Source: Thermovibrio ammonificans HB-1 (GTDB lineage: Bacteria; Aquificota; Aquificia; Desulfurobacteriales; Desulfurobacteriaceae). Taken from it: DNA of 64,000 bases. This document shows, one piece after another, positions 1 to 64,000 of this stretch. The DNA is taken from positions 155,001-219,000 of the forward strand of contig NC_014926.1 of the NCBI RefSeq assembly GCF_000185805.1. The letters are read 5' to 3'. The first letter of the stretch is position 1. Each line of letters begins with the position of its first letter. Below the pieces are notes generated by a model. That model worked only from the letters and a program-made list of their open reading frames with translations, ran no database searches and had not been told where the DNA came from. The position numbers and the translations under genes were made by a program.

Positions 1-1139
1 GTTTTGAGTTTGACGGTTTGGTGTTTGAGGGCTGTGTAGAGCTTCGTCCCCAAGAATTTATCGAACTTCTTTTTCTGTTTGGCGAGCCTTGCAGCCTCTG
101 TTAGGTGTTCAACGGGGAAGTTAAAGAGTTTGAGCTCTTCCTTGAATTCCCGCTCGATTTTTTTCAGCTCCTTTTGAGCTTCTGCTTTTAGGGTCTCCTC
201 TTTCACTTTACCGTATAGTTGTGAGAGCTTCTCCGCCGAGGAGAGCAAGCTGTGGTAGATGTCGGTTAAAATTTTGAGCCTTCTGCTTTTCTTCTCTTTA
301 ACTGCCGGGTTTGTTACCGTGGCGAAGATGTCGTCGGCTCGGTTGTTCAGGAAAAGGTTAAACAGCTTGTGGTCCGGTATGTTGTGCAGGTAGGTGAAGG
401 CGTAGTGGGCCCGGTGGTACCAGGGAGACTTTATCTTGACAAAGAGCGGGAAGGGCTCGGATTCATCGAAGTTTTTGGCAACGAAGCCTTCTACGTTCTC
501 GGCCTCTTCAATCAGCCTCTCTGCCTCTTCTACTGTTCCAACTCTCTTTCGGGGGAGTTTGAAGCCCATCTGTATGAGCTCGTTCTCGGCCTCTTCGAGC
601 AGGTAGTGGCCGGTTCGGTTGTCCCTTACCTCTGTGAGTATCAGCTCTTCGGTTTCGTAGGGTATAACGAGCTGAAACTCGGGTGAGATGAGCTCAAATA
701 TGGGGGTTAGCCCCTTTTCCAGGAGCCTCCGGGTCGCTTTAAGCAGTTTGTCGTTTCTTCTCAGTAACTCTTCCCCTTTTTCTATTTGGGGGTTGGCGAA
801 GTCTTTCTGGGTAAAAAGCCTGACTCTTCCTTCAACAACGGCGGGATGGAGCATCGTGCCGTCGAGTTTCTCCCGGAGTATAAAGAGCTTCCCTTTGAGC
901 CTCTCTTTTTCCGTTTCCGGGTGTTCTCCGAGGTTGAAAAACTTATGGAAGGGACGGGATACAACCCGGCCGGTTTTTGAGGAGAATGTGATGCCCCTCA
1001 GCTCCCTCTTTAGGGGGGTATCGAAGGTTTGAGGGGCGTTGAATCTGTAGGATACTTTTACGAGATCGTTCTCTTTCAGGACTTTGAAGAACTTGTTGCC
1101 CTCGATTTCTTTTAGGGCTTTCTCAAGGGTTATTTCCAC
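1..1139 (-). CDS. T4 Rnl1-type RNA ligase (partial, C-terminus beyond window)
   Basis: The open frame runs on the minus strand from a GTG at 1139 to the window edge, so about 379 residues are visible and the C-terminus is missing. It carries the nucleotidyltransferase motifs of T4 RNA ligase 1 in order: an upstream RELRGITF...KFFNLGE block (about 45-72), motif I EKLDGT with K91 as the predicted adenylylated lysine, motif III FELISPEFQLV (148-158), motif IV EGFV (217-220) and motif V VKIKSPWY (about 234-241). The family seals 5'-phosphate/3'-OH RNA ends using ATP. The start lies inside the hisA 3' end (17-bp overlap), so it is probably translated with the guaA-nadA-hisA operon. Ligase chemistry is well supported by the motifs. 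The substrate is unknown. Rnl1-type enzymes are mostly known from phages, so an RNA-repair or anti-damage role is inference. Confidence 0.82.
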   Translation of the reverse strand, partial: MEITLEKALKEIEGNKFFKVLKENDLVKVSYRFNAPQTFDTPLKRELRGITFSSKTGRVVSRPFHKFFNLGEHPETEKERLKGKLFILREKLDGTMLHPAVVEGRVRLFTQKDFANPQIEKGEELLRRNDKLLKATRRLLEKGLTPIFELISPEFQLVIPYETEELILTEVRDNRTGHYLLEEAENELIQMGFKLPRKRVGTVEEAERLIEEAENVEGFVAKNFDESEPFPLFVKIKSPWYHRAHYAFTYLHNIPDHKLFNLFLNNRADDIFATVTNPAVKEKKSRRLKILTDIYHSLLSSAEKLSQLYGKVKEETLKAEAQKELKKIEREFKEELKLFNFPVEHLTEAARLAKQKKKFDKFLGTKLYTALKHQTVKLK

Positions 1140-1857
1140 GCTCTACCTGCTCTATCGCCTCTTTCAGGTTTACCTTGCCCTCGTAAAGGGCCTTCCCCAC
1201 TATTGCTCCGGCTACGTTTTTAATTTTGGAAAGCCGTTTAAGGTCTTCAGGTGAGGAAACCCCTCCGGAGGCGATAACGGGGTGCTCAACGGCGGAGGCA
1301 AACTTCTCCACCTCTTCGAAGTTGGGGCTTGTGAGGGTTCCGTCCCGTGAGATATCTGTATAGACGAACCCCCATATGGGAAGTTGGTCGAGGTTTCGGG
1401 CAAGCTCCGTTGCAGGTATTCCGGAGAGCTCTACCCAGCCGCGGGTTGTGGCTATGCCGTTTTTGGCGTCTATTCCGACTACCAGTTTGTCGGGAAACTC
1501 TTCTGTCCACTTCTTGAACAGTTCCGGCTCTTCAACGGCAACGGTGCCCACTACAACCCGGGAGACTCCCGCCTTGAACAGCTCTTCAAGGGCCTTGCGG
1601 GTTCTTACGCCGCCGCCGAACTGAACGGGTATCGACAGCTCTTGAACGATTTCCTTTACTATAGGAAGGTTCTTCGGGACCCCTTCAAAGGCGCCGTCGA
1701 GGTCTACTACGTGGATGATTGAAGCTCCTTCCTCTTCCCACCTCTTGGCGACCTCTACGGGGTTTTCAAAGTAGACTTTCTCGGCGTCGGCTTTTCCCTG
1801 GTAGAGCCTTACGCACTTTCCCCCTTTTATGTCAACTGCCGGAATAACCCTAAACAC
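1123..1857 (-). CDS. hisA: Phosphoribosylformimino-5-aminoimidazole carboxamide ribotide isomerase
   Basis: HisA isomerizes ProFAR to PRFAR, the fourth step of histidine synthesis. The N-terminus VIPAVDIKGGKCVRL, the QFGGGVR segment and the second-half ASGGVSSPEDL segment are the hallmark (beta-alpha)8 phosphate-binding and catalytic regions (Asp in the AVDIKGG motif and Asp in YTDISRDGT). At 244 residues it has the family's usual length. I prefer the GTG at 1857 over the GTG at 1863 because the GGAGG sequence then sits about 7 bases upstream. It is followed by an overlapping RNA ligase gene and preceded by a membrane protein gene, all in one minus-strand run starting at guaA. Confidence 0.96.
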   Translation of the reverse strand: MFRVIPAVDIKGGKCVRLYQGKADAEKVYFENPVEVAKRWEEEGASIIHVVDLDGAFEGVPKNLPIVKEIVQELSIPVQFGGGVRTRKALEELFKAGVSRVVVGTVAVEEPELFKKWTEEFPDKLVVGIDAKNGIATTRGWVELSGIPATELARNLDQLPIWGFVYTDISRDGTLTSPNFEEVEKFASAVEHPVIASGGVSSPEDLKRLSKIKNVAGAIVGKALYEGKVNLKEAIEQVERGNNP

Positions 1858-1866
1858 GCTCACCTC

Positions 1867-2325
1867 CTACTGGGCCTTTACAACTTGAACCGGGACTTTC
1901 TTCCTTACGAACACCTTTACGAACTGCTGGAACTTCCCGGTAAGGCCGGGCTCCCTGGTGATTGCTCCGAAGAGGAGGTCTTCGTCTCCCCTCACTCTGA
2001 AGTAGAAGCTGTAGGTGTAGAGCATCCAGTTCTTCTTGTAACCGGCGGCTACCGCTTCCACCCTTTTCCAGTCGAGCTTCCTTACCGTGTTGCCCCTGAA
2101 GTCTTTAACGGTTACCTCTTTCGGGGTTACAGTCAGCTGGAACTGCTTCAGGAACGGCCTTGCCTGCCACAGAACAACTCCCGCCATGATTAACGCAACC
2201 GCCGCGAAGGCGAGCTTCCACAGCCCGGGCATAAACAGGCCCACGATGAAAAAGAGCAGGTCGAATATCAGAGGAACCACCACAAAGGCAAGGTCTTGTT
2301 TTACCGAAAACTCTTTCGCCTTCAT
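1867..2325 (-). CDS. Small membrane protein with PH-like domain
   Basis: A 152-residue protein of unknown function. Two hydrophobic segments (about 12-33 and 36-52) are followed by a soluble beta-rich part (about 57-150) whose pattern (LTVTPKEVTVKDFRGNTVRKLDWKRVEAV) looks like the bacterial PH / YdbT-type membrane-flanking domain: strands then basic and aromatic residues. It sits 3 bp after nadA and 4 bp before hisA, so it is co-transcribed with biosynthetic genes, but nothing ties it to them. The PH-like assignment rests on pattern only; it could be another small membrane-anchored beta domain. Confidence 0.7.
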   Translation of the reverse strand: MKAKEFSVKQDLAFVVVPLIFDLLFFIVGLFMPGLWKLAFAAVALIMAGVVLWQARPFLKQFQLTVTPKEVTVKDFRGNTVRKLDWKRVEAVAAGYKKNWMLYTYSFYFRVRGDEDLLFGAITREPGLTGKFQQFVKVFVRKKVPVQVVKAQ

Positions 2326-2327
2326 CT

Positions 2328-3239
2328 CTACACTACCTCGAGCATTCTCTCTATGGCCTCTCTGGCTCTTGCGGCAACCTCTTCGTTAACTTCAACCTCG
2401 AACTGCTCCCTCTCCAGGGCTTTCAGCACCCTTTCCGGAGTTATCATCTTCATCTGGTCGCAGGTAAACTCTTCGTAGGCGGGTATGAAGGTGGCGTCGG
2501 GCCTGAGCTTTTGGAGCTGGTGAATCGTTCCCTTCTCGGTTCCCACTATGAACTTGGTGGCCCTTTCGTTTTTCACAAAACGGACAATTTGGGAGGTGCT
2601 GCCTACAAAGTGGGCCATGTCCCTTATCTCTTTCCTGCACTCGGGGTGGACAACGAAGAGGGCGTCTGGGTGTTCCTGGAGTTTCCTCCTTGCCTCCATC
2701 GGGGTGAGCTTCTGGTGGACCGGACAGTAGCCGCTCCAAACGATAACCTCTTTGCCTGGCACCTGCTCGGCCACGAAGCTCCCGAGGTTTTTGTCTGGAA
2801 CGAATAGGACCTTATCGGCCTTCAGCGATTTTATAACTTTCACCGCGTTGGCCGAGGTGCAGCAGATATCGGAAACGGCCTTTACGTCGGCCGAGGAGTT
2901 AACGTAGGTGACCACCGCGTAGTCGGGGTTTTTCCTGCGGAACTCCTCTATCTCTTCGGCTATTGCCATGTCGGCCATGAGGCAGCCGGCCTTGTAGTAA
3001 GGTATGAGAACTTTCCTCGAAGGGTTCAGGATTTTTGCCGTCTCCGCCATAAAGTAGACGCCGCAGAAGAGGATTATCCGGGCCTGAGTCTCTTTGGCCT
3101 TCCTCGCAAGCTCTAAGGAGTCGCCCACAAAGTCGGCAACGTCTTGAATGAGGCCGTCTACGTAGTAGTGGGCGAGGATTACGGCCTCTTTCTCCCTCTT
3201 TAGCTCGCCTATCCGGTTTATAAACTCTTCACGGTTCAT
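2328..3239 (-). CDS. nadA: Quinolinate synthase A
   Basis: NadA condenses iminoaspartate with dihydroxyacetone phosphate to quinolinate, the precursor of NAD, and uses an oxygen-sensitive [4Fe-4S] cluster. Three cysteines in the expected contexts are visible: the AGCLMAD, GYCPVH and FTCDQMK segments. The N-terminal LKREKEAVILAHYY segment and the VVTYVNSSADVKA segment match the family. The chosen ATG at 3239 has a GGGAG about 9 bases upstream; an in-frame GTG at 3251 would overlap the guaA stop and is less likely. The protein is 303 residues, typical for the short form of the family. nadD lies in the same window at 39211, but no nadB is present here. Confidence 0.95.
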   Translation of the reverse strand: MNREEFINRIGELKREKEAVILAHYYVDGLIQDVADFVGDSLELARKAKETQARIILFCGVYFMAETAKILNPSRKVLIPYYKAGCLMADMAIAEEIEEFRRKNPDYAVVTYVNSSADVKAVSDICCTSANAVKVIKSLKADKVLFVPDKNLGSFVAEQVPGKEVIVWSGYCPVHQKLTPMEARRKLQEHPDALFVVHPECRKEIRDMAHFVGSTSQIVRFVKNERATKFIVGTEKGTIHQLQKLRPDATFIPAYEEFTCDQMKMITPERVLKALEREQFEVEVNEEVAARAREAIERMLEVV

Positions 3240-3241
3240 CT

Positions 3242-4798
3242 CTACTCCCACTCTATAGTCCCCGGCGGTTTAGAGGTTATGTCGTAAACAACCCTGTTTA
3301 CGCCCTCTACTTCGTTGATAATCCGGTTTGAAATCCTCTCAAGGAGCTCGTAGGGTAGCTTCACCCAGTCGGCAGTCATGCCGTCTACGCTCTCTACGGC
3401 CCTTACGGCTATAACGTAGTCGTAGGTTCTGACGTCTCCCATAACCCCTACCGTTTGGATGGGGAGGAAAACGGCAAAGGACTGCCAGATTTTGTCGTAG
3501 AGGCCGGCCTTCTTTATCTCCTCCAGGACTATAGCGTCGGCCTCCCTTAGAATCTTAAGGTATTCCGGTTTGACCTCTCCGATAATCCTGATTGCAAGGC
3601 CGGGGCCGGGGAAGGGCTGGCGTTTAATGATTTCCTCGGGCAGCCCCAGCTCCTTTCCGAGCTCTCTAACTTCATCTTTAAAGAGCTCCCTCAGGGGCTC
3701 AATCAGTTTGAAGTTGAGCCTTTCGGGAAGGCCGCCGACGTTGTGGTGGGACTTTATTGTTGCAGAAGGCCCTTTAACCGAAACGCTCTCTATAACGTCG
3801 GGGTAGAGGGTTCCCTGGGCGAGGAACTCGGCGTTCGGTATCTCTTTTGCCGCCTTCTCGAACACCTCTATGAAGGTGTGGCCTATTATTTTCCTCTTCT
3901 GTTCGGGGTCTGTTACCCCTTTTAGCCTTTCGAGGAAAAGGTCAGAGGCGTCTATGACTTTAAAGTTTTTCATGTGAAACTTCTCTTTGAAGGTCCTTTC
4001 AACGCTCTCCCTTTCGCCCTTCCTCAGTAGGCCGGTATCTACGAAGATGGGGTAGAGCTGGTCTCCTATTGCCCTGTGGAGCAGAGCCGCAACTACGGAA
4101 GAGTCTACGCCTCCGGAGAGGGCGCAGATTACGTTTTTATCGCCTACGGTTTCTCTGATTTTCTCTATTTCATACTCTATGAAGTTCTCCATAGTCCAGG
4201 TGGGCTCGCAGCCGCAGATTTCAATGGCGAAGTTCTCAAGGATTTTGTCTCCGTACTGAGTGTGTTTTACTTCCGGGTGGAACTGGACGCCGTAGATTCT
4301 CCTCTTCCCGTTCCTTATTGCGGCGTAAGGGGCGTTTTCGGTTTTGGCTATGGGCTCAAAACCTTCTGGAATTCTCAGAACCCTGTCTCCGTGGCTCATC
4401 CAGACGGTGAACCTGTCCGGTAGGCCCTTGAAGAGGTCGGAGTGGTCGAGGACTTGAAGCTCTGCTCTTCCGTACTCGTGCCTTTCGGCCCTTACAACCT
4501 CTCCGCCGAAGAGGTAGGTAATCAGCTGCATTCCGTAGCAGATGCCCAGAACCGGAACTCCGAGCTCGAAAACCTCCTTGCTCACCTTGGGAGAGCCCGG
4601 AGCGTAAACGCTTGCTGGGCCTCCGGAGAGGATTATTCCCTTGGGTTTAAACTCCCTTATCTTCTCGATGGGAGTGTTGAAGGGGTGGATTTCACAGTAG
4701 ACGTGCTTTTCCCTTAAACGCCTTGCAATCAGCTGGGTGTACTGGGAGCCAAAATCGAGTATCAGTATTTTGCTCTCGTGGATGTCTTTAACGGCCAT
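3242..4798 (-). CDS. guaA: GMP synthase (glutamine-hydrolysing)
   Basis: GuaA converts XMP to GMP with glutamine and ATP. The N-terminal class I amidotransferase domain has the nucleophile in GICYGMQ and the HPEV segment of the catalytic triad. The ATP-pyrophosphatase domain has the P-loop [10 protein letters not shown], and the C-terminal dimerization domain ends in the diagnostic KPPGTIEWE. The length of 518 residues is standard. The ATG at 4798 follows GCGGAGAGG. It is the first gene of a tight minus-strand run guaA-nadA-membrane protein-hisA-RNA ligase. Confidence 0.98.
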
Positions 4799-4857
4799 GG
4801 CCTCTCCGCTTTTGGTTAGGTGTGGTGGTTATTTTATATGAATTGTCGGGGTGGGAT

Positions 4858-4950
4858 TTACAGCTTCTTCAGGACGAAGTAGAGGAATACCATTGAGCCT
4901 GTGAAGCCTACGAGAAAAACGGCTATCAGTTCAAGTAGCTTCTGGTCCAT
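4858..4950 (-). CDS. Predicted 30-residue single-pass membrane peptide
   Basis: A short frame encodes MDQKLLELIAVFLVGFTGSM and ends in YFVLKKL: one hydrophobic helix (about 7-26) with a Lys-rich C-terminus. The ATG at 4950 has GCGGAG at a good distance upstream. The gene lies 15 bp downstream of the nuclease-like gene in the same direction and fills most of the gap before guaA. The clear ribosome site and coherent membrane helix favour a real small protein, but no homology could be tested. Confidence 0.5.
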   Translation of the reverse strand: MDQKLLELIAVFLVGFTGSMVFLYFVLKKL

Positions 4951-4965
4951 TTTGTTCTCCGCAGG

Positions 4966-5670
4966 TTATTTTAGCAGTTTCCTCTTCTTCTTGAGCTTTT
5001 CCAGGAGCTTCTCCCTTCCCACTATTTTCACCTGTTTGAACCTGTAGAACTTGAAAACGAGCTTCAGGTACTCAACGGCCATCTCCCCGTCGAGTCCGCT
5101 GCAGACGGGAACAACCCTTTTGCCGTTTTTACACAGCTGGGGGAGCTGGTTTAGGAAGTGGAGCTTCCCTCCCCTTTTGCTCTTCCTTGAGAGAGGGCCC
5201 CTCCACTGGCGGACCATGTTCGACTTGCACTCGTGAAGCTCTAAGGTCCTCTTAGATGAAAATGCAACGTCTATCTCTTTGTCGGAGAGCTTCCGGCTCT
5301 TTTTGAAAACCTTACACTGGTTCACCCGCCTATAGGGGAACTCTGCGTAGAAGGGCCCCAGCTTTGAAACGAGGACCTCGAGCAAGTTTCCCCTGTCCTT
5401 TTCGTTGCTCGAAAAGAGGAGTCCGTTTAAAGCGGCGGTTACCTTCTCTATCTTGGCAGGGCTCAGGAGCTTCAGCTCCACCATATCTTTAACGGCGAGG
5501 AATATCCTCTCGGCTTTAACCGCCGGAGGGTCGGTGGGCCTGAAGCTGTTTACAACCTCCAGGAGCAGCTCAAAGGCACCGGGGTTCTGCTGAAGGAGCT
5601 TCAAAAGCTCTTCCACCTGTGGGGAGAGCAGCTTCTCTATCTGGGCTCCCTTTCTGCAGCTACAGCTCAT
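4966..5670 (-). CDS. PD-(D/E)XK-type nuclease candidate
   Basis: A 234-residue protein that I do not recognise by name. The middle has the layout of the PD-(D/E)XK nuclease fold: a helix with Glu (GNLLE, E98), then KEIDVAF with D134, then a strand ending in ELHECKS with E147 and K149. The N-terminus has a CSC motif (Cys3, Cys5) and a helical region of about 90 residues; the C-terminus is very basic (KKKRK). I start at the ATG at 5670 with AAGGG upstream; a TTG at 5676 is the alternative. It overlaps the preceding gene by 11 bp and is third in a four-gene cassette (6407-4858). Nuclease activity is an inference from motif spacing. The DNA or RNA target is unknown. Confidence 0.6.
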   Translation of the reverse strand: MSCSCRKGAQIEKLLSPQVEELLKLLQQNPGAFELLLEVVNSFRPTDPPAVKAERIFLAVKDMVELKLLSPAKIEKVTAALNGLLFSSNEKDRGNLLEVLVSKLGPFYAEFPYRRVNQCKVFKKSRKLSDKEIDVAFSSKRTLELHECKSNMVRQWRGPLSRKSKRGGKLHFLNQLPQLCKNGKRVVPVCSGLDGEMAVEYLKLVFKFYRFKQVKIVGREKLLEKLKKKRKLLK

Positions 5671-6013
5671 GCTCAACCCTTGTTATGGAAATGCCCGCTT
5701 TCAGCGCGTATATGGGGAGGAGCGAGAGGAGCTCTTCCAGCTTTTTCTTCTCGAGCCGCTTTAAGAGGGTTTTCGACGTTACCCTCTTTTTAAGCTCAAC
5801 GTTTGAGATGTTCACAAACCGCAGGTTTGCCACCTGCCTGTGGCCCTCTATTAGGCTTCCCGATATCTCCACAACCACCTTACACCTGCCCTCGCGCCGC
5901 TCCACCAGCTCCGAGGCCACTTTAAGCTCTGCGCTGCACTCAACCTCTGTTCCGGCAACGGAGGGCTCCACGAATAGTTCCTGGAGGACCCAGAAACTAC
6001 CTGTCTCAAGCAT
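5660..6013 (-). CDS. Conserved-looking small protein in nuclease cassette
   Basis: A 117-residue soluble protein of unknown function. Its first two thirds alternate charged and hydrophobic residues as beta strands (VECSAELKVASELVERREG, CKVVVEISGSLIEG, ANLRFVNISNVE), followed by two helices at the C-terminus. The strand-then-helix layout is loosely reminiscent of SecB-like proteins, but I would not name it so. The ATG at 6013 has GGGAG about 7 bases upstream. It overlaps the upstream gene by 8 bp and the downstream nuclease candidate by 11 bp, so the three products are probably made together. Confidence 0.65.
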   Translation of the reverse strand: MLETGSFWVLQELFVEPSVAGTEVECSAELKVASELVERREGRCKVVVEISGSLIEGHRQVANLRFVNISNVELKKRVTSKTLLKRLEKKKLEELLSLLPIYALKAGISITRVEHEL

Positions 6014-6407
6014 CCTCAAGCTCCCTTACGGTTTTTGCAAACGTGGTGAGGTAATCGATTGAGGAGGTTACCCACACCTTCAGCTCTATCTCCTTCTCGC
6101 TTCCCGACTCAAGGGCCCACTGGTAGCGCTGAAAGAGCCTGTAGAAGGCGTTGTAGGCGAGCTTCCTCCGGTTAAGGGGAGCCTTGTCGAGCTCTTCAAA
6201 GAAGGAGCGGAGCTCTTTCAGCTTCCGTATTCCCTTCCTCCTTAAGCTCTCTTGGAGAGCCCTGTTTGTTGTTCTCGCCATATTGAGCTGGCTCAGGGCC
6301 TTCTCTATTTTCTCCTCGAACAGCGAAAAGAGCTCGGAAGGTTTCAGCAGGTAAAGGGGCGGAATCTTTCTTCTTTTTACCCTTACGCTTAGTCTGCCCT
6401 TTGCCAT
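6006..6407 (-). CDS. Helical protein of unknown function, first gene of nuclease cassette
   Basis: A 133-residue, basic, mostly helical protein (long helices about 24-70 and 75-95), with a strand-like ELKVWVTSSIDYL near the end. I do not recognise a family. The ATG at 6407 is only 17 bp from the oppositely oriented pgeF start, and a 14-bp perfect palindrome fills the gap, so there is no room for a Shine-Dalgarno sequence. An in-frame stop lies 9 to 12 bases upstream, so no earlier start exists. It heads the cassette that continues with the 117-residue protein, the nuclease candidate and a 30-residue membrane peptide. Confidence 0.65.
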   Translation of the reverse strand: MAKGRLSVRVKRRKIPPLYLLKPSELFSLFEEKIEKALSQLNMARTTNRALQESLRRKGIRKLKELRSFFEELDKAPLNRRKLAYNAFYRLFQRYQWALESGSEKEIELKVWVTSSIDYLTTFAKTVRELEDA

Positions 6408-6421
6408 GCTAAAATTTTAGC
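6408..6421. promoter_or_regulatory. Palindromic divergent promoter with leaderless starts
   Basis: The perfect 14-bp palindrome GCTAAAATTTTAGC lies between two ATGs only 17 bp apart. On each strand it contains TAAAAT, a good -10 hexamer, positioned so that transcription would begin at or within a few bases of each start codon. That predicts leaderless or near-leaderless mRNAs for both pgeF and the nuclease cassette, or a shared operator. The sequence is certain; promoter function is inferred. Confidence 0.5.
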
Positions 6422-6424
6422 ACT

Positions 6425-7027
6425 ATGGACTTTGAGATATTTATCTCGGAAAAACCGCAGGACGGCCGCGAAATAACTGAAATAAAAGGCCTTCCGGTTT
6501 TCAAACCTATACAGGTTCACGGCAGCAGCGTTTACTTTGTGGGAAGGGGAAGGAAAAAGCCTCCCCACGCCGACGCCCTCGTTACCGACAACAAGGGGCT
6601 CTGGATAGGCGTTCTGACGGCCGACTGCCTGCCGGTTTTCCTCATAGGGGAGGGAGCGGTAGGTATAGTTCACGCCGGCTGGAGGGGCACTTTAAAGGGG
6701 GTTACCTTTAACGCCGTTAACTACATGTCCCGCTTTACCAGGGTCCGCAGGGCGATACTCGGCGTAGGGATATGTAAAGCCTGCTACGAAGTGGGAAAAG
6801 ACGTTAAAGTGAAGTTCCCCAAGGAGTACGAACGCTGCTTTATACCTGCGGGAGAGGGGAAGTTCCTGTTCGACCTTAAAGAGGCCAACAGGATTCAGCT
6901 TAAAGCCGCAGGCGTTGAAGTTATAGCCGATATGGGGCTGTGTAGCGTTTGCAACAACGACCGCTTCTACTCCTACAGGAAGGAGAAGACCGACAAGAGA
7001 ACCCTCTCTGCCATAAGGATTCTCTGA
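6425..7027 (+). CDS. pgeF: Multicopper-oxidase-fold purine nucleoside phosphorylase / peptidoglycan editing factor
   Basis: This is a YfiH/PgeF (Cu-oxidase_4, laccase-domain) protein of 200 residues. Its metal-site signatures are QVHGSSV near residue 36, TADCLPV and HAGWRG. Family members act on purine nucleosides, and in E. coli the protein is linked to peptidoglycan composition. The ATG at 6425 is the first possible start because an in-frame TAA lies 15 bases upstream; no ribosome site fits, so translation is probably leaderless. Its stop overlaps the dprA start (ATGA), making a pgeF-dprA-midA operon. Confidence 0.9.
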   Translation: MDFEIFISEKPQDGREITEIKGLPVFKPIQVHGSSVYFVGRGRKKPPHADALVTDNKGLWIGVLTADCLPVFLIGEGAVGIVHAGWRGTLKGVTFNAVNYMSRFTRVRRAILGVGICKACYEVGKDVKVKFPKEYERCFIPAGEGKFLFDLKEANRIQLKAAGVEVIADMGLCSVCNNDRFYSYRKEKTDKRTLSAIRIL

Positions 7028-8031
7028 TGACCCGTGAGGAGCTTCTCGCCCTTGCCCTGCACCTTAAAAAGGGCTTCGGCTACGCCGCCTACCGCCGGTT
7101 CGTTGAAAAGTTCGGCTCTTTAGAGTCTGCAGTAGGGCTGGGAGCGGTGGAGCTCTCTGCTGAGCTCAGCGCCGCCGAAGGAGAGGTTGAGAGGGCGGAG
7201 AAGCTCGGTGTAAAAATCCTAACGGTTGCTTCCCCCGGCTACCCCAAGGAGCTCCTTCAGGTGGCCTCTCCGCCCCTTGCTCTTTACTTGCGGGGAGAGC
7301 TGCCCTCGGGCCCCCGGGTTGCCGTTATCGGCTCGAGGAGGTGCTCCCCTTACGGCAGGCGGGTAGCCTTTAGGCTGGGTAAGCTCCTTTCTGAAGCCGG
7401 CGTTACGGTTGTAAGCGGCCTTGCCCAGGGTATAGACACCGAGGCCCACCGGGGAGCCGTAAGGGGCGGCGGCTTAACCCTGGCCGTTTTGGGTAGCGGC
7501 GTAGATAGGGTTTTCCCCCTTACGAACCTTCACCTTGCCGAAGAAATCGTTGAGTCCGGAGGTGGACTTCTCTCTGAGTTTTCCCTGGGAACAAAGGCCC
7601 GTAAAGAGTTTTTTCCCAGGAGGAACAGGATAGTCAGCGGCCTCTCCTCCGCCGTGGTTGTGGTTGAGGCGACCGAAAGGAGCGGCACCTTTATAACCGT
7701 TGACTACGCCCTTGAGCAGGGAAGGGAGGTCTTTGCCGTCCCCGGCCCCATAGACTCACCCTACAGCCGGGGTACGAACCACCTCTTAAAGGAGGGAGCC
7801 GTTCCCCTCACGGAGCTTTCCGAGCTTTTGGAGTTTTTGGGAGTGAAGAGGGCAGAGGTGAGGGTGCCTCCGGAGTTTGAGAGGGCCTACTCTCTCCTTT
7901 CTGCCCCTTTGACTGCCGACGCCTTTGCGGTTAAACTGGGGGTTCAGATTCACGAGGCCTTAAGGCTCCTTGCCCAGATGGAGCTTCTGGGCCTTGTTTC
8001 ACGGGAAGGAGGACTTTACCGGGCGTGCTGA
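7027..8031 (+). CDS. dprA: DNA processing protein DprA (Smf)
   Basis: DprA binds incoming single-stranded DNA and loads RecA during natural transformation. The Rossmann-like core is clear: RVAVIGSRRCSPYG, VVSGLAQGIDTEAHRGA, TLAVLGSGVD and FPRRNRIVSGLSSAVVVVEA, then SGTFITVDYALEQGREVFAVPGP. A short N-terminal helical part and a C-terminal winged-helix part (about 280-334) complete the usual architecture. I start at the ATG at 7027, which overlaps the pgeF stop. The downstream methyltransferase begins inside its last codons, so translation is coupled. Confidence 0.96.
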   Translation: MTREELLALALHLKKGFGYAAYRRFVEKFGSLESAVGLGAVELSAELSAAEGEVERAEKLGVKILTVASPGYPKELLQVASPPLALYLRGELPSGPRVAVIGSRRCSPYGRRVAFRLGKLLSEAGVTVVSGLAQGIDTEAHRGAVRGGGLTLAVLGSGVDRVFPLTNLHLAEEIVESGGGLLSEFSLGTKARKEFFPRRNRIVSGLSSAVVVVEATERSGTFITVDYALEQGREVFAVPGPIDSPYSRGTNHLLKEGAVPLTELSELLEFLGVKRAEVRVPPEFERAYSLLSAPLTADAFAVKLGVQIHEALRLLAQMELLGLVSREGGLYRAC

Positions 8032-8969
8032 AGGAGCTTATAGTTGAGCTGATAGAGAGGGAGGGCCCTTTAAGGTTCGACCGGTTCGTTGAGCTCTGCC
8101 TCTACCATCCTGAGTTTGGCTACTACACGAGAGTGAGGACGCTACCCGTTCCCGGTCAGGACTTTTTCACCGCCCCTGAGCTGACCCCCGTTTTCGGCAA
8201 GGTTCTGGCCCGCCACATCGGCGAAGTTGCCCGAAGGGAGAAGCTCCCTTTAAGGATTCTCGAGCTGGGAGGCGGTAAGGGCTTTCTCGCGAAGGACCTC
8301 CTTGAGGAGCTTCGGCCGGAGGAGTACCTGCTGCTGGAGAAGGGCCCCATGAATCTGAAGGGCGTTAAGGGTTTGACCTCCCTTGAGGAGCTTGAAGGGG
8401 GCTTTGAAGGGTTTGTTGTCTCCAACGAGTTCTTCGACGCCTTCCCCTTCAGGAGGGTTCTGCCCCGAAGGGGGCTTGAGGTGTTCATAGACGGCAAGGA
8501 GAGCAGGCTCTTTGAGACCCTTTTGCCCTTTGAGGGAGAGGCCGGTTCCCCTTGTGAAGGGTTTGAGGGAGAATATCCCCTCTTTTCTTCGTGGCGGCCT
8601 TTTTTGGAGGAGCTGGCCGGGAAGCTATCCCGCTGTTACTTCGTCACCTTCGACTACGGGGGAAGGTGCACCGAGCTCTCCGGCAGGCAGACCTTTAAGG
8701 CCTTCAGCGGCCACGCCCTTGCAGACGACTGGCTGGAGAGGCCCGGAGAGGTGGACCTTACCGCCCTTGTCGACTTTGATTACCTGAGCAAGATTCTCGG
8801 AGAGCTCGGCTTTGAGAACCTTGAGCTTTGCCCTCAGTCGGAGTTCCTGTTAAGCTGGGGAATAGAGCGGTTTGCCTCGCCGGAGCACACGGTTCAGCTC
8901 CTTACGCTCCTTGTGGATATGGGGAGGCGTTTCAAGGTTTTAACGGGGAAGTTTGAAGGGAGAGGGTAG
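8025..8969 (+). CDS. SAM-dependent methyltransferase, MidA/NDUFAF7 family
   Basis: A 314-residue protein of the COG1565 (DUF185) family. The start LYHPEFGYYT...GQDFFTAPELTPVFG is the family signature, followed by the SAM-binding ILELGGGKGFLAKD and by VVSNEFFDAFPFRR. The eukaryotic relative methylates an arginine of a respiratory complex I subunit; the bacterial substrate is not established. The GTG at 8025 overlaps the dprA stop by 7 bp. The stop codon falls in a hairpin shared with purA on the other strand. Confidence 0.88.
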   Translation: MLKELIVELIEREGPLRFDRFVELCLYHPEFGYYTRVRTLPVPGQDFFTAPELTPVFGKVLARHIGEVARREKLPLRILELGGGKGFLAKDLLEELRPEEYLLLEKGPMNLKGVKGLTSLEELEGGFEGFVVSNEFFDAFPFRRVLPRRGLEVFIDGKESRLFETLLPFEGEAGSPCEGFEGEYPLFSSWRPFLEELAGKLSRCYFVTFDYGGRCTELSGRQTFKAFSGHALADDWLERPGEVDLTALVDFDYLSKILGELGFENLELCPQSEFLLSWGIERFASPEHTVQLLTLLVDMGRRFKVLTGKFEGRG

Positions 8970-8982
8970 CCCGGGGGCTACC
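8965..8982. terminator. Shared hairpin between convergent midA-like gene and purA
   Basis: GGTAGCCC and GGGCTACC form a near-perfect stem. The TAG of the methyltransferase gene (8967-8969) is in one arm and the TAG of purA (8978-8980, minus strand) in the other. A clear T-tract is missing, so it may act as a bidirectional block or as an mRNA 3'-end stabiliser. Confidence 0.5.
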
Positions 8983-10267
8983 AGATTCTCTCCCTGATAA
9001 CGGTTTCGTCCCTTTGAGGGCCGGTGGAGATTATGGGAACGGGGATTCCGAGGTAGTCCTCTACGAACTTTATGAAGTTTTTGGCTTCCTCGGGAAGCTC
9101 GTTGAAGCTCTTTACGTTTGTGGTTTTCTGCTTCCAGCCGGGGAGGGTTTCGTAAACGGGTTTCACCTGCTCCAGCTCCCTGGCCGTTGAGGGGAACCTG
9201 TCTATAAGCTGGCCGTTGAGCTCGTATCCTACGCACACTTTTATCTGGTCGAAGGCGTCTAAAACGTCCAGCTTGGTTATAACCAGCCCGTCCAGCTGGT
9301 TCACCTGGGCCGAGAACTTAACGGCGAACAGGTCGAGCCACCCGCAGCGGCGGGGCCTGCCGGTTGTTGAGCCGTACTCGTGCCCCCTTGCCCTCAGGAG
9401 CTCTCCGGTGTTGTCCTTAAGTTCTGTGGGGAATGGGCCTCCGCCCACCCTGGTTGTATAGGCTTTGGCTATTCCGTAAACCTTCTCTACCTTTTTGGGG
9501 CTCACTCCGGCCCCCGCCGGTATCCCCAAGGCGGAGGAGTTTGAAGAGGTTACAAAGGGGTAGGTGCCTACGTCTATGTCCAGCAGCGTTGCCTGTGCCC
9601 CTTCAAAGAGAACCCTCTCCTGGGCGTCTATGGCCCTGTTCAGCAGGGAGACGGTGTCGCAGACGAAGTCTGCAACTTTTTCGTATATCCTCATTGTGTG
9701 GCTGTAGATTTCGTCGAAGTTGAAGGAGACCGGGTAGTTGTAAACATGTTTCAGGGTGAGCTCTTTCTCCCTTATGTTCCAGCGGAGCTTCTCCTTGAAG
9801 CTCTCTTCGTCTTTTAGGTCTGCGATTCTTATCCCGACCCTTCCGGCCTTGTCCCTGTAGGCCGGGCCTATACCCTTTAGGGTTGTGCCTATGGAGCCGT
9901 CTCCCTTCAGCTTCTCGCTTGCTGCATCCAGCGCCTTGTGGTAGGGGAATATTACGTGGGCCCTTTCGCTTACAAAGAGCCTCCCTTCGGGGCTTTTCCC
10001 CACCCTCTTTATGAACTCAACTTCGTTCCACAGACCTTCAAGGTCTATGACCATTCCGTTGCCGAGGACGCACTTCTTCCCGTCGTGCAGGATTCCCGAC
10101 GGAAGCAGGTGGAGAACGTACTTCACGCCGTTTACAACAACGGTGTGGCCCGCGTTGTTCCCCCCCTGGTACCTTACTATGTAGTCTGCCCCTTCCGAGA
10201 GGATGTCGACTATCTTCCCTTTTCCCTCGTCACCCCACTGGGTTCCGACAATGGCGAGTGTGGACAT
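8978..10267 (-). CDS. purA: Adenylosuccinate synthetase
   Basis: PurA joins IMP and aspartate with GTP, the first committed step to AMP. It has the N-terminal GTQWGDEGKGKIVDIL, the VRYQGGNNAGHTV segment, the GTTLKGIGPAYRDKAGR loop and the C-terminal VGGGPFPTE and RRCGWLD segments. The length of 429 residues is typical. The ATG at 10267 has AGGGAGG upstream. It is the last gene of thrC-hisZ-purA. guaA and purE in the same window belong to the same nucleotide route. Confidence 0.98.
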   Translation of the reverse strand: MSTLAIVGTQWGDEGKGKIVDILSEGADYIVRYQGGNNAGHTVVVNGVKYVLHLLPSGILHDGKKCVLGNGMVIDLEGLWNEVEFIKRVGKSPEGRLFVSERAHVIFPYHKALDAASEKLKGDGSIGTTLKGIGPAYRDKAGRVGIRIADLKDEESFKEKLRWNIREKELTLKHVYNYPVSFNFDEIYSHTMRIYEKVADFVCDTVSLLNRAIDAQERVLFEGAQATLLDIDVGTYPFVTSSNSSALGIPAGAGVSPKKVEKVYGIAKAYTTRVGGGPFPTELKDNTGELLRARGHEYGSTTGRPRRCGWLDLFAVKFSAQVNQLDGLVITKLDVLDAFDQIKVCVGYELNGQLIDRFPSTARELEQVKPVYETLPGWKQKTTNVKSFNELPEEAKNFIKFVEDYLGIPVPIISTGPQRDETVIRERIW

Positions 10268-10311
10268 TCAAGGTCCTCCCTGTAAAAGCGCTTGGCGTTT
10301 GCGACCTGTAA

Positions 10312-11571
10312 TTATAGCCTTCCGTTTAGAATCCGCTCTATCTCCTTTAAAGGCTCTCCTTTCAGGGGTTTCCACTCGTTCGGAGAGGTGTAGATGAGGT
10401 GCTTCGGCTCAGACTCCCGGTTTAGAACCACCACAAACCGGTAGCCTTTTTTGAAGGCAACCTCCACCGAGCGTTTGTAGTCTCTCTTTACTATGTCGCG
10501 GGTAACGGTGTAGCCCCGTTTCCTCAGCTCCCTTGCGAGGTGGTAGGCCAGGTGAAGCTCTTTTTTAAGGTCTATCAGGTAGAACTCCTTCTCGGCCTCT
10601 TCTTTAAAGAGGCCTTTCTTCTCCAGGAGCTCGTGGAGGGCGTCTGTGTTGAGTGCCATCCCCGTTGCAGAAAGAGGCCTGCCGAACTTCTTTAATAGGG
10701 TGTCGTACCTTCCGCCCCTGCCAAGGGGGAAGCCGTATAGGGGGTGGAGCACCTCGTAGGTTATGCCGGTGTGGTACTCCATTCCCTTTTTCTCCGACAG
10801 GTCGAAGATTACGTTCTCTGCGAAGCCGTAGCTTGTGAGGATTTTGTAGGCCTGTTGAAGTTCCTCTACGGCTCTGGTGCTCTTTTCGTTTTTAAAGAGC
10901 TTCAGCGCCCTCTCTAAAACCTCCTCTCCGCCGTAGAGCTCAAGCAGGGCGAGGAGCTTACTCCGTTTCCCATCTTCCAGCCGCTCGCTGAACAGTAGCA
11001 GTCGGGAGTAGTCTTTGTGGCTCAGAATCTCTAAAACTTCGTCCCTCTCTTCTCCCTCCAGTCCGAGCTCCTCCAGCGCTCCCTCCAGGAAGGAGGCGTG
11101 TCCTACGTCTATCTGGAAGGAGCGGAGTCCGAGCTCCTTGAGGACGTTTACGACAACCGCTACAACCTCTGCATCCGCCTCAACTTCCGGCACTCCTATG
11201 AGCTCAAACCCCAGCTGACCCACTTCCCTGTCGCCGTCTTTGTCCCTGAACACTTTGCCCTGGTAGAAGAACCTGAAGGGGGGCTCGTCGTCTTTGAACG
11301 ACGAGGCCACAACCCTTGCCACCTGCGGCGTAAAGTCGGGCCTTACCGCCATAAGCCGGCCGGTGAAGCGGTCTACCAGCTTAAACGAGAGCTCCTCAAG
11401 TGTGGGCTCCACGGCCTTAAAGGTCTCGAGGAACTCAACTGTTGGCAGAACCAGGGGTTCGTAGCCCCAGCTTTTTAGAACCCTTTTTGCCTTCTCTACT
11501 ATCTGTTCCCGCCTTGCCGCCTCTTCCGGCAGTAGCGTTTTAAAACCTTTGGGGATTTCGGTCAGTTTCAT
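10312..11571 (-). CDS. hisZ: ATP phosphoribosyltransferase regulatory subunit HisZ
   Basis: A 419-residue class II aminoacyl-tRNA synthetase-like protein that resembles HisS but lacks parts of the histidyl-tRNA synthetase active site. The start GFKTLLPEEAARRE, the LVDRFTGRLMAVRPDFTPQVARV segment, the FRFFYQGKVFRD segment and LGRGGRYDTLL fit HisZ. In organisms with the short HisG, HisZ activates the first step of histidine synthesis, so a short hisG should exist elsewhere. The C-terminal about 120 residues resemble an anticodon-binding-like domain. It lies 2 bp after thrC and before purA. Confidence 0.88.
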   Translation of the reverse strand: MKLTEIPKGFKTLLPEEAARREQIVEKAKRVLKSWGYEPLVLPTVEFLETFKAVEPTLEELSFKLVDRFTGRLMAVRPDFTPQVARVVASSFKDDEPPFRFFYQGKVFRDKDGDREVGQLGFELIGVPEVEADAEVVAVVVNVLKELGLRSFQIDVGHASFLEGALEELGLEGEERDEVLEILSHKDYSRLLLFSERLEDGKRSKLLALLELYGGEEVLERALKLFKNEKSTRAVEELQQAYKILTSYGFAENVIFDLSEKKGMEYHTGITYEVLHPLYGFPLGRGGRYDTLLKKFGRPLSATGMALNTDALHELLEKKGLFKEEAEKEFYLIDLKKELHLAYHLARELRKRGYTVTRDIVKRDYKRSVEVAFKKGYRFVVVLNRESEPKHLIYTSPNEWKPLKGEPLKEIERILNGRL

Positions 11572-11573
11572 CT

Positions 11574-12635
11574 TTAAAACCCTAAAGCTTTAACGATTTC
11601 TTCTTTATCTGCAGGCAGGGTTATCGGTTTAACCCCCATGGAGATTGCGGTGTCCGGGTCTTTGAGTCCGTGGCCGGTAAGGGTGCAGACCACAACGTCT
11701 CCGGCCTTAAGGAGGCCCTTGGTACGAACGCTCTTTATAACTCCCGCAATCGATGCCGCCGATGCCGGCTCGCAGAAAATCCCTTCGGTTCTGGCAACGA
11801 GCCTGTAGGCCTCAAGGATTTCCTCGTCTGTAACCATGTCTATGAAGCCCCCCGACTCCTTCGCGGCGTTAACGGCACCCTTCCAGCTTGCCGGGTTTCC
11901 TATTCTTATGGCCGTTGCTATGGTCTCCGGGTTCTTTACCGGATGGCCCAGCACTATCGGTGCCGCCCCTGCCGCCTGCCAGCCGCACATCTTCGGCTTT
12001 GAGTCCACCTTGCCAGCCTCGAAGTACTCTTTGTAGCCCATCCAGTAGGCTGTAATGTTGCCGGCGTTGCCCACAGGTATGAAGTGGTAGTCGGGGGCCC
12101 TGCCCAGCTGCTCACATATCTCGAAGGCGGCGGTTTTCTGACCCTGAAGTCTGTAGGGGTTTATGGAGTTTACTATGGTTATCGGGTACTCGGCCCCTAT
12201 CTCCCTTACTATCTCGAGGGCGTCGTCGAAGTTCCCCTTTATCTGGACGACCTCGGCTCCGTACATAACTGCCTGGGAGAGCTTCCCCAGGGCTATCTTC
12301 CCCTCGGGAATGAGGACAACGGCTTTAAGCCCGGCCTTTGCCGCGTAGGCCGCCGCCGATGCGGAGGTGTTACCGGTGGAGGCGCAGATAACCGCCTTTG
12401 CCCCCTCCTCAACCGCCTTGGAGACGGCCATAGTCATGCCTCTGTCCTTGAAGGAGCCTGTGGGGTTAAGCCCTTCAAACTTCAGGTATAGGTTGAGTCC
12501 TGGTAGAATCTCCCTTGCGAGGTTGTCGGCCTTTATGAGGGGGGTGTTTCCCTCCAGCAGGGTGATGACGGGGGTCTTCTCGGAAACGGGTAGGAACTCC
12601 CTGAACTCTTCTATAATACCTCTCCAGGCTCTCAT
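11574..12635 (-). CDS. thrC: Threonine synthase
   Basis: A PLP enzyme converting O-phosphohomoserine to threonine. The PLP-lysine motif [50 protein letters not shown] and the C-terminal [11 protein letters not shown] are clear. At 353 residues it is the shorter, Gram-positive/thermophile form. The ATG at 12635 has CTGGAGGTG upstream. Homoserine dehydrogenase is encoded in the same window at 23709. Confidence 0.96.
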
Positions 12636-12673
12636 TACACCTCCAGTTAAAACGGCTAAAATTAACTTGTTGA

Positions 12674-12679
12674 ATTATA
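12674..12679 (-). promoter_or_regulatory. Predicted -10 box for thrC
   Basis: A consensus TATAAT reads on the minus strand, about 39 bases before the thrC ATG, with TTCTGT about 18 bases further upstream. It sits in the 80-bp gap between divergent thrC and dapA. Only the -10 is convincing. Confidence 0.35.
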
Positions 12680-12715
12680 GACGGTAGGACCCTCCCAACA
12701 GAAACCGGAGGTAGT

Positions 12716-13588
12716 ATGTTTGAAGGTATCTACGTTGCAATTCCCACCCCCTTTAAGGACGGGAAGGTTGACACTCAGGCCCTTAAAGACCACGTTGAGT
12801 TCCTCATAGAGCAGGGGGTAGACGGCATAGTGCCCTGCGGCACTACCGGCGAGAGCGCCACCCTCTCCTACGAGGAGCACGAAGAAGTTATAGCCCTTAC
12901 CATAGAACAGGCGGCCGGAAGGGTAAAGGTTATAGCCGGAACCGGCTCCAACTCAACGGAAGAGGCTATCAGGCTTACCAAGTTCGCTCAGGAAGTAAAG
13001 GCAGACGGAGCCCTCCTGATTACCCCATACTACAACAAGCCCAACCAGGAGGGGCTCTACAGGCACTTCAAGGCGGTTGCCGAGGCCGTTTCGATACCGA
13101 TAGTCCTTTACAACGTTCCCGGCAGAACGGGCGTTAACATGCTTCCGGAAACCGTTGCAAGGCTTTCTGAGATTGACAACATAGTGGCCATTAAGGAGGC
13201 AACCGGCAGCACCAACGTTGCAACCGAAATTCTGAACCTCACCCAAGGTGAGATAGAGGTCCTCTCGGGAGACGACCTTACCTTCTTCCCCCTCCTTGCG
13301 GTGGGGGCAGTTGGGGTGATTTCGGTTACTGCAAACGTTGTGCCCGACAGAATGGTTCAGATGCACAGGGAGTTCGTAAACGGAAGGTGGGAGAAAGCTC
13401 AGGAGCTTCACCGCCACCTTTACAACCTCTCCAAGGTGATGTTCATAGACACCAACCCGATTCCGGTGAAAACCGCCCTCTCTATGATGGGCCGAATGGA
13501 GAAGGAGTTCAGGCTTCCCCTGTGTCCCACAACCCCGGAGAAAGAAGAGGTAATCGCCCAAACCCTAAAAGAGTACGGAGTGATTTGA
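12716..13588 (+). CDS. dapA: 4-hydroxy-tetrahydrodipicolinate synthase
   Basis: DapA condenses aspartate semialdehyde with pyruvate in the lysine/diaminopimelate pathway. The N-terminal AIPTPFKDGKVD, the GTTGESATL loop, YYNKPNQEGLYRHF, the YNVPGRTGVN motif and VAIKEATG with the Schiff-base lysine are present. It has 290 residues, as usual. The ATG at 12716 follows CGGAGGTAGT. It is the first gene of dapA-globin/PsiE-dapB; the next ATG comes one base after its stop. Confidence 0.98.
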   Translation: MFEGIYVAIPTPFKDGKVDTQALKDHVEFLIEQGVDGIVPCGTTGESATLSYEEHEEVIALTIEQAAGRVKVIAGTGSNSTEEAIRLTKFAQEVKADGALLITPYYNKPNQEGLYRHFKAVAEAVSIPIVLYNVPGRTGVNMLPETVARLSEIDNIVAIKEATGSTNVATEILNLTQGEIEVLSGDDLTFFPLLAVGAVGVISVTANVVPDRMVQMHREFVNGRWEKAQELHRHLYNLSKVMFIDTNPIPVKTALSMMGRMEKEFRLPLCPTTPEKEEVIAQTLKEYGVI

Positions 13589-13589
13589 A

Positions 13590-14627
13590 ATGTCTCTCGT
13601 TTCCGGCGTAGATTACAGAGACCTTGAGAAGCTGTTCCTCTACTTCGAGATAAGGGAGAAGGACGTCCAGAACCTCAGGTTTTTGGGCAACATACTCCTT
13701 CCCTACAAGAAGGAGTTTGCAGACGCCTTCTACGACAACCTAATGAAGTTTGAGGATATAAAGGAGTACATTCCTGAGGAGAAGCTCCAGAGGCTTAAAA
13801 CCACCATTCAGGAGTGGTACGAGAAGCTCTTTTCGGGTAAGTACGACTCCGAGTACCTCCTCTATCTGCTGAGGATTGCAAAGGTTCACGTTGAGGAGGG
13901 GATTCCTCCCCACTACATCATAGTTGCCATGAACTTCGTCAGCCGTTTCTGCACGAGACGTATAGCCGAGTTCTTCGCCAAGAAGGCCCGGGAGTTCTTC
14001 GAGCACTACAGGAAGGAGCAGGACGTTGTCTGCGACCCGGCGAGGGCGGAGATACTGGAAGGTTTCGTTTTGGAAGAGGTCTTCGAGCGTATGGAGGACC
14101 TTACCCGCTCCCTGAGGAAGATACTGGCCCTTAACGAAGACGTTCTCGTTTCCTACTACGTAGATTCCGAGCTTCGCACCTTCCTTGAGGCCGGCAAAGT
14201 TGAGCGGACCGTTATCAACTTCAGCAAGAAGTTCGCAATCTTCATGGACATAGCGATTCTGCTCGGCCTGATGTTCCTTGCCCTGTTCGTTATAGCCCTT
14301 TTCGGAATAGACATTTCCCACTTCTTCCACGGCAACCTGGCCCACGGCCTCATTGCGGCAATGGGCGACCTTCTGATACTCTGGACCGTTCTCGAGCTCC
14401 TAAACAGCGAAATCAAGTTTATGCTGGGCGGAGAGCTTGCGGTTAGTGCCTTCGTTAGCGTTGCTCTGGCCGCAACCATCAGGGAGGCACTGGTTGTTTC
14501 ACTGGAGCACAATAAGCCCATAGAGTTTAAGCTCGGTATAGGGGCTCTTATCTTCATACTCGGAATAGTTTACGGAATAGTTAAGTTCTTTGAGCTGAAG
14601 CAGAGCAGGAGAAGGGGGCTTAAGTAA
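13590..14627 (+). CDS. Globin-coupled membrane protein (protoglobin-type globin plus PsiE-like domain)
   Basis: A 345-residue two-part protein. Residues about 8-190 look like a globin-coupled-sensor globin: helical, with the motif LRIAKVHVEEGIPPHYIIVAMNFV, in which His100 is the predicted proximal haem ligand. Residues about 212-335 hold four hydrophobic helices (about 214-240, 250-272, 280-302, 315-334), resembling the PsiE (phosphate-starvation-inducible E) membrane family. There is no kinase, cyclase or methyl-accepting part. It lies exactly between dapA and dapB, with its TAA overlapping the dapB ATG, so it is translated with lysine-pathway enzymes. Haem-based O2/NO sensing is inferred from the globin; the output through the membrane part is unknown. 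Confidence 0.75.
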   Translation: MSLVSGVDYRDLEKLFLYFEIREKDVQNLRFLGNILLPYKKEFADAFYDNLMKFEDIKEYIPEEKLQRLKTTIQEWYEKLFSGKYDSEYLLYLLRIAKVHVEEGIPPHYIIVAMNFVSRFCTRRIAEFFAKKAREFFEHYRKEQDVVCDPARAEILEGFVLEEVFERMEDLTRSLRKILALNEDVLVSYYVDSELRTFLEAGKVERTVINFSKKFAIFMDIAILLGLMFLALFVIALFGIDISHFFHGNLAHGLIAAMGDLLILWTVLELLNSEIKFMLGGELAVSAFVSVALAATIREALVVSLEHNKPIEFKLGIGALIFILGIVYGIVKFFELKQSRRRGLK

Positions 14628-15409
14628 TGGTTAAAGTTGCTGTTACAGGTGCAGGCGGTAGAATGGGCTCTCTTATAGCCCGTTTGGCCCTTGAAGACGA
14701 AGGGGTGAAACTTGTGGGCGTTACGGAGCGCCCCGACCACCCGCTAATGGGAGGCGAGTTTGCCCCCGGTGTGAAGTTCTACCCTTCAATCCTCCAGATG
14801 GAGGAAAAGCCCGAAGTTGTAATCGACTTTACAACACCAGAGGCCACGTTGAAGCTCTTGGAAGAGGCCAAGGAGCTCGGCACGGCCCTCGTTATAGGGA
14901 CAACCGGCTTCTCGGCCGAGCAGCTTTCAAAGGTGGAGGAGGCTTCTAAGGAGCTTCCGGTTCTCCTCTCTCCGAATATGAGCTTGGGGGTGAACCTCCT
15001 CTTTAAGCTGGTTGCCGAAGCGGCAAAAGCCCTGAAGGACAAGGGTTACGACGTTGAAATCTTCGAGATTCACCACAGGTTTAAAAAGGACGCCCCCTCG
15101 GGGACTGCTGTGAAGCTGGGCCAGATAGTTGCCCAGGCCTTCGGGAAGAGCCTTAAAGAGATGGCCGTTTACGGCAGGCAAGGTATGGTGGGCCCCAGGA
15201 AACCCGATGAGATGGGCATACTCTCTGCGAGGATGGGAGACGTTGTAGGCGACCATACCGTCTTCTTTGCGACTCTGGGAGAGAGGCTCGAGCTCACCCA
15301 CAGGGCTACCAGCAGGGAGACCTTTGCAAGGGGAGCGATTGTTGCAGCCAAGTGGATGGCCGGCAAGGGGCCGGGCCTTTACTCCATGTTCGACGTTTTA
15401 GGGTTTTAA
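14627..15409 (+). CDS. dapB: 4-hydroxy-tetrahydrodipicolinate reductase
   Basis: DapB reduces the DapA product with NAD(P)H. The Rossmann start KVAVTGAGGRMGSLIA, the VIGTTGFSAEQL segment, SPNMSLGVNLL and the catalytic IFEIHHRFKKDAPSGTA block are present. 260 residues is standard. Its ATG overlaps the stop of the globin-PsiE gene (TAATG). Confidence 0.98.
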   Translation: MVKVAVTGAGGRMGSLIARLALEDEGVKLVGVTERPDHPLMGGEFAPGVKFYPSILQMEEKPEVVIDFTTPEATLKLLEEAKELGTALVIGTTGFSAEQLSKVEEASKELPVLLSPNMSLGVNLLFKLVAEAAKALKDKGYDVEIFEIHHRFKKDAPSGTAVKLGQIVAQAFGKSLKEMAVYGRQGMVGPRKPDEMGILSARMGDVVGDHTVFFATLGERLELTHRATSRETFARGAIVAAKWMAGKGPGLYSMFDVLGF

Positions 15410-15442
15410 AGGGGGTGGACTTCTCGTGAGAGGTGGCGGAAG

Positions 15443-15859
15443 TTGAAGGAGACCTCTACTCGCCTTGTTCTCCACTTTCCGAAGGAGACGTGGGATAAGC
15501 CCGTTATCTACAAGCTCGTAAAGGATTACGACCTTATAGTGAACATACTGAGGGCGGAGATTCTGCCCAAGATGGAGGGCTCCGCCGTTGTTGAGCTAAA
15601 GGGTGACAGGAAGAAGATAGGAGAGGCGGTTAAGTTCCTGAGGAGCCTCAACATAAAGATTAAGCCCCTTGAGCTTGACATCTTCAGGGAGGATGAGAAG
15701 TGCGTTCACTGCGGGGCGTGTATTGCTCCGTGTCCCACAAACGCCTTCTACCTCGATAGGGAGACCTTCAGAGTTGAGTTTGATAAGGATAAGTGCGTAG
15801 GGTGCGGACACTGCATACCGGCCTGTCCCTTGAGGATTATCTACTCGGCCGAGTTTTAA
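15443..15859 (+). CDS. NIL domain / two-[4Fe-4S] ferredoxin
   Basis: A 138-residue protein. The first half (about 5-75) has the ferredoxin-like NIL fold pattern (TRLVLHFPKETWDKPVIYKL...NILRAEI). The second half has two CxxCxxCxxxCP motifs, CVHCGACIAPCP and CVGCGHCIPACP, for two [4Fe-4S] clusters. NIL-ferredoxins are linked to sulfur-amino-acid metabolism (homocysteine formation) in several anaerobes; that role here is inference. The start is a TTG at 15443 after AGGTGG, 33 bp behind dapB, so it is likely in the dap operon. Confidence 0.88.
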   Translation: MKETSTRLVLHFPKETWDKPVIYKLVKDYDLIVNILRAEILPKMEGSAVVELKGDRKKIGEAVKFLRSLNIKIKPLELDIFREDEKCVHCGACIAPCPTNAFYLDRETFRVEFDKDKCVGCGHCIPACPLRIIYSAEF

Positions 15860-15861
15860 AG

Positions 15862-15880
15862 GGGAGGGGAGGCCCCTCCC
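15862..15880. terminator. Hairpin between ferredoxin gene and katG
   Basis: GGGAGGGG-AGG-CCCCTCCC is a perfect 8-bp stem between two convergent genes. On the minus strand it is followed by CTTTAAAAC, on the plus strand by no T-run, so it fits best as the katG terminator and possibly acts both ways. Confidence 0.6.
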
Positions 15881-15883
15881 GAG

Positions 15884-17998
15884 TTACCTCCAGTTTACGT
15901 CGAACCTGTCGAGCTCCATCACTTTCACCCAGCTTGAGACAAAGTCCCTTACGAACTTCTCGAGACTGCCTTCAAAACCGTAAACTTCTGAAACGGCCCT
16001 GAGCTCTGAATCTGCAACGAATATCAGGTCGAACCTTGTGGCCTCCCACAGCCTTTTACCGGTTTCCCTGCTGTAGCCTTCGTAAATAAAGTCGTTCTTA
16101 GGGCTCTTCTTCTGCCACCTAACCTCCGGCGACAGTAAGTTAACGAAGAAGTCGTTTGTGAGGGCTCCCGGCCTGTTTGTGAGAACTCCGTAGTCTCTCT
16201 TTTTGAAGTTTCCTCCTAAAACCCGCAGGCCTGCCGTGAGAACCGCCATCTCCCAAGCGGTTAGCGTTAGCTGCTGAGCTTTGTCTATGAAGAGCTCCTC
16301 GGGAGTGAACTCTTTCGGCTTCGCCTTTAGGTAGTTTCTGAAGCCGTCTGCTTCGGGCTCGAGGTATCTGTGGGTCTCTACGTCTACCTGGTGTTGCTCT
16401 GCGTCGGCCCTTCCCGGGGTAAACGGAACTTCTACCTCGAGGCCTGCCCGTTTCGCCCCCTCTTCAACGGCTACGTTTCCCGCAAGCACTATGAGGTCGG
16501 CAAGGGAGACTCTCTTTCCCGTGGAGTTTGAAAACTCCTCTGCCACTTTCTTCAGGGCCTTAGCTACCCTCTTTACCGTTTCGGGCTCGTTTACCTCCCA
16601 GCTTATCTGAGGTTCAAGGGCTATTTTCGCCCCGTTGGCACCGCCCCGCTTGTCGGAGTCTCTGTAGGTGGAGGCTGCCGACCAGGCGGTGTAGAGGAAG
16701 TCCCTTAATGGGATGCCGCTCTCTTTTATCTCCCTTTTTAGGCTTTGGAGCTCTTCTCCTGAAAGGGTGGAGCTTCCGGGCGGAAGGGGCTCCTGCCACA
16801 CGAAGAGCTCCCGGGGGCGCTCCTTCCAGAGGTAGCGGTTTTCCGGTCCGAGGTCTCTGTGGGTAAGTTTGAACCACGCCTTTGCAAAGGCCTCTTCGAA
16901 CCGTTCCGGGTTGCTGAGGAACTTCAGGGCTATCTCCCTGTAAACGGGGTCGAACCTTAAGGCGAGGTCGGTTGTAAGCATCATGGGCCTGTGGCGTCTG
17001 TTGGGGTCGAAGGCGTCGGGTATCACTTCGGGGGCATCTTGGGCAACCCACTGCCACAGGCCTGCGGGGCTTTTGGTAAGCTTCCAGTTGTACTTGAAAA
17101 GGTGCTCTAAGAAGTCGATGCTCCACCTTACCGGGGTTTTGGTCCAGGCAAGCTCAAAGCCGCTTGTTATGGTGTCTTCTGCGCGCCCTTTTCCGCAGCT
17201 GTTCTTCCAGCCGAGCCCTGCCTCCTCGAGCGGGGCTTCGTCGGGGGGCTCTCCCAGGCACGAAACCGGGCCGGCCCCGTGGCATTTCCCGAAGGAGTGG
17301 CCGCCGGCTATGAGGGCAACCGTCTCCTCGTCGTCCATTCCCATCAGCCTGAAGGCCTCTCTGATTTCAAGGGCCGACTCCACGGGGTCGGGCTTACCCT
17401 TTGGCCCTTCGGGGTTAACGTAGATGAGGCCCATTGTTGATGCGGCGGTGGGAAGCTCGCTCGGTTTCTCACTCTTTAGGGAGCGCTCCTGTTTGAAGAG
17501 CTGAAGCTCCTTCTCGTAGTAGATATCCTCTTCAAACAGGTAGGAGTCTACCCTGCCGCCGGCAAAGCCGATAGTTTTAAACCCCATAGACTCAAGCGCT
17601 ACGTTCCCTGCAAGGATTATCAAGTCTCCCCACGAAATCGACGGACCGAACCTCTTCTTCACCGGCCACAGTAGCCTTATAGCTTTATCGAGGTTTGTGT
17701 TGTCGGGCCAGTTGTATATGGGCCATATACGGATAAACCCCCTGTTTGCTCCTCTGCGCCCGTCTTTAATTCTGTAAGTTCCGGCGCTGTGCCATGCGAG
17801 TCGGACAAAGAGCGGGCCGTAGTGGCCAAAGTCTGCCGGCCACCAAGCTTTTGAGTCGGTCATAACCTTGAAGAGTTCCTCTTTAACCTGTTTGATGTTT
17901 AATCTTTCGAAGGCCTCCTTGTAGTTGAAGTTCTTCAAGGGATTCTGTTCCCCTCCCCTTTGGTAGAGGAGTCTTACTTTCAGCTTGCGTCTTCCCAC
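15884..17998 (-). CDS. katG: Catalase-peroxidase
   Basis: A bifunctional haem catalase-peroxidase of 704 residues with both duplicated domains. The distal motif RLAWHSAGTYR (W69, H70), the tyrosine in GLIYVNPEGP and the methionine in FRLMGMDDEE would form the Met-Tyr-Trp adduct needed for catalase activity, and GGHSFGKCHGAGP holds the proximal histidine. The second domain (about 420-704) keeps the fold (WSAASTYRDSDKRGGANGA) without haem ligands. There is no signal peptide. The GTG at 17998 follows GGAGGGTACC. It is a single gene with its own promoter and detoxifies peroxide, as expected for a microaerophile. Regulation by the Fur/PerR-type regulator at 47005 is possible. Confidence 0.97.
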   Translation of the reverse strand: MGRRKLKVRLLYQRGGEQNPLKNFNYKEAFERLNIKQVKEELFKVMTDSKAWWPADFGHYGPLFVRLAWHSAGTYRIKDGRRGANRGFIRIWPIYNWPDNTNLDKAIRLLWPVKKRFGPSISWGDLIILAGNVALESMGFKTIGFAGGRVDSYLFEEDIYYEKELQLFKQERSLKSEKPSELPTAASTMGLIYVNPEGPKGKPDPVESALEIREAFRLMGMDDEETVALIAGGHSFGKCHGAGPVSCLGEPPDEAPLEEAGLGWKNSCGKGRAEDTITSGFELAWTKTPVRWSIDFLEHLFKYNWKLTKSPAGLWQWVAQDAPEVIPDAFDPNRRHRPMMLTTDLALRFDPVYREIALKFLSNPERFEEAFAKAWFKLTHRDLGPENRYLWKERPRELFVWQEPLPPGSSTLSGEELQSLKREIKESGIPLRDFLYTAWSAASTYRDSDKRGGANGAKIALEPQISWEVNEPETVKRVAKALKKVAEEFSNSTGKRVSLADLIVLAGNVAVEEGAKRAGLEVEVPFTPGRADAEQHQVDVETHRYLEPEADGFRNYLKAKPKEFTPEELFIDKAQQLTLTAWEMAVLTAGLRVLGGNFKKRDYGVLTNRPGALTNDFFVNLLSPEVRWQKKSPKNDFIYEGYSRETGKRLWEATRFDLIFVADSELRAVSEVYGFEGSLEKFVRDFVSSWVKVMELDRFDVNWR

Positions 17999-18017
17999 GG
18001 TACCCTCCAGAAAGAAT

Positions 18018-18029
18018 TTGTAATTGTAA
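18018..18029 (-). promoter_or_regulatory. Tandem TTGTAA repeat in katG leader
   Basis: TTGTAATTGTAA, two direct copies of a hexamer, lies between the katG -10 box and its start codon. AT-rich repeats like this resemble Fur/PerR-type half sites loosely; the match is not canonical. Confidence 0.3.
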
Positions 18030-18049
18030 AAAATTTACTTCTGCAACTG

Positions 18050-18078
18050 AATTAATGAACTTGCGGCTGAAAAGTCAA
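18050..18078 (-). promoter_or_regulatory. Predicted katG promoter
   Basis: On the minus strand TTGACT and TTAATT are separated by exactly 17 bases. This is a good sigma70-type promoter, giving a leader of about 45 bases for katG. It lies in the 102-bp gap after the RADAR operon, so katG need not depend on read-through. Confidence 0.6.
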
Positions 18079-18100
18079 GGAGAGAAGACAGAGTGTTTTC

Positions 18101-20308
18101 TTAAGCTAAGAAAGATGCCTCTTTAGCGTTTTCGATGAGGATCTTGGTGATTCTGTCTCTTCCGTTTTCAGGAAGACTCTCTCTTATTAGCAGATACTCC
18201 TCAAATATTGTTGTGTCGAAGGTAAGGGCGTCGTCGGTGTTAAGGAAGGCTTTAAATTTTCTTTCTTCTATGAGTTCTAGGATCTCTTCTCTTATATAGT
18301 TTTTGTAGTCAGGTAACCTCTCTATGAAGATGTTTGAACTGGGGCAGATTTCGATGGCTACCCCCCTTTCTACGATGAGCTTCGTAACTAGAGATTGTAT
18401 GTTCTTTATGAGCTCAACCTGCTCTTCAAAGCTTACGAACTTACTTGAGCCCAGCAGTGGGTTAATTAGGTAGTCCTCCCTAGGTTTAAGTTTGTATTTT
18501 TTAATCAGGTGTCTTAGAAAGTTTATCTCTCTTTTATAGAAATTTCTTTTTTTTACTTCCCAAAAGTTTGAGAACGGACTGGTATCTCCGATGGGATACA
18601 GATTGAACTGTAACGCTTCGTAGGTTCTCAGCAGAAACTCTTCGAACCGGAGGGGAAGCTCTTTAGGTTCTAAATCCTCTTTTTCGAGGAAGTAAGAGAT
18701 CTCTCTGATTATAAGCTTACTATAGTTCTTGTTAAATTCGTGCTGGTGAGTGTAAGTAACGTGAAACAACCATAATAAGTGAAGAAAATACCTGAAAGGG
18801 TCCATTGGGACATTTCGGTGTTCGAGTAGGTAGTCGTCGACTTCCCTTAAAAGGGCAAGCCCGTGTCCTATTCTGTCGTTTTGGTTTAGTTCTAAGAAGA
18901 ACAACGCTTCGTATATGTTCTTTAACCCGGTTGTTACGTCTACGTAGTCTTCTCCTGCGTGGTATGTAAATCGCAGGTAGGGTGATCTTTTCTCCATGAT
19001 TTGAGGTATGTAGATGTGAGCTAACCTTCTCCAGAACCTGAAAGGTGTTGAAAAGAACCACGCAGGTGTCCAGTATTCCTGAGAGGCTGCGTCGAAGCCC
19101 AGCAGAAACTTTAAATGTTCGGGGTTCTTTTTAAAAAAGTCTGCCAGTCTTTTTGTCTGTTCGAATATCTCCTTTTCTTTGATTTTAAGTCTAAATATTG
19201 CCTCTGAATCGGGAAACTTGGGGTAGTGCAGTATGTATCCGCTTTTAAGGTTGGTATCTTTGCTCATTATTTCGGTTAGTAGTTGTGTTGCGTATTCTAC
19301 TTTCCTTTTATCAGGAAAAAATCTAACTTCTAATATTGACAGTCTGTTTTGTTTTTCGATAAAGGTCTTTGTTATCTTGTTGTTGAGTTTTTTAATCTTT
19401 CCTACTTCCTTTTTTATTGGATTGTTTACGAACTTTTTAGAGAAGTAGTCGAGACCTTTGAAGTATCTGTCGTGAACAGTTTCTTTGTATAGTGAGTTTG
19501 TTAGCGTTACTGCAGTGGATCCCAGTAAGTTTTTTCTTTTATGTCTACTAAAGACGTAATATATTGATATATCAACGAATTTGGGGTAGCTGAAGTCTTT
19601 TGTTTCATGTGTCAGTTCGTGCACGGGGATTATTGCTAGGTTGTGCTTGTAGATAGAGTTTATAAGGAATAGAAGCTTGTCTTCTTGGGGAATTTCCCCT
19701 TTTTTGTATATATACCAGATTGTTGCCAACATTAGTAGTAGTTTTCTTGCTTTTATATACCTCTTTTTATGCTCTATTTTTGGGTTTTTATTTATGGACT
19801 TTAAAAGTTCTCTGTTAAAGTTTTGAAGCTCTTGCATAATAAATTCTATATTTTCCGGAAAATTTGAAAGTAGTCCCAAATGGGTGTGTAAATCCGCAAG
19901 GGTTCTCATGTAGTAGGGAACCTCAACATAGGGTTCTATTGACATTAAATTTTGTAGGTTTGTGTTTGGGTAATACTCGTTTTGTAGTAGAAAGGCTTGA
20001 AGCAGGAACTCCCTTCTGACTTCTGATGTTACTATCTTAAAGAGTTGAAGCTCTTTGATTTGGAAGTTTTGAAAGAGTTTGGTAGTTAGGTAAATAAGAG
20101 ATTCTTTTGTATAGTTTGGAGACTCAATGTTGGTAATTCTTCTTAGTTGTTCTTTTAAGTAATAGAATGGAACATACGGGTATTTTTTCTTTAGAATTTC
20201 GTATAACTTATTTATTGGAGATTCATTTTGTGTTTGACTCTCGAGGAATAAGCTAAACTCCGAAAGAAACGTTATGTAAGGTTCAAAGGAAATTTTCTTG
20301 ATTTCCAT
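18101..20308 (-). CDS. rdrB: RADAR adenosine deaminase RdrB
   Basis: A 735-residue, AT-rich gene encoding a large divergent adenosine-deaminase-fold protein. Metal and catalytic motifs are in order: DLHTHLG (His141, His143), TYHAGED (450-454), RIGHG (479-483), EICPSSN (653-659) and LNTDDALTF (Asp692/693 region). The long N-terminal helical part and large insertions match RdrB, which in RADAR assembles into a shell with the ATPase RdrA and deaminates adenosine nucleotides or RNA upon phage infection. It starts 23 bp after the ATPase gene, in the reported order rdrA-rdrB. The pairing with a KAP-like ATPase argues strongly against a metabolic deaminase. A plain nucleoside deaminase would be about 330-350 residues. 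Confidence 0.88.
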   Translation of the reverse strand: MEIKKISFEPYITFLSEFSLFLESQTQNESPINKLYEILKKKYPYVPFYYLKEQLRRITNIESPNYTKESLIYLTTKLFQNFQIKELQLFKIVTSEVRREFLLQAFLLQNEYYPNTNLQNLMSIEPYVEVPYYMRTLADLHTHLGLLSNFPENIEFIMQELQNFNRELLKSINKNPKIEHKKRYIKARKLLLMLATIWYIYKKGEIPQEDKLLFLINSIYKHNLAIIPVHELTHETKDFSYPKFVDISIYYVFSRHKRKNLLGSTAVTLTNSLYKETVHDRYFKGLDYFSKKFVNNPIKKEVGKIKKLNNKITKTFIEKQNRLSILEVRFFPDKRKVEYATQLLTEIMSKDTNLKSGYILHYPKFPDSEAIFRLKIKEKEIFEQTKRLADFFKKNPEHLKFLLGFDAASQEYWTPAWFFSTPFRFWRRLAHIYIPQIMEKRSPYLRFTYHAGEDYVDVTTGLKNIYEALFFLELNQNDRIGHGLALLREVDDYLLEHRNVPMDPFRYFLHLLWLFHVTYTHQHEFNKNYSKLIIREISYFLEKEDLEPKELPLRFEEFLLRTYEALQFNLYPIGDTSPFSNFWEVKKRNFYKREINFLRHLIKKYKLKPREDYLINPLLGSSKFVSFEEQVELIKNIQSLVTKLIVERGVAIEICPSSNIFIERLPDYKNYIREEILELIEERKFKAFLNTDDALTFDTTIFEEYLLIRESLPENGRDRITKILIENAKEASFLA

Positions 20309-20331
20309 TCGTAGGTCTACCTTCGTTTATT

Positions 20332-22923
20332 CTATATTTGTTCTGCTCTTTCTTTTATTTTAAGTAAAATATCTTTTAAAATTTTCAAACCATGCAGAAG
20401 TTCGTTTTTTATTCTTTCAGGAATTTCTTTATCATCATGCTCTTTAATAGCATTTTCTATCTCCTTCAGTTTTTCGGTAGCTAGGCTGTAGACTTTAAGT
20501 AGTCCTATGTAGAGAGTTATATAAATTTTATGTTTGTTGAAGTTGAGTTTCCTGTGGTCTATTTCTTTAATTTTCTTTTCTCTAGGTAATTCTCTTGCAT
20601 TTTCGACTTCCTTTTTTAGTTCTTCTAATCCAGTAATAACATAGTGTGTTACTGGAAACTCAGACATTGGGGAGCTGAGTGATTGTAATCTTTTTATGTA
20701 TTTGTCTAAATTGTCTAAATATTTATTTATATCATAATTTTCGTTTATTATATTGTTTATGTCCTCTTGAATTTGCCAAGATATCTCATACTTTATTTCT
20801 CCTTTTAGAAGAATGTTAATTATTTGATCAAGTAAGGTTATATAAGTTTGAAGCATATACAAATATCTTGTGATAACGCTTATGTCCTCTGAAGATTCTT
20901 TAACACTTAGGAGGATTTTGTCTTTGAAGTTTGAAATGAAGAATATTAGACTATCGCTGTAGCTATTTCTAGTTACTTTATGCTTAAGATTAATTGAAAA
21001 TATAATAGAGCTGTTTATGTGTTTTAGTAAATTGTCAAAGCTGTTTAGTGTTCTTAATAAAGATAGGTTCTCGTTGCCCTCAGGTTTTCTACTTAAAAAT
21101 CTGAGAGTGAGTTTGGACTTACCTGTATTTATTGGTACTTCTAAGTCATCAAATAGGACCTTAATAACTTTTTTTATTCTTTCCTCGGATTTCCTGAATT
21201 GTATTTGAGTTAGTATATACCTTTCTATTTCGGGAGTAAATCCGTAGATGCTCTCTGAAATTTTTATTAATTCGTAGAAACTGGCTCTTCGGTCTATCCA
21301 TGAATTTATGAATTCAGATACTGCTCTTGCTGCTACTGGTGGCTCTTCGTTTAGTTCTACAAAGTGTCTTATTGTTTCTAAGAAAATAAGCCTTAACAAA
21401 CCTCTACTTATTCCGTTAGAAAAAAGAAGATATTCATTAAACCATAGTTTAAACAAAGCTTTTTCTTTTGTGTTTCTAAACTTATTAGATAAATGTTCTT
21501 CAAGTTGGATTAAAGTAAACTTTTGTGCGTAAAATGGCAGGCTAATCCCTATGTATTTGTTCTTTTTCTGAGTTTTGTAATTTTTATCTAGTGATTGAAC
21601 TTCTTGTAGAATTTTATCTATTTCCTTTAAAATGAATAAGAACTCATTATGTCTTTCTTTATCTCCTACTTTCTCAGTTTGTCTTGTTTCTGTTTGAATT
21701 TCGAGATTTATACCTAGTACTTTTTGAATTATATCTGACAGACATAGTTCTGAGATTTTGTCTTCGAAGCCGTATAGTAGAGTTGTATTACTGCTTATTT
21801 CTTTCTGTTCTAGTTTCGAAATTTTGTTACTTATTCCCTTAAGGATTAGGTAAAGTTCTCTAAGAGATATATCTGAAAAAAGAGTTCTGACAAAGAAGGG
21901 AAGATATAATTCCTCTTCTCTTCCAGTATTCAACACTTTTAGAATAGGAAGTCGCTGTAGGAAATCTTTAGCTTCTTCGGTGATGACATCTTCTCCTTTA
22001 TGGAACTTGACTTTGCAATTTTTGAGAGTTTCCCAACTTATAGTTGGAATATCTACCATGTTTGAAGAAAAGATTTTCTCTATGAAAGATTTTGCGTAGT
22101 ATCTTGCATTTTCTTCATTTTTTATAAATTCTTTGCTTATGTAATTAAAGATGATATCCTGAATATTTTTATAGTTGCCTGCTGAAATAATTATGAGCTT
22201 AGGATGACTTAAGAACATGTATATTTCTGTTAAAAGACTTATGAGCCTTTCCGGAGGGAAACTGATGTCGAGATCGTCTACAAACATTAGAATTGCGTTA
22301 ACTTTTCTCTCTTTAATGTAAAGATCAATAAGTTTGAATAATTCGTTACGTAAAGCTATATCGCTTTTATCGATTATTTCCTCCAGTAGTAAGTCCTCTT
22401 TGGAAAGTTTTCTCGGAGGAAGGGATGAGGGAAATTTGTTTAAACAAATACTGAGATGTTTTAGGAGTTTGTCTCTGTTTAAAAGAGCTGGTTCATCTGT
22501 GAAACAGTTCTCATCCAATTTTTGCTTTAGCCAACTTAGAAAATAGAATGTTAGACTCTCTGTATTTATAGATGTATCTATTAAATTTTCCGCTATTTCC
22601 ACATTTTTAAGGTTAGAATAATCAAAATTTAAAGGTTGTTTGGATAGTAACTCTTTAATAGTAAGAAGTATAGAGGTCTTTCCGCTTCCACGTTTACCAT
22701 TTATAAATAGGTTATTGGGGGTAAACTTGCTAGTTTTTGAGTTGTTATTTGGCATATTTTGTGAGTTATCCGAGATATTTTCGATTATTCTGTTAAGCTT
22801 CTCTAGAGCAATTTTTATGATTTCTCCGTTAATGCTTTCTTTAACTTCATCAAGTGAGGAAAAAGTCTTTGGCCCTTCAATAGTTAAGTCTATTATCCTT
22901 TTGCTTTTTGTGCTTCTAGTCAT
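20332..22923 (-). CDS. rdrA: RADAR ATPase RdrA (KAP-like P-loop NTPase)
   Basis: An 863-residue AT-rich gene. The Walker A motif INGKRGSGKTSIL (residues about 74-86) and Walker B ILMFVDDLD (211-219) with a following LIIISAGN sensor strand (about 243-250) define a KAP/STAND-like P-loop ATPase. The C-terminal half is long and helical, with no transmembrane stretch and no recognised effector. Size, motif layout and the immediately downstream giant adenosine deaminase fit RdrA, which in RADAR binds RdrB and is needed for defence. The ATG at 22923 follows AGAGGAAAAG. Codon use (AAA, AAT, ATA, TTT rich) differs sharply from neighbours, pointing to horizontal acquisition. Confidence 0.87.
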   Translation of the reverse strand: MTRSTKSKRIIDLTIEGPKTFSSLDEVKESINGEIIKIALEKLNRIIENISDNSQNMPNNNSKTSKFTPNNLFINGKRGSGKTSILLTIKELLSKQPLNFDYSNLKNVEIAENLIDTSINTESLTFYFLSWLKQKLDENCFTDEPALLNRDKLLKHLSICLNKFPSSLPPRKLSKEDLLLEEIIDKSDIALRNELFKLIDLYIKERKVNAILMFVDDLDISFPPERLISLLTEIYMFLSHPKLIIISAGNYKNIQDIIFNYISKEFIKNEENARYYAKSFIEKIFSSNMVDIPTISWETLKNCKVKFHKGEDVITEEAKDFLQRLPILKVLNTGREEELYLPFFVRTLFSDISLRELYLILKGISNKISKLEQKEISSNTTLLYGFEDKISELCLSDIIQKVLGINLEIQTETRQTEKVGDKERHNEFLFILKEIDKILQEVQSLDKNYKTQKKNKYIGISLPFYAQKFTLIQLEEHLSNKFRNTKEKALFKLWFNEYLLFSNGISRGLLRLIFLETIRHFVELNEEPPVAARAVSEFINSWIDRRASFYELIKISESIYGFTPEIERYILTQIQFRKSEERIKKVIKVLFDDLEVPINTGKSKLTLRFLSRKPEGNENLSLLRTLNSFDNLLKHINSSIIFSINLKHKVTRNSYSDSLIFFISNFKDKILLSVKESSEDISVITRYLYMLQTYITLLDQIINILLKGEIKYEISWQIQEDINNIINENYDINKYLDNLDKYIKRLQSLSSPMSEFPVTHYVITGLEELKKEVENARELPREKKIKEIDHRKLNFNKHKIYITLYIGLLKVYSLATEKLKEIENAIKEHDDKEIPERIKNELLHGLKILKDILLKIKERAEQI

Positions 22924-22956
22924 CTTTTCCTCTAAAGAGTGATTTCCTGTTCACAG

Positions 22957-22973
22957 TAATAATTCAATTATTA
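22957..22973. promoter_or_regulatory. Perfect AT palindrome upstream of RADAR operon
   Basis: TAATAATT-C-AATTATTA is a perfect inverted repeat with 8-bp arms, about 34 bp before the rdrA ATG and 32 bp after the pyrF stop. It could be an operator for the RADAR promoter, or a weak pyrF 3'-end hairpin. No regulator gene is adjacent. Confidence 0.4.
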
Positions 22974-23004
22974 AAAATTCCTTCCGTGCTTTCTTTAAAA
23001 TTCA

Positions 23005-23712
23005 TTAACTTTTGGTCTCCTTAAGGATACGTTCTGCCGTCTTTTTGGGGTTTTCCGCCTTAGTTATTGGTCTTCCTATTACTATGAAATCTGTTCCGAG
23101 CGCTTTTGCCATTTTCGGGGTTACCACTCTTTTCTGGTCGTTTGCAGCAGCCCAGGTAGGCCTTATTCCGGGAGTAACAGTTAGGAAATCTTCCCCCAAG
23201 TTCTCCTTAATTAAACGGACCTCTTTGGCGGAGCAGACCACGCCGTTGAGGCCTGCCCTCTTGGCAAGTTCTGCCAGTTTTAAAACCTCTTCGTTTACGC
23301 TGCGCTCTATACCCACCTCTTTTAAGTCTTCTTCCTTCATGCTGGTAAGTACGGTTATCGCTATAACTAACGGTTTTGCTACTCCGATTTTCTCTGCGTA
23401 TTCGGCGTTAAACTCGGCCACCTGTTTCATAAGCTCAAAGCCCCCGAGGGCGTGGAGGTTGTACATGAATACTCCGGCCTCTATGGCAACTTTTGCTGCA
23501 GACTTTACGGTATTTGGAATATCGTGGTATTTGAGGTCGAGAAAGACTTTTTTACCCAGTTTAGATAGCTCTTTAACCGCTTCGGTTCCGGCCCTTGAGA
23601 AGAGTTCCAGTCCTACCTTGTAGTGCTTGACGGAGCTTCCCAGCTCTTCAACCAGCTTCAGAGCTTTTTCCTTTGAGTCAAAGTCGAGGGCAACTATCAA
23701 CTCGGGTTTCAC
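23005..23712 (-). CDS. pyrF: Orotidine 5'-phosphate decarboxylase
   Basis: PyrF converts OMP to UMP. LIVALDFDSKEKAL, the catalytic LDLKYHDIPNTV (Lys-Asp-Lys-Asp network: DLKYHD) and TPGIRP plus VIGRPIT phosphate-binding loops are present. I use the GTG at 23712, which overlaps the hom stop as GTGA, giving 235 residues; a longer frame to 23742 would add residues encoded inside hom and lacks support. It is the last gene of alaC-hom-pyrF, just before the RADAR operon. Confidence 0.96.
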   Translation of the reverse strand: MKPELIVALDFDSKEKALKLVEELGSSVKHYKVGLELFSRAGTEAVKELSKLGKKVFLDLKYHDIPNTVKSAAKVAIEAGVFMYNLHALGGFELMKQVAEFNAEYAEKIGVAKPLVIAITVLTSMKEEDLKEVGIERSVNEEVLKLAELAKRAGLNGVVCSAKEVRLIKENLGEDFLTVTPGIRPTWAAANDQKRVVTPKMAKALGTDFIVIGRPITKAENPKKTAERILKETKS

Positions 23713-25004
23713 GCTCTCTCCTCCAGTTCCTCTATCATGCATACAAAGGTGGGTTTAACTATAACGTCGAGTGCGTCTATCTCTTTTATTGCGAGACTGA
23801 TGGCCTTTTTCGGTGCCGGGTGGGTTGTCATAACTACCGGCACGCCTCCGTCGAACTCTATGCTCTTCTGGAGGGCCATTTTTATGCTTATGTTGTGTTT
23901 TCCGAGGATGCTGGCTATTTTCGCCAAAACGCCGGGCCTGTCCAGCGCAGTGAACCTTAGGTAGAAGCTTGAAGTGAACTCCTCGGGCTCTCTTACCCGC
24001 AGGTTCTCTCCTTTAAATAGGCACTCGGGAACGGCGTAGGTGTTACCCAGGGCAAGGTCTACTATGTCGCTTACAACTGCACTTGCGGTAGGCTCCCTTC
24101 CGGCCCCTTTGCCGTAGAAAAGTGTTTCTCCCACAAAGTCTCCCTCTACAAAGCAGGCGTTGAACACACCGTTAACGCTTGCGAGTATGTGGTTTTCGGG
24201 AATCATTGTAGGATGAACCCTTACCTCTATCTCTCCGTTTACAAGCTTTGTGATTGCCAAAAGCTTCACCCCGTATCCGAACTCCTCCCTTGCTATCTCT
24301 ATATCGAGGGGGGTGATTTCCCTGATTCCCCTTACGAATACCTGTTCGGTTTTTACAAATCTGCAGTAGGCAAGGGTTGCGAGAATTGCTATTTTATGGG
24401 CGGCGTCGTAGCCGTCTACGTCGAGGGTTGGGTCTGCCTCTGCGTACCCCAGCTCTTGGGCTTCCTTAAGGGCCTCTTCGAAGCTGATGCCCCTTTGGCT
24501 CATCTGGGTTAGTATGAAGTTTGCCGTTCCGTTTATGATTCCGTAAATGGCCTCTATTCTGTTTCCGGCAAGTCCCTCCCGGAGCGCCTTTATAACCGGG
24601 ATTCCTCCGCCTACGCTGGCCTCAAACTTCAGAGATACCCCGTTCTCTTTCGCCAGCCTGAATAGCTCCTCGCCGTAGTCAGCAAGGAGGGCTTTGTTCG
24701 CAGTTACCACGTGACGCCCCTTTTTAAGGGCCTCTTCTACAACTCTCTTTGCTATGCCCGTTCCGCCTATGAGCTCAACAACCGCGTCGCAGTCTGCTTT
24801 TAGGGCTTCAATTCCGTCTGGGAACACTTTCTCCTTCGGGACTCCAAGGGCCAGAGCCCTCTCTCTCTGAGGGTCTGCAACGAAGGCTATCTCTACGGGG
24901 CGGCCTATTCGCTCTCTGATGAGCTCTCCGTTCTCGAGGAGGAGCTTCACAACTCCTCCCCCTACGGTTCCGCACCCCACAATTCCCACTTTAAAGCTGT
25001 CCAA
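23709..25004 (-). CDS. hom: Homoserine dehydrogenase
   Basis: Hom reduces aspartate semialdehyde to homoserine for threonine and methionine. The Rossmann motif VGIVGCGTVGGGVV, VTANKALLADYG, the GGGIPVIKALREG loop and NGTANFILTQM are clear, followed by GYAEADPTLDVDGYDAAHK. A C-terminal ACT domain (about 350-428, RFTALDRPGVLAKIASILG) suggests allosteric control by an amino acid. The length of 431 residues is typical for the ACT-containing form. It lies 12 bp after the aminotransferase gene. Confidence 0.97.
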   Translation of the reverse strand: MDSFKVGIVGCGTVGGGVVKLLLENGELIRERIGRPVEIAFVADPQRERALALGVPKEKVFPDGIEALKADCDAVVELIGGTGIAKRVVEEALKKGRHVVTANKALLADYGEELFRLAKENGVSLKFEASVGGGIPVIKALREGLAGNRIEAIYGIINGTANFILTQMSQRGISFEEALKEAQELGYAEADPTLDVDGYDAAHKIAILATLAYCRFVKTEQVFVRGIREITPLDIEIAREEFGYGVKLLAITKLVNGEIEVRVHPTMIPENHILASVNGVFNACFVEGDFVGETLFYGKGAGREPTASAVVSDIVDLALGNTYAVPECLFKGENLRVREPEEFTSSFYLRFTALDRPGVLAKIASILGKHNISIKMALQKSIEFDGGVPVVMTTHPAPKKAISLAIKEIDALDVIVKPTFVCMIEELEERA

Positions 25005-25016
25005 CCGTTCCTCCGG

Positions 25017-26237
25017 TCAAACCTTGATGTTTCTCAGGCCGTACTTCTCAAAGGCCCGCTTTATACCTCTAACGGCCTGTTTTATACGGAGCTCATTCTC
25101 CACCAGGGCGAACCTTACGTACTTATCTCCGTACTCTCCGAACCCTATTCCGGGAGACACCGCAACTTTTCCGTCCAGCAGCAGCATCTTCGCAAACTCC
25201 AGTGAGCCCATAGACTGGAACTTCTCGGGAATTTTAGCCCAAACGAACATAGTAGCCTTGGGCTTTTCAACGTGCCACCCTATTCTGTTTAACCCCTCAA
25301 CCAGCGTGTTGCGCCTACTTTCGTAAATTTTCCTGTACTCTTCAACGCACGACTGATCCCCTTTCAGGGCGATTATTGCCGCTATCTGAATGGGCTGAAA
25401 CATTCCGTAGTCCAGGTAGCTCTTCATCCTGTAAAGGGCGTGAATAATCTCCTTGTTGCCGGCCGCAAAGCCGACCCTCCAGCCGGCCATGGAGTAGGTT
25501 TTTGAGAGGGAGTAGAACTCTACGGCTACGTCCTTTGCGCCTTTAACCTGCAGGATGCTGGGGGGAACGTATCCGTCGAATGCGATTTCTGCGTAGGCTA
25601 TATCCTGAATCACTATCAGGTTGTTCTCCCTTGCAAAGTCTACAACCTTCTCGAAGAAGGAGAGGCTCACTGTTGCCGTTGTGGGGTTGTGGGGAAAGTT
25701 GAGAATTAGAACTTTCGGCCTGGGCCAGCTCTCCTTGTAAGCCTTTATTATTCTTTCTAAGAAGAGCTCTTCGTTGAAGTGGTCTTCCTCGTCGAGGAGC
25801 GGAACGCTCCTGACGTCTCCGCCGGCTATGATAATTGAGTAGGGGTGTATTGGGTAGGCCGGTGTGGGAACGATTGCAACGTCGCCCGGGTTTATGAGCG
25901 TCAGCGCCAGGTGGGCAAGCCCCTCTTTGGAGCCTATTGTTGTTATCACCTCCGTTTCCGGGTCCAGTTCAACGCTGTATTTCCTGTTGTACCACAGGGC
26001 AAGGGCTTCCCTTAGTTTGTAGAGTCCTTTCGTTTGGGAGTATCTGTGGTTCTTCGGGTTCTGTGCCGCCTCGCACAGTTTGTCTACTATGTGTTTGGGA
26101 GTGGGTAGGTCGGGATTTCCCATTCCAAGGTCTACGATATCCTCCCCAGCCCGCCTCAGCTTCATCTTAAGGTCGTTGACAACGGCGAAAACGTAAGGGG
26201 GGAGCCTGTCTATGCGGGCGAACTGAAACCTGGACAT
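25017..26237 (-). CDS. AlaC-type alanine/glutamate-pyruvate aminotransferase
   Basis: A class I PLP aminotransferase of 406 residues. The start [21 protein letters not shown]...[12 protein letters not shown] is close to E. coli AlaC (YfdZ). The PLP lysine lies in [19 protein letters not shown], with NFPHNPTT for cofactor binding. I choose the ATG at 26237 with TTGGAGCAG upstream; an in-frame extension to 26357 would run into the cobalamin riboswitch on the other strand and is rejected. In the hom operon it might act on alanine or on an aspartate-family substrate; the sequence does not settle which. Confidence 0.88.
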
Positions 26238-26279
26238 TTTCTGCTCCAAACCGTTAAGTAGGGTTTTTGGTGAATTCTT

Positions 26280-26303
26280 ATTATAGGCCCTAAACCGTAT
26301 AAT
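26280..26303. promoter_or_regulatory. Back-to-back -10 boxes for alaC-hom-pyrF and cobalamin operon
   Basis: TATAAT reads on the minus strand at 26280-26285 (about 43 bases before the aminotransferase ATG) and on the plus strand at 26298-26303, just before the riboswitch. The -35 regions are weak on both strands, but transcription starting near 26310 would place the riboswitch exactly at the 5' end. Confidence 0.5.
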
Positions 26304-26309
26304 TTGCCA

Positions 26310-26469
26310 GCACGGGTGAACGGGAAGTCCGGTGAGAGTCCGGCGCTGTCCCCGCAACCGTGAGCAGGTATAAAACGGGGTTTAACCACTGGGAAGGGTA
26401 GGTGATAAGCCGCCTTCCCGGGAAGGTTAAGCCCTTTAAAGGCCTGCGAGCCGGGAGACCGGCCCGTGC
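26310..26469 (+). ncRNA. Cobalamin riboswitch (adenosyl/methylcobalamin)
   Basis: The element has the class hallmarks: GGGTGAACGGGAAGTCCGGT, then GAGAGTCCGGCGCTGTCCCCGC, the AACCACTGGG segment and the B12 box GCCGGGAGACCGGCCC (about 26449-26464). A closing stem forms perfectly between GCACGGG (26310-26316) and CCCGTGC (26463-26469). It sits directly upstream of btuF-btuC-btuD-btuB and is expected to switch them off when cobalamin is plentiful. Confidence 0.95.
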
Positions 26470-26482
26470 AATCTGCCTACTG

Positions 26483-26510
26483 CCCCGCGGGGGTTCGGGG
26501 CGGGGAGGAG
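26483..26510 (+). promoter_or_regulatory. Expression-platform hairpin next to the btuF ribosome site
   Basis: CCCCGC (26483-26488) pairs with GCGGGG (26500-26505), and the helix abuts GGAGGAGAGG, the ribosome site of btuF (GTG at 26513). There is no T-run, so the riboswitch probably works by blocking translation initiation rather than by transcription termination. This is inference from geometry. Confidence 0.45.
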
Positions 26511-26512
26511 AG

Positions 26513-27265
26513 GTGATTCGGCTTTTACTCTTTGTTTTTCTGTTGGTTTCGGTTGCTGCGTCGGCCGCCGAGAGGGTCGTTTCCCTTTCTCCTGCCCTTA
26601 CCGAAACCCTCTTCTTTGTAGGTGCGGGGAAGGAGCTTGTTGGTGTTACCCGCTACTGTACTGTGCCCCAGTGCAAGGGGCTGAAACGGGTAGGGGGAAT
26701 TGTGGACCCGAACGTTGAGGTCATACTCTCCCTTAAGCCCACCCTTGTTGTTGCCACCACCCTTACCCCCGAGCGCTACCTGGACTTTTTAAAGAGCAGG
26801 GGCGTGAAGGTAGAGCGTTTCAGGCTTGTTACCCTTAAAGACGTTGAGTTTGCCGTTGAGAGGCTCGGCAATCTTTTAGGGGGAAACGGTTCTCAAAAGA
26901 GGGCGGAGTTTGAGGCCGAGCTGAGGGCGGCGGTTCTGAAGCTCGGGTGCCTTTCCGGGAAGCGGGTGGTTCTGCTTTTGGGAAAAAGGGTGGCTTACGT
27001 TGCAGGGAGCAGAAGTTACTTAGGGGAGGCCTTAGAGCTTGCCGGAGCTAAGGTTTACCCCGATGCTGCCTTTGAGGCCGTTTCTTGGGACTACCTGTGC
27101 AGCCTCTCTCCCGACGTTGTTGTCCTCCTTTCCGAGGTTTCGCTTCCGGCCTGTTTGAAAAAGGTTAGAACGGTTAACGCTCTTCCCCTGAAAGACCTGC
27201 TCCTTCACCCCAGCCCCGTTTTCATCAGGGGCCTTGAGACCCTGGGGAGGGAAGTTTGCAGGTAG
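26513..27265 (+). CDS. btuF: Cobalamin ABC transporter periplasmic binding protein
   Basis: A 250-residue periplasmic binding protein with a signal peptide (IRLLLFVFLLVSVAASAA) and the class III fold start ERVVSLSPALTETLFFVGAGKELVGVTRYC. The IVDPNVEVILSLKPTLVVAT segment is typical of BtuF. I start at the GTG at 26513 behind GGAGGAGAGG; the long upstream frame from 26402 lies inside the riboswitch. The stop overlaps the btuC TTG start. Cobalamin specificity comes mainly from the riboswitch. Confidence 0.9.
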   Translation: MIRLLLFVFLLVSVAASAAERVVSLSPALTETLFFVGAGKELVGVTRYCTVPQCKGLKRVGGIVDPNVEVILSLKPTLVVATTLTPERYLDFLKSRGVKVERFRLVTLKDVEFAVERLGNLLGGNGSQKRAEFEAELRAAVLKLGCLSGKRVVLLLGKRVAYVAGSRSYLGEALELAGAKVYPDAAFEAVSWDYLCSLSPDVVVLLSEVSLPACLKKVRTVNALPLKDLLLHPSPVFIRGLETLGREVCR

Positions 27266-28158
27266 TCTTTCTTGTTTTGGTTAACTTTGCTCTTGCCGGC
27301 CTGTTCCTCTTTTACCGCCTTCCCTCCGAGGCGGTTCTGGTGTCCCTTAGGCTGCCTCAGCTGTTTGTTGCTTTCTCCTACGGGGGAGTGCTGGCCGTTT
27401 CCGGAGCGGTTTTCCAAGGGGCCCTGAGGAACCCCCTTGCAGACGGCTACACCCTCGGAGTGGCCTCCGGTGCCGCTCTCGGTGCTTCTCTTTCTCTTCT
27501 GTTTCACCTCCCGGTAGAGCTTGGAGCTCTGGTAGGCGGCCTCTTTTCGGTTTTTCTGTTGGTGCTCGGCTACTCACTGTTTAAAGACGCCCTTGCCCTT
27601 TTACTTTTCGGGGTGGGGTTGAGCGCCATGTTGTCGGCGTTCCTCCTTATTGTTTACGCCCTTATGCCGGCCTACACTCTGCAGGACGCCGTTCTCTTTA
27701 TGCTGGGATACATGCCCCCCTTCTCTTTGAAGGAGGCGCTGCTGCTTTTAGGGGCGGCGGTTGCTGCTACTCTTTTTACCTTTACGAGGTGGCGGAGCGT
27801 AGACCTTCTGAGCTTAGGAGATGAGCTGGCCTACTTTAGCGGCGTAAACCCGCGGAGTGAGCGGATTTTGCTGGTGACCGCTTCCTCGGCGGCGCTTGCC
27901 CTCTTTGTTGCCAAGTGCGGGGTGGTGGGGTTCTTGGGGCTTATAGTTCCCCACCTTCTGCGTTTTCTGGGGTTTAGGGTTTCTAAGGAGTTGATTCCCC
28001 TCTCTTTCCTTGCAGGGGGAGGTCTGTTTGTTACGTCTGCCTTTGGAGCCAGGGAGCTCCTCTACCCGACGTTGCTGCCTGTGGGGGTTCTCACTACTCT
28101 TTTCGGGGTTCCCGTTTTCCTGTTTATTCTCTGGAGGTTTAAGGGTGCTGGAGGTTAG
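27256..28158 (+). CDS. btuC: Cobalamin ABC transporter permease
   Basis: A FecCD-family permease of 300 residues with about nine to ten hydrophobic segments. Signatures are RLPQLFVAFSYGGVLAVSGAVFQGALRNPLADGYTLG and, near the end, GVVGFLGLIVPHLLRFLG, the coupling region to the ATPase. It begins with a TTG inside the last codons of btuF (10-bp overlap) and ends 14 bp inside btuD, so the three transporter genes are translationally linked. Confidence 0.92.
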   Translation: MQVVFLVLVNFALAGLFLFYRLPSEAVLVSLRLPQLFVAFSYGGVLAVSGAVFQGALRNPLADGYTLGVASGAALGASLSLLFHLPVELGALVGGLFSVFLLVLGYSLFKDALALLLFGVGLSAMLSAFLLIVYALMPAYTLQDAVLFMLGYMPPFSLKEALLLLGAAVAATLFTFTRWRSVDLLSLGDELAYFSGVNPRSERILLVTASSAALALFVAKCGVVGFLGLIVPHLLRFLGFRVSKELIPLSFLAGGGLFVTSAFGARELLYPTLLPVGVLTTLFGVPVFLFILWRFKGAGG

Positions 28159-28849
28159 GGGACTCGGCTGGAGAGGCGTTTTGGAAGGTGTCTCTTTTAG
28201 GGTGCCTGCCGGAAGTTCTGTTGGCGTTGTGGGGAAGAACGGCTCGGGGAAGACCACCCTTTTGAGGTGTATCGGGGGATTTTTGAGTTACTGCGGCTCG
28301 GTTAGGGTGAACGGAGTGGAGGTTAGAGAGCTTCCCGTGGGAAAGAGAGTGAAGCTCGTTAACTACCTGCCCCAGCTTCTTTCCCGCTCCGGCTACTACA
28401 CGGTGGAGGAGTTTCTGCTTCTTTCTGTTTCAAACCCTTTTAAGGTTGAAGAGGCCCTCGACTACTTTCAGATAGCCGGGCTTTCCGGCAGGAGCCTCCT
28501 TTCTTTAAGCGGCGGGGAGCTTGTAAAGGTTTTCCTTGCAAGGCTTTACGCCCTTGACCCTGATGTTTACCTCCTCGATGAGCCCTCTGCCTTCCTCGAC
28601 GTTTCCGTTCTGCCCCTGCTGGGCAGGTTTGTGAAGGAGCTTTTGGGTCGGGGGAAGGTTGTTCTCGTGGTTTCCCACGACCTTACCTTCCTCTCCCGGG
28701 TCTGCACCCGTTTCCTCGGTTTAAAAGACGGAAAGCAGCTATTTTACGGCGATAGAAGCACCCTTAAGGAGCAGATTCCTGAGCTTTACGGTGGAGGATT
28801 TGAGGTTTTGGAAATTGACAACTCCCTTTTCATAAAACCAAACGTTTAG
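28145..28849 (+). CDS. btuD: Cobalamin ABC transporter ATPase
   Basis: A 234-residue ABC ATPase. Walker A is VGKNGSGKTTLLR, the signature LSLSGGELVKVFLARL, Walker B YLLDEPSAFLD and the H-loop VVSHDLTFL. I use the GTG at 28145, 9 bases after GGAGG; the frame extends further upstream into btuC but that part translates btuC in another frame. It powers cobalamin import with BtuF and BtuC. Confidence 0.93.
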   Translation: MLEVRGLGWRGVLEGVSFRVPAGSSVGVVGKNGSGKTTLLRCIGGFLSYCGSVRVNGVEVRELPVGKRVKLVNYLPQLLSRSGYYTVEEFLLLSVSNPFKVEEALDYFQIAGLSGRSLLSLSGGELVKVFLARLYALDPDVYLLDEPSAFLDVSVLPLLGRFVKELLGRGKVVLVVSHDLTFLSRVCTRFLGLKDGKQLFYGDRSTLKEQIPELYGGGFEVLEIDNSLFIKPNV

Positions 28850-28860
28850 GAGGTGAGGAG

Positions 28861-30684
28861 ATGAGGAGAGAGCTTCTTGCCCTCTCTGCGCTTGTTCTGG
28901 CCCTTGCGGCAGGTGCGTCTGCCCAGGAGCCCGAGGTAACGGTTACGGCAACCCGCGTGGCCGTTCCGGTAGATGCCGTAGGCGACGACGTTACGGTAAT
29001 CACCCGCGACGAAATCGAGCGCTACGGCTTTACCTCGATTACAGACGTCTTAAAGTACGTGGCCGGCATCAGCTTCAGCTCTAACGGAGGTCCCGGTCAG
29101 ACAGAGAGCATCTACGTACTCGGCCTTGAGCCAAAGCACGTTCTCGTTATGGTGAACGGCGTTCCCGTTTACGACCCCTCCCTTACAGGGAGTGAGGCGA
29201 ACTTCAGCTACATAGACCTCTCGAATGTTGAGAGGATAGAGGTGATTAAGGGACCTCAGGGTGCCATCTACGGCTCCGACGCCGTTGCGGGCGTTATCAA
29301 CATTATCACCAAGTCTCCTAAGAAGACCCACTTTTCCGCCTCTTTTGAGGGAGGGAAGTACAAGACCTTTAAAGAGGATTTTTACTCCGGGTTGAAGCTC
29401 GATAGCGGTTACCTCTCTGTCTCCTTTGAGAACTTCAAAACCAACGGCTTCAGCGCTACAAACTCCGACTCTTCTTACTACGAGCCCGACAGAGACGGCT
29501 ACAGGTACAAAACCGGCTGGTTCAGCTTCGGCTACAGGCCTACAGATACTCTGAAAATCTCTGGAGACCTCAAAGTTAAACAGGGCTCTGTTGACTACGA
29601 CAACTCCTATACACCCCAAAACGACAAGGCCGACTACTCCAACTTCTTCGCAGACCTTAGAGTTGAAAAGGCCGTAACCGACTCCCTCCTTGTAGATGTA
29701 ACCGCCGGGCACAACAGGGAGTTCAGGGACTATACAGGTTACGGGCCCTACACCGGCATAGTGCGCTACCTCTCCGTTCAGCCGGTTTACTACCTTAACG
29801 ACTCCACCTTCCTAACGGGCGGCGTAAACTACAGGCAGGAGGTCGCAGATTTCGGAGACTACGCCTCTGCCCACCTGCGCTCGCTCTTTGCCGAGCTTCA
29901 CACAGACCTCTACGGTGCCGGCTTTACTGCGGCGGTTCGCAGGGACTTCCACAGCCAGTTCGGGGCCAAAACCACCTACAAGCTCTCGGCCGCCTACAAC
30001 CTCTCTGTTACAGATACAACCTTTAAAGCCCAGTACGGAACCGGCTTTAAGGCTCCTTCCCTCTATCAGCTCTTCGGGCCTTACGGCTCCAACCCCGACC
30101 TGAAGCCGGAGACCAGCGAAGGGTGGAGCGTAGGTGCCGTTCAGAAGCTCTCTTTATCCGGGGTAAACGGTTCGTTCGGCGTGACTTACTTTAAAAACCA
30201 CGTGTGGAACCTGATAGACTGGGACTACGCTGCGACGAACCTCGGCCCTTGGGGTGGTTACGTTAACTACGGAAAGGAGCTTTCCGAGGGCCTTGAGCTG
30301 ACCGCTAAGGTCTCCCCGTTCAGGTGGCTTATGCTCTTCGGTAACTACACCCACCTCAGGGCCAAAAAGTACGATAGAGCTACAGGGGAGTGGAGCAGGC
30401 TACCCAGGAGGCCGAAGTTTACCTATACCCTCGGCTTTAACGTCAGCTATGAGAAATTCGCCTTCTCTGCCAAAGCACTTCACTACTCCGACAGGGACGA
30501 CTCTAACGGTAAGCACTTGGGCGGGTTCACTACCTTCAACTGCTACGCCTCTTACGCCCTTAACGACAGGGTTAAGCTCTACGCCAAGGGTGTGAACCTT
30601 ACGGATAAGAAGTACTACCTGGCCTACGGTTACAACACTATGGGCAGGGCACTGTTTGTGGGGGCTACGGTCTCCTTCAAGTAG
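28861..30684 (+). CDS. btuB: TonB-dependent outer-membrane cobalamin receptor
   Basis: A 607-residue outer-membrane receptor with a signal peptide (LLALSALVLALAAGASAQ), a TonB-box-like EVTVTATRVAVPVD stretch, the plug domain (VITRDEIERYGFTSITDVLKYVAGI...IEVIKGPQGAIYGSDAVAGVINIITK) and a beta barrel of alternating aromatic residues ending in Phe-Lys (VGATVSFK). It is the last gene of the riboswitch-controlled operon, which defines the ligand as a corrinoid. Its stop codon is part of the terminator stem. Confidence 0.92.
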   Translation: MRRELLALSALVLALAAGASAQEPEVTVTATRVAVPVDAVGDDVTVITRDEIERYGFTSITDVLKYVAGISFSSNGGPGQTESIYVLGLEPKHVLVMVNGVPVYDPSLTGSEANFSYIDLSNVERIEVIKGPQGAIYGSDAVAGVINIITKSPKKTHFSASFEGGKYKTFKEDFYSGLKLDSGYLSVSFENFKTNGFSATNSDSSYYEPDRDGYRYKTGWFSFGYRPTDTLKISGDLKVKQGSVDYDNSYTPQNDKADYSNFFADLRVEKAVTDSLLVDVTAGHNREFRDYTGYGPYTGIVRYLSVQPVYYLNDSTFLTGGVNYRQEVADFGDYASAHLRSLFAELHTDLYGAGFTAAVRRDFHSQFGAKTTYKLSAAYNLSVTDTTFKAQYGTGFKAPSLYQLFGPYGSNPDLKPETSEGWSVGAVQKLSLSGVNGSFGVTYFKNHVWNLIDWDYAATNLGPWGGYVNYGKELSEGLELTAKVSPFRWLMLFGNYTHLRAKKYDRATGEWSRLPRRPKFTYTLGFNVSYEKFAFSAKALHYSDRDDSNGKHLGGFTTFNCYASYALNDRVKLYAKGVNLTDKKYYLAYGYNTMGRALFVGATVSFK

Positions 30685-30712
30685 GGGCCCCGCCCCTACT
30701 TTATTATCTTTT
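30681..30712 (+). terminator. Rho-independent terminator of the btu operon
   Basis: GTAGGGGC-CCC-GCCCCTAC is a perfect 8-bp stem with a 3-base loop, followed by TTTATTATCTTTT. The btuB TAG (30682-30684) lies in the first arm. Confidence 0.88.
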
Positions 30713-30794
30713 AAGGTTTGTTTCCCTCCTTCAGCTTAAAATTCAAGCTAATAAAAACTTTAATAACCCTAAATCGGTTTTAGAAGAATTAAGA

Positions 30795-31565
30795 GTGTTT
30801 GGGAAAGTTCTTGTAACCGGTGCCTCCGGCTTTGTGGCAACTCACCTGATAGAGCGTTTAAAGGTTGAGTATCCGCTGGTTCTCGTTTCCCGGAATCCCG
30901 ATAGGGTTAGGGAGCTTCACCGGGGCCTCCCGGTTTACCACGTAAGCTCGATGGAGCTCGCCTTCGAGAGGGAAAAGCCCTCCTACGTTGTAAATACGGT
31001 AGGCATTTTGAAGGAAGAGGGGGGAGTAACCTACGAGGATGTTCACGTAGGCTTTACCAAGCACCTGCTCGACCTCTCAAAAGCTCTGGGCGTTGAGAAG
31101 TTCATCCACCTTTCCGCCCTCGGGGTCTCTCCCGACAGCGAGAGCCGTTACTTTAAAAGCAAGTGGTTCGGTGAAGAGCTTATCAGGAGCTCCGGACTTC
31201 AGCACACCATTCTCAGGCCCTCCATTATCTTGGGTAGCGGCCAGAAGCTCTACAGGGACCTAAGGAGAGTTGCAAGGGTGTTGCCCTTTATCGTTGCGCC
31301 GAAGATGAGGGTAAAGCCGGTTCCGGTAAGCAGCGTGGTGGATACCATCTACTGGGCGGTTAAACGGCGGATATCGGGCACGGTTGAGCTGTGCGGCGAC
31401 AGGGTTATCACCATGAAGGAGCTCTTTGAAAGGGTTTTGAGGGAACTGGGGATGAACAGGAAAGTGTTTGAAGTTCCTAAGTCCCTTTTGCTCCCGGCGG
31501 CCATTTTGGGTATCGGCGGCCTTGATTTGGAGCAGTATAAAATGATAAAAGACAACGTTTGTTAA
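30795..31565 (+). CDS. NAD(P)-dependent epimerase-like protein (NDUFA9-type)
   Basis: An atypical short-chain dehydrogenase of 256 residues. The N-terminal VLVTGASGFVATHLIERL binds NAD(P); NTVGILKEEGG and VEKFIHLSALGVSPDSESRYFKSKWFGEELIR match the group that includes the complex I subunit NDUFA9. The catalytic Tyr of true epimerases appears as the SRYFKSK block. The GTG start at 30795 has only a weak ribosome site. The substrate is unknown. It is followed 24 bp later by a CitE-like gene, probably in one transcript. Confidence 0.8.
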   Translation: MFGKVLVTGASGFVATHLIERLKVEYPLVLVSRNPDRVRELHRGLPVYHVSSMELAFEREKPSYVVNTVGILKEEGGVTYEDVHVGFTKHLLDLSKALGVEKFIHLSALGVSPDSESRYFKSKWFGEELIRSSGLQHTILRPSIILGSGQKLYRDLRRVARVLPFIVAPKMRVKPVPVSSVVDTIYWAVKRRISGTVELCGDRVITMKELFERVLRELGMNRKVFEVPKSLLLPAAILGIGGLDLEQYKMIKDNVC

Positions 31566-31589
31566 CTACCTTTAAACTCGGAGTGGCCG

Positions 31590-32558
31590 ATGGAGGAGCT
31601 CTTTAAGCTTGGAGAGGCCGTTCTTGAAGGGAAGCTCCCCCTTGAAGCCCTCAGGGATTATCCCGAGAGGAGACCAAGAAGGGTTCCGGTAGAGAACCCC
31701 TTTAAAAGGTCGGCACTTATCGTATCTGCCGACAGGCTCCGTCACCTGAAAAAGGCCTTTCTGCGCCCCGCCGACGTTCTAATCTTCAACCTTGAAGATG
31801 GAGTCAGCGATTCACACAAGCCTTTTGCCCGCTTGTTCCTGAGGAAGTTCCTCCTTAATACCGACTTCGACGGCTCAAAAGAGGTTGTTGTAAGGGTGAA
31901 CGCCCCCGACTCTCCCTACTACTGGGACGACTTAACTGCCATTCTCCCTGCGGTTCCCCACGCAATCAGGCTCAGTAAGGTCCGCTCCGTTGAAGACGTT
32001 ACTACCCTCGATAAAGTAATCTCCGCCTTTGAGCGCTCACGGGGCGTTCAGGAAGGGTTTATAAAGATTCAGCTCTCTGTAGAGACTCCCCAGGCGGTAA
32101 AGAGGCTCTCTCAGGTTGTTGCCGCTTCTCCCAGGGTAAACGCCGTTTACTTGGGAATTCTGGACCTCTTTGCCGAGCTCGGAGTTTCCCAACGGCTTAC
32201 AGATTCCCACCTTGCCCGCTACTTAAAGTGTAAGTTCGTTTTCGAGGCCCGCTCTTTCAGGGTTTACCCCATAGGCCCGGCGTATCAGCAGTTTGAAGAC
32301 CTTGAAGGCTTTGAGCGGGAAGCACTTGAAGAGAAATCCCTGGGGTTTGCCGGTAAGATATGCATATCGGTCAAGCAGGTTGAGATTGCGAACAAGGTCT
32401 TCTCGCCGTCGGAGGAGGAGCTTCGCGAAGCCGAGGAGATAGTGAAGCTCTACGAAGAGGCCCTTAAAGAGGGCAGGGGAGGCGTAACCTACAAAGGCCT
32501 CTTTATAGACCAGCCCATCTACAAGGACGCCCTTAACAAGCTCCGCTTTTCAGGCTGA
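31590..32558 (+). CDS. CitE-like HpcH/HpaI-family lyase
   Basis: A 322-residue TIM-barrel lyase of the CitE/malyl-CoA lyase group. RSALIVSADRLRHLKKA corresponds to the usual start, LIFNLEDGVSDSHKPFAR contains the metal-binding Glu-Asp, VVRVNAPDSPYYWDD the Arg-Asn and LSVETPQAVKRL the second acidic site. The family cleaves or forms C-C bonds of 3-hydroxyacyl-CoA substrates (citramalyl-, malyl- or citryl-CoA). No CoA-transferase subunits (CitF) are adjacent. Its last 26 bp overlap the 3' end of an opposing LysR gene. Confidence 0.82.
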   Translation: MEELFKLGEAVLEGKLPLEALRDYPERRPRRVPVENPFKRSALIVSADRLRHLKKAFLRPADVLIFNLEDGVSDSHKPFARLFLRKFLLNTDFDGSKEVVVRVNAPDSPYYWDDLTAILPAVPHAIRLSKVRSVEDVTTLDKVISAFERSRGVQEGFIKIQLSVETPQAVKRLSQVVAASPRVNAVYLGILDLFAELGVSQRLTDSHLARYLKCKFVFEARSFRVYPIGPAYQQFEDLEGFEREALEEKSLGFAGKICISVKQVEIANKVFSPSEEELREAEEIVKLYEEALKEGRGGVTYKGLFIDQPIYKDALNKLRFSG

Positions 32559-33444
32559 AGAGCTCCTCTATCCGCTCCCACAGGGTTCTAACGGAGGGCA
32601 GGGGCGTTATGTCCCTCCTCTTTACTGCAAAGAAGCAGCGCTCTATGCTGAACCCCTTTATTTTTACCAATTTGAGCTTTCCGCACTCCACTTCGTCTGA
32701 AACCGAGTATTTTGAAACGAGCCCGAAGCCGGCACCGGTTTTTACAGCCTCCTTTATTGCCGTGTTGCTGCCCAGAACCGCTACAACGTTCAGCTCGGTG
32801 GGCCCTATTCCCACCTTCTTGAGCGACGATTCAATGCTCTTGCGGGTGCCGGACTCCTCCTCCCTCAGTAGGAGCGGAAGGTTTAACAGCTCTTCAAGCT
32901 CAATTTCGTCCCTTTCAAACTCCGGGTGGGCAATGAGGGTAATCTCGTCTCTGAGGATTTTGCGGGTTTCGAGCTTCGGGTCCTCTACCTCCATTCCGAC
33001 AAAACCGAGGTCGTAGCTGGGAATGCTCTCTTTGAGCAGCGTTACTACCCTGCTTGAGTCGACGATTTCCACCGAGAAGGTAACTTCCGGCAGGAGCTCC
33101 TTGAGCTTTTTAAGGGCGTGGGGTATCAGGTAGTCGCCGGGGATGTTGCTGGCCGCTATCTTTACCGTTCCGCTCATCCGGGTTCCGTTGAGCGAAAGCA
33201 AAGAGGCGAGGGCCTCCTCCCGCTTTTTCAGTATCTCAACGGCGTGGCGGTAGAGGATTTTCGCCTCTGCCGTGGGAATAACCTTCCTACCTACTCTATC
33301 GAAGAGCTTCTTCCCGAGGAAGTCTTCAAGGTGCTGAATGTGAGTACTTACCGTCGGCTGAGAGAGTCCCAGCTCCTGGGCCGCCCGTGAGAAGCTCTGG
33401 TTCTCGAAGACCTTGGCGAAAACTTCCAGCTGCCGTATATCCAT
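32533..33444 (-). CDS. LysR-family transcriptional regulator
   Basis: A 303-residue regulator. The N-terminal helix-turn-helix ELEVFAKVFENQSFSRAAQELGLSQPTVSTHIQHLED is canonical LysR, followed by the periplasmic-binding-protein-like effector domain (about 90-295, e.g. GTVKIAASNIPGDYLIP). It has CysB/Cbl-like features (RQLEVF... start). It overlaps the convergent CitE-like gene by 26 bp and follows a small membrane-protein gene by 1 bp. Its target cannot be read from the sequence. Confidence 0.93.
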   Translation of the reverse strand: MDIRQLEVFAKVFENQSFSRAAQELGLSQPTVSTHIQHLEDFLGKKLFDRVGRKVIPTAEAKILYRHAVEILKKREEALASLLSLNGTRMSGTVKIAASNIPGDYLIPHALKKLKELLPEVTFSVEIVDSSRVVTLLKESIPSYDLGFVGMEVEDPKLETRKILRDEITLIAHPEFERDEIELEELLNLPLLLREEESGTRKSIESSLKKVGIGPTELNVVAVLGSNTAIKEAVKTGAGFGLVSKYSVSDEVECGKLKLVKIKGFSIERCFFAVKRRDITPLPSVRTLWERIEELFSLKSGAC

Positions 33445-33445
33445 C

Positions 33446-33769
33446 TTACTCTAACCCTAAAATCTTGAGAACCACGTCTACCGTTACGAAGAAGAGTACT
33501 CCGGGCATAACCAGCGAGATTGCTGCACCGAATCCCCAGACTATCGGGGGAAGCTTCAGGGCCTTTACGTAACGGGTGTAGTATAGGAAAGTTATAAGCG
33601 CGAACACTGCGGCCAGTGCAGTTTTGAGTCCCAAGTAGTGTTTAAGGTCGAGGACCTGGGAGAATATTCCGAGGGGCAGTAGGGAGAACATAGTCATCAT
33701 GTAGATTCCTACAATCGTTGCCCCTACGCCTAAACCCTTGGCCAGTCCGTCGTTAAAGCTTTTGGACAT
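33446..33769 (-). CDS. Small membrane protein upstream of LysR regulator
   Basis: A 107-residue protein of unknown function with three hydrophobic segments (about 11-38, 48-65, 75-104). Glycine-rich first helix (LAKGLGVGATIVGIYMM) and a KLPPIVWGFGAAISLVMPGVLFF segment. No family recognised. It has its own predicted promoter and lies 1 bp before the LysR gene, so they are co-expressed. Confidence 0.7.
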   Translation of the reverse strand: MSKSFNDGLAKGLGVGATIVGIYMMTMFSLLPLGIFSQVLDLKHYLGLKTALAAVFALITFLYYTRYVKALKLPPIVWGFGAAISLVMPGVLFFVTVDVVLKILGLE

Positions 33770-33803
33770 ACTACACCCCCTGAGAGTATCAGTTCAAAAT
33801 AGA

Positions 33804-33832
33804 ATTATAACATTTGGCCAAGTTTATTTAAA
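33804..33832 (-). promoter_or_regulatory. Predicted promoter for membrane protein-lysR pair
   Basis: On the minus strand TTTAAA and TATAAT are 17 bases apart, with the start codon about 35 bases downstream of the -10. It is in the gap after the DUF309 gene. Confidence 0.55.
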
Positions 33833-33837
33833 AAATA

Positions 33838-34458
33838 TTAAAATTCAATAACCTCTTGGGTTTCAAGGGCCCTTTTAATGGAGTTTTTGAGGTTGTCGAC
33901 GTTTACCGAGAGAACCGTACCCGAGTACCCCTGTAGTAGCTCGAGGGCGTTCTCAAGGAGGAGTTTAAATCCCCTCTCGTTGAAGTTTTTCAGGTGGTAG
34001 TAAGCCACCCCTACCTGGATGAGGGCCTGAAGGAAGTCCCTGAGCCTGCCGAACTCGCCCATCCACACTTCCTCTAAGAGCTCGTGAACCTCAAAGTAGA
34101 GTTCGGCCTTAAAGAGCTCCCTTGCCATCTTGACGTTTACCTCAAGGTCTTCGCCGACCGGGTTGAAGTCTTTGGGGAGCTTCGACAGGAAGCGCTGGTA
34201 GTGCTCGGCCTTGTCTTTCAGTATCTCTTCGGTTATCGGGTCGAGCTCCTCTTCCTTTAACTTGAGTTTGCCTCCCTTAAACTCAAGGAGCGGAAGGCCC
34301 TCTGCCACCGACTCACCCAGCTCCGGCTCTACCTGAACCCCCTTGTTCAGTATAGCCTCAACTGCCGCCTCGAGCTCCTTAAAGGGCTCCTCCTCTTTCT
34401 CCCTCAGGTAGTCGCAGAGCCTATGGGCAAACCAGTTCCTGATTTCGTAGTAGTCCAT
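33838..34458 (-). CDS. DUF309 family protein
   Basis: A 206-residue protein. The C-terminal part (about 110-190) carries the DUF309 signature: ARELFKAELYFEVHELLEEVWMGEF...LRDFLQALIQVGVAYYHLKNFNERGFKLLLENALELL. The N-terminal about 100 residues are acidic and not recognised. No biochemical role is established for the family. The gene starts 51 bp after leuC in the same direction, with a hairpin in between, so some read-through or separate initiation is needed. Confidence 0.8.
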   Translation of the reverse strand: MDYYEIRNWFAHRLCDYLREKEEEPFKELEAAVEAILNKGVQVEPELGESVAEGLPLLEFKGGKLKLKEEELDPITEEILKDKAEHYQRFLSKLPKDFNPVGEDLEVNVKMARELFKAELYFEVHELLEEVWMGEFGRLRDFLQALIQVGVAYYHLKNFNERGFKLLLENALELLQGYSGTVLSVNVDNLKNSIKRALETQEVIEF

Positions 34459-34483
34459 GGAAATCTCCGGAAAGGTTAAGGAA

Positions 34484-34499
34484 GGGGGCGAAAGCCCCC
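34484..34499 (-). terminator. Hairpin downstream of leuC
   Basis: GGGGGC-GAAA-GCCCCC is a perfect 6-bp stem with a GNRA-like tetraloop (UUUC on the minus strand), followed on the minus strand by CTTCCTTAACCTTT. It lies between leuC and the DUF309 gene and probably attenuates transcription. Confidence 0.6.
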
Positions 34500-34509
34500 G
34501 ATGGAGGTC

Positions 34510-35781
34510 TTAGTTTGAGCCTACAACTTCGTCCGGGTGGGCTATCCTTCCCAGAACGGCGGAAGCTGCGGCCACTGCAGGGGATGCAAGGTAAACTTCG
34601 CTTTCGGGGTGACCCATACGGCCCACGAAGTTCCTGTTGGTTGTTGCCACTGCACGCTCTCCCTTGGCGAGGATTCCCATGTGGCCGCCCAGGCACGGTC
34701 CGCAGGTGGGGGTGGATACAACGCACTCTGCTTCGAGGAAGATGTCTATCAGTCCCTCTTTGAGGGCCTGCCTGTAGATTTCCTGAGTGGCCGGAATAAC
34801 TATGCACCTTACGTTGGGGTTGACCTTTTTGCCTTTGAGGATTTGGGCGGCAACCCTTAGGTCGCTCAGCCTTCCGTTTGTGCAGGAGCCTATGACAACC
34901 TGGTCTATGGTTACGTGGGTGGCCTCGGTTACCGGCCTTGTGTTTGAAGGCAGGTAGGGGAACGCAACCTGGGGCTCGATTTTGGAGACGTCTATCTCGT
35001 AAACTTCGGAGTACTCTGCGTCGGGGTCGGATTTGTAGAGCTTGTAGGGCCTTTTTGCCCTTCCCTTAACGTACTCCAGGGTCTTTTCGTCGGGCTCGAT
35101 TATGCCGTTTTTGGCTCCGGCCTCTATGGCCATGTTGCAGATTGTGAAGCGGTCGTCCATCGGGAGCTCCCTTATGGCCTCCCCTGTGTGCTCCATCGTT
35201 TTGTAGAGAGCTCCGTCGACCCCTATCATCCCTATAACGTAGAGGATTATGTCCTTTCCGCCGACCCACCTTTGGCGCTTTCCGTAGTAAATGAACTTCA
35301 TCTGTTCGGGCACTTTAAACCAGACCTCTCCGGTGAGCCAGGCGTAGGCCATGTCGGTTGAGCCTACACCTGTAGAGAAGGCTCCCAGTGCTCCGTAGGT
35401 GCAGGTGTGGGAGTCTGCGCCTATTACAACATCTCCGGGAACCACAACGCCCTGCTCGGGAAGGAGCGCGTGCTCTATCCCTACCCTTCCTTCGGGCCAG
35501 AAGTGTTTGATGTTGAACTCCCTGGCGAACTCCCGCATCATCTTAACCTGCTCTGCAGCTTTTATGTCCTTTGCGGGAACGAAGTGGTCGGGAACGAGCG
35601 CTATGCGCTCTCTGTCCCAAACCTGCTTGGCACCTATCGCTTTAACCTGCTTTATCGCTATCGGTGCCGTAACGTCGTTGGCAAGGGCGATGTCGACTTT
35701 ACACATTATCAGCTCGCCCGGGTGAACCTCTTTCTTCCCGGCGTGGTCTGCCAAAATCTTCTGAGTTATCGTCATTCCCAT
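34510..35781 (-). CDS. leuC: 3-isopropylmalate dehydratase large subunit
   Basis: LeuC is the [4Fe-4S] subunit of isopropylmalate isomerase in leucine synthesis. [58 protein letters not shown] and [16 protein letters not shown] provide the cluster cysteines; [13 protein letters not shown] binds substrate. The 423-residue length is the shorter archaeal/thermophile LeuC (or HacA-like) form; homoaconitase activity cannot be excluded. The small subunit gene leuD is not adjacent in this window. Confidence 0.95.
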
Positions 35782-35831
35782 GGCGTTACCTCTTGAAAGA
35801 GTTGTTGAAAGGCCGCTTAGTTAGGTGGTAA

Positions 35832-35837
35832 ATTATA
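35832..35837 (-). promoter_or_regulatory. Predicted -10 box for leuC
   Basis: TATAAT on the minus strand, about 51 bases before the leuC ATG, in the divergent gap to the secreted-protein gene at 35880. The -35 region (T-rich) is not convincing. Confidence 0.4.
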
Positions 35838-35879
35838 CACGGTCGAAAAATTAAGAAAAATTAATGAACGAGGGAGGAG

Positions 35880-36527
35880 ATGAGGAAGAAGAAGATTGGG
35901 GTACTTCTCCTTGCCGCGGTGCTCACCTTCGGAGGGGGTGCACAGGCGGGAGTGGAGGAGAAGCTCTCTTCCGTTGCCAAGGCTCTGAAGATTTTCGACC
36001 CGAAACTGGTGAAGAGGGTTGTTGCCACCTTTAACTCCCAGCATTTTGTAGGCGGCAGCAGGCTTTCTAATGCGGTTTACATCTGTTACCCGGTTGATAC
36101 GGTTGTTACCGTTCCCGATTGGGGCGTTATTGCGGAGAAGGAGGGGGTAACGGTTAAAGAGGTTTCCGTAAGCGACGATTCGGGTAAGTCGGTTCTCAAA
36201 CTGAAGACCGACTCTCGACTCGTTACGCTTCCCGAACTCAAGCCCGGCTTTTACACGGTTAAGGTTGTTTTCACCGAGAAAGCCGGCGGTAAGGTGGCTC
36301 AGATGGAGGAGAGCGGTGAGTTTGAGGTTGTTGAGCTCTCCGGTGACCTGAAGAAGGCCTTTGAGGAGTTCTCCCAGAGGCTGGCTAACTCTTCTCTGGG
36401 TAAGTGCGACAGGTTCCTGGCCTGGAGCCTCTTCTTCCAGAAGATGAGCCGGGGAGATTACGACTTCTCCTACAACAGGGACTTTAACCTTTGGAGATAC
36501 AGATACTGTAGCGGGGAGGGGATGTGA
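35880..36527 (+). CDS. Secreted protein of unknown function
   Basis: A 215-residue protein with a clear signal peptide (KKKIGVLLLAAVLTFGGGAQA). The mature part is a mix of strands (about 60-155) and helices at the end; it has Cys in CYPVDTVV, GKCDRF and YRYCSGEG, possibly disulfide-bonded. No family recognised. The ATG at 35880 has GGGAGGAG. Its stop overlaps the start of the M48 protease gene, so the two exported proteins are produced together, followed by the CHASE2 protein. Confidence 0.72.
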   Translation: MRKKKIGVLLLAAVLTFGGGAQAGVEEKLSSVAKALKIFDPKLVKRVVATFNSQHFVGGSRLSNAVYICYPVDTVVTVPDWGVIAEKEGVTVKEVSVSDDSGKSVLKLKTDSRLVTLPELKPGFYTVKVVFTEKAGGKVAQMEESGEFEVVELSGDLKKAFEEFSQRLANSSLGKCDRFLAWSLFFQKMSRGDYDFSYNRDFNLWRYRYCSGEGM

Positions 36528-37729
36528 GAAGGGTTGCCGTTGCTGCTGCGCTGCTCTTTCTGCACTCTTCTGCCTACGGTTTTGACTTTTCCGTTCTTCA
36601 GAAGGCGGCTGTTGCCACTTTGAAGATTATGAACGAAGTGGGAATTAAAACGGACGATAAGCTGCGGTTTGATTTTGACTGTAAGGAGCCGGTTCGAACC
36701 TTTGATAAGACGGTGCTGCTGAAGATTGTTGCCTCCTACGGTAGGGAGGATAACCTGAAGCTCATCGAGACCTACTTGAGGAGCACCCCCTGGTTTCCCG
36801 TCTCCGTTGAGGAGATGATAGGCAAGAGGGTTGTGGATAACAACATTGAAAAGGGAGTGATTCTGACGAGGAAGGAGGCTCCGAAGCTCTACGCAATCTT
36901 AGACGCCCAGGCCGACTTTGTCCTTAAGGGGGTTAAGAAGCTCGTTGGAACCCAGGAGCTTCCCTACCGTTTCCACTTCTACATTTACGACTCACTGGAT
37001 AAAAACGCCTTCTCCCTGCCCGGAGGGTACATTTTGGTGAGTAAGCGCCTCGTTGAAGAGGTCAGGATGGAGGAGAGGCGCAACAGGCATTTTAAGACCA
37101 AAAGGCACGATAAGAGGGACTTCCTCCGGTTTACCCTTGCCCACGAGATATCCCACAACTTAAGGCGCCACTACTCCCTGAAGGTGCAGGACGTAATCGT
37201 TAACGGAATTGAAGACCAGCAGGCCCTGAAAAGGCTTCTGAAGGGGCTTAAAGACTCCTACGCCCTTATAGACCTGAAGCACCTTAAGTTCAGTGCCAAG
37301 GATTTAGATAAGTTCCAGCACCAGGTAGAAGAGGTTGACAACGACGTTAAGACGCTAATCTCCCTGTTCGACCGGGGCGTGAAGCGTATGCTTGAGGAGA
37401 AGAGGAAATCTCTGTTTGTTTACGGAAACTTCGAGAAGGAGGCAGACGCCTGTGCTTTAAGGATTCTCTCTGTAGAGTACGACAGGAAGGAGCTTCCCTC
37501 CCTTGTTAACAACTTCCTCAGGAACCTTCCCGACGTGTCCTACTATAAGAAGCGGGAGCCTTTCAGTTTCAACCCGTCCCTTGAGAAGCTGGTTACAAGC
37601 GCAGGAACCGACTTTAAGCAGCTCATAGACTTCTACATAGAGCAGAGCAACTTCATCCACCCCTCCTCCAAGGAGAGGGAGCGTTTCCTTGAGTCGCTGC
37701 TTTCCAAATACGAGCACGGCCACGGTTAG
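36524..37729 (+). CDS. Exported M48-family zinc metalloprotease
   Basis: A 401-residue protein with a signal peptide (VAVAAALLFLHSSAYG). The zinc motif FTLAHEISHNLRRH (HEISH at 207-211) and the downstream Glu in FEKEADACAL are those of M48 peptidases; NAFSLPGGYILVSKRLVEE is the second family hallmark. There is no TPR region, unlike BepA. A role in periplasmic protein quality control is likely for the family. The GTG at 36524 overlaps the preceding stop; the CHASE2 gene begins 8 bp after it. Confidence 0.85.
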   Translation: MRRVAVAAALLFLHSSAYGFDFSVLQKAAVATLKIMNEVGIKTDDKLRFDFDCKEPVRTFDKTVLLKIVASYGREDNLKLIETYLRSTPWFPVSVEEMIGKRVVDNNIEKGVILTRKEAPKLYAILDAQADFVLKGVKKLVGTQELPYRFHFYIYDSLDKNAFSLPGGYILVSKRLVEEVRMEERRNRHFKTKRHDKRDFLRFTLAHEISHNLRRHYSLKVQDVIVNGIEDQQALKRLLKGLKDSYALIDLKHLKFSAKDLDKFQHQVEEVDNDVKTLISLFDRGVKRMLEEKRKSLFVYGNFEKEADACALRILSVEYDRKELPSLVNNFLRNLPDVSYYKKREPFSFNPSLEKLVTSAGTDFKQLIDFYIEQSNFIHPSSKERERFLESLLSKYEHGHG

Positions 37730-37737
37730 GGGAGGAG

Positions 37738-39198
37738 ATGGAGTTTGACAGGCTGAAAAACGGGCTGCTTGAGGTTGTTCTAAAGCTCTTAAAAAAGAGG
37801 AATTTGAGCCTTCCCGTCCTGTGCAAAACTGTAACCAGGGTTGCGTTCCTCAGCGCTCTTATCCTCTTCTTTCAGGTGAAAACGCCCCTCTTTTCCCTCT
37901 TTTCCGGCGTTACAGAGTCGGTGAACAGGCTTTTGTGGGCCGTTGTTCAGGCGGTAAACGGTGAGGTGAAGAACTTTAACTCCTTTGCGGTTACCGCCTA
38001 CTCCGGTTCGGGGCACAAGGTAGACATCTACACTGTAACGCCCGGGCTCTACAGCTTGCTCTTCGGGAGGGTTTCGCCCCTCGACAGGTGTAAGCTTGCA
38101 GAGCTTGTAGACGGTATAGAACGTAAAGGTTACAGGCTCATAGTTTTCGACCTCGACCTCTCCCCTCTGTGCTCGGGCTCTACTCCCTTTTCCGCTTACT
38201 ACGATAGGTGTCAGAGGAGGCTCGACGGGGAACTGAAGCTCCTTGCCTCCTCCGGTAGTTTGGTTGTTGTTATGGAGCCTTCGGCCGTTTCGGGCACGGG
38301 AGCCTGTGTGGAGAGGTGGAAGGAAGAGCTTCAAAGGGCGGGGGTTCACTTTGCGAGCCCTTACCTTTTGGCCTCGGGCGGCGTTGTCCTCTCCTACCCG
38401 CCGAACTCCCTTGCCTCTGTGGCCTTCGCCCTGGCAGGGGGAGAGCGTCCGAAGAAGGAGTTCCTCATCTCCTATAAGGACGTCTCTTTTAAGAGAGGAC
38501 CTTCCAACGCTGAAGTTGCCTTTGTAGGGGGGAGTTTCGACGGCAGGGATTACTTCTACACCCCCCAGGGGAAGATGCCGGGCCTTTTCATCCACGCTGC
38601 CGCCTTCCTTACCCTTTATAAACCCTATAAGTCGTGGAAGTTTCTCTCCTACCTGTTTACGTTCCTGTTTGTTATGCTGGTTTCCCGGCTGTTTGAAAGG
38701 CTCCTCTCCGGTTACTTCGAGTTTCGCTCTGTAGCCGAAGGTTTAAATGCATCTGAAGAAGAGTGTCTCTTTACTTTGAACTACCTGCGGAGCCTTGCCC
38801 TTTTCGTTCTGGCGATGTTCTTCCTGTTTTTCTGTTTCTCCTTTGTTGCGTTGGTGTTTAACGTTGTCCTCTCCCCCGTTCCCATTTTAATCTCTGGTGC
38901 TTTTGAGGGAGCCGTGCGTTACCGTAACAACATTACGGCCAAATCTATCTCGATTGAGCTGTTCCAGGGTCAGCAGGAGCAGAAAGAGGAAAAAGGGGCT
39001 CTGTTTTCTTACATCTGTAGAGGAGTTTCTAAACTGGCCGGGAAGATTTTGACGTTTTTAAAGTTGAAGCCTCCCGAGGAGAGAAACACCGCAGGAACGG
39101 CAGGGGCTAATAGGGCGAATAGTGGGCCGGAGAACGCCGTTGCCGTGTGTCTCTTCTACCTCCTGCTTACCGCGGTTATACTTGTGCTGACAATTTAG
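37738..39198 (+). CDS. CHASE2-domain membrane protein without output domain
   Basis: A 486-residue membrane protein. A first transmembrane helix (about 33-48) leads to an extracytoplasmic domain (about 60-300) with CHASE2 hallmarks: YRLIVFDLDLSP and FVGGSFDGRDYFYTPQGKMPGLFIHAAAF. Four cysteines in this domain might pair. Further helices follow at about 303-318, 352-390 and 466-485. CHASE2 normally senses signals for a kinase, cyclase or transporter-like partner; none is attached here, only a loop rich in Gln, Glu and Lys. The operon with a secreted protein and a protease suggests an envelope function. Confidence 0.72.
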   Translation: MEFDRLKNGLLEVVLKLLKKRNLSLPVLCKTVTRVAFLSALILFFQVKTPLFSLFSGVTESVNRLLWAVVQAVNGEVKNFNSFAVTAYSGSGHKVDIYTVTPGLYSLLFGRVSPLDRCKLAELVDGIERKGYRLIVFDLDLSPLCSGSTPFSAYYDRCQRRLDGELKLLASSGSLVVVMEPSAVSGTGACVERWKEELQRAGVHFASPYLLASGGVVLSYPPNSLASVAFALAGGERPKKEFLISYKDVSFKRGPSNAEVAFVGGSFDGRDYFYTPQGKMPGLFIHAAAFLTLYKPYKSWKFLSYLFTFLFVMLVSRLFERLLSGYFEFRSVAEGLNASEEECLFTLNYLRSLALFVLAMFFLFFCFSFVALVFNVVLSPVPILISGAFEGAVRYRNNITAKSISIELFQGQQEQKEEKGALFSYICRGVSKLAGKILTFLKLKPPEERNTAGTAGANRANSGPENAVAVCLFYLLLTAVILVLTI

Positions 39199-39210
39199 GC
39201 AGGAGGCCCT

Positions 39211-39852
39211 ATGAAGGCTCTCTTCGGGGGGAGCTTCAACCCCGTCCACAACGGCCATTTAATCCTTGCCCGCGACGTTGTTGAGGACTTCGGCTTTGAG
39301 AAGCTCTTCTTCGTTCCCGCAAAAGTTCAGCCCCTGAAGGGGAAGCTCCTCATTCCCCCCGAAGTTAGGCTGTCGGCCCTGAGGGCCGCGGTTTCCCTCT
39401 ACCCCCGCTTCGACGTTTGGGACTTCGAGCTTAAAAGTGAGGGAGTTTCCTACACCTACAGAACCCTCGAGCACTTTCACCGGCTCTACGGCGAGAGGCC
39501 CGCGTTCGTTTTAGGGGCCGACTCGTTTGCCTCCCTTCCCAGGTGGAAGGAACCCCAAAGGGTTCTTGAACTTGCAAGGCTGGTTGTTATGGCCAGGCCC
39601 GGTTACAGCCCCGATTTTGAGGAGGTTTTCCGGCAGCTGGGCCTCTGCCCGAAGTTTATAATTGTTGAAAAAGAGGGGGTAGAGCTTCCGCAGGAGTGGG
39701 ACGTAGCTCTTTACAGGGGGCGTCTTCTGGACATCAGCGCAACGGAAATCAGGAGAAGGCTCCTTGAGGGAGACTCTATCTCTTACTTTGTTCCCGAGCA
39801 AGTTGAGAAAATTCTGAGGAGGTGGCGGGATGGCTTACAGCAAAATGTTTAA
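39211..39852 (+). CDS. nadD: Nicotinate-nucleotide adenylyltransferase
   Basis: NadD adenylylates nicotinate mononucleotide in NAD synthesis. The nucleotidyltransferase start KALFGGSFNPVHNGHLILARDV and the late DISATEIRRRL motif are diagnostic. 213 residues is the usual size. The ATG at 39211 follows AGGAGG. The last 23 bp overlap the pgk start. Confidence 0.97.
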   Translation: MKALFGGSFNPVHNGHLILARDVVEDFGFEKLFFVPAKVQPLKGKLLIPPEVRLSALRAAVSLYPRFDVWDFELKSEGVSYTYRTLEHFHRLYGERPAFVLGADSFASLPRWKEPQRVLELARLVVMARPGYSPDFEEVFRQLGLCPKFIIVEKEGVELPQEWDVALYRGRLLDISATEIRRRLLEGDSISYFVPEQVEKILRRWRDGLQQNV

Positions 39853-41050
39853 CAAGATGACCCTGCGGGACGTTCCACCCGAGAAGCTGAAAGGGAGGAA
39901 GGTGTTCGTAAGGGTCGACTTTAACGTCCCGATAGAGGACGGCGTTATAACCAACGACAAGCGCATCAGGGCGGCCCTGCCCACCATAAACTACCTGCTT
40001 GACCACGGTGCGAAAGTTGTACTCTGCTCCCACCTCGACAGGCCGAAAGGTTGGGACCCGAAGCTCTCCCTCAAGCCCGTTGCGGAGAGGCTCTCGAGGC
40101 TCCTTGAAAAGGAGGTGAAGTTCGTCCCCGACTGCATCGGCGAAGTTGCCAAGGAGGCCGTTGACTCTCTTGAGCCGGGCGAAGTTGCCCTCCTGGAGAA
40201 CGTGAGGTTTTACCCGGGAGAGACCAAGAACGACCCTGAGTTTGCCCGTCAGCTGGCCGAGCTTGCCGAAATCTACGTTAACGATGCCTTCGGGACGGCC
40301 CACAGGAAACACGCCTCCACCTACGGTATCACTCAGTTCGTTGAGCTTGCGGTTGCAGGCTTTCTGCTTGAAAAGGAGATAAAGTACCTTCAGAAGGCCC
40401 TCGAGAACCCCGAAAGACCTCTCGTTCTCATAATCGGAGGCTCGAAAGTTTCCGGTAAGCTGGAGGTTATAGAGAACCTCCTTACAAAAGTGGATAAGAT
40501 GCTGGTGGGCGGCGGTATGGCCTACACTTTCCTCAAGGCTATGGGCTACCAGGTGGGTAAGTCCCTCGTTGAAGACGACCTTATCCCCACCGCCAAGAGG
40601 ATTATGGAGGAGGCCGACCAGAGGGGCGTTAAGTTCTACGTTCCTGTAGACAGCAACAACGCCGACCAGTTCTCAGAGACCGCCCACACCAAGCTTACGA
40701 CCTACAAGGAGATTCCCGAGGATATGATGGGTCTGGATATAGGGCCGGCCACCGTTGAGCTTTTCAAAGAGGCCCTCTCCGACGCCAAGACTATACTCTG
40801 GAATGGCCCTATGGGCGTTTTTGAGATGGAGAAGTTCCGCTTCGGCACAATGGCTATAGGGAAGATAGTTGCCGAGCATAAAGAGGCCCTGAGGATTGTA
40901 GGTGGTGGCGATAGCGTTGCCGCCATAGAGATGCTCGGCCTTGAGCACGAGATAGACCACGTTTCCACAGGCGGCGGAGCCTTCCTTCAGTTCCTTGCAG
41001 GTAAAGAGCTTCCCGCCATAGTGGCCCTTACCGATAAGCCGGCCGGTTAA
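39830..41050 (+). CDS. pgk: Phosphoglycerate kinase
   Basis: Pgk interconverts 1,3-bisphosphoglycerate and 3-phosphoglycerate with ADP/ATP. KVFVRVDFNVPIEDG, SHLDRPKGWD, FVNDAFGTAHRKHAS-like YVNDAFGTAHRKHAST and the C-terminal GGGDSVAAIE...STGGGAFLQFLAG are typical. 406 residues. Its TAA shares bases with the stop of the opposing HEPN gene inside a hairpin. Confidence 0.98.
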   Translation: MAYSKMFNKMTLRDVPPEKLKGRKVFVRVDFNVPIEDGVITNDKRIRAALPTINYLLDHGAKVVLCSHLDRPKGWDPKLSLKPVAERLSRLLEKEVKFVPDCIGEVAKEAVDSLEPGEVALLENVRFYPGETKNDPEFARQLAELAEIYVNDAFGTAHRKHASTYGITQFVELAVAGFLLEKEIKYLQKALENPERPLVLIIGGSKVSGKLEVIENLLTKVDKMLVGGGMAYTFLKAMGYQVGKSLVEDDLIPTAKRIMEEADQRGVKFYVPVDSNNADQFSETAHTKLTTYKEIPEDMMGLDIGPATVELFKEALSDAKTILWNGPMGVFEMEKFRFGTMAIGKIVAEHKEALRIVGGGDSVAAIEMLGLEHEIDHVSTGGGAFLQFLAGKELPAIVALTDKPAG

Positions 41051-41058
41051 ACCCGGCC
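41041..41058. terminator. Hairpin whose loop contains both stop codons of pgk and the HEPN gene
   Basis: GGCCGG (41041-41046) pairs with CCGGCC (41053-41058). The loop contains TTAA, which supplies TAA on both strands (41048-41050 plus, 41047-41049 minus). The plus strand continues GCTTACCCTTTTAAAG. It is a very compact bidirectional gene end. Confidence 0.6.
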
Positions 41059-41472
41059 GCTTACCCTTTTAAAGCTTTCCTTAACGCTGCTGCACAGGTT
41101 CTGGCTCTTCTCTATCTCCCGGTAGAGCATCTCTCCCAGTAAAACGGCCGTTGCCGAGGCCTTGGGCGACAGCGTAAGGTTCAGGTTGTAGTCGCTGTCG
41201 TTCCTGCTTCCCCTTAACTCCCACAACATGTTTCCCATGGCTCTCAGCCTGGCGTTCTCCGAAAACAGCAGCGTTTTAATCACAAGGGCGTGGGCCTCCC
41301 CGGAGTGGAGCCTCTTCAGCTCTTTGTTACTCAGGCAGGCCGCTAACTTCTCCCTCGCAATCAGGAAACACCCGTAGTAGGCTCTGCTTATTGCGCTCCT
41401 TAGTTTTGCCTCCGGCGAGCCCGCTTTCGCCAGCTCACGGGCGAGCTCGATAAACTCCTTAGGGTCAAACAT
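41047..41472 (-). CDS. HEPN-domain protein (UPF0332-like)
   Basis: A 141-residue all-helical protein. LRSAISRAYYGCFLIAREKL (24-43) and ELRGSRNDSDYNLNL (85-99) match the two conserved helices of UPF0332/COG1895-type HEPN proteins. The classic RNase motif R-x4-6-H is not seen, although Arg90-Asn91-Asp92 and Tyr95 occupy its place. HEPN proteins often are toxins or partners in defence and nucleotidyltransferase systems. It overlaps the TPR gene by 8 bp, so the two proteins are probably a pair. No MNT nucleotidyltransferase is nearby. Confidence 0.75.
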   Translation of the reverse strand: MFDPKEFIELARELAKAGSPEAKLRSAISRAYYGCFLIAREKLAACLSNKELKRLHSGEAHALVIKTLLFSENARLRAMGNMLWELRGSRNDSDYNLNLTLSPKASATAVLLGEMLYREIEKSQNLCSSVKESFKRVSGRV

Positions 41473-42232
41473 TCCGCTCTCCGAACTCTACCGTTATCAG
41501 GGTGGTTTCGTTGAGCTTCTCGGCAACCTCCATGTGGAAGCGAAACTCTTTCTCCACCATGGCTTTGAGCGGTTCCTCTCGGGAGACCTTTGCGAAGATG
41601 GTAATCTGTGGGAGCTGAAGCTCAGAACTGTAGGTGTACGTTAAGGTGAAATCGGAAAAGTACTTTTTTGCCGTTTCCTTAACCGTTTTAACAACGTCGG
41701 GGCGCCTCTCGAACCACCTGCTGCCCCTTTCAAAGAGCTCGATGTTTTCCTCTATTAGAAGGGTAAGCTCCCTTACTTTGGGGCTTTGGCTCTTTTTGAG
41801 GAGTTCAAACAATTCCAGCTCCTGCCTTAAAAGGTTTGAGGCAATATCGAATCGCTTTGCGTTCAGCAGGGCAAGGAGCTCTATCAGGAGTGCCCGGGCT
41901 TTTAAGTTCTTTGGGGCGCTCTGAGTGTTCCTCAGGCGCTCTGCAACCTTTATCGCCTCTACGGAGTAGCCGGCTGCGTTGAAGAGCTCACAGGCCGTCA
42001 GCAGGCACTCCGGGTGTTTTTCCCTTTGGCACTTTTTGGCGACTTCAACGGCCTTCTCAAATAGGCCCAGCTCAAGGAGCATCAGCCCTAAGAGCTGCCA
42101 GCCGCTGTAGTCGTAGGAGTGGTTTCTGAGGTACTCCTCAAGCTCCTCTAACGCCTTTTGTTTCTCCTGGCGGCTCCTTGCCGCGAGGAACTTTTCAAAA
42201 ATGGCCCGGCTCTTCTTTACCGGTTGGGGCAA
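41465..42232 (-). CDS. TPR-like protein partnered with HEPN
   Basis: A 255-residue protein. The first about 140 residues are TPR-like helical hairpins (YSGWQLLGLMLLELGLFEKAVEVAKKC and following). The last about 90 residues (165-252) form a separate domain starting RGSRWFERRPDVVKTV, then SDFTLTYTY, ITIFAKVS and ending TLITVEF. The same domain pattern occurs in the neighbouring 130-residue protein. The start is TTG at 42232 after GGGAGG; no better start is in frame. Function unknown; a regulator or antitoxin of the HEPN protein is a guess. Confidence 0.68.
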   Translation of the reverse strand: MPQPVKKSRAIFEKFLAARSRQEKQKALEELEEYLRNHSYDYSGWQLLGLMLLELGLFEKAVEVAKKCQREKHPECLLTACELFNAAGYSVEAIKVAERLRNTQSAPKNLKARALLIELLALLNAKRFDIASNLLRQELELFELLKKSQSPKVRELTLLIEENIELFERGSRWFERRPDVVKTVKETAKKYFSDFTLTYTYSSELQLPQITIFAKVSREEPLKAMVEKEFRFHMEVAEKLNETTLITVEFGERNV

Positions 42233-42302
42233 CTTCCGATGCCTCCCGTTTTTTCAAACTTGTAACACACTTGGCGGTCAGAAGTTTTGGTTGGCTTTAA
42301 AC

Positions 42303-42695
42303 TTACAGTGAGAAGAGCTCTACAACTACGTTTCCGTTTAGCTGCTTTGCAAGTTCGGAAGTTGCCCGTAAGGCCTGGGGAAACTTCTCCTTGAGGTCTT
42401 GAGAGATAACCGTGACAACCACCTGTTTGGAGCCGTTCCACTCCTCCACTTGGGGTACAACGGTAAAGTTGCTGAGAACTCCTTTGTAGGTTCTCAGAAT
42501 TTTCTCGAAAGTCTCCCTGTTTTTCAGGACCCATTTGGCTCCTTCGTGGATAGACACAACTTCCCCCTCAATTCCGTTTAACCCTCCCTCTTTTAAAAGA
42601 GTTTGAGTAAGCTTAAGGAGCTTTTCGGGCGGGATATGTGCTAAAAAATCCATTCCTAATATTAAAAGTTTGGTATTTTTTCTTCTTTTGTCCAT
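42303..42695 (-). CDS. Protein sharing its C-terminal domain with the TPR neighbour
   Basis: A 130-residue protein of unknown function. A short helical N-terminus (about 1-45) is followed by EGAKWVLKNRETFEKI, LSNFTVV, VVVTVIS and NVVVELF, which line up one-to-one with RGSRWFERRPDVVKTV, FSDFTLT, ITIFAKV and TLITVEF of the TPR protein. It is the first gene of the three and is separated from the TPR gene by 70 bp. The start is ATG at 42695, with CGGCGGAAATCC before it and only a modest ribosome site. Confidence 0.62.
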   Translation of the reverse strand: MDKRRKNTKLLILGMDFLAHIPPEKLLKLTQTLLKEGGLNGIEGEVVSIHEGAKWVLKNRETFEKILRTYKGVLSNFTVVPQVEEWNGSKQVVVTVISQDLKEKFPQALRATSELAKQLNGNVVVELFSL

Positions 42696-42750
42696 GGATT
42701 TCCGCCGTTTTTAGCGTTTTGACTATATTAGACTGCCGGGATGAAAAGTG

Positions 42751-42768
42751 CATAAATGAACATAAATG
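42751..42768. repeat. Direct repeat upstream of HEPN module
   Basis: CATAAATG occurs twice with a 10-bp period (42751-42758 and 42761-42768), one helical turn, about 55-73 bp before the first gene of the HEPN module. A TAATAT -10-like box on the minus strand lies at 42725-42730. The repeat would cover the -35 region, as expected of an operator. Confidence 0.4.
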
Positions 42769-42800
42769 TTGTTTTTTTGCTCTTTGATTAACGGCGGGCT

Positions 42801-44003
42801 TTAGTAGATTATCAAATTCACTCCCCTGTAGCGGAGGTAGGGGATTTCCTCGGGCTTGTCTACCGAATCTACCATGAACCAGTCCCTTTTGGGTGCCGAT
42901 ATCAGGAGCCCTTCTATCTCGAAGGTTGAGCGTTTACCTTTTGTTCCTGGCGGCTCGTACAGGACAAGCTTCACCGGTTTGTTTGCAACGGGTATGAGCG
43001 AGAGAATGCGCTGGGAGTCTTTAAGGAAATTTCCGCTGAGAACGACCACTTTGAATCCCTGAAGCTGTAGTTTTACCCGCTCTTCGGGCGTTACAAAGTC
43101 GTAAACTACGTACACTTGGCTCTTGGGCAGTTTCAGCCCTTTGTCGGTTACCTCTCCCTTCTCGCCGCTTACCAGCTTTACCAGGGCAGCCAGCTTCTCT
43201 ATTCCCTCGCCGGTTAGTATCTTCAGCTTTCCGTTCCCCTCTTTTGTGTCGAGCTTTTTCCACTTTGGCTGAACCAGCGCTATGTCGTAGGCGTTTAAGA
43301 GCCTTTCCAGGGGCGGCGGCGTGTCGGCCTTTAGGTTTATAACCGTTCGAAGGCCCGAGAACCGGTCTATTCCCATAAAGTCGTAGTGGTAGGTGAGCAG
43401 GTCTTTTACTCCGAGTATCAGGGTGCCGTTCTCTTGAAGCTCGGCAAAGTTCTTGCTGAGGGCTGCCTTTACCGCCTGGGAGATGTTGCTCCCCCCCAAA
43501 ACGGAGAAACCTATCTGGCGGAGCTCACTTTTCACCTTGGGTTTAAGGGAGTTGTCGAAGTCAAGGATAAATGAGCTCTGGTTGACTGTTACCTTCGGGT
43601 AGCGGGAGAGGGGGACTCTGTAGCCCCCTACGAACAGGTAACCCCGCTGCTCAACCTTTGCGCCGAACCGCTTCAGTATGCTGAGGACCTCTCCCTCCGA
43701 CAGGTTCCCTTTCTGCCGCTTGGGCGCCGGGCTCTCTCCGGGGAGCTTAATCTTCTGGCCCACGTAGATTACGTTCGGGTTCTTTATGTGGTTTAACCTT
43801 GCCACCTCGTACAGGAGCCGTAAGGGGATGTTGAACATCTTCAGGATTTCCGATAGGGTGTCTCCGGGCTTCACCTTGTAGATTATGAAGCTGCTGGGCT
43901 TTTCCTCTTTGGGCTTTTTCTCCTTCACTATATTTATCTGGTAAACGGCGCCGTAGGCGGCCTGGGCGGTAACCAGACAGGCTAAGAGAGCTCTTTTAAC
44001 CAT
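42801..44003 (-). CDS. Exported LysM-domain protein
   Basis: A 400-residue protein with a signal peptide ([17 protein letters not shown]) and one LysM domain (about 41-87, [19 protein letters not shown]...[15 protein letters not shown]) that binds peptidoglycan. The rest (about 95-400) is beta/alpha and unrecognised, without a peptidase or amidase motif. The ATG at 44003 lies inside the trmFO 3' end (22-bp overlap) behind GATGAGGAG. A role in cell-wall anchoring is inferred. Confidence 0.82.
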
Positions 44004-45298
44004 CTCCTCATCACCTCGAGTGCCCGGTTGGCCAGGTATTTCCTCCGCTCAAGTTTACCTTTTATCCGCCGTTCAGGGGGAGGTAAAAGGCCAAAGTTTG
44101 CGTTCATCGGCTGGAACCTTTTTGGGTCGGCCTCTGTTATGTAGCGCAGGAGCCCTCCTATCATCGTTTCCCTCGGAGGGACAACGGGCTCTTTGTTATT
44201 GGCAATTCTGGAGGCGTTCAGGCCTGCCACTATCCCGGTGGCGGCCGACTCGGGGTAGCCTTCAACTCCCGTAATCTGACCCGCAAAGAGCACTTTCGGG
44301 TTTTTCTTCAGCTGTAGGGTGGGAAGTAGCAGTTTGGGCGAGTTTATGAACGTGTTTCTGTGGATGCTTCCGTACCGGGCAAACTCTGCGTTCTCAAGGC
44401 CGGGAATGAGCCTGAAGACCCTTTTCTGTTCGGGGTATTTGAGCTTCGTTTGGAATCCCACAAGGTTCAAAAGGGTTCCTTCTCTGTTCTCTTTCCGGAG
44501 CTGAACAACGGCGTGGGGCTGTTTCCCCGTTCTGGGGTCTATGAGGCCTACGGGTTTTAAGGGGCCGAACAGCAGGGTCTCCTTCCCCCTTTCGGCCATC
44601 TCCTCTATGGGCATGCACCCTTCAAAGTAGCAGGCCTTCTCAAACTCTTTCAGCGGAACTTTCTCCGCTTCCATCAGGGCGTTGTAGAACTTTTCGTACT
44701 CCTCTTTTGTCATCGGGCAGTTTAGGTAGTCGTCTCCGCCTTTGCCGTAACGGGAGCCCCAGAAGCACTTGGTGTAGTCTATAGTGTCGGCGTAAACTAT
44801 GGGGGATATGGCGTCGTAGAAGTGAAGCTCCTCCTCTCCCAGGTACTCTCTGAGGAACCGGGAAAAAGTATCGGAGGTTAGCGGTCCCGTTGCAACAACT
44901 GTTATCCCCTCTTCCGGGAGTTGGGTCACTTCCTGTCTGATTACCTCTATGTTGGGGTGGGTCTCTATTTTCTCGGTTATGTAGTCTGCGAATTTCTCCC
45001 TGTCTACTGCCAGGGCTCCTCCTGCAGGAACCGCCGTTTTCTTTGCCGCTTCAACAACCAGGGAGTTCAGGAGCTCCATTTCCGCCTTTAGGAGCCCTCT
45101 GGGTGTGGTTATCTCTTTGCCGCCTAAGGTGTTAGAACATACAAGCTCTGCCAGCTTATCGGTTCTGTGGGCAGGGGTGGTTTTCTCGGGCCGCATCTCA
45201 AATAGGCGGACTTTGCTGCCTTCGTTTGCCGCGCGCCATGCGGTCTCTACGCCCGCAAGGCCCCCGCCGATTACGTTGATTACCTTCTCTTTTTCCAT
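43982..45298 (-). CDS. trmFO: Methylenetetrahydrofolate-tRNA-(uracil-5-)-methyltransferase
   Basis: TrmFO makes m5U54 in the tRNA T-loop with folate and FAD. The FAD motif [30 protein letters not shown], the [17 protein letters not shown] block with a conserved Cys, and [19 protein letters not shown] are diagnostic. 438 residues is standard. The ATG at 45298 follows AGAGGAAATGG. Followed by the LysM gene. Confidence 0.97.
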
Positions 45299-45364
45299 TT
45301 CCTCTCCGGGTCTGCTGCCGGTTTGGTCTATTATCTTAAATCAATCTATCGCCGGAGGTCTGCC

Positions 45365-45850
45365 GTGGGACTTGTTGAAGGGCTCGATAGGCTCAGGGAG
45401 CTCTCTGAGCGGCTGAAGAGTGAAGGGAAGAGGGTTGTGTTTACGAACGGCTGTTTCGATATTCTCCACGCCGGTCACGTTGACTACCTTGAGAGGGCAA
45501 AGTCCCTGGGGGACGTTCTCATAGTAGGGGTGAACAGCGATGTTTCCGTAAGGAAGATAAAGGGCGATAAAAGGCCCATAGTCCCTGAGGAGATGAGGGT
45601 AAGGGTTCTGCTGGGGCTGAAGGCTGTTGACTACGTGGTCCTCTTTGACGAGGAGAATCCTTTGAAGGTGATAGAGGCGGTGAGGCCCAACGTTTTGGTT
45701 AAGGGGGCAGATTGGCCCCTTGAGAAGATTGTAGGCAGGGAGTTTGCAGATGAGGTTGTGAGGATTCCCTTCAGGTTTGATATCTCAACCTCTAAGATTG
45801 TAGAGAGGGTGGTTGAGCGTTACTGTGGGGGTGAAGCTCCTTTGGGATAA
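45365..45850 (+). CDS. D-beta-D-heptose 1-phosphate adenylyltransferase (RfaE2/HldE C-terminal type)
   Basis: A 161-residue cytidylyltransferase-fold enzyme. VVFTNGCFDILHAGHVDYLERAKSLGD holds the HxGH motif and DISTSKIVERV the late conserved block. It resembles the stand-alone second domain of HldE, activating heptose phosphate for LPS. I start at GTG 45365 behind CCGGAGG; a longer upstream frame lacks homology-like sequence. The last 59 bp overlap the opposing HD-hydrolase gene. Confidence 0.9.
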   Translation: MGLVEGLDRLRELSERLKSEGKRVVFTNGCFDILHAGHVDYLERAKSLGDVLIVGVNSDVSVRKIKGDKRPIVPEEMRVRVLLGLKAVDYVVLFDEENPLKVIEAVRPNVLVKGADWPLEKIVGREFADEVVRIPFRFDISTSKIVERVVERYCGGEAPLG

Positions 45851-47024
45851 CGGCGTAGGTTTTTGAGACCTTCCTTGAGAGGGCTTTAACGGCGTCTGTA
45901 GGAGCGACTGTAGAGAGTTCGGCAACGCCCTCTTCGAGCTTCACCTTTATGAGCTGCTCGCTTTCCGGCGAGTAGTAGGAGTAGGCCACTTTGGAGGGCT
46001 CTACAACTTCAAAGTAGTATTCGGGGTTGTAGCCCGCCCTTTCAACCGCTTCCCTGAGCTCTATGAGCCGGCTGGGCTTAACTTCAACCGTTTTGAACAG
46101 CTCCCGCTTTATGAACCGTTTTGAGAGGTCTGAGAGTATGGGGTCTTTGGAGTTTTGGCAGTTGTAGATGGAAACTACAACGTTTCCGTCTGTGAGCCTG
46201 AGCAGGTTCTCGGTGTCCCCCTCTCTTAGTGTTCGTGCAAGTTGCGGGTCGCAGCAGAGCTTCTCCCCTGCGAGAAGAAGCTCCCTCATACGCTTCACAA
46301 TCTTCTCAAGGAGCACCTGGGCGGCAATGTTCACTTTGTGGAAGTAAACGGCCCAGTACATCTGGTAGCGTGACATAACGTAGGATTCAAGGGCATTGAA
46401 CCCCTTGTAGCTCCACAGGAGCTCTCCTCCTTCTACGATTGCAGAGATGAGTATCCTGTTAACCTCTATCCTGCCGAAGGAAACGCCGGTGTAAAAGGCG
46501 TCCCTTTTCAGGTAGTCCAGCCTGTCGCAGTCCAGCTGGCTCGATATCAGCTGGTAGGTGTACGGCTGGCTGTGGCTCTTTGTGAAGATGGAGAGGACCT
46601 CCTCTGTCAGTTCCCTTTCGAGCCCCACCTCCTGGGCCAGAAGTTTAAAGGCCTCTACCGTTATCTTCTCGTGGCTCTCTGGAACTATTACCCCTTCGAG
46701 GGCGTGGGAGAAGGGGGAGTGGCCGAGGTCGTGTAGCAGGCCTGCAAGGAGCAGGGCGTTTTCGGTTAGCGGTTCCGGCGAGAAGCCTTTAAGCTTGAGG
46801 AAGTTCAGGGTTTTCCTGACGAGCCACATAACCCCGAGGGAGTGCTGAAACCGGGTGTGTTCGGCTCCGGGATAGACCAGGTAGCAGGGGCCGAGCTGTC
46901 TGATGTAGCGGAGCCGCTGAAGGAGGGAGCTCTTCAGGGCCTTTTCAACCGGAGAGCCCCGTTCGACGAGTATGAACTCGTCGTAAACGGGGTCCATCAG
47001 CAGTTTATACCTCTCCACCTTCAC
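45792..47024 (-). CDS. HD-domain phosphohydrolase (COG1078, dNTPase-like)
   Basis: A 410-residue HD protein. HTRFQHSLGV, GLLHDLGHSPFSHALE and SSQLDCDRLDYLKRDAFYTG are the metal ligands and surroundings typical of the SAMHD1/COG1078 group, which includes dNTP triphosphohydrolases. DPVYDEFILVERGSPVEKALKSSLLQRLRYIRQLG at the start fits. The exact substrate is unknown. The start overlaps the fur stop by 20 bp, and the end overlaps rfaE2 by 59 bp on the other strand. Confidence 0.87.
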   Translation of the reverse strand: MKVERYKLLMDPVYDEFILVERGSPVEKALKSSLLQRLRYIRQLGPCYLVYPGAEHTRFQHSLGVMWLVRKTLNFLKLKGFSPEPLTENALLLAGLLHDLGHSPFSHALEGVIVPESHEKITVEAFKLLAQEVGLERELTEEVLSIFTKSHSQPYTYQLISSQLDCDRLDYLKRDAFYTGVSFGRIEVNRILISAIVEGGELLWSYKGFNALESYVMSRYQMYWAVYFHKVNIAAQVLLEKIVKRMRELLLAGEKLCCDPQLARTLREGDTENLLRLTDGNVVVSIYNCQNSKDPILSDLSKRFIKRELFKTVEVKPSRLIELREAVERAGYNPEYYFEVVEPSKVAYSYYSPESEQLIKVKLEEGVAELSTVAPTDAVKALSRKVSKTYAVIPKELHPHSNAQPPSLQS

Positions 47025-47433
47025 ACTCTCTACAGATTCCGTAGCAGATGAGGGAGCAGCTGTTTACCCTTCCTATCTCCTTCACCGCGTTGGGCTCCAC
47101 CTGGGGCAGGAGGTCGAGGTCGAAAATCCTTCCACACTTTTCGCATATGAAGTGGCTGTGGGGTTCAACCCGGGCGTCGTAGCGGACTTTATCCTTTAGG
47201 GTCGGAACCCTTTTAACGAGCCCGGCGTTTTCAAGGCTTGCAAGGGTTCTGTATACGGTTGTTAAGGATATCCCCTCTAACCGGTCTTTAAGCCTTTCGT
47301 AGAGCTCTTCTGCGCTCGGGTGGTCGTTCCGGGAGACTATCTCCCTGTAAACGGCAACCCTTTGAGGTGTAACTTTAAGGCCCATGGCCCGGGCCTTCTT
47401 TTTAAACTCTTCAACTTTCTTTTCGGCAAGCAC
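47005..47433 (-). CDS. Fur-family metalloregulator (Fur/PerR)
   Basis: A 142-residue Fur-family repressor: winged helix (LKVTPQRVAVYREIVSRNDHPSAEELYERLKD...ISLTTVYRTLASLENAGLV) and metal domain with HSHFICEKCGRIFDL and the second CxxC pair (CYGICRECEGG) for structural zinc. Fur, PerR and Zur cannot be separated by eye. GTG start at 47433. Candidate targets in the window include katG. The upstream gap (47434-47506) is AT-rich, compatible with autoregulation. Confidence 0.92.
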   Translation of the reverse strand: MLAEKKVEEFKKKARAMGLKVTPQRVAVYREIVSRNDHPSAEELYERLKDRLEGISLTTVYRTLASLENAGLVKRVPTLKDKVRYDARVEPHSHFICEKCGRIFDLDLLPQVEPNAVKEIGRVNSCSLICYGICRECEGGEV

Positions 47434-47506
47434 TTTCGGTTCTCCTGTAAATTATTGTCAGCTACATAAATATATTAAATGTTTGGCATAGGTGGTTGAG
47501 TAGAGG

Positions 47507-48451
47507 TTAACTCTCACCGAACAGGTCCCCTTCCTTCACTCTGTAGCCCCTTATGAACTCCTCTCCGGATATCTCCTTTTTGCCTTCGGGCCTAAGGCGC
47601 TTGATTTTGAGTGCTCCCTTTCCGCAGGCAACTACCAGCTCTCTGTCGGCCTTAATCACCTCTCCGGGTCTGCCGCTCCCCTCAACCGGCTCTGCCGAGG
47701 TGATTTTTACCCTCTTGCCCTTGTAGAAGGTGTAGGCAGAGGGCCACGGCGTAAAGGCCCTTACCGCGTTGAATATCTTACGGGCGCTCTCCTTCCAGTC
47801 TATCTTTCCCATCTCTTTGGTTATCTGCTTGCAGTAGGTAGCTTTTGAATCGTCTTGCTCAACGGGCTTTAGCTCCCCCTTTACGTAGCGGGGTAGGGTT
47901 TCTACCAGCAGTTTGGCCCCCAGCTCCGAGAGCTTGTCGTGGAGGGTTTGGGCGTTGTCTTCGGGCTCTATTTTCACCTTCTCCTGGGCGATTATGGGGC
48001 CTGCGTCGAGCTCGGGTATCACCTTCATTATCGTTACGCCGGTCTCCTCCTTGCCGTCGAGGAGGGCGGCCTGAATGGGGGAGGCTCCCCTGTACTCTGG
48101 AAGCAGGGAGGCGTGAACGTTTACCGTTCCGAACCGCGGAAGGTCGAGTAGCCACCGGGGCAGAATTTTGCCGTAGGCTGCAACCACTATGAGGTCGGGC
48201 TTTATAGCCCGGAGTTTTTCTTTCAGTTCGGCGTTCTCTTTTATTCTCTCGGGCTGGAGTACCTCTATACCGAGCTTCTCGGCTACCGTTTTCACCGGAG
48301 GGGGCTTGAGCTTTTTGCCCCTGCCTGCGGGTTTGTCGGGCTGGGTTATAACGAGGGGAACTTGAAATCCGCTTTCTACAAGTGCTTTAAGCGAGGGCAC
48401 TGCAAAGTCCGGCGTTCCCATGAATACCACTTTAAGCTTTTTCTTTTCCAA
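47507..48451 (-). CDS. fmt: Methionyl-tRNA formyltransferase
   Basis: Fmt formylates initiator Met-tRNA. KVVFMGTPDFAVPSLKAL, ITQPDKPAGRGKKLKPPPVK, the formyl-transfer segment NVHASLLPEYRGASPIQAALLDG and the C-terminal tRNA-binding domain (about 205-310) are typical. 314 residues. It overlaps tsaC by 20 bp. Read-through to fur is possible. Confidence 0.98.
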   Translation of the reverse strand: MEKKKLKVVFMGTPDFAVPSLKALVESGFQVPLVITQPDKPAGRGKKLKPPPVKTVAEKLGIEVLQPERIKENAELKEKLRAIKPDLIVVAAYGKILPRWLLDLPRFGTVNVHASLLPEYRGASPIQAALLDGKEETGVTIMKVIPELDAGPIIAQEKVKIEPEDNAQTLHDKLSELGAKLLVETLPRYVKGELKPVEQDDSKATYCKQITKEMGKIDWKESARKIFNAVRAFTPWPSAYTFYKGKRVKITSAEPVEGSGRPGEVIKADRELVVACGKGALKIKRLRPEGKKEISGEEFIRGYRVKEGDLFGES

Positions 48452-49052
48452 GGAGAACCTCCTTTACCTTTTCAAACTCTACGGCTCCTTCCCTTAAGAG
48501 CTTCAGCTCCCCTTCGGGAAGCACCTTTACGATTGTTGAGGCAACGTTTCCCGCCCTCCCCTCTGCGCAGAAGTCTACGGCGTTTTTAAAGTACTTTAGG
48601 CACTCTCGGCAGTTCTCTGCCGGTTTAAGTCCTTGGGGGTTTGCGCTGGGGGCAAAGAGGGGCCCTGTGAGCTCTAAAAGCTCCAGTAACAGGGGGCTGT
48701 TCGGGACTCTTACTGCCAAGTCATCCCTTTTAAAGATGCTCCTGAAGGGGGAGCTCTCCGACAGGGGTAGAACCAGCGTTACCGGAGCCGGGTAGAGGGC
48801 TTTAATGCCCTTCTCTAAGGCCTTCGGAACTTTAACGCCGAGCTCTCCCAGCTGCTCGGGGCTTTTAAAGAGAACAATCAGCGGTTTGTTTGGGTCTCTG
48901 CCCTTTATTCTGTAAACCCTTGAAACGGCATTCCCGTTAAGGGCACTGCCCACAAGGCCGTAGAGGGTGTCTGTGGGCAGACACCCTACGGCTCCGGCGT
49001 TTATGAGTGAGGCGATGGTGGGAAGCTCCTCCCTGCTCCACTTAATCTTCAT
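48432..49052 (-). CDS. tsaC: L-threonylcarbamoyladenylate synthase
   Basis: A 206-residue YrdC/Sua5-type enzyme that makes threonylcarbamoyl-AMP for the t6A37 modification of tRNAs. GAVGCLPTDTLYGLVGSAL, RIKGRDPNKPLIVLF and LAVRVPNSPLL...LFAPSANPQGL are the family blocks. There is no Sua5 C-terminal domain. It overlaps both fmt and the DUF89 gene. Confidence 0.93.
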   Translation of the reverse strand: MKIKWSREELPTIASLINAGAVGCLPTDTLYGLVGSALNGNAVSRVYRIKGRDPNKPLIVLFKSPEQLGELGVKVPKALEKGIKALYPAPVTLVLPLSESSPFRSIFKRDDLAVRVPNSPLLLELLELTGPLFAPSANPQGLKPAENCRECLKYFKNAVDFCAEGRAGNVASTIVKVLPEGELKLLREGAVEFEKVKEVLLGKEKA

Positions 49053-49938
49053 CGGCCTCTTTTATCTCAAGGAGGTGTTTGTTGTAGAGGAAGACGAGCT
49101 CCCCTAAGTTGCAGGCGAGCTCCTTGGCAACCGGCTCGCACTTTGCCTTCAGTATGAAGAAGATATCTTTGTCTGTAACTCCGTCTAAGGTCTCGAAGTT
49201 TGCCTGGCCCTTGGAGATTACGAAGAAGGCGTTTCTCCAGTGCTCTTTAAACTCTTCGGAGGCGAACTCAAAGTCTACGCCGATGTAGTCTGAGCCCGTT
49301 GTTATGAGCTCGTCGGCTATCTCGGCGGCCCCGGTTTTGAGGGCGTCGTCTACCGTTGCATCGTTGAGTATGGGAGCACCCCTTACGGCAAGGACAACTT
49401 TCAAGCCTCTCTCTTTGAGCTCCCTCATGAGGAACTTGTCGAACACTATCTCTCCTGCGTTGTCGGCCACGTAAAGGACGGTTTTGCCCGGAATCAGGAA
49501 CCTCTCAAGTATCGCCTCGTCGAAGTAGGCAAATGGTGTTTTGAAGAAGTTCTCGATTTCCTTCATTAGGTCGAAGGAGCTGGGAACGCCGAAATCGATG
49601 ACGTTCCCCAGAGCCGCCAGTTTTATTGCAGCTGCAAGGCGGTTTTCGGCCTTCTCGTAGAGCTCCTTCTTCAGTTTTGGCTCCAGCCTGAGGGCGAGGG
49701 TGTTGTACTTCTCCTTCAGCTCCCTGTAGGGGTCTTCGACCCCGCTGCGCTTTTTGAATATCCTGTGGATGAAGGTTGCGTTGTGGCCGGGGGATTTGTG
49801 GGGTTGAAGCTCCTTCCATATGAACTTTGCGGCCTCTCTTTGAATCTCTATGGTTTTGTCGGCGGGAAGGCCCGCAACCTCGGCAACTTTTCTTATCTGG
49901 TTCAGGTAGCAGGGGAGGCACAAGGGGTAAACTTTCAT
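49042..49938 (-). CDS. DUF89 / ARMT1-like metal-dependent phosphatase
   Basis: A 298-residue DUF89 protein. The N-terminal CLPCYLNQIRKVAEV is the family's CxxC start; LYVADNAGEIVFDKFLMREL and DELITTGSDYIGVDFEFASEEF are the metal and substrate-binding blocks. Related proteins are damage-control phosphatases acting on sugar or pantetheine phosphates. The exact substrate is unknown. It lies 1 bp after purE and overlaps tsaC by 11 bp. Confidence 0.88.
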   Translation of the reverse strand: MKVYPLCLPCYLNQIRKVAEVAGLPADKTIEIQREAAKFIWKELQPHKSPGHNATFIHRIFKKRSGVEDPYRELKEKYNTLALRLEPKLKKELYEKAENRLAAAIKLAALGNVIDFGVPSSFDLMKEIENFFKTPFAYFDEAILERFLIPGKTVLYVADNAGEIVFDKFLMRELKERGLKVVLAVRGAPILNDATVDDALKTGAAEIADELITTGSDYIGVDFEFASEEFKEHWRNAFFVISKGQANFETLDGVTDKDIFFILKAKCEPVAKELACNLGELVFLYNKHLLEIKEADED

Positions 49939-49939
49939 C

Positions 49940-50407
49940 TTATCCCTCTAATACCTTCTTCTTCATCTTCTCTCTGTACTCTTTGAGCTTCTCTTTCAGC
50001 TCCGGGTACTTAATCGCCATTATCTCCGCTGCCAGAACGGCCGCGTTTTTGGCACCCGCCTTTCCTATGGTTACCGTTGCAACCGGTATACCTCCGGGCA
50101 TCTGAACTATGGAGAGCAGGGAGTCTATTCCTTTTAAGGGAGATGCGTCGAGGGGAACTCCAATAACCGGGAGGACGGTTTTTGCTGCAATCACTCCTCC
50201 TAAGTGGGCGGCGTAACCGGCGGCCGCTATTATTACGTCGTACTCCTCTTCCGCCCTTTCGCAGAAGGCGAGCACTTCGTCTATGGTCCGGTGGGCGGAG
50301 AGGACCTTAACGTCGTAGGGAATTCCGAACTCCTCCAGCGTCTTTGTGCAGCTCTCCATCACCGGTAGGTCCGACTTGCTTCCCATTACAACAGCAACTT
50401 TCTTCAC
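49940..50407 (-). CDS. purE: N5-carboxyaminoimidazole ribonucleotide mutase
   Basis: PurE class I of 155 residues. VAVVMGSKSDLPVMESCTKTLEEFGI, the VLSAHRTIDEVLAF loop, AAAGYAAHLGGVIAAKT and VPLDASPLKGIDSLLSIVQMPGGIPVATV are diagnostic. The start ATG at 50407 (MKKVAVVMG) fits. It lies inside the 3' part of the preceding lipoprotein gene by 101 bp, an unusually long overlap. Confidence 0.97.
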   Translation of the reverse strand: MKKVAVVMGSKSDLPVMESCTKTLEEFGIPYDVKVLSAHRTIDEVLAFCERAEEEYDVIIAAAGYAAHLGGVIAAKTVLPVIGVPLDASPLKGIDSLLSIVQMPGGIPVATVTIGKAGAKNAAVLAAEIMAIKYPELKEKLKEYREKMKKKVLEG

Positions 50408-51275
50408 TTCCCACCTCCACTTTCACAGGTTTCGATAAGTTGCCGGCCTTATCTACTGCATACAGGGTAAACGCCTCGGGGCAGGTTTCGGCTAAGAAAT
50501 ATAACCCATTTACCTTAACCTTTTTACCGCCGGCCACCACAAGGTAGTACTTAACGTCCTCCGACGGTGATGGCTCCCATATAAGGGTGCAGCCGCTACC
50601 GCATACAATAAACGGGTGCTGGGGCGGTGCGGGCGGTATAGTGTCTGCAGGCTCAACCTTTACAGGCGGAGAGAGCCTCCCCTTTAGGTTTCCCTGTGAA
50701 AACCGGAACCTGTAGGTGTAGGTTTCGCCGTTTTTCACGTTTTCATCTTCAAACAGGGTGCCGTTGATAACCCGGTAGGGTTTTATAAAGGGCGGACTTT
50801 GGTTTTTGAACACCTCTATCGGGTAGGGAGCTTCTGCAAACTTCACCACCGCTTTGCCGTCTTCCCCTTTAGCCTCCTTTACTTTCGGGACGGCCTCTAT
50901 CGGTTTCTGTCCCACAATGCACACGGGCTCGGAGGGTATGCTGAAGTGTCCTTTGTATTCGGCTACAACCTGGTAGCAACGCTTCTCTTTCGGTTTTATC
51001 GGGGAGTCTTTGAAGTAGGTTTCACTAAGCTTAACTTTTCTCCCTCCAAAATTTACAATTACTATGTAGCTAACCTTTCCGGGAGCCGAAATCTTCCTGC
51101 CGTCTTCAAAGGTTTTCACGGGCTTCCAGTAAATCAGGGGAGAGCGAAACTCCTGGATAGCCCCGGAAAGCTCGGGTGTGGCCGGTTTAAACGTGAGAGG
51201 CGGTTTCGGTGCCTCTCTGTGGCCGCAGGTTGTAAACGACAGCAGCAAAGGGAAGAGTATTAGGAGTTTACGCAA
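50307..51275 (-). CDS. Predicted lipoprotein with fibronectin-III-like repeats
   Basis: A 322-residue exported protein. A signal sequence (LRKLLILFPLLLSFTTC) ends in a Cys that may be lipidated, though the lipobox (FTTC) is loose. Two or three beta-sandwich modules follow (YWKPVKT...YIVIVNFGG; PADTIPPAPPQHPFIV...LIWEPSPSEDVKYYLVVAGGKKVKV), like fibronectin type III. The C-terminus ends in a Cys-Cys-Cys stretch. TTG start at 51275 after GGGAGG. The last 101 bp overlap purE in another frame, so part of the end might be untranslated or frameshifted. Confidence 0.62.
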   Translation of the reverse strand: MRKLLILFPLLLSFTTCGHREAPKPPLTFKPATPELSGAIQEFRSPLIYWKPVKTFEDGRKISAPGKVSYIVIVNFGGRKVKLSETYFKDSPIKPKEKRCYQVVAEYKGHFSIPSEPVCIVGQKPIEAVPKVKEAKGEDGKAVVKFAEAPYPIEVFKNQSPPFIKPYRVINGTLFEDENVKNGETYTYRFRFSQGNLKGRLSPPVKVEPADTIPPAPPQHPFIVCGSGCTLIWEPSPSEDVKYYLVVAGGKKVKVNGLYFLAETCPEAFTLYAVDKAGNLSKPVKVEVGSEESCCCNGKQVGPTGDGELHKDAGGVRNSLRR

Positions 51276-51301
51276 GCTGCCTCCCGTTTTGTAAAGGGCA
51301 G

Positions 51302-51307
51302 TATAAT
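51302..51307 (+). promoter_or_regulatory. Predicted -10 box for efp-acc operon
   Basis: TATAAT, 34 bases before the efp GTG, in the 60-bp gap to the divergent lipoprotein gene. No clear -35 is seen. Confidence 0.4.
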
Positions 51308-51335
51308 TTTCCCAAAACTTCTCGGAGGTGTAAAA

Positions 51336-51908
51336 GTGGCTTCCATAGACGTAAACCAGATAGCAAAAGGTATGAAGCTGGAGATAGAGGGCGCTCCTTA
51401 CGAGATTATAGATTACCAGCACGTAAAACCCGGTAAGGGGCAAGCCTTTGCGAGGATTAAGCTTAAGAACCTGAAAACCGGAAACGTTGTTGAGAAGACC
51501 TACAAAGTGGGCGAGAAGCTCCAGCTTGCCGACTTTGAAGAGCGGGAGATGGAGTACATTTACAACGACGGTGAGTTCTACTACTTTATGGACACCAAAA
51601 CTTACGAGCAGGTTGCCGTCCCCTCCGTTGCCCTCGGCGAGAAGGCAAAGTTCCTGAAGGAGAACACCCCCGTTGTTGTTCAGTTCTACAAGGGAGAGGC
51701 GATTTCCGTTAAGCTTCCCAAGAGTATCGTTCTGGAAGTTGTAGATACCGAGCCCGGATTCAAGGGAGATACGGTGAGCAACGTTACGAAGCCGGCAACC
51801 CTTGAAACCGGTGCCGTTATTCAGGTTCCGATGTTTATAAACGTCGGCGATATGGTCAGGGTGAACCCTGAAACCGGAGAGTACATAGAGCGGGTTAACG
51901 TTAAGTAA
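51336..51908 (+). CDS. efp: Elongation factor P
   Basis: EF-P helps ribosomes through polyproline stretches. The N-terminal KOW-like part has the modification-loop lysine in VKPGKGQAF, and the two OB domains follow; the late [17 protein letters not shown] end is typical. 190 residues. GTG start at 51336 behind CGGAGGTG. It heads efp-accB-accC. Confidence 0.97.
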
Positions 51909-51918
51909 GGGGGTTATC

Positions 51919-52371
51919 TTGCTTGAGAAGCTGGAGAAGCTCTTAAAGTCCCTTGAGAATAGTTCTGTTGAAGAGCTTGAGCTCGAAACGGAAGGGTTAA
52001 AGGTTAGGGTGAAGTTCAGCAGGGGAGCTTCCGCCGCCCCTGCTTTGCCTGCACCTGAGGCTCAGCAGCCGCAAGAGGCTGCAGGGTCGGGTGGCTCCGA
52101 GCCTCCTGTTGAGGAGGCAAAGGAGGCCAGCTACTACGTTGTAGAGTCTCCTATGGTGGGAACCTTTTACAGGGCGCCTGCTCCCGGTGCAGAGCCCTTC
52201 GTGAAGGAAGGGGACTACGTAGAGAAGGGGCAGACCCTCTGTATCATAGAGGCCCTTAAAGTTATGAACGAGATAGAGTCTGAAGTTTCCGGAATAGTCA
52301 GGAAGATTCTCGTAGAGAACGGTCAGCCGGTTGAGTACGGCCAGCCGCTCTTTTATATAGAGCCTAAGTAG
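51919..52371 (+). CDS. accB: Biotin carboxyl carrier protein of acetyl-CoA carboxylase
   Basis: A 150-residue AccB: helical N-terminus, Ala-Pro-rich linker (about 35-70) and biotinyl domain (about 74-150). The biotin lysine lies in EALKVMNEI, a variant of the usual EAMKM(M)NEI. TTG start at 51919. Followed 8 bp later by accC. Confidence 0.94.
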
Positions 52372-52379
52372 GGAGGGAG

Positions 52380-53726
52380 ATGTTTAAAAAGGTTCTCATA
52401 GCCAACAGAGGCGAAATCGCCGTAAGGATAATCAGAACCTGCAGAGAACTCGGTATAAAAACGGTTGCCGTTTACTCCACTGCCGATAGGGACTCCCTGC
52501 ACGTTTACCTTGCAGACGAGTCGGTCTGTATAGGCGGCCCCCAGCCCTCTCAGAGCTACCTGAACGTTCCGGCTATTATTGCCGCGGCCGAGCTGACCGG
52601 GGCCGACGCCGTTCATCCCGGTTACGGCTTCCTTTCTGAAAACCCGGGATTTGCCGAAATCTGCCAGGCCTGCGGCATAAAGTTCATAGGCCCCTCCCCG
52701 GAAACCATGCTCCTCATGGGAGATAAGGCCAAGGCGAGGGAAGTTGCAAAGAAGGCCGGCGTTCCGGTTGTTCCCGGCAGCGGCGTTGTCAAAACGGTTC
52801 AGGAGGCCCTTCGGGAGGCTGAGAGGATAGGCTTCCCGGTTCTGGTTAAGGCGGCCCACGGTGGCGGCGGCAGGGGAATGCGGCTTATAGAGTCTGCTCG
52901 GGATGCGGAAACGCAGATAGCCACCGCTATGGCGGAGGCCGAAGCCGCCTTTGGTAGCGGGGAGGTTTACGTAGAGAAGTTCGTTGAGAACCCCCGCCAC
53001 ATAGAGGTTCAGGTTATTGCCGACTCTAAGGGCAACGTTTTCACCCTTTTTGAGAGGGAGTGTTCCCTCCAGAGGAGGCATCAGAAGGTTGTTGAGGAAG
53101 CGCCCTCCCCCTTTGTTACCCCGGAGCTCCGCCGGGAGCTCTCTAAAGCGGCGGCCAGTATCGCCCGATACATAAACTATGAGGGTGCCGGAACTGTAGA
53201 GTTCCTGGTTGACGGTAAGGGGAACTTCTACTTTATAGAGATGAACACCAGGATTCAGGTTGAGCACCCGGTTACGGAAATGGTTACGAGTAAAGACCTT
53301 ATAGCGCAGCAGATAGCGGCGGCTGCCGGTGAAGAGCTTGACTTTAGTCAAGTTAAATTGAACGGACACGCCGTAGAATTCAGGATAACCTGTGAAGACT
53401 ACAGGAGCGGTTTTAGGCCCGTTCCGGGAAAGGTGGAGAAGCTCCTCCTTCCCGGCGGGTTTGGCGTGAGGGTGGACACTCACCTTTACGAGGGCTACAA
53501 GGTTCCCGTTTACTACGACTCCCTTCTTGCCAAACTTGTGGTTTGGGGAGAAACGAGGGAAGAGGCGTTAAAGAGGGCGAAGAGGGCCCTTTCGGAGTTC
53601 GTGATAAAGGGAGACTTGAAGACAACTATACCGTTTCACCTAAAACTGCTGGAGAACGAACTATTTTTGAGGGGAGAGATTGACACGAAAACCTTAGAAG
53701 ATAAAATACTTCCTGAAATCACGTAA
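52380..53726 (+). CDS. accC: Biotin carboxylase subunit of acetyl-CoA carboxylase
   Basis: AccC carboxylates biotin on AccB with ATP and bicarbonate. [25 protein letters not shown], the ATP-binding [10 protein letters not shown] loop, [18 protein letters not shown] and [17 protein letters not shown] are the classic blocks. 448 residues. A pyruvate or propionyl carboxylase subunit would look alike, but pairing with accB settles the call. ATG at 52380 follows GGGAGGGAG. Confidence 0.96.
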
Positions 53727-53771
53727 GAGTGAACCGCCCTTCTGCTCCTTAATTACATTTCTGGAGGCGTT

Positions 53772-54242
53772 ATGGCAACTTCAAAGTCTGAAAAAGTTAA
53801 GAGTTGGCTTAAAGATTATTTAAGCGAGTTTAAAGAGTACTCCGGAACCGTTGAAGAGCTTGCGAAGCTCGCCGGAGCTTCCACCTACCTTATTAAAAAG
53901 GTGATAGGTGAGCTCGAGGAGGAAGGTTTTTTAAAATCTGACTCCAAGAGAGGAAGGGGGCTCTTCATATCGGTTATTCAGCCGGAACCATCTGAACCTG
54001 TTGGGGAGGAGAAGGTGGAAGCCAAGGAGACTACACAGGAGAAGAAGAAGGAGAAGAAAAAGTCCCTTCAGGACCAGGTGCTCTCTTCTCTCCTCGGGAA
54101 AGACGTTGTGGTTTTCCTCATCAGCGGAACCAGGCTTGAAGGGAAGCTCCTGGATTTTGACAACTTTACCCTTGCAATGACGGCGCCCAAAGGGAAATCG
54201 CTGGTTTACAAGCACGCCGTAGCCACAATCCTTTTTGAGTAG
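53772..54242 (+). CDS. Winged-helix/Hfq fusion protein 1
   Basis: A 156-residue protein with two domains. Residues 5-68 form a winged-helix-like DNA-binding part (GTVEELAKLAGASTYLIKKVIGELEEEGFL), then a Lys/Glu-rich linker (70-97), then a full Hfq Sm domain (98-156): LQDQVLSSLLGK with the Gln8/Asp9-type RNA contacts, ISGTRLEGKLLDFDNF and the YKHAVATI signature of Hfq. Bacterial Hfq usually lacks an N-terminal extension. A hexameric RNA chaperone with six DNA-binding arms is a structural inference. It precedes a paralogue by 6 bp, in the accBC run. Confidence 0.85.
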   Translation: MATSKSEKVKSWLKDYLSEFKEYSGTVEELAKLAGASTYLIKKVIGELEEEGFLKSDSKRGRGLFISVIQPEPSEPVGEEKVEAKETTQEKKKEKKKSLQDQVLSSLLGKDVVVFLISGTRLEGKLLDFDNFTLAMTAPKGKSLVYKHAVATILFE

Positions 54243-54248
54243 GGGGAT

Positions 54249-54743
54249 ATGAAGAAGTTCAAAACACTTGAAGAGGCTCAGATAGAGCTCATAGAGCTAC
54301 TCGAGCAGGAGGGTGAGTTCAGGGGAACCCTGAACGAGCTTGCAGATAGGCTCAACGTAAAACCCGAGAACATAAGGCCTCTCCTTCAGCTGCTGAAGTC
54401 CTCGGGCGACGTTCTCTATGAAGAGAGCGAGGAGGGCCTCATAGTGAGGCCGGCGATGATGGTTCCCGTTGTGCCTCCCACCCTAACTCCCGAGCAAGAG
54501 CAAGAGGTTCAACAGAAGCTCAAAGAGGGCTACAAGGTTATAGCCTGCTCCACTATGGGGGGCGTTCAGAGCAGGGAACTCCGAAGCGCCCTCGGGAAAA
54601 GGGTAATAGTCTACTTCAGGAACGGTAGTAAGGTAGAGGCCAAGTTAAAGGGTTTCGACCGTTTCTGCCTGAAGCTGAGGAACTATATGGGTAACATGCT
54701 GGCCTATAAACACGCCATATCTACGATTGTTTACAAGCCGTAA
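54249..54743 (+). CDS. Winged-helix/Hfq fusion protein 2
   Basis: A 164-residue paralogue of the preceding gene. The N-terminal winged-helix part (8-68, GTLNELADRLNVKPENIRPLLQLLKSSGDVL) and the C-terminal Hfq-like domain (about 104-164) are both present. FDRF (136-139) and YKHAISTIV (153-161) match Hfq, but the LQDQ motif that contacts U-rich RNA on the proximal face is replaced by VQSRELRSAL. So it may bind RNA differently or form mixed rings with paralogue 1. Its last 13 bp overlap the opposing regulator gene. Confidence 0.8.
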   Translation: MKKFKTLEEAQIELIELLEQEGEFRGTLNELADRLNVKPENIRPLLQLLKSSGDVLYEESEEGLIVRPAMMVPVVPPTLTPEQEQEVQQKLKEGYKVIACSTMGGVQSRELRSALGKRVIVYFRNGSKVEAKLKGFDRFCLKLRNYMGNMLAYKHAISTIVYKP

Positions 54744-55402
54744 CTTAGCGTGTACCCCTTCCTCCTTACACTTCTTATTGTTAGTTGAGGGTCTATCTTC
54801 CCGAGAATCTTCCTTAGGTGGGAGATGTAAACCGGAAGGCTATCTTCCCTGATGCCGAGCAAGTAGAAGTCCCTGTAGTGAACGGGCTCTTGAGGGTTTT
54901 GAAACAGGAGCTTTAGAACCAAGGCCTCTCTCAGCGTCAGCTGCTCGGCCGATACCACCTCGTTGCCCGATATCTTCTCGATTTTCGGCTCTTTTAGGTT
55001 TGCGGTGAGTTTTATAAACTCCCCCTCCCCCAGCTGAACTTTCGGGTTTTCGCTCCTTGCCAGTATTGCCGAGAGGATAGACCATATGTTGACTTTTAGG
55101 TTGCAGGTATAGTAGATTTCTATATCACGTTGAGGAGTTTCGAAACGCTCCAGCGTTTTATGCTCGCTGACCACCACAACCGGTGCGTCGGTTGCCTCCT
55201 TTACCCTCTCTACGAGGTCTTTGCTGGAGGTTTCGCTGAAGAAGACCAAACAACAGTCCAGCAGGTGGTGCTTCTTAGAGGAGGATGTGTAGGAGATGTC
55301 CTGAGAGATTAGCTTAACGGGACCTTGGAACCTAAGCTCTTCCACGGCCTTTTTGGCAAGGCGGTCGTTGGGAAGAGAGCCAATTACAAAGACTCTTTTC
55401 AT
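54731..55402 (-). CDS. OmpR-like winged-helix regulator with degenerate receiver
   Basis: A 223-residue protein. The C-terminal part (about 125-222, SAEQLTLREALVLKLLFQNPQEPVHYRDFYLLGI...VYISHLRKILGKIDPQLTIRSVRRKGYTLSY) is a clear OmpR/PhoB winged helix. The N-terminal part resembles a receiver (KRVFVIGSLP start, a VVVVSEH strand) but the phosphoacceptor Asp at the end of the third strand is missing (CCLVFFSET). Two cysteines sit in that strand. No histidine kinase is nearby. The ATG at 55402 is preferred to GTG 55417 because GGGGGGA lies 7 bases upstream. Confidence 0.78.
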   Translation of the reverse strand: MKRVFVIGSLPNDRLAKKAVEELRFQGPVKLISQDISYTSSSKKHHLLDCCLVFFSETSSKDLVERVKEATDAPVVVVSEHKTLERFETPQRDIEIYYTCNLKVNIWSILSAILARSENPKVQLGEGEFIKLTANLKEPKIEKISGNEVVSAEQLTLREALVLKLLFQNPQEPVHYRDFYLLGIREDSLPVYISHLRKILGKIDPQLTIRSVRRKGYTLSYGL

Positions 55403-55438
55403 GTGAAATCCCCCCACTTGATAGCTTTTTAGTTTTGC

Positions 55439-55447
55439 ATTCTAACA
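55439..55447 (-). promoter_or_regulatory. Extended -10 promoter of the pseudo-response regulator gene
   Basis: TGTTAGAAT on the minus strand is an extended -10 element (TGn plus TAGAAT), about 37 bases before the ATG at 55402. No good -35 is seen, consistent with an extended -10 promoter. Confidence 0.45.
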
Positions 55448-55467
55448 GAATATGCAGTTTACTTAGA

Positions 55468-55487
55468 TTAAGTAGTATTTAACTTAA
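55468..55487. promoter_or_regulatory. Inverted repeat between regulator gene and pcrA
   Basis: TTAAGT-N8-ACTTAA lies in the 165-bp AT-rich gap between the divergent genes. It is symmetric and could bind the winged-helix regulator. The rest of the gap contains promoters only. Confidence 0.35.
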
Positions 55488-55532
55488 TGTTGAATATACT
55501 ATGAATTAGCAGTTTCCGATTCCCCCTCAAAG

Positions 55533-55538
55533 TATAAT
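55533..55538 (+). promoter_or_regulatory. Predicted -10 box for pcrA
   Basis: TATAAT lies about 30 bases before the TTG start of pcrA and is followed by TTTGG. The -35 region is weak. Confidence 0.4.
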
Positions 55539-55567
55539 TTTGGAACAATTTCCACCGGGAGAGCGAC

Positions 55568-57697
55568 TTGAAAGAGCTTCTTAAAACCCTCAATCCCTCT
55601 CAGAGAGAGGCGGTTCTCCACTTCGATTCTCCACTGCTTGTCCTTGCAGGTGCCGGTTCCGGCAAAACGAGGGTAATAACCTTCAAAGTTGCCTATATGG
55701 TTAAGGAGCTCCGATTCGAACCGGAGAGGATTTTGGCCGTAACTTTTACAAATAAAGCTGCCCGGGAGATGAAAGAGCGGGTTGAGCAGCTTTTGGGCCG
55801 CTCGGTTCCCGTTCTCGTTTCCACCTTCCACTCCTTCTGCGTAAGGCTTTTGAGGCGGCACGCAGAAGAGGTGGGACTGAGCCGGGAGTTTGTGATACTC
55901 GACGGGGAAGATAGAAAGAGGCTCCTTTCGGAAGTTGTGAAGGAGCTGAACCTCGACCCAGAGCGCTACTCCCCCTCTTCCCTTTCGAACCTTGTAAGTA
56001 ACGTGAAAAACGGCCTCTACTCGCTGGAGGGGCTCTCGGTTGAGTTTGACAAGTTCGGCCAGCTCTTTGAGCTTTACAACAGGAGGCTCAGGGAGCTGAA
56101 CGCGGTAGACTTTGACGACCTGCTCCTTTACGGCAGGGAGCTTCTGAGCCGGGAAGAGTGGAGAGACTACTACAGCAACTACTTCCGCTACGTTCTCGTA
56201 GATGAGTACCAGGATACGAACGCCGTTCAGTACGACATAGTAAAGGCCCTCACTCTAAGGAAGGGCAACATCTGTGCCGTAGGCGACGACGACCAGTGCA
56301 TCTACTCGTGGCGGGGCGCCAATATCAACAACATCCTCTCCTTCGAGAGGGATTTTAAGAACGCAAAGGTTATTAAGCTGGAGCAGAACTACAGGTGCTC
56401 CAAGAAAATCCTTGAGGCTGCAAACGCCGTTATAGCCAACAACAGGGAGCGCAAAGGGAAAGTTCTCTACACGGAAAACCCCGAAGGGGACGATATCAGG
56501 CTCTTTAGGGCCTCCAGCGATGTTGAAGAGGCCCAGTTCCTTGTGGCCGCCGTTAAACGGCTGATTGAAAGGGGTGTTTCGCCCTCTTCCATTGCCGTTT
56601 TCTACAGGACAAACGCTCTCTCCCGTATTTTTGAGGACGCCCTCCGGAGGGCCGGCATCCCCTATCAGATAGTCGGCGGCGTCCGGTTCTACGAGAGGAG
56701 GGAGGTAAAAGACGTTATCGCCTACCTGAGGCTTGCCGTATCCCCTTCCGACCTTCTCTCCCTCCTGAGGGTTCTGAACACGCCCCGCAGGGGGCTCGGC
56801 CCCGCCGTAGAGGCCAAGGTGAAGGAGCTCTTTGCCGAGCTTAAAGATGCTTTTGAGGTTCTCGGTAGGCTTTCCCGGGAGCTGAGGCTCGAGAAGCAGA
56901 GAAGGGGAGTTTCGGAGCTCCTTGAAGTCCTTGAGAGGATAAGGGAAAAAGTTGAAACTCTTCCCCCTTACGACCTTGTTAAGTTCGTGGTTTCGACTGT
57001 CGGTTACGAGGAGTTCCTGAAGGAGGAGTACCCCCAGGAGTGGGAGCAGAGGCTTGAGAACGTTCTGGAGCTGGGTAATACCCTTCAGGAGTTTGCAGAA
57101 AAGGAGGGGCTTACAGGCAGGGAGCTCCTGCTGGAGTTCCTCTCGAGCCTTGCCCTCTCCTCCGACCAGGACCAGCTGGAGGAGGGCCAGGAGAGGGTTA
57201 CCCTTATGACGGTTCACGCCTCTAAGGGGCTTGAGTTTCCCGTTGTTTTCATAACCGCCCTGGAAGAGGGTATCTTCCCCCACTCCCGCTCCAGCGGCTC
57301 CCCGAGGGAGCTGGAGGAGGAGCGACGCCTCTTCTACGTTGCCGTAACCAGGGCGAAGGAGCGGCTCTTCCTCTCTTACGCCAAGAGGCGCAGGGTTTTC
57401 GGCTCCTACAGGGAGACAAAGCCCTCCCGCTTTTTAAGCGAGATTCCCCAGCATCTCCTCTGTGAGGTCAGGAGGAGGCAAAGGGTTGCCCCTTCCGGCT
57501 CTGACCCCCGGGTGAAGGCCCGGGCCCCGCGGCCCGAAGGTTCGGCTGCAAGGCCGAAGCTCGTTTACCACCCGAAGTTCGGCAAGGGGGTTGTAAAGAG
57601 GGTAGAGGGCTCGGGGGACTCTGCCAAAGTAACGGCCCTCTTTGCAGGCCACGGAGAGAAGACGATAATTATGAAGTTCCTGAAAGTATTGGGATAG
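55568..57697 (+). CDS. pcrA: UvrD/PcrA-type superfamily 1 DNA helicase
   Basis: A 3'-5' DNA helicase of 709 residues. LNPSQREAVLHFDSPLLVLAGAGSGKTRVI (Q-motif and Walker A), DFDDLLLYG, VDEYQDTNAVQYDIV (Walker B), GDDDQCIYSWRGAN, EQNYRCSKKIL and TVHASKGLEFPVVFI plus VAVTRAKERL cover all SF1 motifs. A C-terminal tail (about 655-708) ends in the beta-rich GKGVVKRVEGSGD... region known from PcrA, which binds RNA polymerase. The start is a TTG at 55568. UvrD and PcrA cannot be told apart with certainty. Confidence 0.96.
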   Translation: MKELLKTLNPSQREAVLHFDSPLLVLAGAGSGKTRVITFKVAYMVKELRFEPERILAVTFTNKAAREMKERVEQLLGRSVPVLVSTFHSFCVRLLRRHAEEVGLSREFVILDGEDRKRLLSEVVKELNLDPERYSPSSLSNLVSNVKNGLYSLEGLSVEFDKFGQLFELYNRRLRELNAVDFDDLLLYGRELLSREEWRDYYSNYFRYVLVDEYQDTNAVQYDIVKALTLRKGNICAVGDDDQCIYSWRGANINNILSFERDFKNAKVIKLEQNYRCSKKILEAANAVIANNRERKGKVLYTENPEGDDIRLFRASSDVEEAQFLVAAVKRLIERGVSPSSIAVFYRTNALSRIFEDALRRAGIPYQIVGGVRFYERREVKDVIAYLRLAVSPSDLLSLLRVLNTPRRGLGPAVEAKVKELFAELKDAFEVLGRLSRELRLEKQRRGVSELLEVLERIREKVETLPPYDLVKFVVSTVGYEEFLKEEYPQEWEQRLENVLELGNTLQEFAEKEGLTGRELLLEFLSSLALSSDQDQLEEGQERVTLMTVHASKGLEFPVVFITALEEGIFPHSRSSGSPRELEEERRLFYVAVTRAKERLFLSYAKRRRVFGSYRETKPSRFLSEIPQHLLCEVRRRQRVAPSGSDPRVKARAPRPEGSAARPKLVYHPKFGKGVVKRVEGSGDSAKVTALFAGHGEKTIIMKFLKVLG

Positions 57698-57707
57698 GAG
57701 GTAGAAG

Positions 57708-58853
57708 TTGAAGCCGATAAAGAAGAGGCTTTTAACTCCCGGACCGACGATGGTTCCGGAGAGGGTGCTTGAAGCTCTCTCCAGGCCTACGCTCTACCAC
57801 AGGTCTCCTGAGTTTAAGGAGATTTTCCTTGAGGCGCGTCAGAGGTTGAGGAGGCTCTTTAGGACCGAAGGGGAGGTTCTAATACTTACCTCGTCGGGTA
57901 CCGGAGCCATGGAGGCTGCCGTTGCCAACCTTTTCAAGCCCGGCGATTCGGCGGTTGTTGTGGTCGGCGGGAAGTTCGGCCAGCGCTGGGCTGAGCTGTG
58001 CAGGACCTTCGGCGTTAACCCCATTACCGTTGAGGTTGAGTGGGGTAAGGCGGTTGCGCCCGAAGCGGTTGAAGCGGCAGTCAGGGAAAACCCCGGAGTT
58101 AAGGGCGTTCTGATTCAGATATGTGAGACCTCAACCGGGACCGTTTACGACCTTGAGGAGATAGGCAGGCGCCTTAAAAACTACCCCGATGTTCTGCTTG
58201 TTGCAGACGGTATAACGGCCTACGGCGTTTACGACATACCCACAGACGAGTGGGGGATAGACGTTGCCATAACCGGCTCCCAGAAGGCCTTAATGACTCC
58301 ACCGGGCCTTGCCGTTATCTCCCTGAACGAAAGGGCAGTGGAGAGGCTCGTTGATAACCCTCCGGCCTACTACTTTAACCTGAAAAAGGAGCTTAAGCAG
58401 CAGTCCAAAGGCCAAACCGCTTACACTACCGCTACAAACCTGGTTGTTGCCCTTAACGAGGCGCTTAAGATGATTGAGGAGGAGGGCCTGGAGGAAGTGG
58501 CCCGCAGACACGCCCTTCTTGCCGAGGCCACAAGACGGGGCGTTCAGGCTTTGGGGCTGAAGCTCCTCTCTGAGAGGCCGGCAAACGGGGTAACTGCCGT
58601 TATCGCCCCGGAGGGGATAAACGGTCAGGACGTTGTGAAGATTGCAAGGGAGGAGTTCGGCGTAACCATAGCCGGCGGGCAGGAGCACTTAAAGGGGAAG
58701 ATATTCAGGCTCTCACACATGGGCTACGTAGACCAGTTCGACGTTCTAACCGGCCTTGAGGTTGCCGAGTTCGCCCTGTGGAAGCTGGGCTACAGGGAGT
58801 TCTCCCTCGGAGACGGCGTTAGGGCCGCTATGGAGTTTTTCGCCTCCGTGTAG
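57708..58853 (+). CDS. Class V aminotransferase (alanine/serine-glyoxylate type)
   Basis: A 381-residue PLP enzyme. RLLTPGPTMVPERVLEAL, YHRSPEFKEIFLEARQRL, LTSSGTGAMEAAVANLF, VADGITAYGVYDIPTDEWGIDVAITGSQKALMTPPGLA with the PLP lysine in SQK are the hallmarks of alanine-glyoxylate/serine-glyoxylate aminotransferases. In autotrophs it may run glycine or serine synthesis. TTG start at 57708, 10 bp after pcrA, so co-transcribed. Confidence 0.9.
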   Translation: MKPIKKRLLTPGPTMVPERVLEALSRPTLYHRSPEFKEIFLEARQRLRRLFRTEGEVLILTSSGTGAMEAAVANLFKPGDSAVVVVGGKFGQRWAELCRTFGVNPITVEVEWGKAVAPEAVEAAVRENPGVKGVLIQICETSTGTVYDLEEIGRRLKNYPDVLLVADGITAYGVYDIPTDEWGIDVAITGSQKALMTPPGLAVISLNERAVERLVDNPPAYYFNLKKELKQQSKGQTAYTTATNLVVALNEALKMIEEEGLEEVARRHALLAEATRRGVQALGLKLLSERPANGVTAVIAPEGINGQDVVKIAREEFGVTIAGGQEHLKGKIFRLSHMGYVDQFDVLTGLEVAEFALWKLGYREFSLGDGVRAAMEFFASV

Positions 58854-58888
58854 TATAGTGGAGGCAACCTACAGTAAAAGGAGCAGGT

Positions 58889-59311
58889 ATGGAGAAGAAG
58901 TACAGAATTACCGTTGACTACACCCTCTACGACCCGGAGGGTAACGTTATCGACACCACCGAAGGCAGAGGGCCCTTCACCTTTGTTACAGGTGAGGGTC
59001 AGGTTATTCCCGGCTTTGAGAGAGAAGTGGCCTCTGTGGAGGAGGGAGAGGAGAAAACCTTTACCCTGCAGCCTTCTGAAGCCTACGGAGAGCGCGATGA
59101 GAGTCTCGTTCAAACCCTCCCGAGGGAGCAGTTTGCAGGCATAGAGCTCCACGAAGGGCAAGTTCTGCAGGGAACTACTCCGGAGGGGCACAAGTTCCTG
59201 GTTAGGGTTGTGAGCTTCGATGACCAGAGCGTAACCATCGACCAGAACCACCCCCTTGCAGGCGTTCCTCTGACCTTTAGGGTGAAGGTTCTTAAGAAAG
59301 AGGAGGTTTAG
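58889..59311 (+). CDS. FKBP-type peptidyl-prolyl isomerase (SlyD-like)
   Basis: A 140-residue FKBP with IF (insert-in-flap) domain. YRITVDYTLYDPEGNVIDTTEGRGPFTFVTGEGQVIPGFEREVASVEEGEEK contains the FKBP core and VTIDQNHPLAGVPLTFRVKVL the last strand. The His-rich metal-binding tail of E. coli SlyD is absent. It folds proteins and may chaperone. ATG at 58889 has AAAGGAG upstream. Confidence 0.93.
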   Translation: MEKKYRITVDYTLYDPEGNVIDTTEGRGPFTFVTGEGQVIPGFEREVASVEEGEEKTFTLQPSEAYGERDESLVQTLPREQFAGIELHEGQVLQGTTPEGHKFLVRVVSFDDQSVTIDQNHPLAGVPLTFRVKVLKKEEV

Positions 59312-59896
59312 GTGAACTCCTACAGGGTTGAGCAGGCGCCTCAGGAGCTCATCTCTAAGTTCATTTTCAACGCCGTGGTTCCCCGGCCGATTGCCTGGAT
59401 AACGACCCTTTCCGGAGAGGGAGTTGTCAACCTGGCTCCCTTCTCCTTCTTCAACGCTGTAACCACAAAGCCTCCGCTCCTTATGGTCTCTATCGGGAAG
59501 AGGAAGAGCGGCGAGCTCAAGGATACTGCGAGAAACGTTCTCGATACCGGGGAGCTCGTTGTTAACGTAGTATCTGAAGAGTTTTTGAAGGTTATGCACC
59601 TATCGGGGAAGGACTTTCCCCCTACCGAGAGTGAGGCTGAGAAGCTCGGCGTTGAGCTTGAGCCTTCTTTAGTTGTAAAGCCCCCGAGGGTTAAGGGGGT
59701 TCCTGCCTCTATGGAGTGTGTGGTTGAGGAGACCCTTGAGCTCGGCTCCACGCCGATGCTCGTTGTGGTTGCCCGTGTTGTTGCTTTCCACTACAGGGAA
59801 GGGCTCCTCTCTTCCCAGAAGGGAATCGTGGGAAGGTTGGGGGGCAAGCGTTACTGCGTGGTATGTGACGAGCTTGACCTTGCGAACCTTACTTGA
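59312..59896 (+). CDS. Flavin reductase family protein
   Basis: A 194-residue FMN-binding split-barrel protein. VVPRPIAWITTLSGEGVVNLAPFSFFNAVTTKPPLLMVSIGKRKSGELKDTARNV is the signature of the DIM6/NTAB flavin reductase-like group. The physiological substrate is unknown. GTG at 59312 comes directly after the FKBP stop, so they are coupled. Confidence 0.88.
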   Translation: MNSYRVEQAPQELISKFIFNAVVPRPIAWITTLSGEGVVNLAPFSFFNAVTTKPPLLMVSIGKRKSGELKDTARNVLDTGELVVNVVSEEFLKVMHLSGKDFPPTESEAEKLGVELEPSLVVKPPRVKGVPASMECVVEETLELGSTPMLVVVARVVAFHYREGLLSSQKGIVGRLGGKRYCVVCDELDLANLT

Positions 59897-60082
59897 ATTT
59901 CGATTCGTTAGGTCCTATTTTGTTAATAGGCTAAAAACCGAGTAAGGAATGCGGGCCGGCAGGCCCGCGCTACAACTGCTCCCGCTGGTTGTTATTATTA
60001 TTGCTGCTTCAGCCATATTCAAATTTCGGCATTTTTTTGACCTGTGTCAAGTATAACAGATATTTAGATTCAAATTTATCAA
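59897..60082. other. Convergent intergenic region with two hairpins
   Basis: This 186-bp gap separates two convergent genes. CCTATT-N5-AATAGG (59914-59930) and GCGGGCC-GGCA-GGCCCGC (59951-59968) form two stems, the second strong. There is no T-run directly after either on the plus strand. A TTA-rich tract (about 59990-60005) and an AT-rich stretch follow. They probably end the pcrA-flavin reductase transcript. I see no gene in it. Confidence 0.55.
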
Positions 60083-61570
60083 TCACCAACCCCAGTCCCA
60101 GGGGCCGGGTTTCCTTACGGGAGAAGGTAATCCCAGTTTATCCCATATTTTGTCCACTTTCGCCTTGATTTTCGGGTCCATCTCGATGTCAGGGGGCCAG
60201 TCGCGGGTGAAGCCCTCTTCCGGCCACTTTCTGGTTGCATCTATCCCCATTTTGCTGCCGTAGAAGGGAAGCGGGGCGGTGTGGTCGAGGGCGTCTACCG
60301 GGCCTTCCGTGAAGATTACGTCCCTTTTGGGGTCTACGTTGTTGCCCCAGCGCCAGATTACCTCTCCTATGTCGTGGACGTTTGTGTCCTTATCGAAGAT
60401 GACGATGTTCTTGGTGAAGCTCATCTGTCCCAGTCCCCACAGCGCAGATATAACTTTTTTTGCGTGGCCCGGATACCTCTTGTCTATCGAGATAAATGCG
60501 AAGTTGTGGAACACACCTTCAATCGGGAGGTTCATGTCTACAATCTCGGGGAGTTGAGTCTTTAAAAGGGGCAGGAAGATGCGCTCTGTTGCCTTTCCTA
60601 TGTAGCAGTCCTCCATCGGGGGCTTACCTACGATTGTGGCCGGGTAGATAGGGTCTCTCCTCATAGTTATGCAGGTGACGTGGAAAACCGGGTAGAAGTC
60701 GGGCAGGGAGTAGTAACCGGTGTGGTCTCCGAAGGGCCCTTCAAACCTGAACTCCTCGGTGTCTACGTAGCCCTCAAGGACTATTTCGGCATTTGCCGGA
60801 ACTTCGAGGTCTACCGTTTCGCACTTGACCATCTCTACGGCTTTTCCCCTTATAAAGCCGGCAAAGACCATCTCGTCTACGTCTTCCGGCAGCGGTGCAG
60901 TGGCCGAGTAGATGACGGCAGGGTCTGAGCCGATGGCTACTGCAACGGGGAACTTTTTTATCCCCATTCGCTTGGCCTTCCAGAAGTGTTTTGCCCCTAC
61001 TTTGTGCCAGTGCCAGTGCATTCCCGTTGTGTTTTTCGAGTAGACGTGGAGTCTGTACATTCCGCAGTTTCGCTCGCCTGTTTCGGGGTCCTTTGTGAAC
61101 ACCAGGGGCAGGGTTATGAAGCGGCCTCCGTCTTTCGGCCAGCAGAAGAGAATGGGGAATATGGAAAGGTCCGGTTCTTTGATTACCACTTCCTTGCACG
61201 GCGCCTTAGACTTGGGAACCTCTTTGGGGAAGATGTCTGCAATCTTCTTTAACTCTACCAGCTTTTTAAGTTTGTCGATGAAGCCGGAGGGTTTTTCCGG
61301 TTTTAGGAGCTTCGCCGCCTTCCGGCCGATGGAATCCGGGTCGTCTTCAAGGGCCCATTTCATCCTTCTGTAGCTTGCAAAGAGGTTTATTGCAACGGGG
61401 ATTTTCCCGCCGTCTACGTTTTTGAAAAGGAGCGCGGGCCCTCCCGCCTTAACGGCCCTGTCGGCAATTTCGGTGATTTCCAGGTAGGAGCTGACGGGTA
61501 GCTCTATCTCCTTTAGCTCTCCCTCTTTTTTGAGCTTTTCAATGAAGTCTCTTAAGTCTTTGTAGGCCAT
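60083..61570 (-). CDS. UbiD-family decarboxylase
   Basis: A 495-residue UbiD-type prenyl-FMN-dependent decarboxylase. Start AYKDLRDFIEKLKKEGELKEI, WHWHKVGAKHFWKAKRM, IVLEGYVDTEEFRFEGPFGDHTGYYS and DATRKWPEEGFTRDWPPDI are typical. UbiD enzymes need prenylated FMN from a UbiX partner, which is not in this window. It may serve quinone (ubiquinone/menaquinone) synthesis. The gene has its own promoter region shared with the Nif3 gene. Confidence 0.93.
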   Translation of the reverse strand: MAYKDLRDFIEKLKKEGELKEIELPVSSYLEITEIADRAVKAGGPALLFKNVDGGKIPVAINLFASYRRMKWALEDDPDSIGRKAAKLLKPEKPSGFIDKLKKLVELKKIADIFPKEVPKSKAPCKEVVIKEPDLSIFPILFCWPKDGGRFITLPLVFTKDPETGERNCGMYRLHVYSKNTTGMHWHWHKVGAKHFWKAKRMGIKKFPVAVAIGSDPAVIYSATAPLPEDVDEMVFAGFIRGKAVEMVKCETVDLEVPANAEIVLEGYVDTEEFRFEGPFGDHTGYYSLPDFYPVFHVTCITMRRDPIYPATIVGKPPMEDCYIGKATERIFLPLLKTQLPEIVDMNLPIEGVFHNFAFISIDKRYPGHAKKVISALWGLGQMSFTKNIVIFDKDTNVHDIGEVIWRWGNNVDPKRDVIFTEGPVDALDHTAPLPFYGSKMGIDATRKWPEEGFTRDWPPDIEMDPKIKAKVDKIWDKLGLPSPVRKPGPWDWGW

Positions 61571-61592
61571 TACCTCTCCGAGCCGGATTTTT

Positions 61593-61604
61593 GTAGAATT
61601 CTAC
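61593..61604. promoter_or_regulatory. Palindrome with overlapping -10 boxes for ubiD and nif3-like gene
   Basis: GTAGAATTCTAC is a perfect 12-bp palindrome in the 53-bp divergent gap. TAGAAT reads on both strands, each correctly placed about 20-25 bases from a start codon, so the two transcripts would share this -10 region. Confidence 0.45.
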
Positions 61605-61623
61605 CACTTAAGCGGAGGGAAAG

Positions 61624-62412
61624 ATGGCTAAGCTAAGGGAAATAAAGGCTTTTCTTGAGTCTCTGGTTCCGCCTTCTATGCAGGACTCCTGGGATAACTC
61701 CGGCCTTCAGGTGGGATGGGAGGAGCAGGAGGTATCGGTTGTCGGCTTTGCCCTTTCTGTGAGTAGGGAGGTTATAGAGTGCGCCAAGGAGAGGGGGGTG
61801 GACCTGATAGTTACCCACCACCCCTTGACCCTTTCGGGAGTTAAGGCCCTTGTTCCCACCAGCTACCCTGCAAACCTGTTTTTGGAGCTTGCAAGGAGTT
61901 CAATCTCGGTTTACGCCCTGCACACCAACCTCGATGTCTCTCCTTTGGGGCCTACCGCCTACATAGCCGAGGAGTTGGGGCTTAACGGCTGTGAGCCCAT
62001 TGTTGATTCCCCTGCTTACGGTGCGGTGGGGGAGCTTGGCGAACCTAAGACCCAGAGGGAGCTCCTTGTGAAGTTGGCCGGAGTTTTAGGCGTAGGGGCA
62101 GACGTGTTCAGGTGCGTTAACTACAGGCCCGAGGCGGTTGTGAGGCGCGTTGCCGTGTGTTCGGGCAGCGGAGGCTCTTTCGTAAAGGCGGTTGCCGGCA
62201 GGGCAGACGTTTACATAACCGGCGACGTGAAGTACCACGACGCCCTGGCGGCCCAAGACCTCGGCCTTACCGTTTTTGACGCCGGTCACTTCGGGACGGA
62301 GAGGCTCTTTTACAGGAAGCTCCTTCCCCTACTTGTCCAGACTTTCCCTTCGGTTAACTTTATCGTTCTGGACGAAAACTCCCCGTTTGAGGTGTGCGAT
62401 GTTGAGCGTTGA
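61624..62412 (+). CDS. Nif3-like dinuclear metal centre protein
   Basis: A 262-residue NIF3/YbgI-family protein (also annotated GTP cyclohydrolase I type 2 homologue). MQDSWDNSGLQVG at the start, GVDLIVTHHPL and YALHTNLD are metal-binding blocks; CSGSGGSFV and YITGDVKYHDALAA are late motifs. The function is not firmly known. It is followed by an overlapping zinc-ribbon coiled-coil gene, a pairing common in bacteria. Confidence 0.92.
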   Translation: MAKLREIKAFLESLVPPSMQDSWDNSGLQVGWEEQEVSVVGFALSVSREVIECAKERGVDLIVTHHPLTLSGVKALVPTSYPANLFLELARSSISVYALHTNLDVSPLGPTAYIAEELGLNGCEPIVDSPAYGAVGELGEPKTQRELLVKLAGVLGVGADVFRCVNYRPEAVVRRVAVCSGSGGSFVKAVAGRADVYITGDVKYHDALAAQDLGLTVFDAGHFGTERLFYRKLLPLLVQTFPSVNFIVLDENSPFEVCDVER

Positions 62413-63115
62413 GCTTTTAACGCTTCAGAATAAAGAGGTTGAGCTTCTCCGCCTCCTTACCAAGAAGGGAGAGCTTGAGAGGGAGCTTCAGGAGAAGAGA
62501 GAGCAGCTGAGGAGTCTCCTTGCCCAGGTAGAGGCGGCTGCCCAGAAGCTTGCAGAGAAGGAGGAGCACCTCCGTGAGCTTAAAAACTTCGTTGAGCATA
62601 AAAGGCAGCGGATAGAGGAGCTTCAGAGGCAGAAAGAGCAGGCCCGCAGCCGAGAGGAGTACAAGAAAATCCTCAGGGCGATAGCCAAGAACGAAGACGA
62701 GATAATCAAAACCCGCCAGGAAATTGCCAAAGTTGAGGCCGAAGTTGAGGCCCTTCAGGAGGCCTACCAGAAGGTTAAAGAGCAGGTGGAGCCCAAAAAA
62801 GCCGTGCTCGAGGAGGAAATTAGGGAGCTGGAGCGGGAGCTCGAGAGGCTCAACGGTAAGATAGCCAAAGTTGAAGAGGAGATTGAGTCCATAAAGGCCT
62901 CGGTTCCCAAGGAGGAGCTTGAGCAGTTTGAGAAGCTGAAGAGCAAGTTCAACGGCCTCGTGTTTGCAGATATCTCCTCTGGGGCCTGTGAAGGGTGCGG
63001 AATGACCTTCTCCCCGGCGGAGTTTAAGGAGCTCCTGAAGAACCTGACTCCCGGTAGGAGCAGGTGCCCCTACTGCGGAAGGTTTATCTACGCGAAAACC
63101 AAAGTTGGGGGTTAA
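62399..63115 (+). CDS. Coiled-coil protein with C4 zinc ribbon
   Basis: A 238-residue protein: a long coiled coil (about 10-180, Glu/Lys/Gln-rich) and a C-terminal zinc ribbon with CEGCGMTF and CPYCGRF. This is the COG1579 family, often next to Nif3-like genes; nucleic-acid binding is presumed. The ATG at 62399 overlaps the nif3-like stop by 14 bp; a longer upstream frame is encoded inside nif3 and is rejected. Confidence 0.9.
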   Translation: MLSVELLTLQNKEVELLRLLTKKGELERELQEKREQLRSLLAQVEAAAQKLAEKEEHLRELKNFVEHKRQRIEELQRQKEQARSREEYKKILRAIAKNEDEIIKTRQEIAKVEAEVEALQEAYQKVKEQVEPKKAVLEEEIRELERELERLNGKIAKVEEEIESIKASVPKEELEQFEKLKSKFNGLVFADISSGACEGCGMTFSPAEFKELLKNLTPGRSRCPYCGRFIYAKTKVGG

Positions 63116-63118
63116 AAA

Positions 63119-63140
63119 TAGGGGGCTTAAAGCCCCCCTA
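63119..63140. terminator. Bidirectional terminator between zinc-ribbon gene and lon
   Basis: TAGGGGGC and GCCCCCCTA form a stem with one bulge, flanked by AAAAA on the left and TTTCTTT on the right, so it can end transcripts from both sides. The lon stop (TAG, 63138-63140 minus) is in the right arm. Confidence 0.7.
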
Positions 63141-64000
63141 TTTCTTTGCCTCCTCTTTTGCCTTCTTCTTCCGCTTACTCTTTTGTTTCCGCTTCTCCTC
63201 CGGGTAGAGGGCCAGCTCAAATACCGGCTCTACCCTGTCTACGAAGACCAGCTTGATTTTGCGCTTTGCCTCTTCGGGAAGCTCTTCGAGAACCTCCTGT
63301 TTGTTCTTCTCCGGCAGGATAACGGTTTTCACCCCGTACCTCAGGGCCGCCAGTACCTTCTCTTTAAGCCCGCCTACCGGCAGAACCTTGCCGCCTAAAG
63401 TTATCTCTCCGGTCATTGCAACGTCCTTGCGGACTTTCCTGCCGGTGAGGGCAGAGAGCATTGCTGTTGCTATTGTTATCCCCGCAGACGGCCCGTCCTT
63501 TGGAATTGCTCCCGCCGGCACGTGGACGTGGATATCGATTTTACTGAAGTCCTTGTCTATGTTGTACTTTTCGGCGTTTGCCTTTATGAAACCGAGGGCC
63601 GCCTGGGCCGACTCCTTCATCACCTCGCCGAGCCGTCCGGTGAGTATGAGCCTTCCGCTCCCTCCGGTAACTATCGCCTCAATGAAGAGGACGTCTCCTC
63701 CTACCGGAGTCCAGGCCAGTCCCGTAGCAACTCCCACTTCGTCCTCTCCCAGCTCGAGCTCCGGGACGAACTTGGGAGCCCCGAGGATTTTCTCAACGAG
63801 CTTCTTGGTTACCCGGTACTTCTTCTCCTTCCCTTCGGTTATCCAGAGGGCCACCTTACGGCATATGGCGGCTATCTTCCTGTCGAGGTTCCTGACCCCG
63901 GCCTCCCTGGTGTAGTGTCTGATGATGTGGAGAAGCCCGGAGTCTGTAAACTCAACGTCTTCGGGGGTGAGACCGTGGTTTTTGAGCTGTTTGGGAACTA
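63138..64000 (-). CDS. lon: ATP-dependent protease Lon (C-terminal part, N-terminus beyond window)
   Basis: The visible frame is open from the right window edge to a stop at 63138, about 287 residues. It contains the end of the AAA+ small domain ([24 protein letters not shown]) and the Lon proteolytic domain: [16 protein letters not shown], the catalytic serine in [12 protein letters not shown] and the catalytic lysine in [14 protein letters not shown]. The C-terminus is a very basic [12 protein letters not shown] tail. Lon degrades misfolded and regulatory proteins. It is cut by the window and not truncated biologically as far as visible. Confidence 0.97.

Follow-up and report, generated by a model that had tools for sequence, protein, structure and literature searches.

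The Hfq of bacteria is known as a ring of six identical subunits to which no further folded domain is attached. What, then, are two adjoining genes in Thermovibrio ammonificans HB-1, a cultured deep-sea-vent bacterium, whose products both appear to carry a winged helix in front of an Hfq Sm domain? Do they take the place of the normal Hfq or act beside it, and do they work as one complex or as two? The genes lie in a stretch of 64,000 nucleotides, referred to as the window in the following, and an earlier note made from its sequence had proposed them as an undescribed class of RNA/DNA regulators. Such proteins may connect the binding of RNA with that of DNA. In its conserved, paired form, the pair would offer a natural case of an Sm ring with a DNA-binding domain physically attached, possibly even a mixed bacterial ring, and it would allow the action of Hfq on DNA and nascent transcripts to be tested with separable parts.

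The view that no Hfq with a fused DNA-binding domain had been described is too strong. Zinc-finger/Hfq-like fusions encoded by archaeal plasmids (pCIR10 gp2, pP12-1 gp2 and M. jannaschii ECE1/ECE2) were reported in 2013, and their authors proposed that they mediate recruitment to DNA for the regulation of transcripts (PMC3543421). These proteins likewise place a DNA-binding-type domain N-terminally of an Hfq-like domain, but this domain is a C2H2 zinc finger instead of a winged helix, the genes are plasmid-borne and no tandem paralogue pair has been reported. A further precedent is PafBC, in which a wHTH is paired with an Sm-type fold. For bacteria, we found no paper on a winged-helix/Hfq fusion in a literature search that covered mainly openly available articles; a term search of the Aquifex Hfq paper (PMC5379935) and of an Aquificales RNA survey gave no mention of the present proteins.

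Two adjoining winged-helix/Hfq genes

The two open reading frames, A (53772-54242, 156 aa) and B (54249-54743, 164 aa), are encoded on the forward strand, 6 bp apart, and both are preceded by good ribosome-binding sites in the sequence. They are composed of the following parts:

53763..53767, + strand: GGAGG, ribosome-binding site of gene A (from the sequence; kept upstream of A in nearly all relatives)
53772..53975, + strand: gene A, winged-helix domain, residues 1-68 (AlphaFold2 secondary structure, alignments)
53976..54062, + strand: gene A, charged, disordered linker, residues 69-97 (pLDDT below 50 at 73-94)
54063..54239, + strand: gene A, Hfq Sm domain, residues 98-156, with SLQDQ...FDNF...YKHA (Pfam PF17209, Foldseek, site table)
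54249..54455, + strand: gene B, winged-helix domain, residues 1-69; both its net charge and its wing are acidic (AlphaFold2, hhalign to the winged helix of A, charges)
54456..54557, + strand: gene B, connecting segment of residues 70-103 that adds a helix at 81-92 and a strand at 96-100 (AlphaFold2)
54558..54740, + strand: gene B, Hfq Sm domain, residues 104-164, with GGVQSREL...FDRF...YKHAISTI, strongly basic (Pfam PF17209, Foldseek, charge)

The C-terminal assignment rests on several lines of evidence. The Pfam Hfq profile PF17209 matches A with 51.7 bits (residues 99-154) and B with 43.1 bits (residues 118-161), both above its gathering cut-off of 27, and sequence searches of the PDB with either protein return Hfq structures. 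In single-chain AlphaFold2 models, computed with family alignments, the C-terminal part of both proteins adopts the Sm fold, an N-terminal helix followed by five strands, for which Foldseek retrieves Hfq crystal structures from the PDB. The motifs listed in the earlier note are all present, i.e. LQDQ at 99-102, FDNF and YKHA in A, and FDRF and YKHAISTI in B. However, neither protein reaches the cut-off of the NCBIfam equivalog TIGR02383 (50.9 and 39.8 bits for A and B, against 61.7). Given this score and the extra domain, A and B are members of the Hfq family that stand outside the equivalog of stand-alone Hfq.

For the N-terminal part, where a model without a winged helix would have spoken against the proposed architecture, both predictions show one. 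The order helix-strand-helix-helix-strand-strand spans residues 3-68 in A (helix 3-20, strand 22-25, helices 27-34 and 38-50, strands 54-59 and 63-68) and 7-68 in B (helix 7-21, strand 24-26, helices 28-35 and 39-51, strands 55-59 and 64-68), with pLDDT values mostly between 80 and 90. Directly after this domain, A has its disordered linker (73-94) and B its extra helix and strand. Foldseek searches of viral models with A also yield Crp-type HTH, RepL and replication-initiator proteins, and for several family members the N-terminus has weak matches to HTH families of Pfam (GntR, 1.1e-5; Rrf2, 7.5e-5; HTH_11, 4.4e-4), no curated Pfam HTH family exceeding its own cut-off on these N-termini. A zinc finger of the C2H2 type is absent from the N-terminal domains, since A has no cysteines and B has two single ones, both outside this domain. 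These data confirm that A and B each consist of an N-terminal winged helix and a C-terminal Hfq Sm domain. In A, residues K10, W12, K43, G61 and G63 of the winged helix are invariant in the alignments and accompanied by a basic KRG(K/R)G wing, so that its charge and conservation make it a putative DNA-binding domain. By homology, the Sm domains of both proteins would be expected to form rings.

The stand-alone Hfq is retained

The earlier suggestion that these proteins could replace normal Hfq does not hold. In the same genome (two contigs that total 1,759,526 bases, 1,682,965 of them in the larger one), we found a stand-alone Hfq of 78 aa with a score of 100 bits (C2:455371-455562), directly downstream of miaA and thus in the same place as in E. 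coli. As every family genome with a pair also encodes a stand-alone Hfq, the pair is an addition and not a replacement.

Additional Hfq-family genes are likewise seen in genomes of other Aquificota, where the second Hfq differs from A and B in having no added domain; these paralogs are mostly open frames of 62-110 aa. The 112 Aquificota genomes outside the family and its sister lineage encode stand-alone Hfqs that are short and in most genomes come in two copies (L114-L133 and L148-L157). The first of these is 62-75 aa long and is in many cases located in a miaA-hfq-hflX arrangement, the second is 80-100 aa long and in many cases adjoins an ADP-ribosylglycohydrolase-like gene. We found no paper on two Hfq copies in Aquificota families.

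Distribution and gene neighborhood

A profile search of 136 Aquificota genomes, 22 of which belong to the Desulfurobacteriaceae, located the pair in essentially every genome of this family and in a sister lineage of the same order. Within the family, 21 of the 22 genomes encode A and 20 encode B; the two exceptions are a genome of 62% completeness that lacks both genes, and one in which the contig ends just past A. Across 23 genomes of the order, A and B are never found apart except in this contig-edge case. The winged helix of A has no strong match in the other 112 Aquificota genomes. Beyond this phylum, the search was based on this winged helix: in a scan of 84,980 species, matches were confined to the same order (the records of the family being named Desulfurobacteriaceae, Thermovibrio and Desulfurobacterium). 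We also considered a viral or plasmid origin and rejected it, as no relative of A was found in viral contigs or phages, and the single plasmid match to B is an ordinary hfq.

Upstream of the pair lie three genes:

51336..51908, + strand: efp, elongation factor P (synteny, conserved upstream neighbor)
51919..52371, + strand: accB, biotin carboxyl carrier protein (synteny, conserved upstream neighbor)
52380..53726, + strand: accC, biotin carboxylase (synteny; gene identity from its own sequence)

The order efp-accB-accC-A-B is kept in every family genome whose contig extends far enough, and the downstream genes vary. The distance between A and B ranges from -4 to +15 bp, with a four-base overlap in two genomes. 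Such short gaps make it likely that the translation of A and B is coupled and that the two proteins are produced in similar amounts. A candidate for a separate promoter of A, the strong sigma-70-like match TTGACA-16-TAAAAT at 53680, was discarded, because it codes for the C-terminus of AccC and is absent from many relatives. Comparison of the upstream regions of relatives yielded no conserved operator or promoter in front of A, and Rfam yielded no known RNA element near the pair.

On the opposite strand, a convergent gene (54731-55417, -) overlaps B by 13 bases at its 3' end. Its product has a DNA-binding domain of the OmpR/PhoB type (Trans_reg_C), and the N-terminal half in front of it matches no receiver family of Pfam. 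In relatives, the gene is only 33-38% identical and often absent, which marks it as fast evolving.

Ancestry and selection

Profile comparison of A with B (hhalign) gives a full-length alignment with an E-value of 2.5e-22 and, for the winged helices alone, of 5.9e-8; in addition, both proteins share the two-residue deletion that removes the rim patch of Hfq. Judged by these alignments, A and B are old tandem duplicates, homologous over their whole length, and the simplest reading of their history is that the fusion arose once and that the fused gene was then duplicated in tandem, ahead of the split between the two families of the order. The source of the Hfq part varies with the sampling of the tree: calculated with the short Hfqs that are linked to miaA in other Aquificota, A and B group with these (91% support), but they shift beside the other Aquificota Hfq when it is added (0.986), both in an alignment of about 60 columns. 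Gene context gave no help in placing this source.

Both domains of A and B are under purifying selection. Within genera, dN is far below dS in both (for example, dN 0.015 and dS 1.13 for the Hfq part of A, and dN 0.07 and dS 0.96 for its winged helix), many of the dS values being saturated, and constraint is relaxed in the linker. In most pairs of orthologs, the Hfq part is the most conserved region (87-98% identity), and the linker of A varies in both length and sequence, with 41-85% identity between pairs, compared to 88-98% for the Hfq part of A. Together with the presence of the two genes in nearly all family genomes, the low dN relative to dS shows that the arrangement is not due to chance.

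Contact sites and division of charge

To compare the potential for RNA binding, we examined the positions at which E. coli Hfq contacts its ligands. With their C-terminal Sm fold, YKHA motif and equivalents of Q8, F42, K56 and H57, A and B resemble ordinary Hfqs such as that of Aquifex aeolicus (5SZD; PMC5379935); they differ from these by the N-terminal winged helix, the lost arginine patch on the rim and their occurrence as diverged tandem copies. In A, the four equivalents are invariant in 18/18 orthologs. In B, those of Q8, K56 and H57 are found in 19/19, and position 42 is phenylalanine in 17 and tyrosine in 2. The statement that B has lost the LQD motif is therefore only partly correct: the motif reads VQS, with leucine and aspartate changed, yet the glutamine, the uracil contact in E. 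coli Hfq, is kept in all 19. The basic lateral rim (R16 R17 E18 R19 in E. coli) is replaced in all A and B proteins by a segment two residues shorter, so that A retains the proximal Q/F/K/H set without the arginine patch.

The two proteins also diverge in their charges. The Sm domain of B carries a net charge of +9 to +11, compared to about +1 in A, +3 in the stand-alone Hfq of the family and +2 in E. coli, and has arginine or lysine at E. coli positions 10, 13, 27, 37, 41 and 45, none of which holds either residue in E. coli Hfq itself. By contrast, the winged helix of B has an acidic net charge of -5 to -9 and wings like YEEIEDE, and that of A is near neutral overall (-2 to +4) and has a conserved basic pair in its recognition helix besides the KRGKG wing. 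A and B are thus specialized in opposite directions, with the charge polarity between winged helix and Sm domain reversed. The acidic domain next to a basic ring in B is reminiscent of E. coli Hfq, whose acidic tail at the C-terminus vies with nucleic acids for binding to the ring (PMC5606850).

This opposite polarity, combined with the constant co-occurrence of the two genes, is the main reason why we favor a single complex with divided roles. We tentatively regard A and B as a co-expressed pair of Hfq paralogs that functions as a DNA-tethered Sm-ring regulator and gained its winged helix before the duplication. A and B would co-assemble in one Sm ring, in which the basic recognition helix and the KRGKG wing of A tether the complex to DNA, and the strongly basic Sm domain of B, with its proximal uridine-contact residues, binds RNA, either nascent transcripts or sRNAs. 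The acidic winged helix of B would then be a protein-contact or auto-inhibitory module and not a reader of DNA, and the ordinary chaperone role would stay with the stand-alone Hfq. Hetero-rings, which the earlier note had raised, are plausible, but the ring with six DNA-binding arms that it envisaged is unlikely if B takes part, since both the winged helix and the wing of B are acidic. In a more specific and rather doubtful version, one subunit of this heteromeric ring would sit on DNA and the other on RNA, making it a co-transcriptional riboregulator at the transcribed gene; such a division of labor would be reminiscent of the heteromeric Sm rings of eukaryotes. Points against the favored complex as a whole are that the shared operon with accB and accC offers no functional hint, that the sister pair lies beside rpe and that the N-termini stay below the cut-offs of all curated HTH families.

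Alternatively, A and B could form two separate homo-hexamers, A as a nucleoid or DNA-binding protein and B as an RNA chaperone, with co-transcription as their sole tie. Each protein has kept its own Sm domain with the conserved YKHA strand region, homo-hexamers of E. coli Hfq bind both RNA and DNA (PMC4963395, PMC6235962), and the charge differences would also fit separate roles. We consider this arrangement a serious rival, but less likely than a single complex, as the genes are never separated within the order, the contig-edge case aside, and their overlap or close spacing suggests a stoichiometric complex.

The sister lineage

The sister family, represented by two genomes (G113 and G114), has a tandem pair of the same layout at a different site, beside rpe:

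L107:6347-7303 and L108:1232-2169: winged-helix/Sm pairs of the sister lineage

In hmmsearch, the orthology of its A proteins is clear (1.5e-22 and 4.1e-22), and that of its B proteins is significant (6.2e-7 and 2.4e-6). Their Sm domains have lost the Hfq signature and the RNA-contact residues, and no recognizable Hfq is found anywhere in G114, a genome of 95% completeness. The winged helix of A and its basic wing have been retained, at 45% identity. This persistence next to an eroded Sm domain suggests that the most constrained function of the pair is the contact of A with nucleic acids, and RNA binding may not be its ancestral or essential one.

These observations bear on a further explanation, in which A and B are an ordinary pair of transcription factors whose Sm domains serve for oligomerization or ligand sensing, with RNA binding being vestigial. 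Regulators combining a wHTH with the Sm-fold WYL domain are common (PMC6789036, PMC4012209). Among them, the transcriptional activator PafBC (wHTH-WYL-WCX) is likewise built from paired proteins, each with a winged helix and an Sm-type fold, the Sm-2 loop of which is thought to bind a ligand (PMC6789036). Besides the sister lineage, where the winged helix of A outlasts the contact residues of Hfq, the loss of the rim patch in both A and B would fit such a role. However, PafBC contains WYL instead of Hfq, has an additional WCX domain and is not ring-forming as described, and neither A nor B has a WYL match in Pfam up to E = 1, Hfq being their best match among Sm-type domains. Moreover, in the Desulfurobacteriaceae, it is mostly the Hfq domain that is best conserved, the proximal RNA-contact residues are kept, and the Sm domain of B has even gained basic residues. 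All in all, a purely transcriptional role is a serious rival but appears less probable, and a DNA-tethered Sm ring remains our preferred, if tentative, reading.

The location of the sister pair also concerns the idea that A and B regulate their own operon, efp-accB-accC, and thereby fatty-acid synthesis locally. Their constant position behind these genes in the family is compatible with this, but the sister pair adjoins rpe and an RNA ligase gene and not acc, and the missing conserved operator or promoter in front of A is a further argument against it, which renders such local regulation very unlikely.

A T4 Rnl1-type RNA ligase gene is also found at the start of the window (3-1139, -), and in the sister family its homolog follows the pair immediately downstream, with an overlap. 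We considered a functional link between the pair and this ligase and dismissed it, because the arrangement is not conserved; in the Desulfurobacteriaceae, the ligase gene is unlinked or absent.
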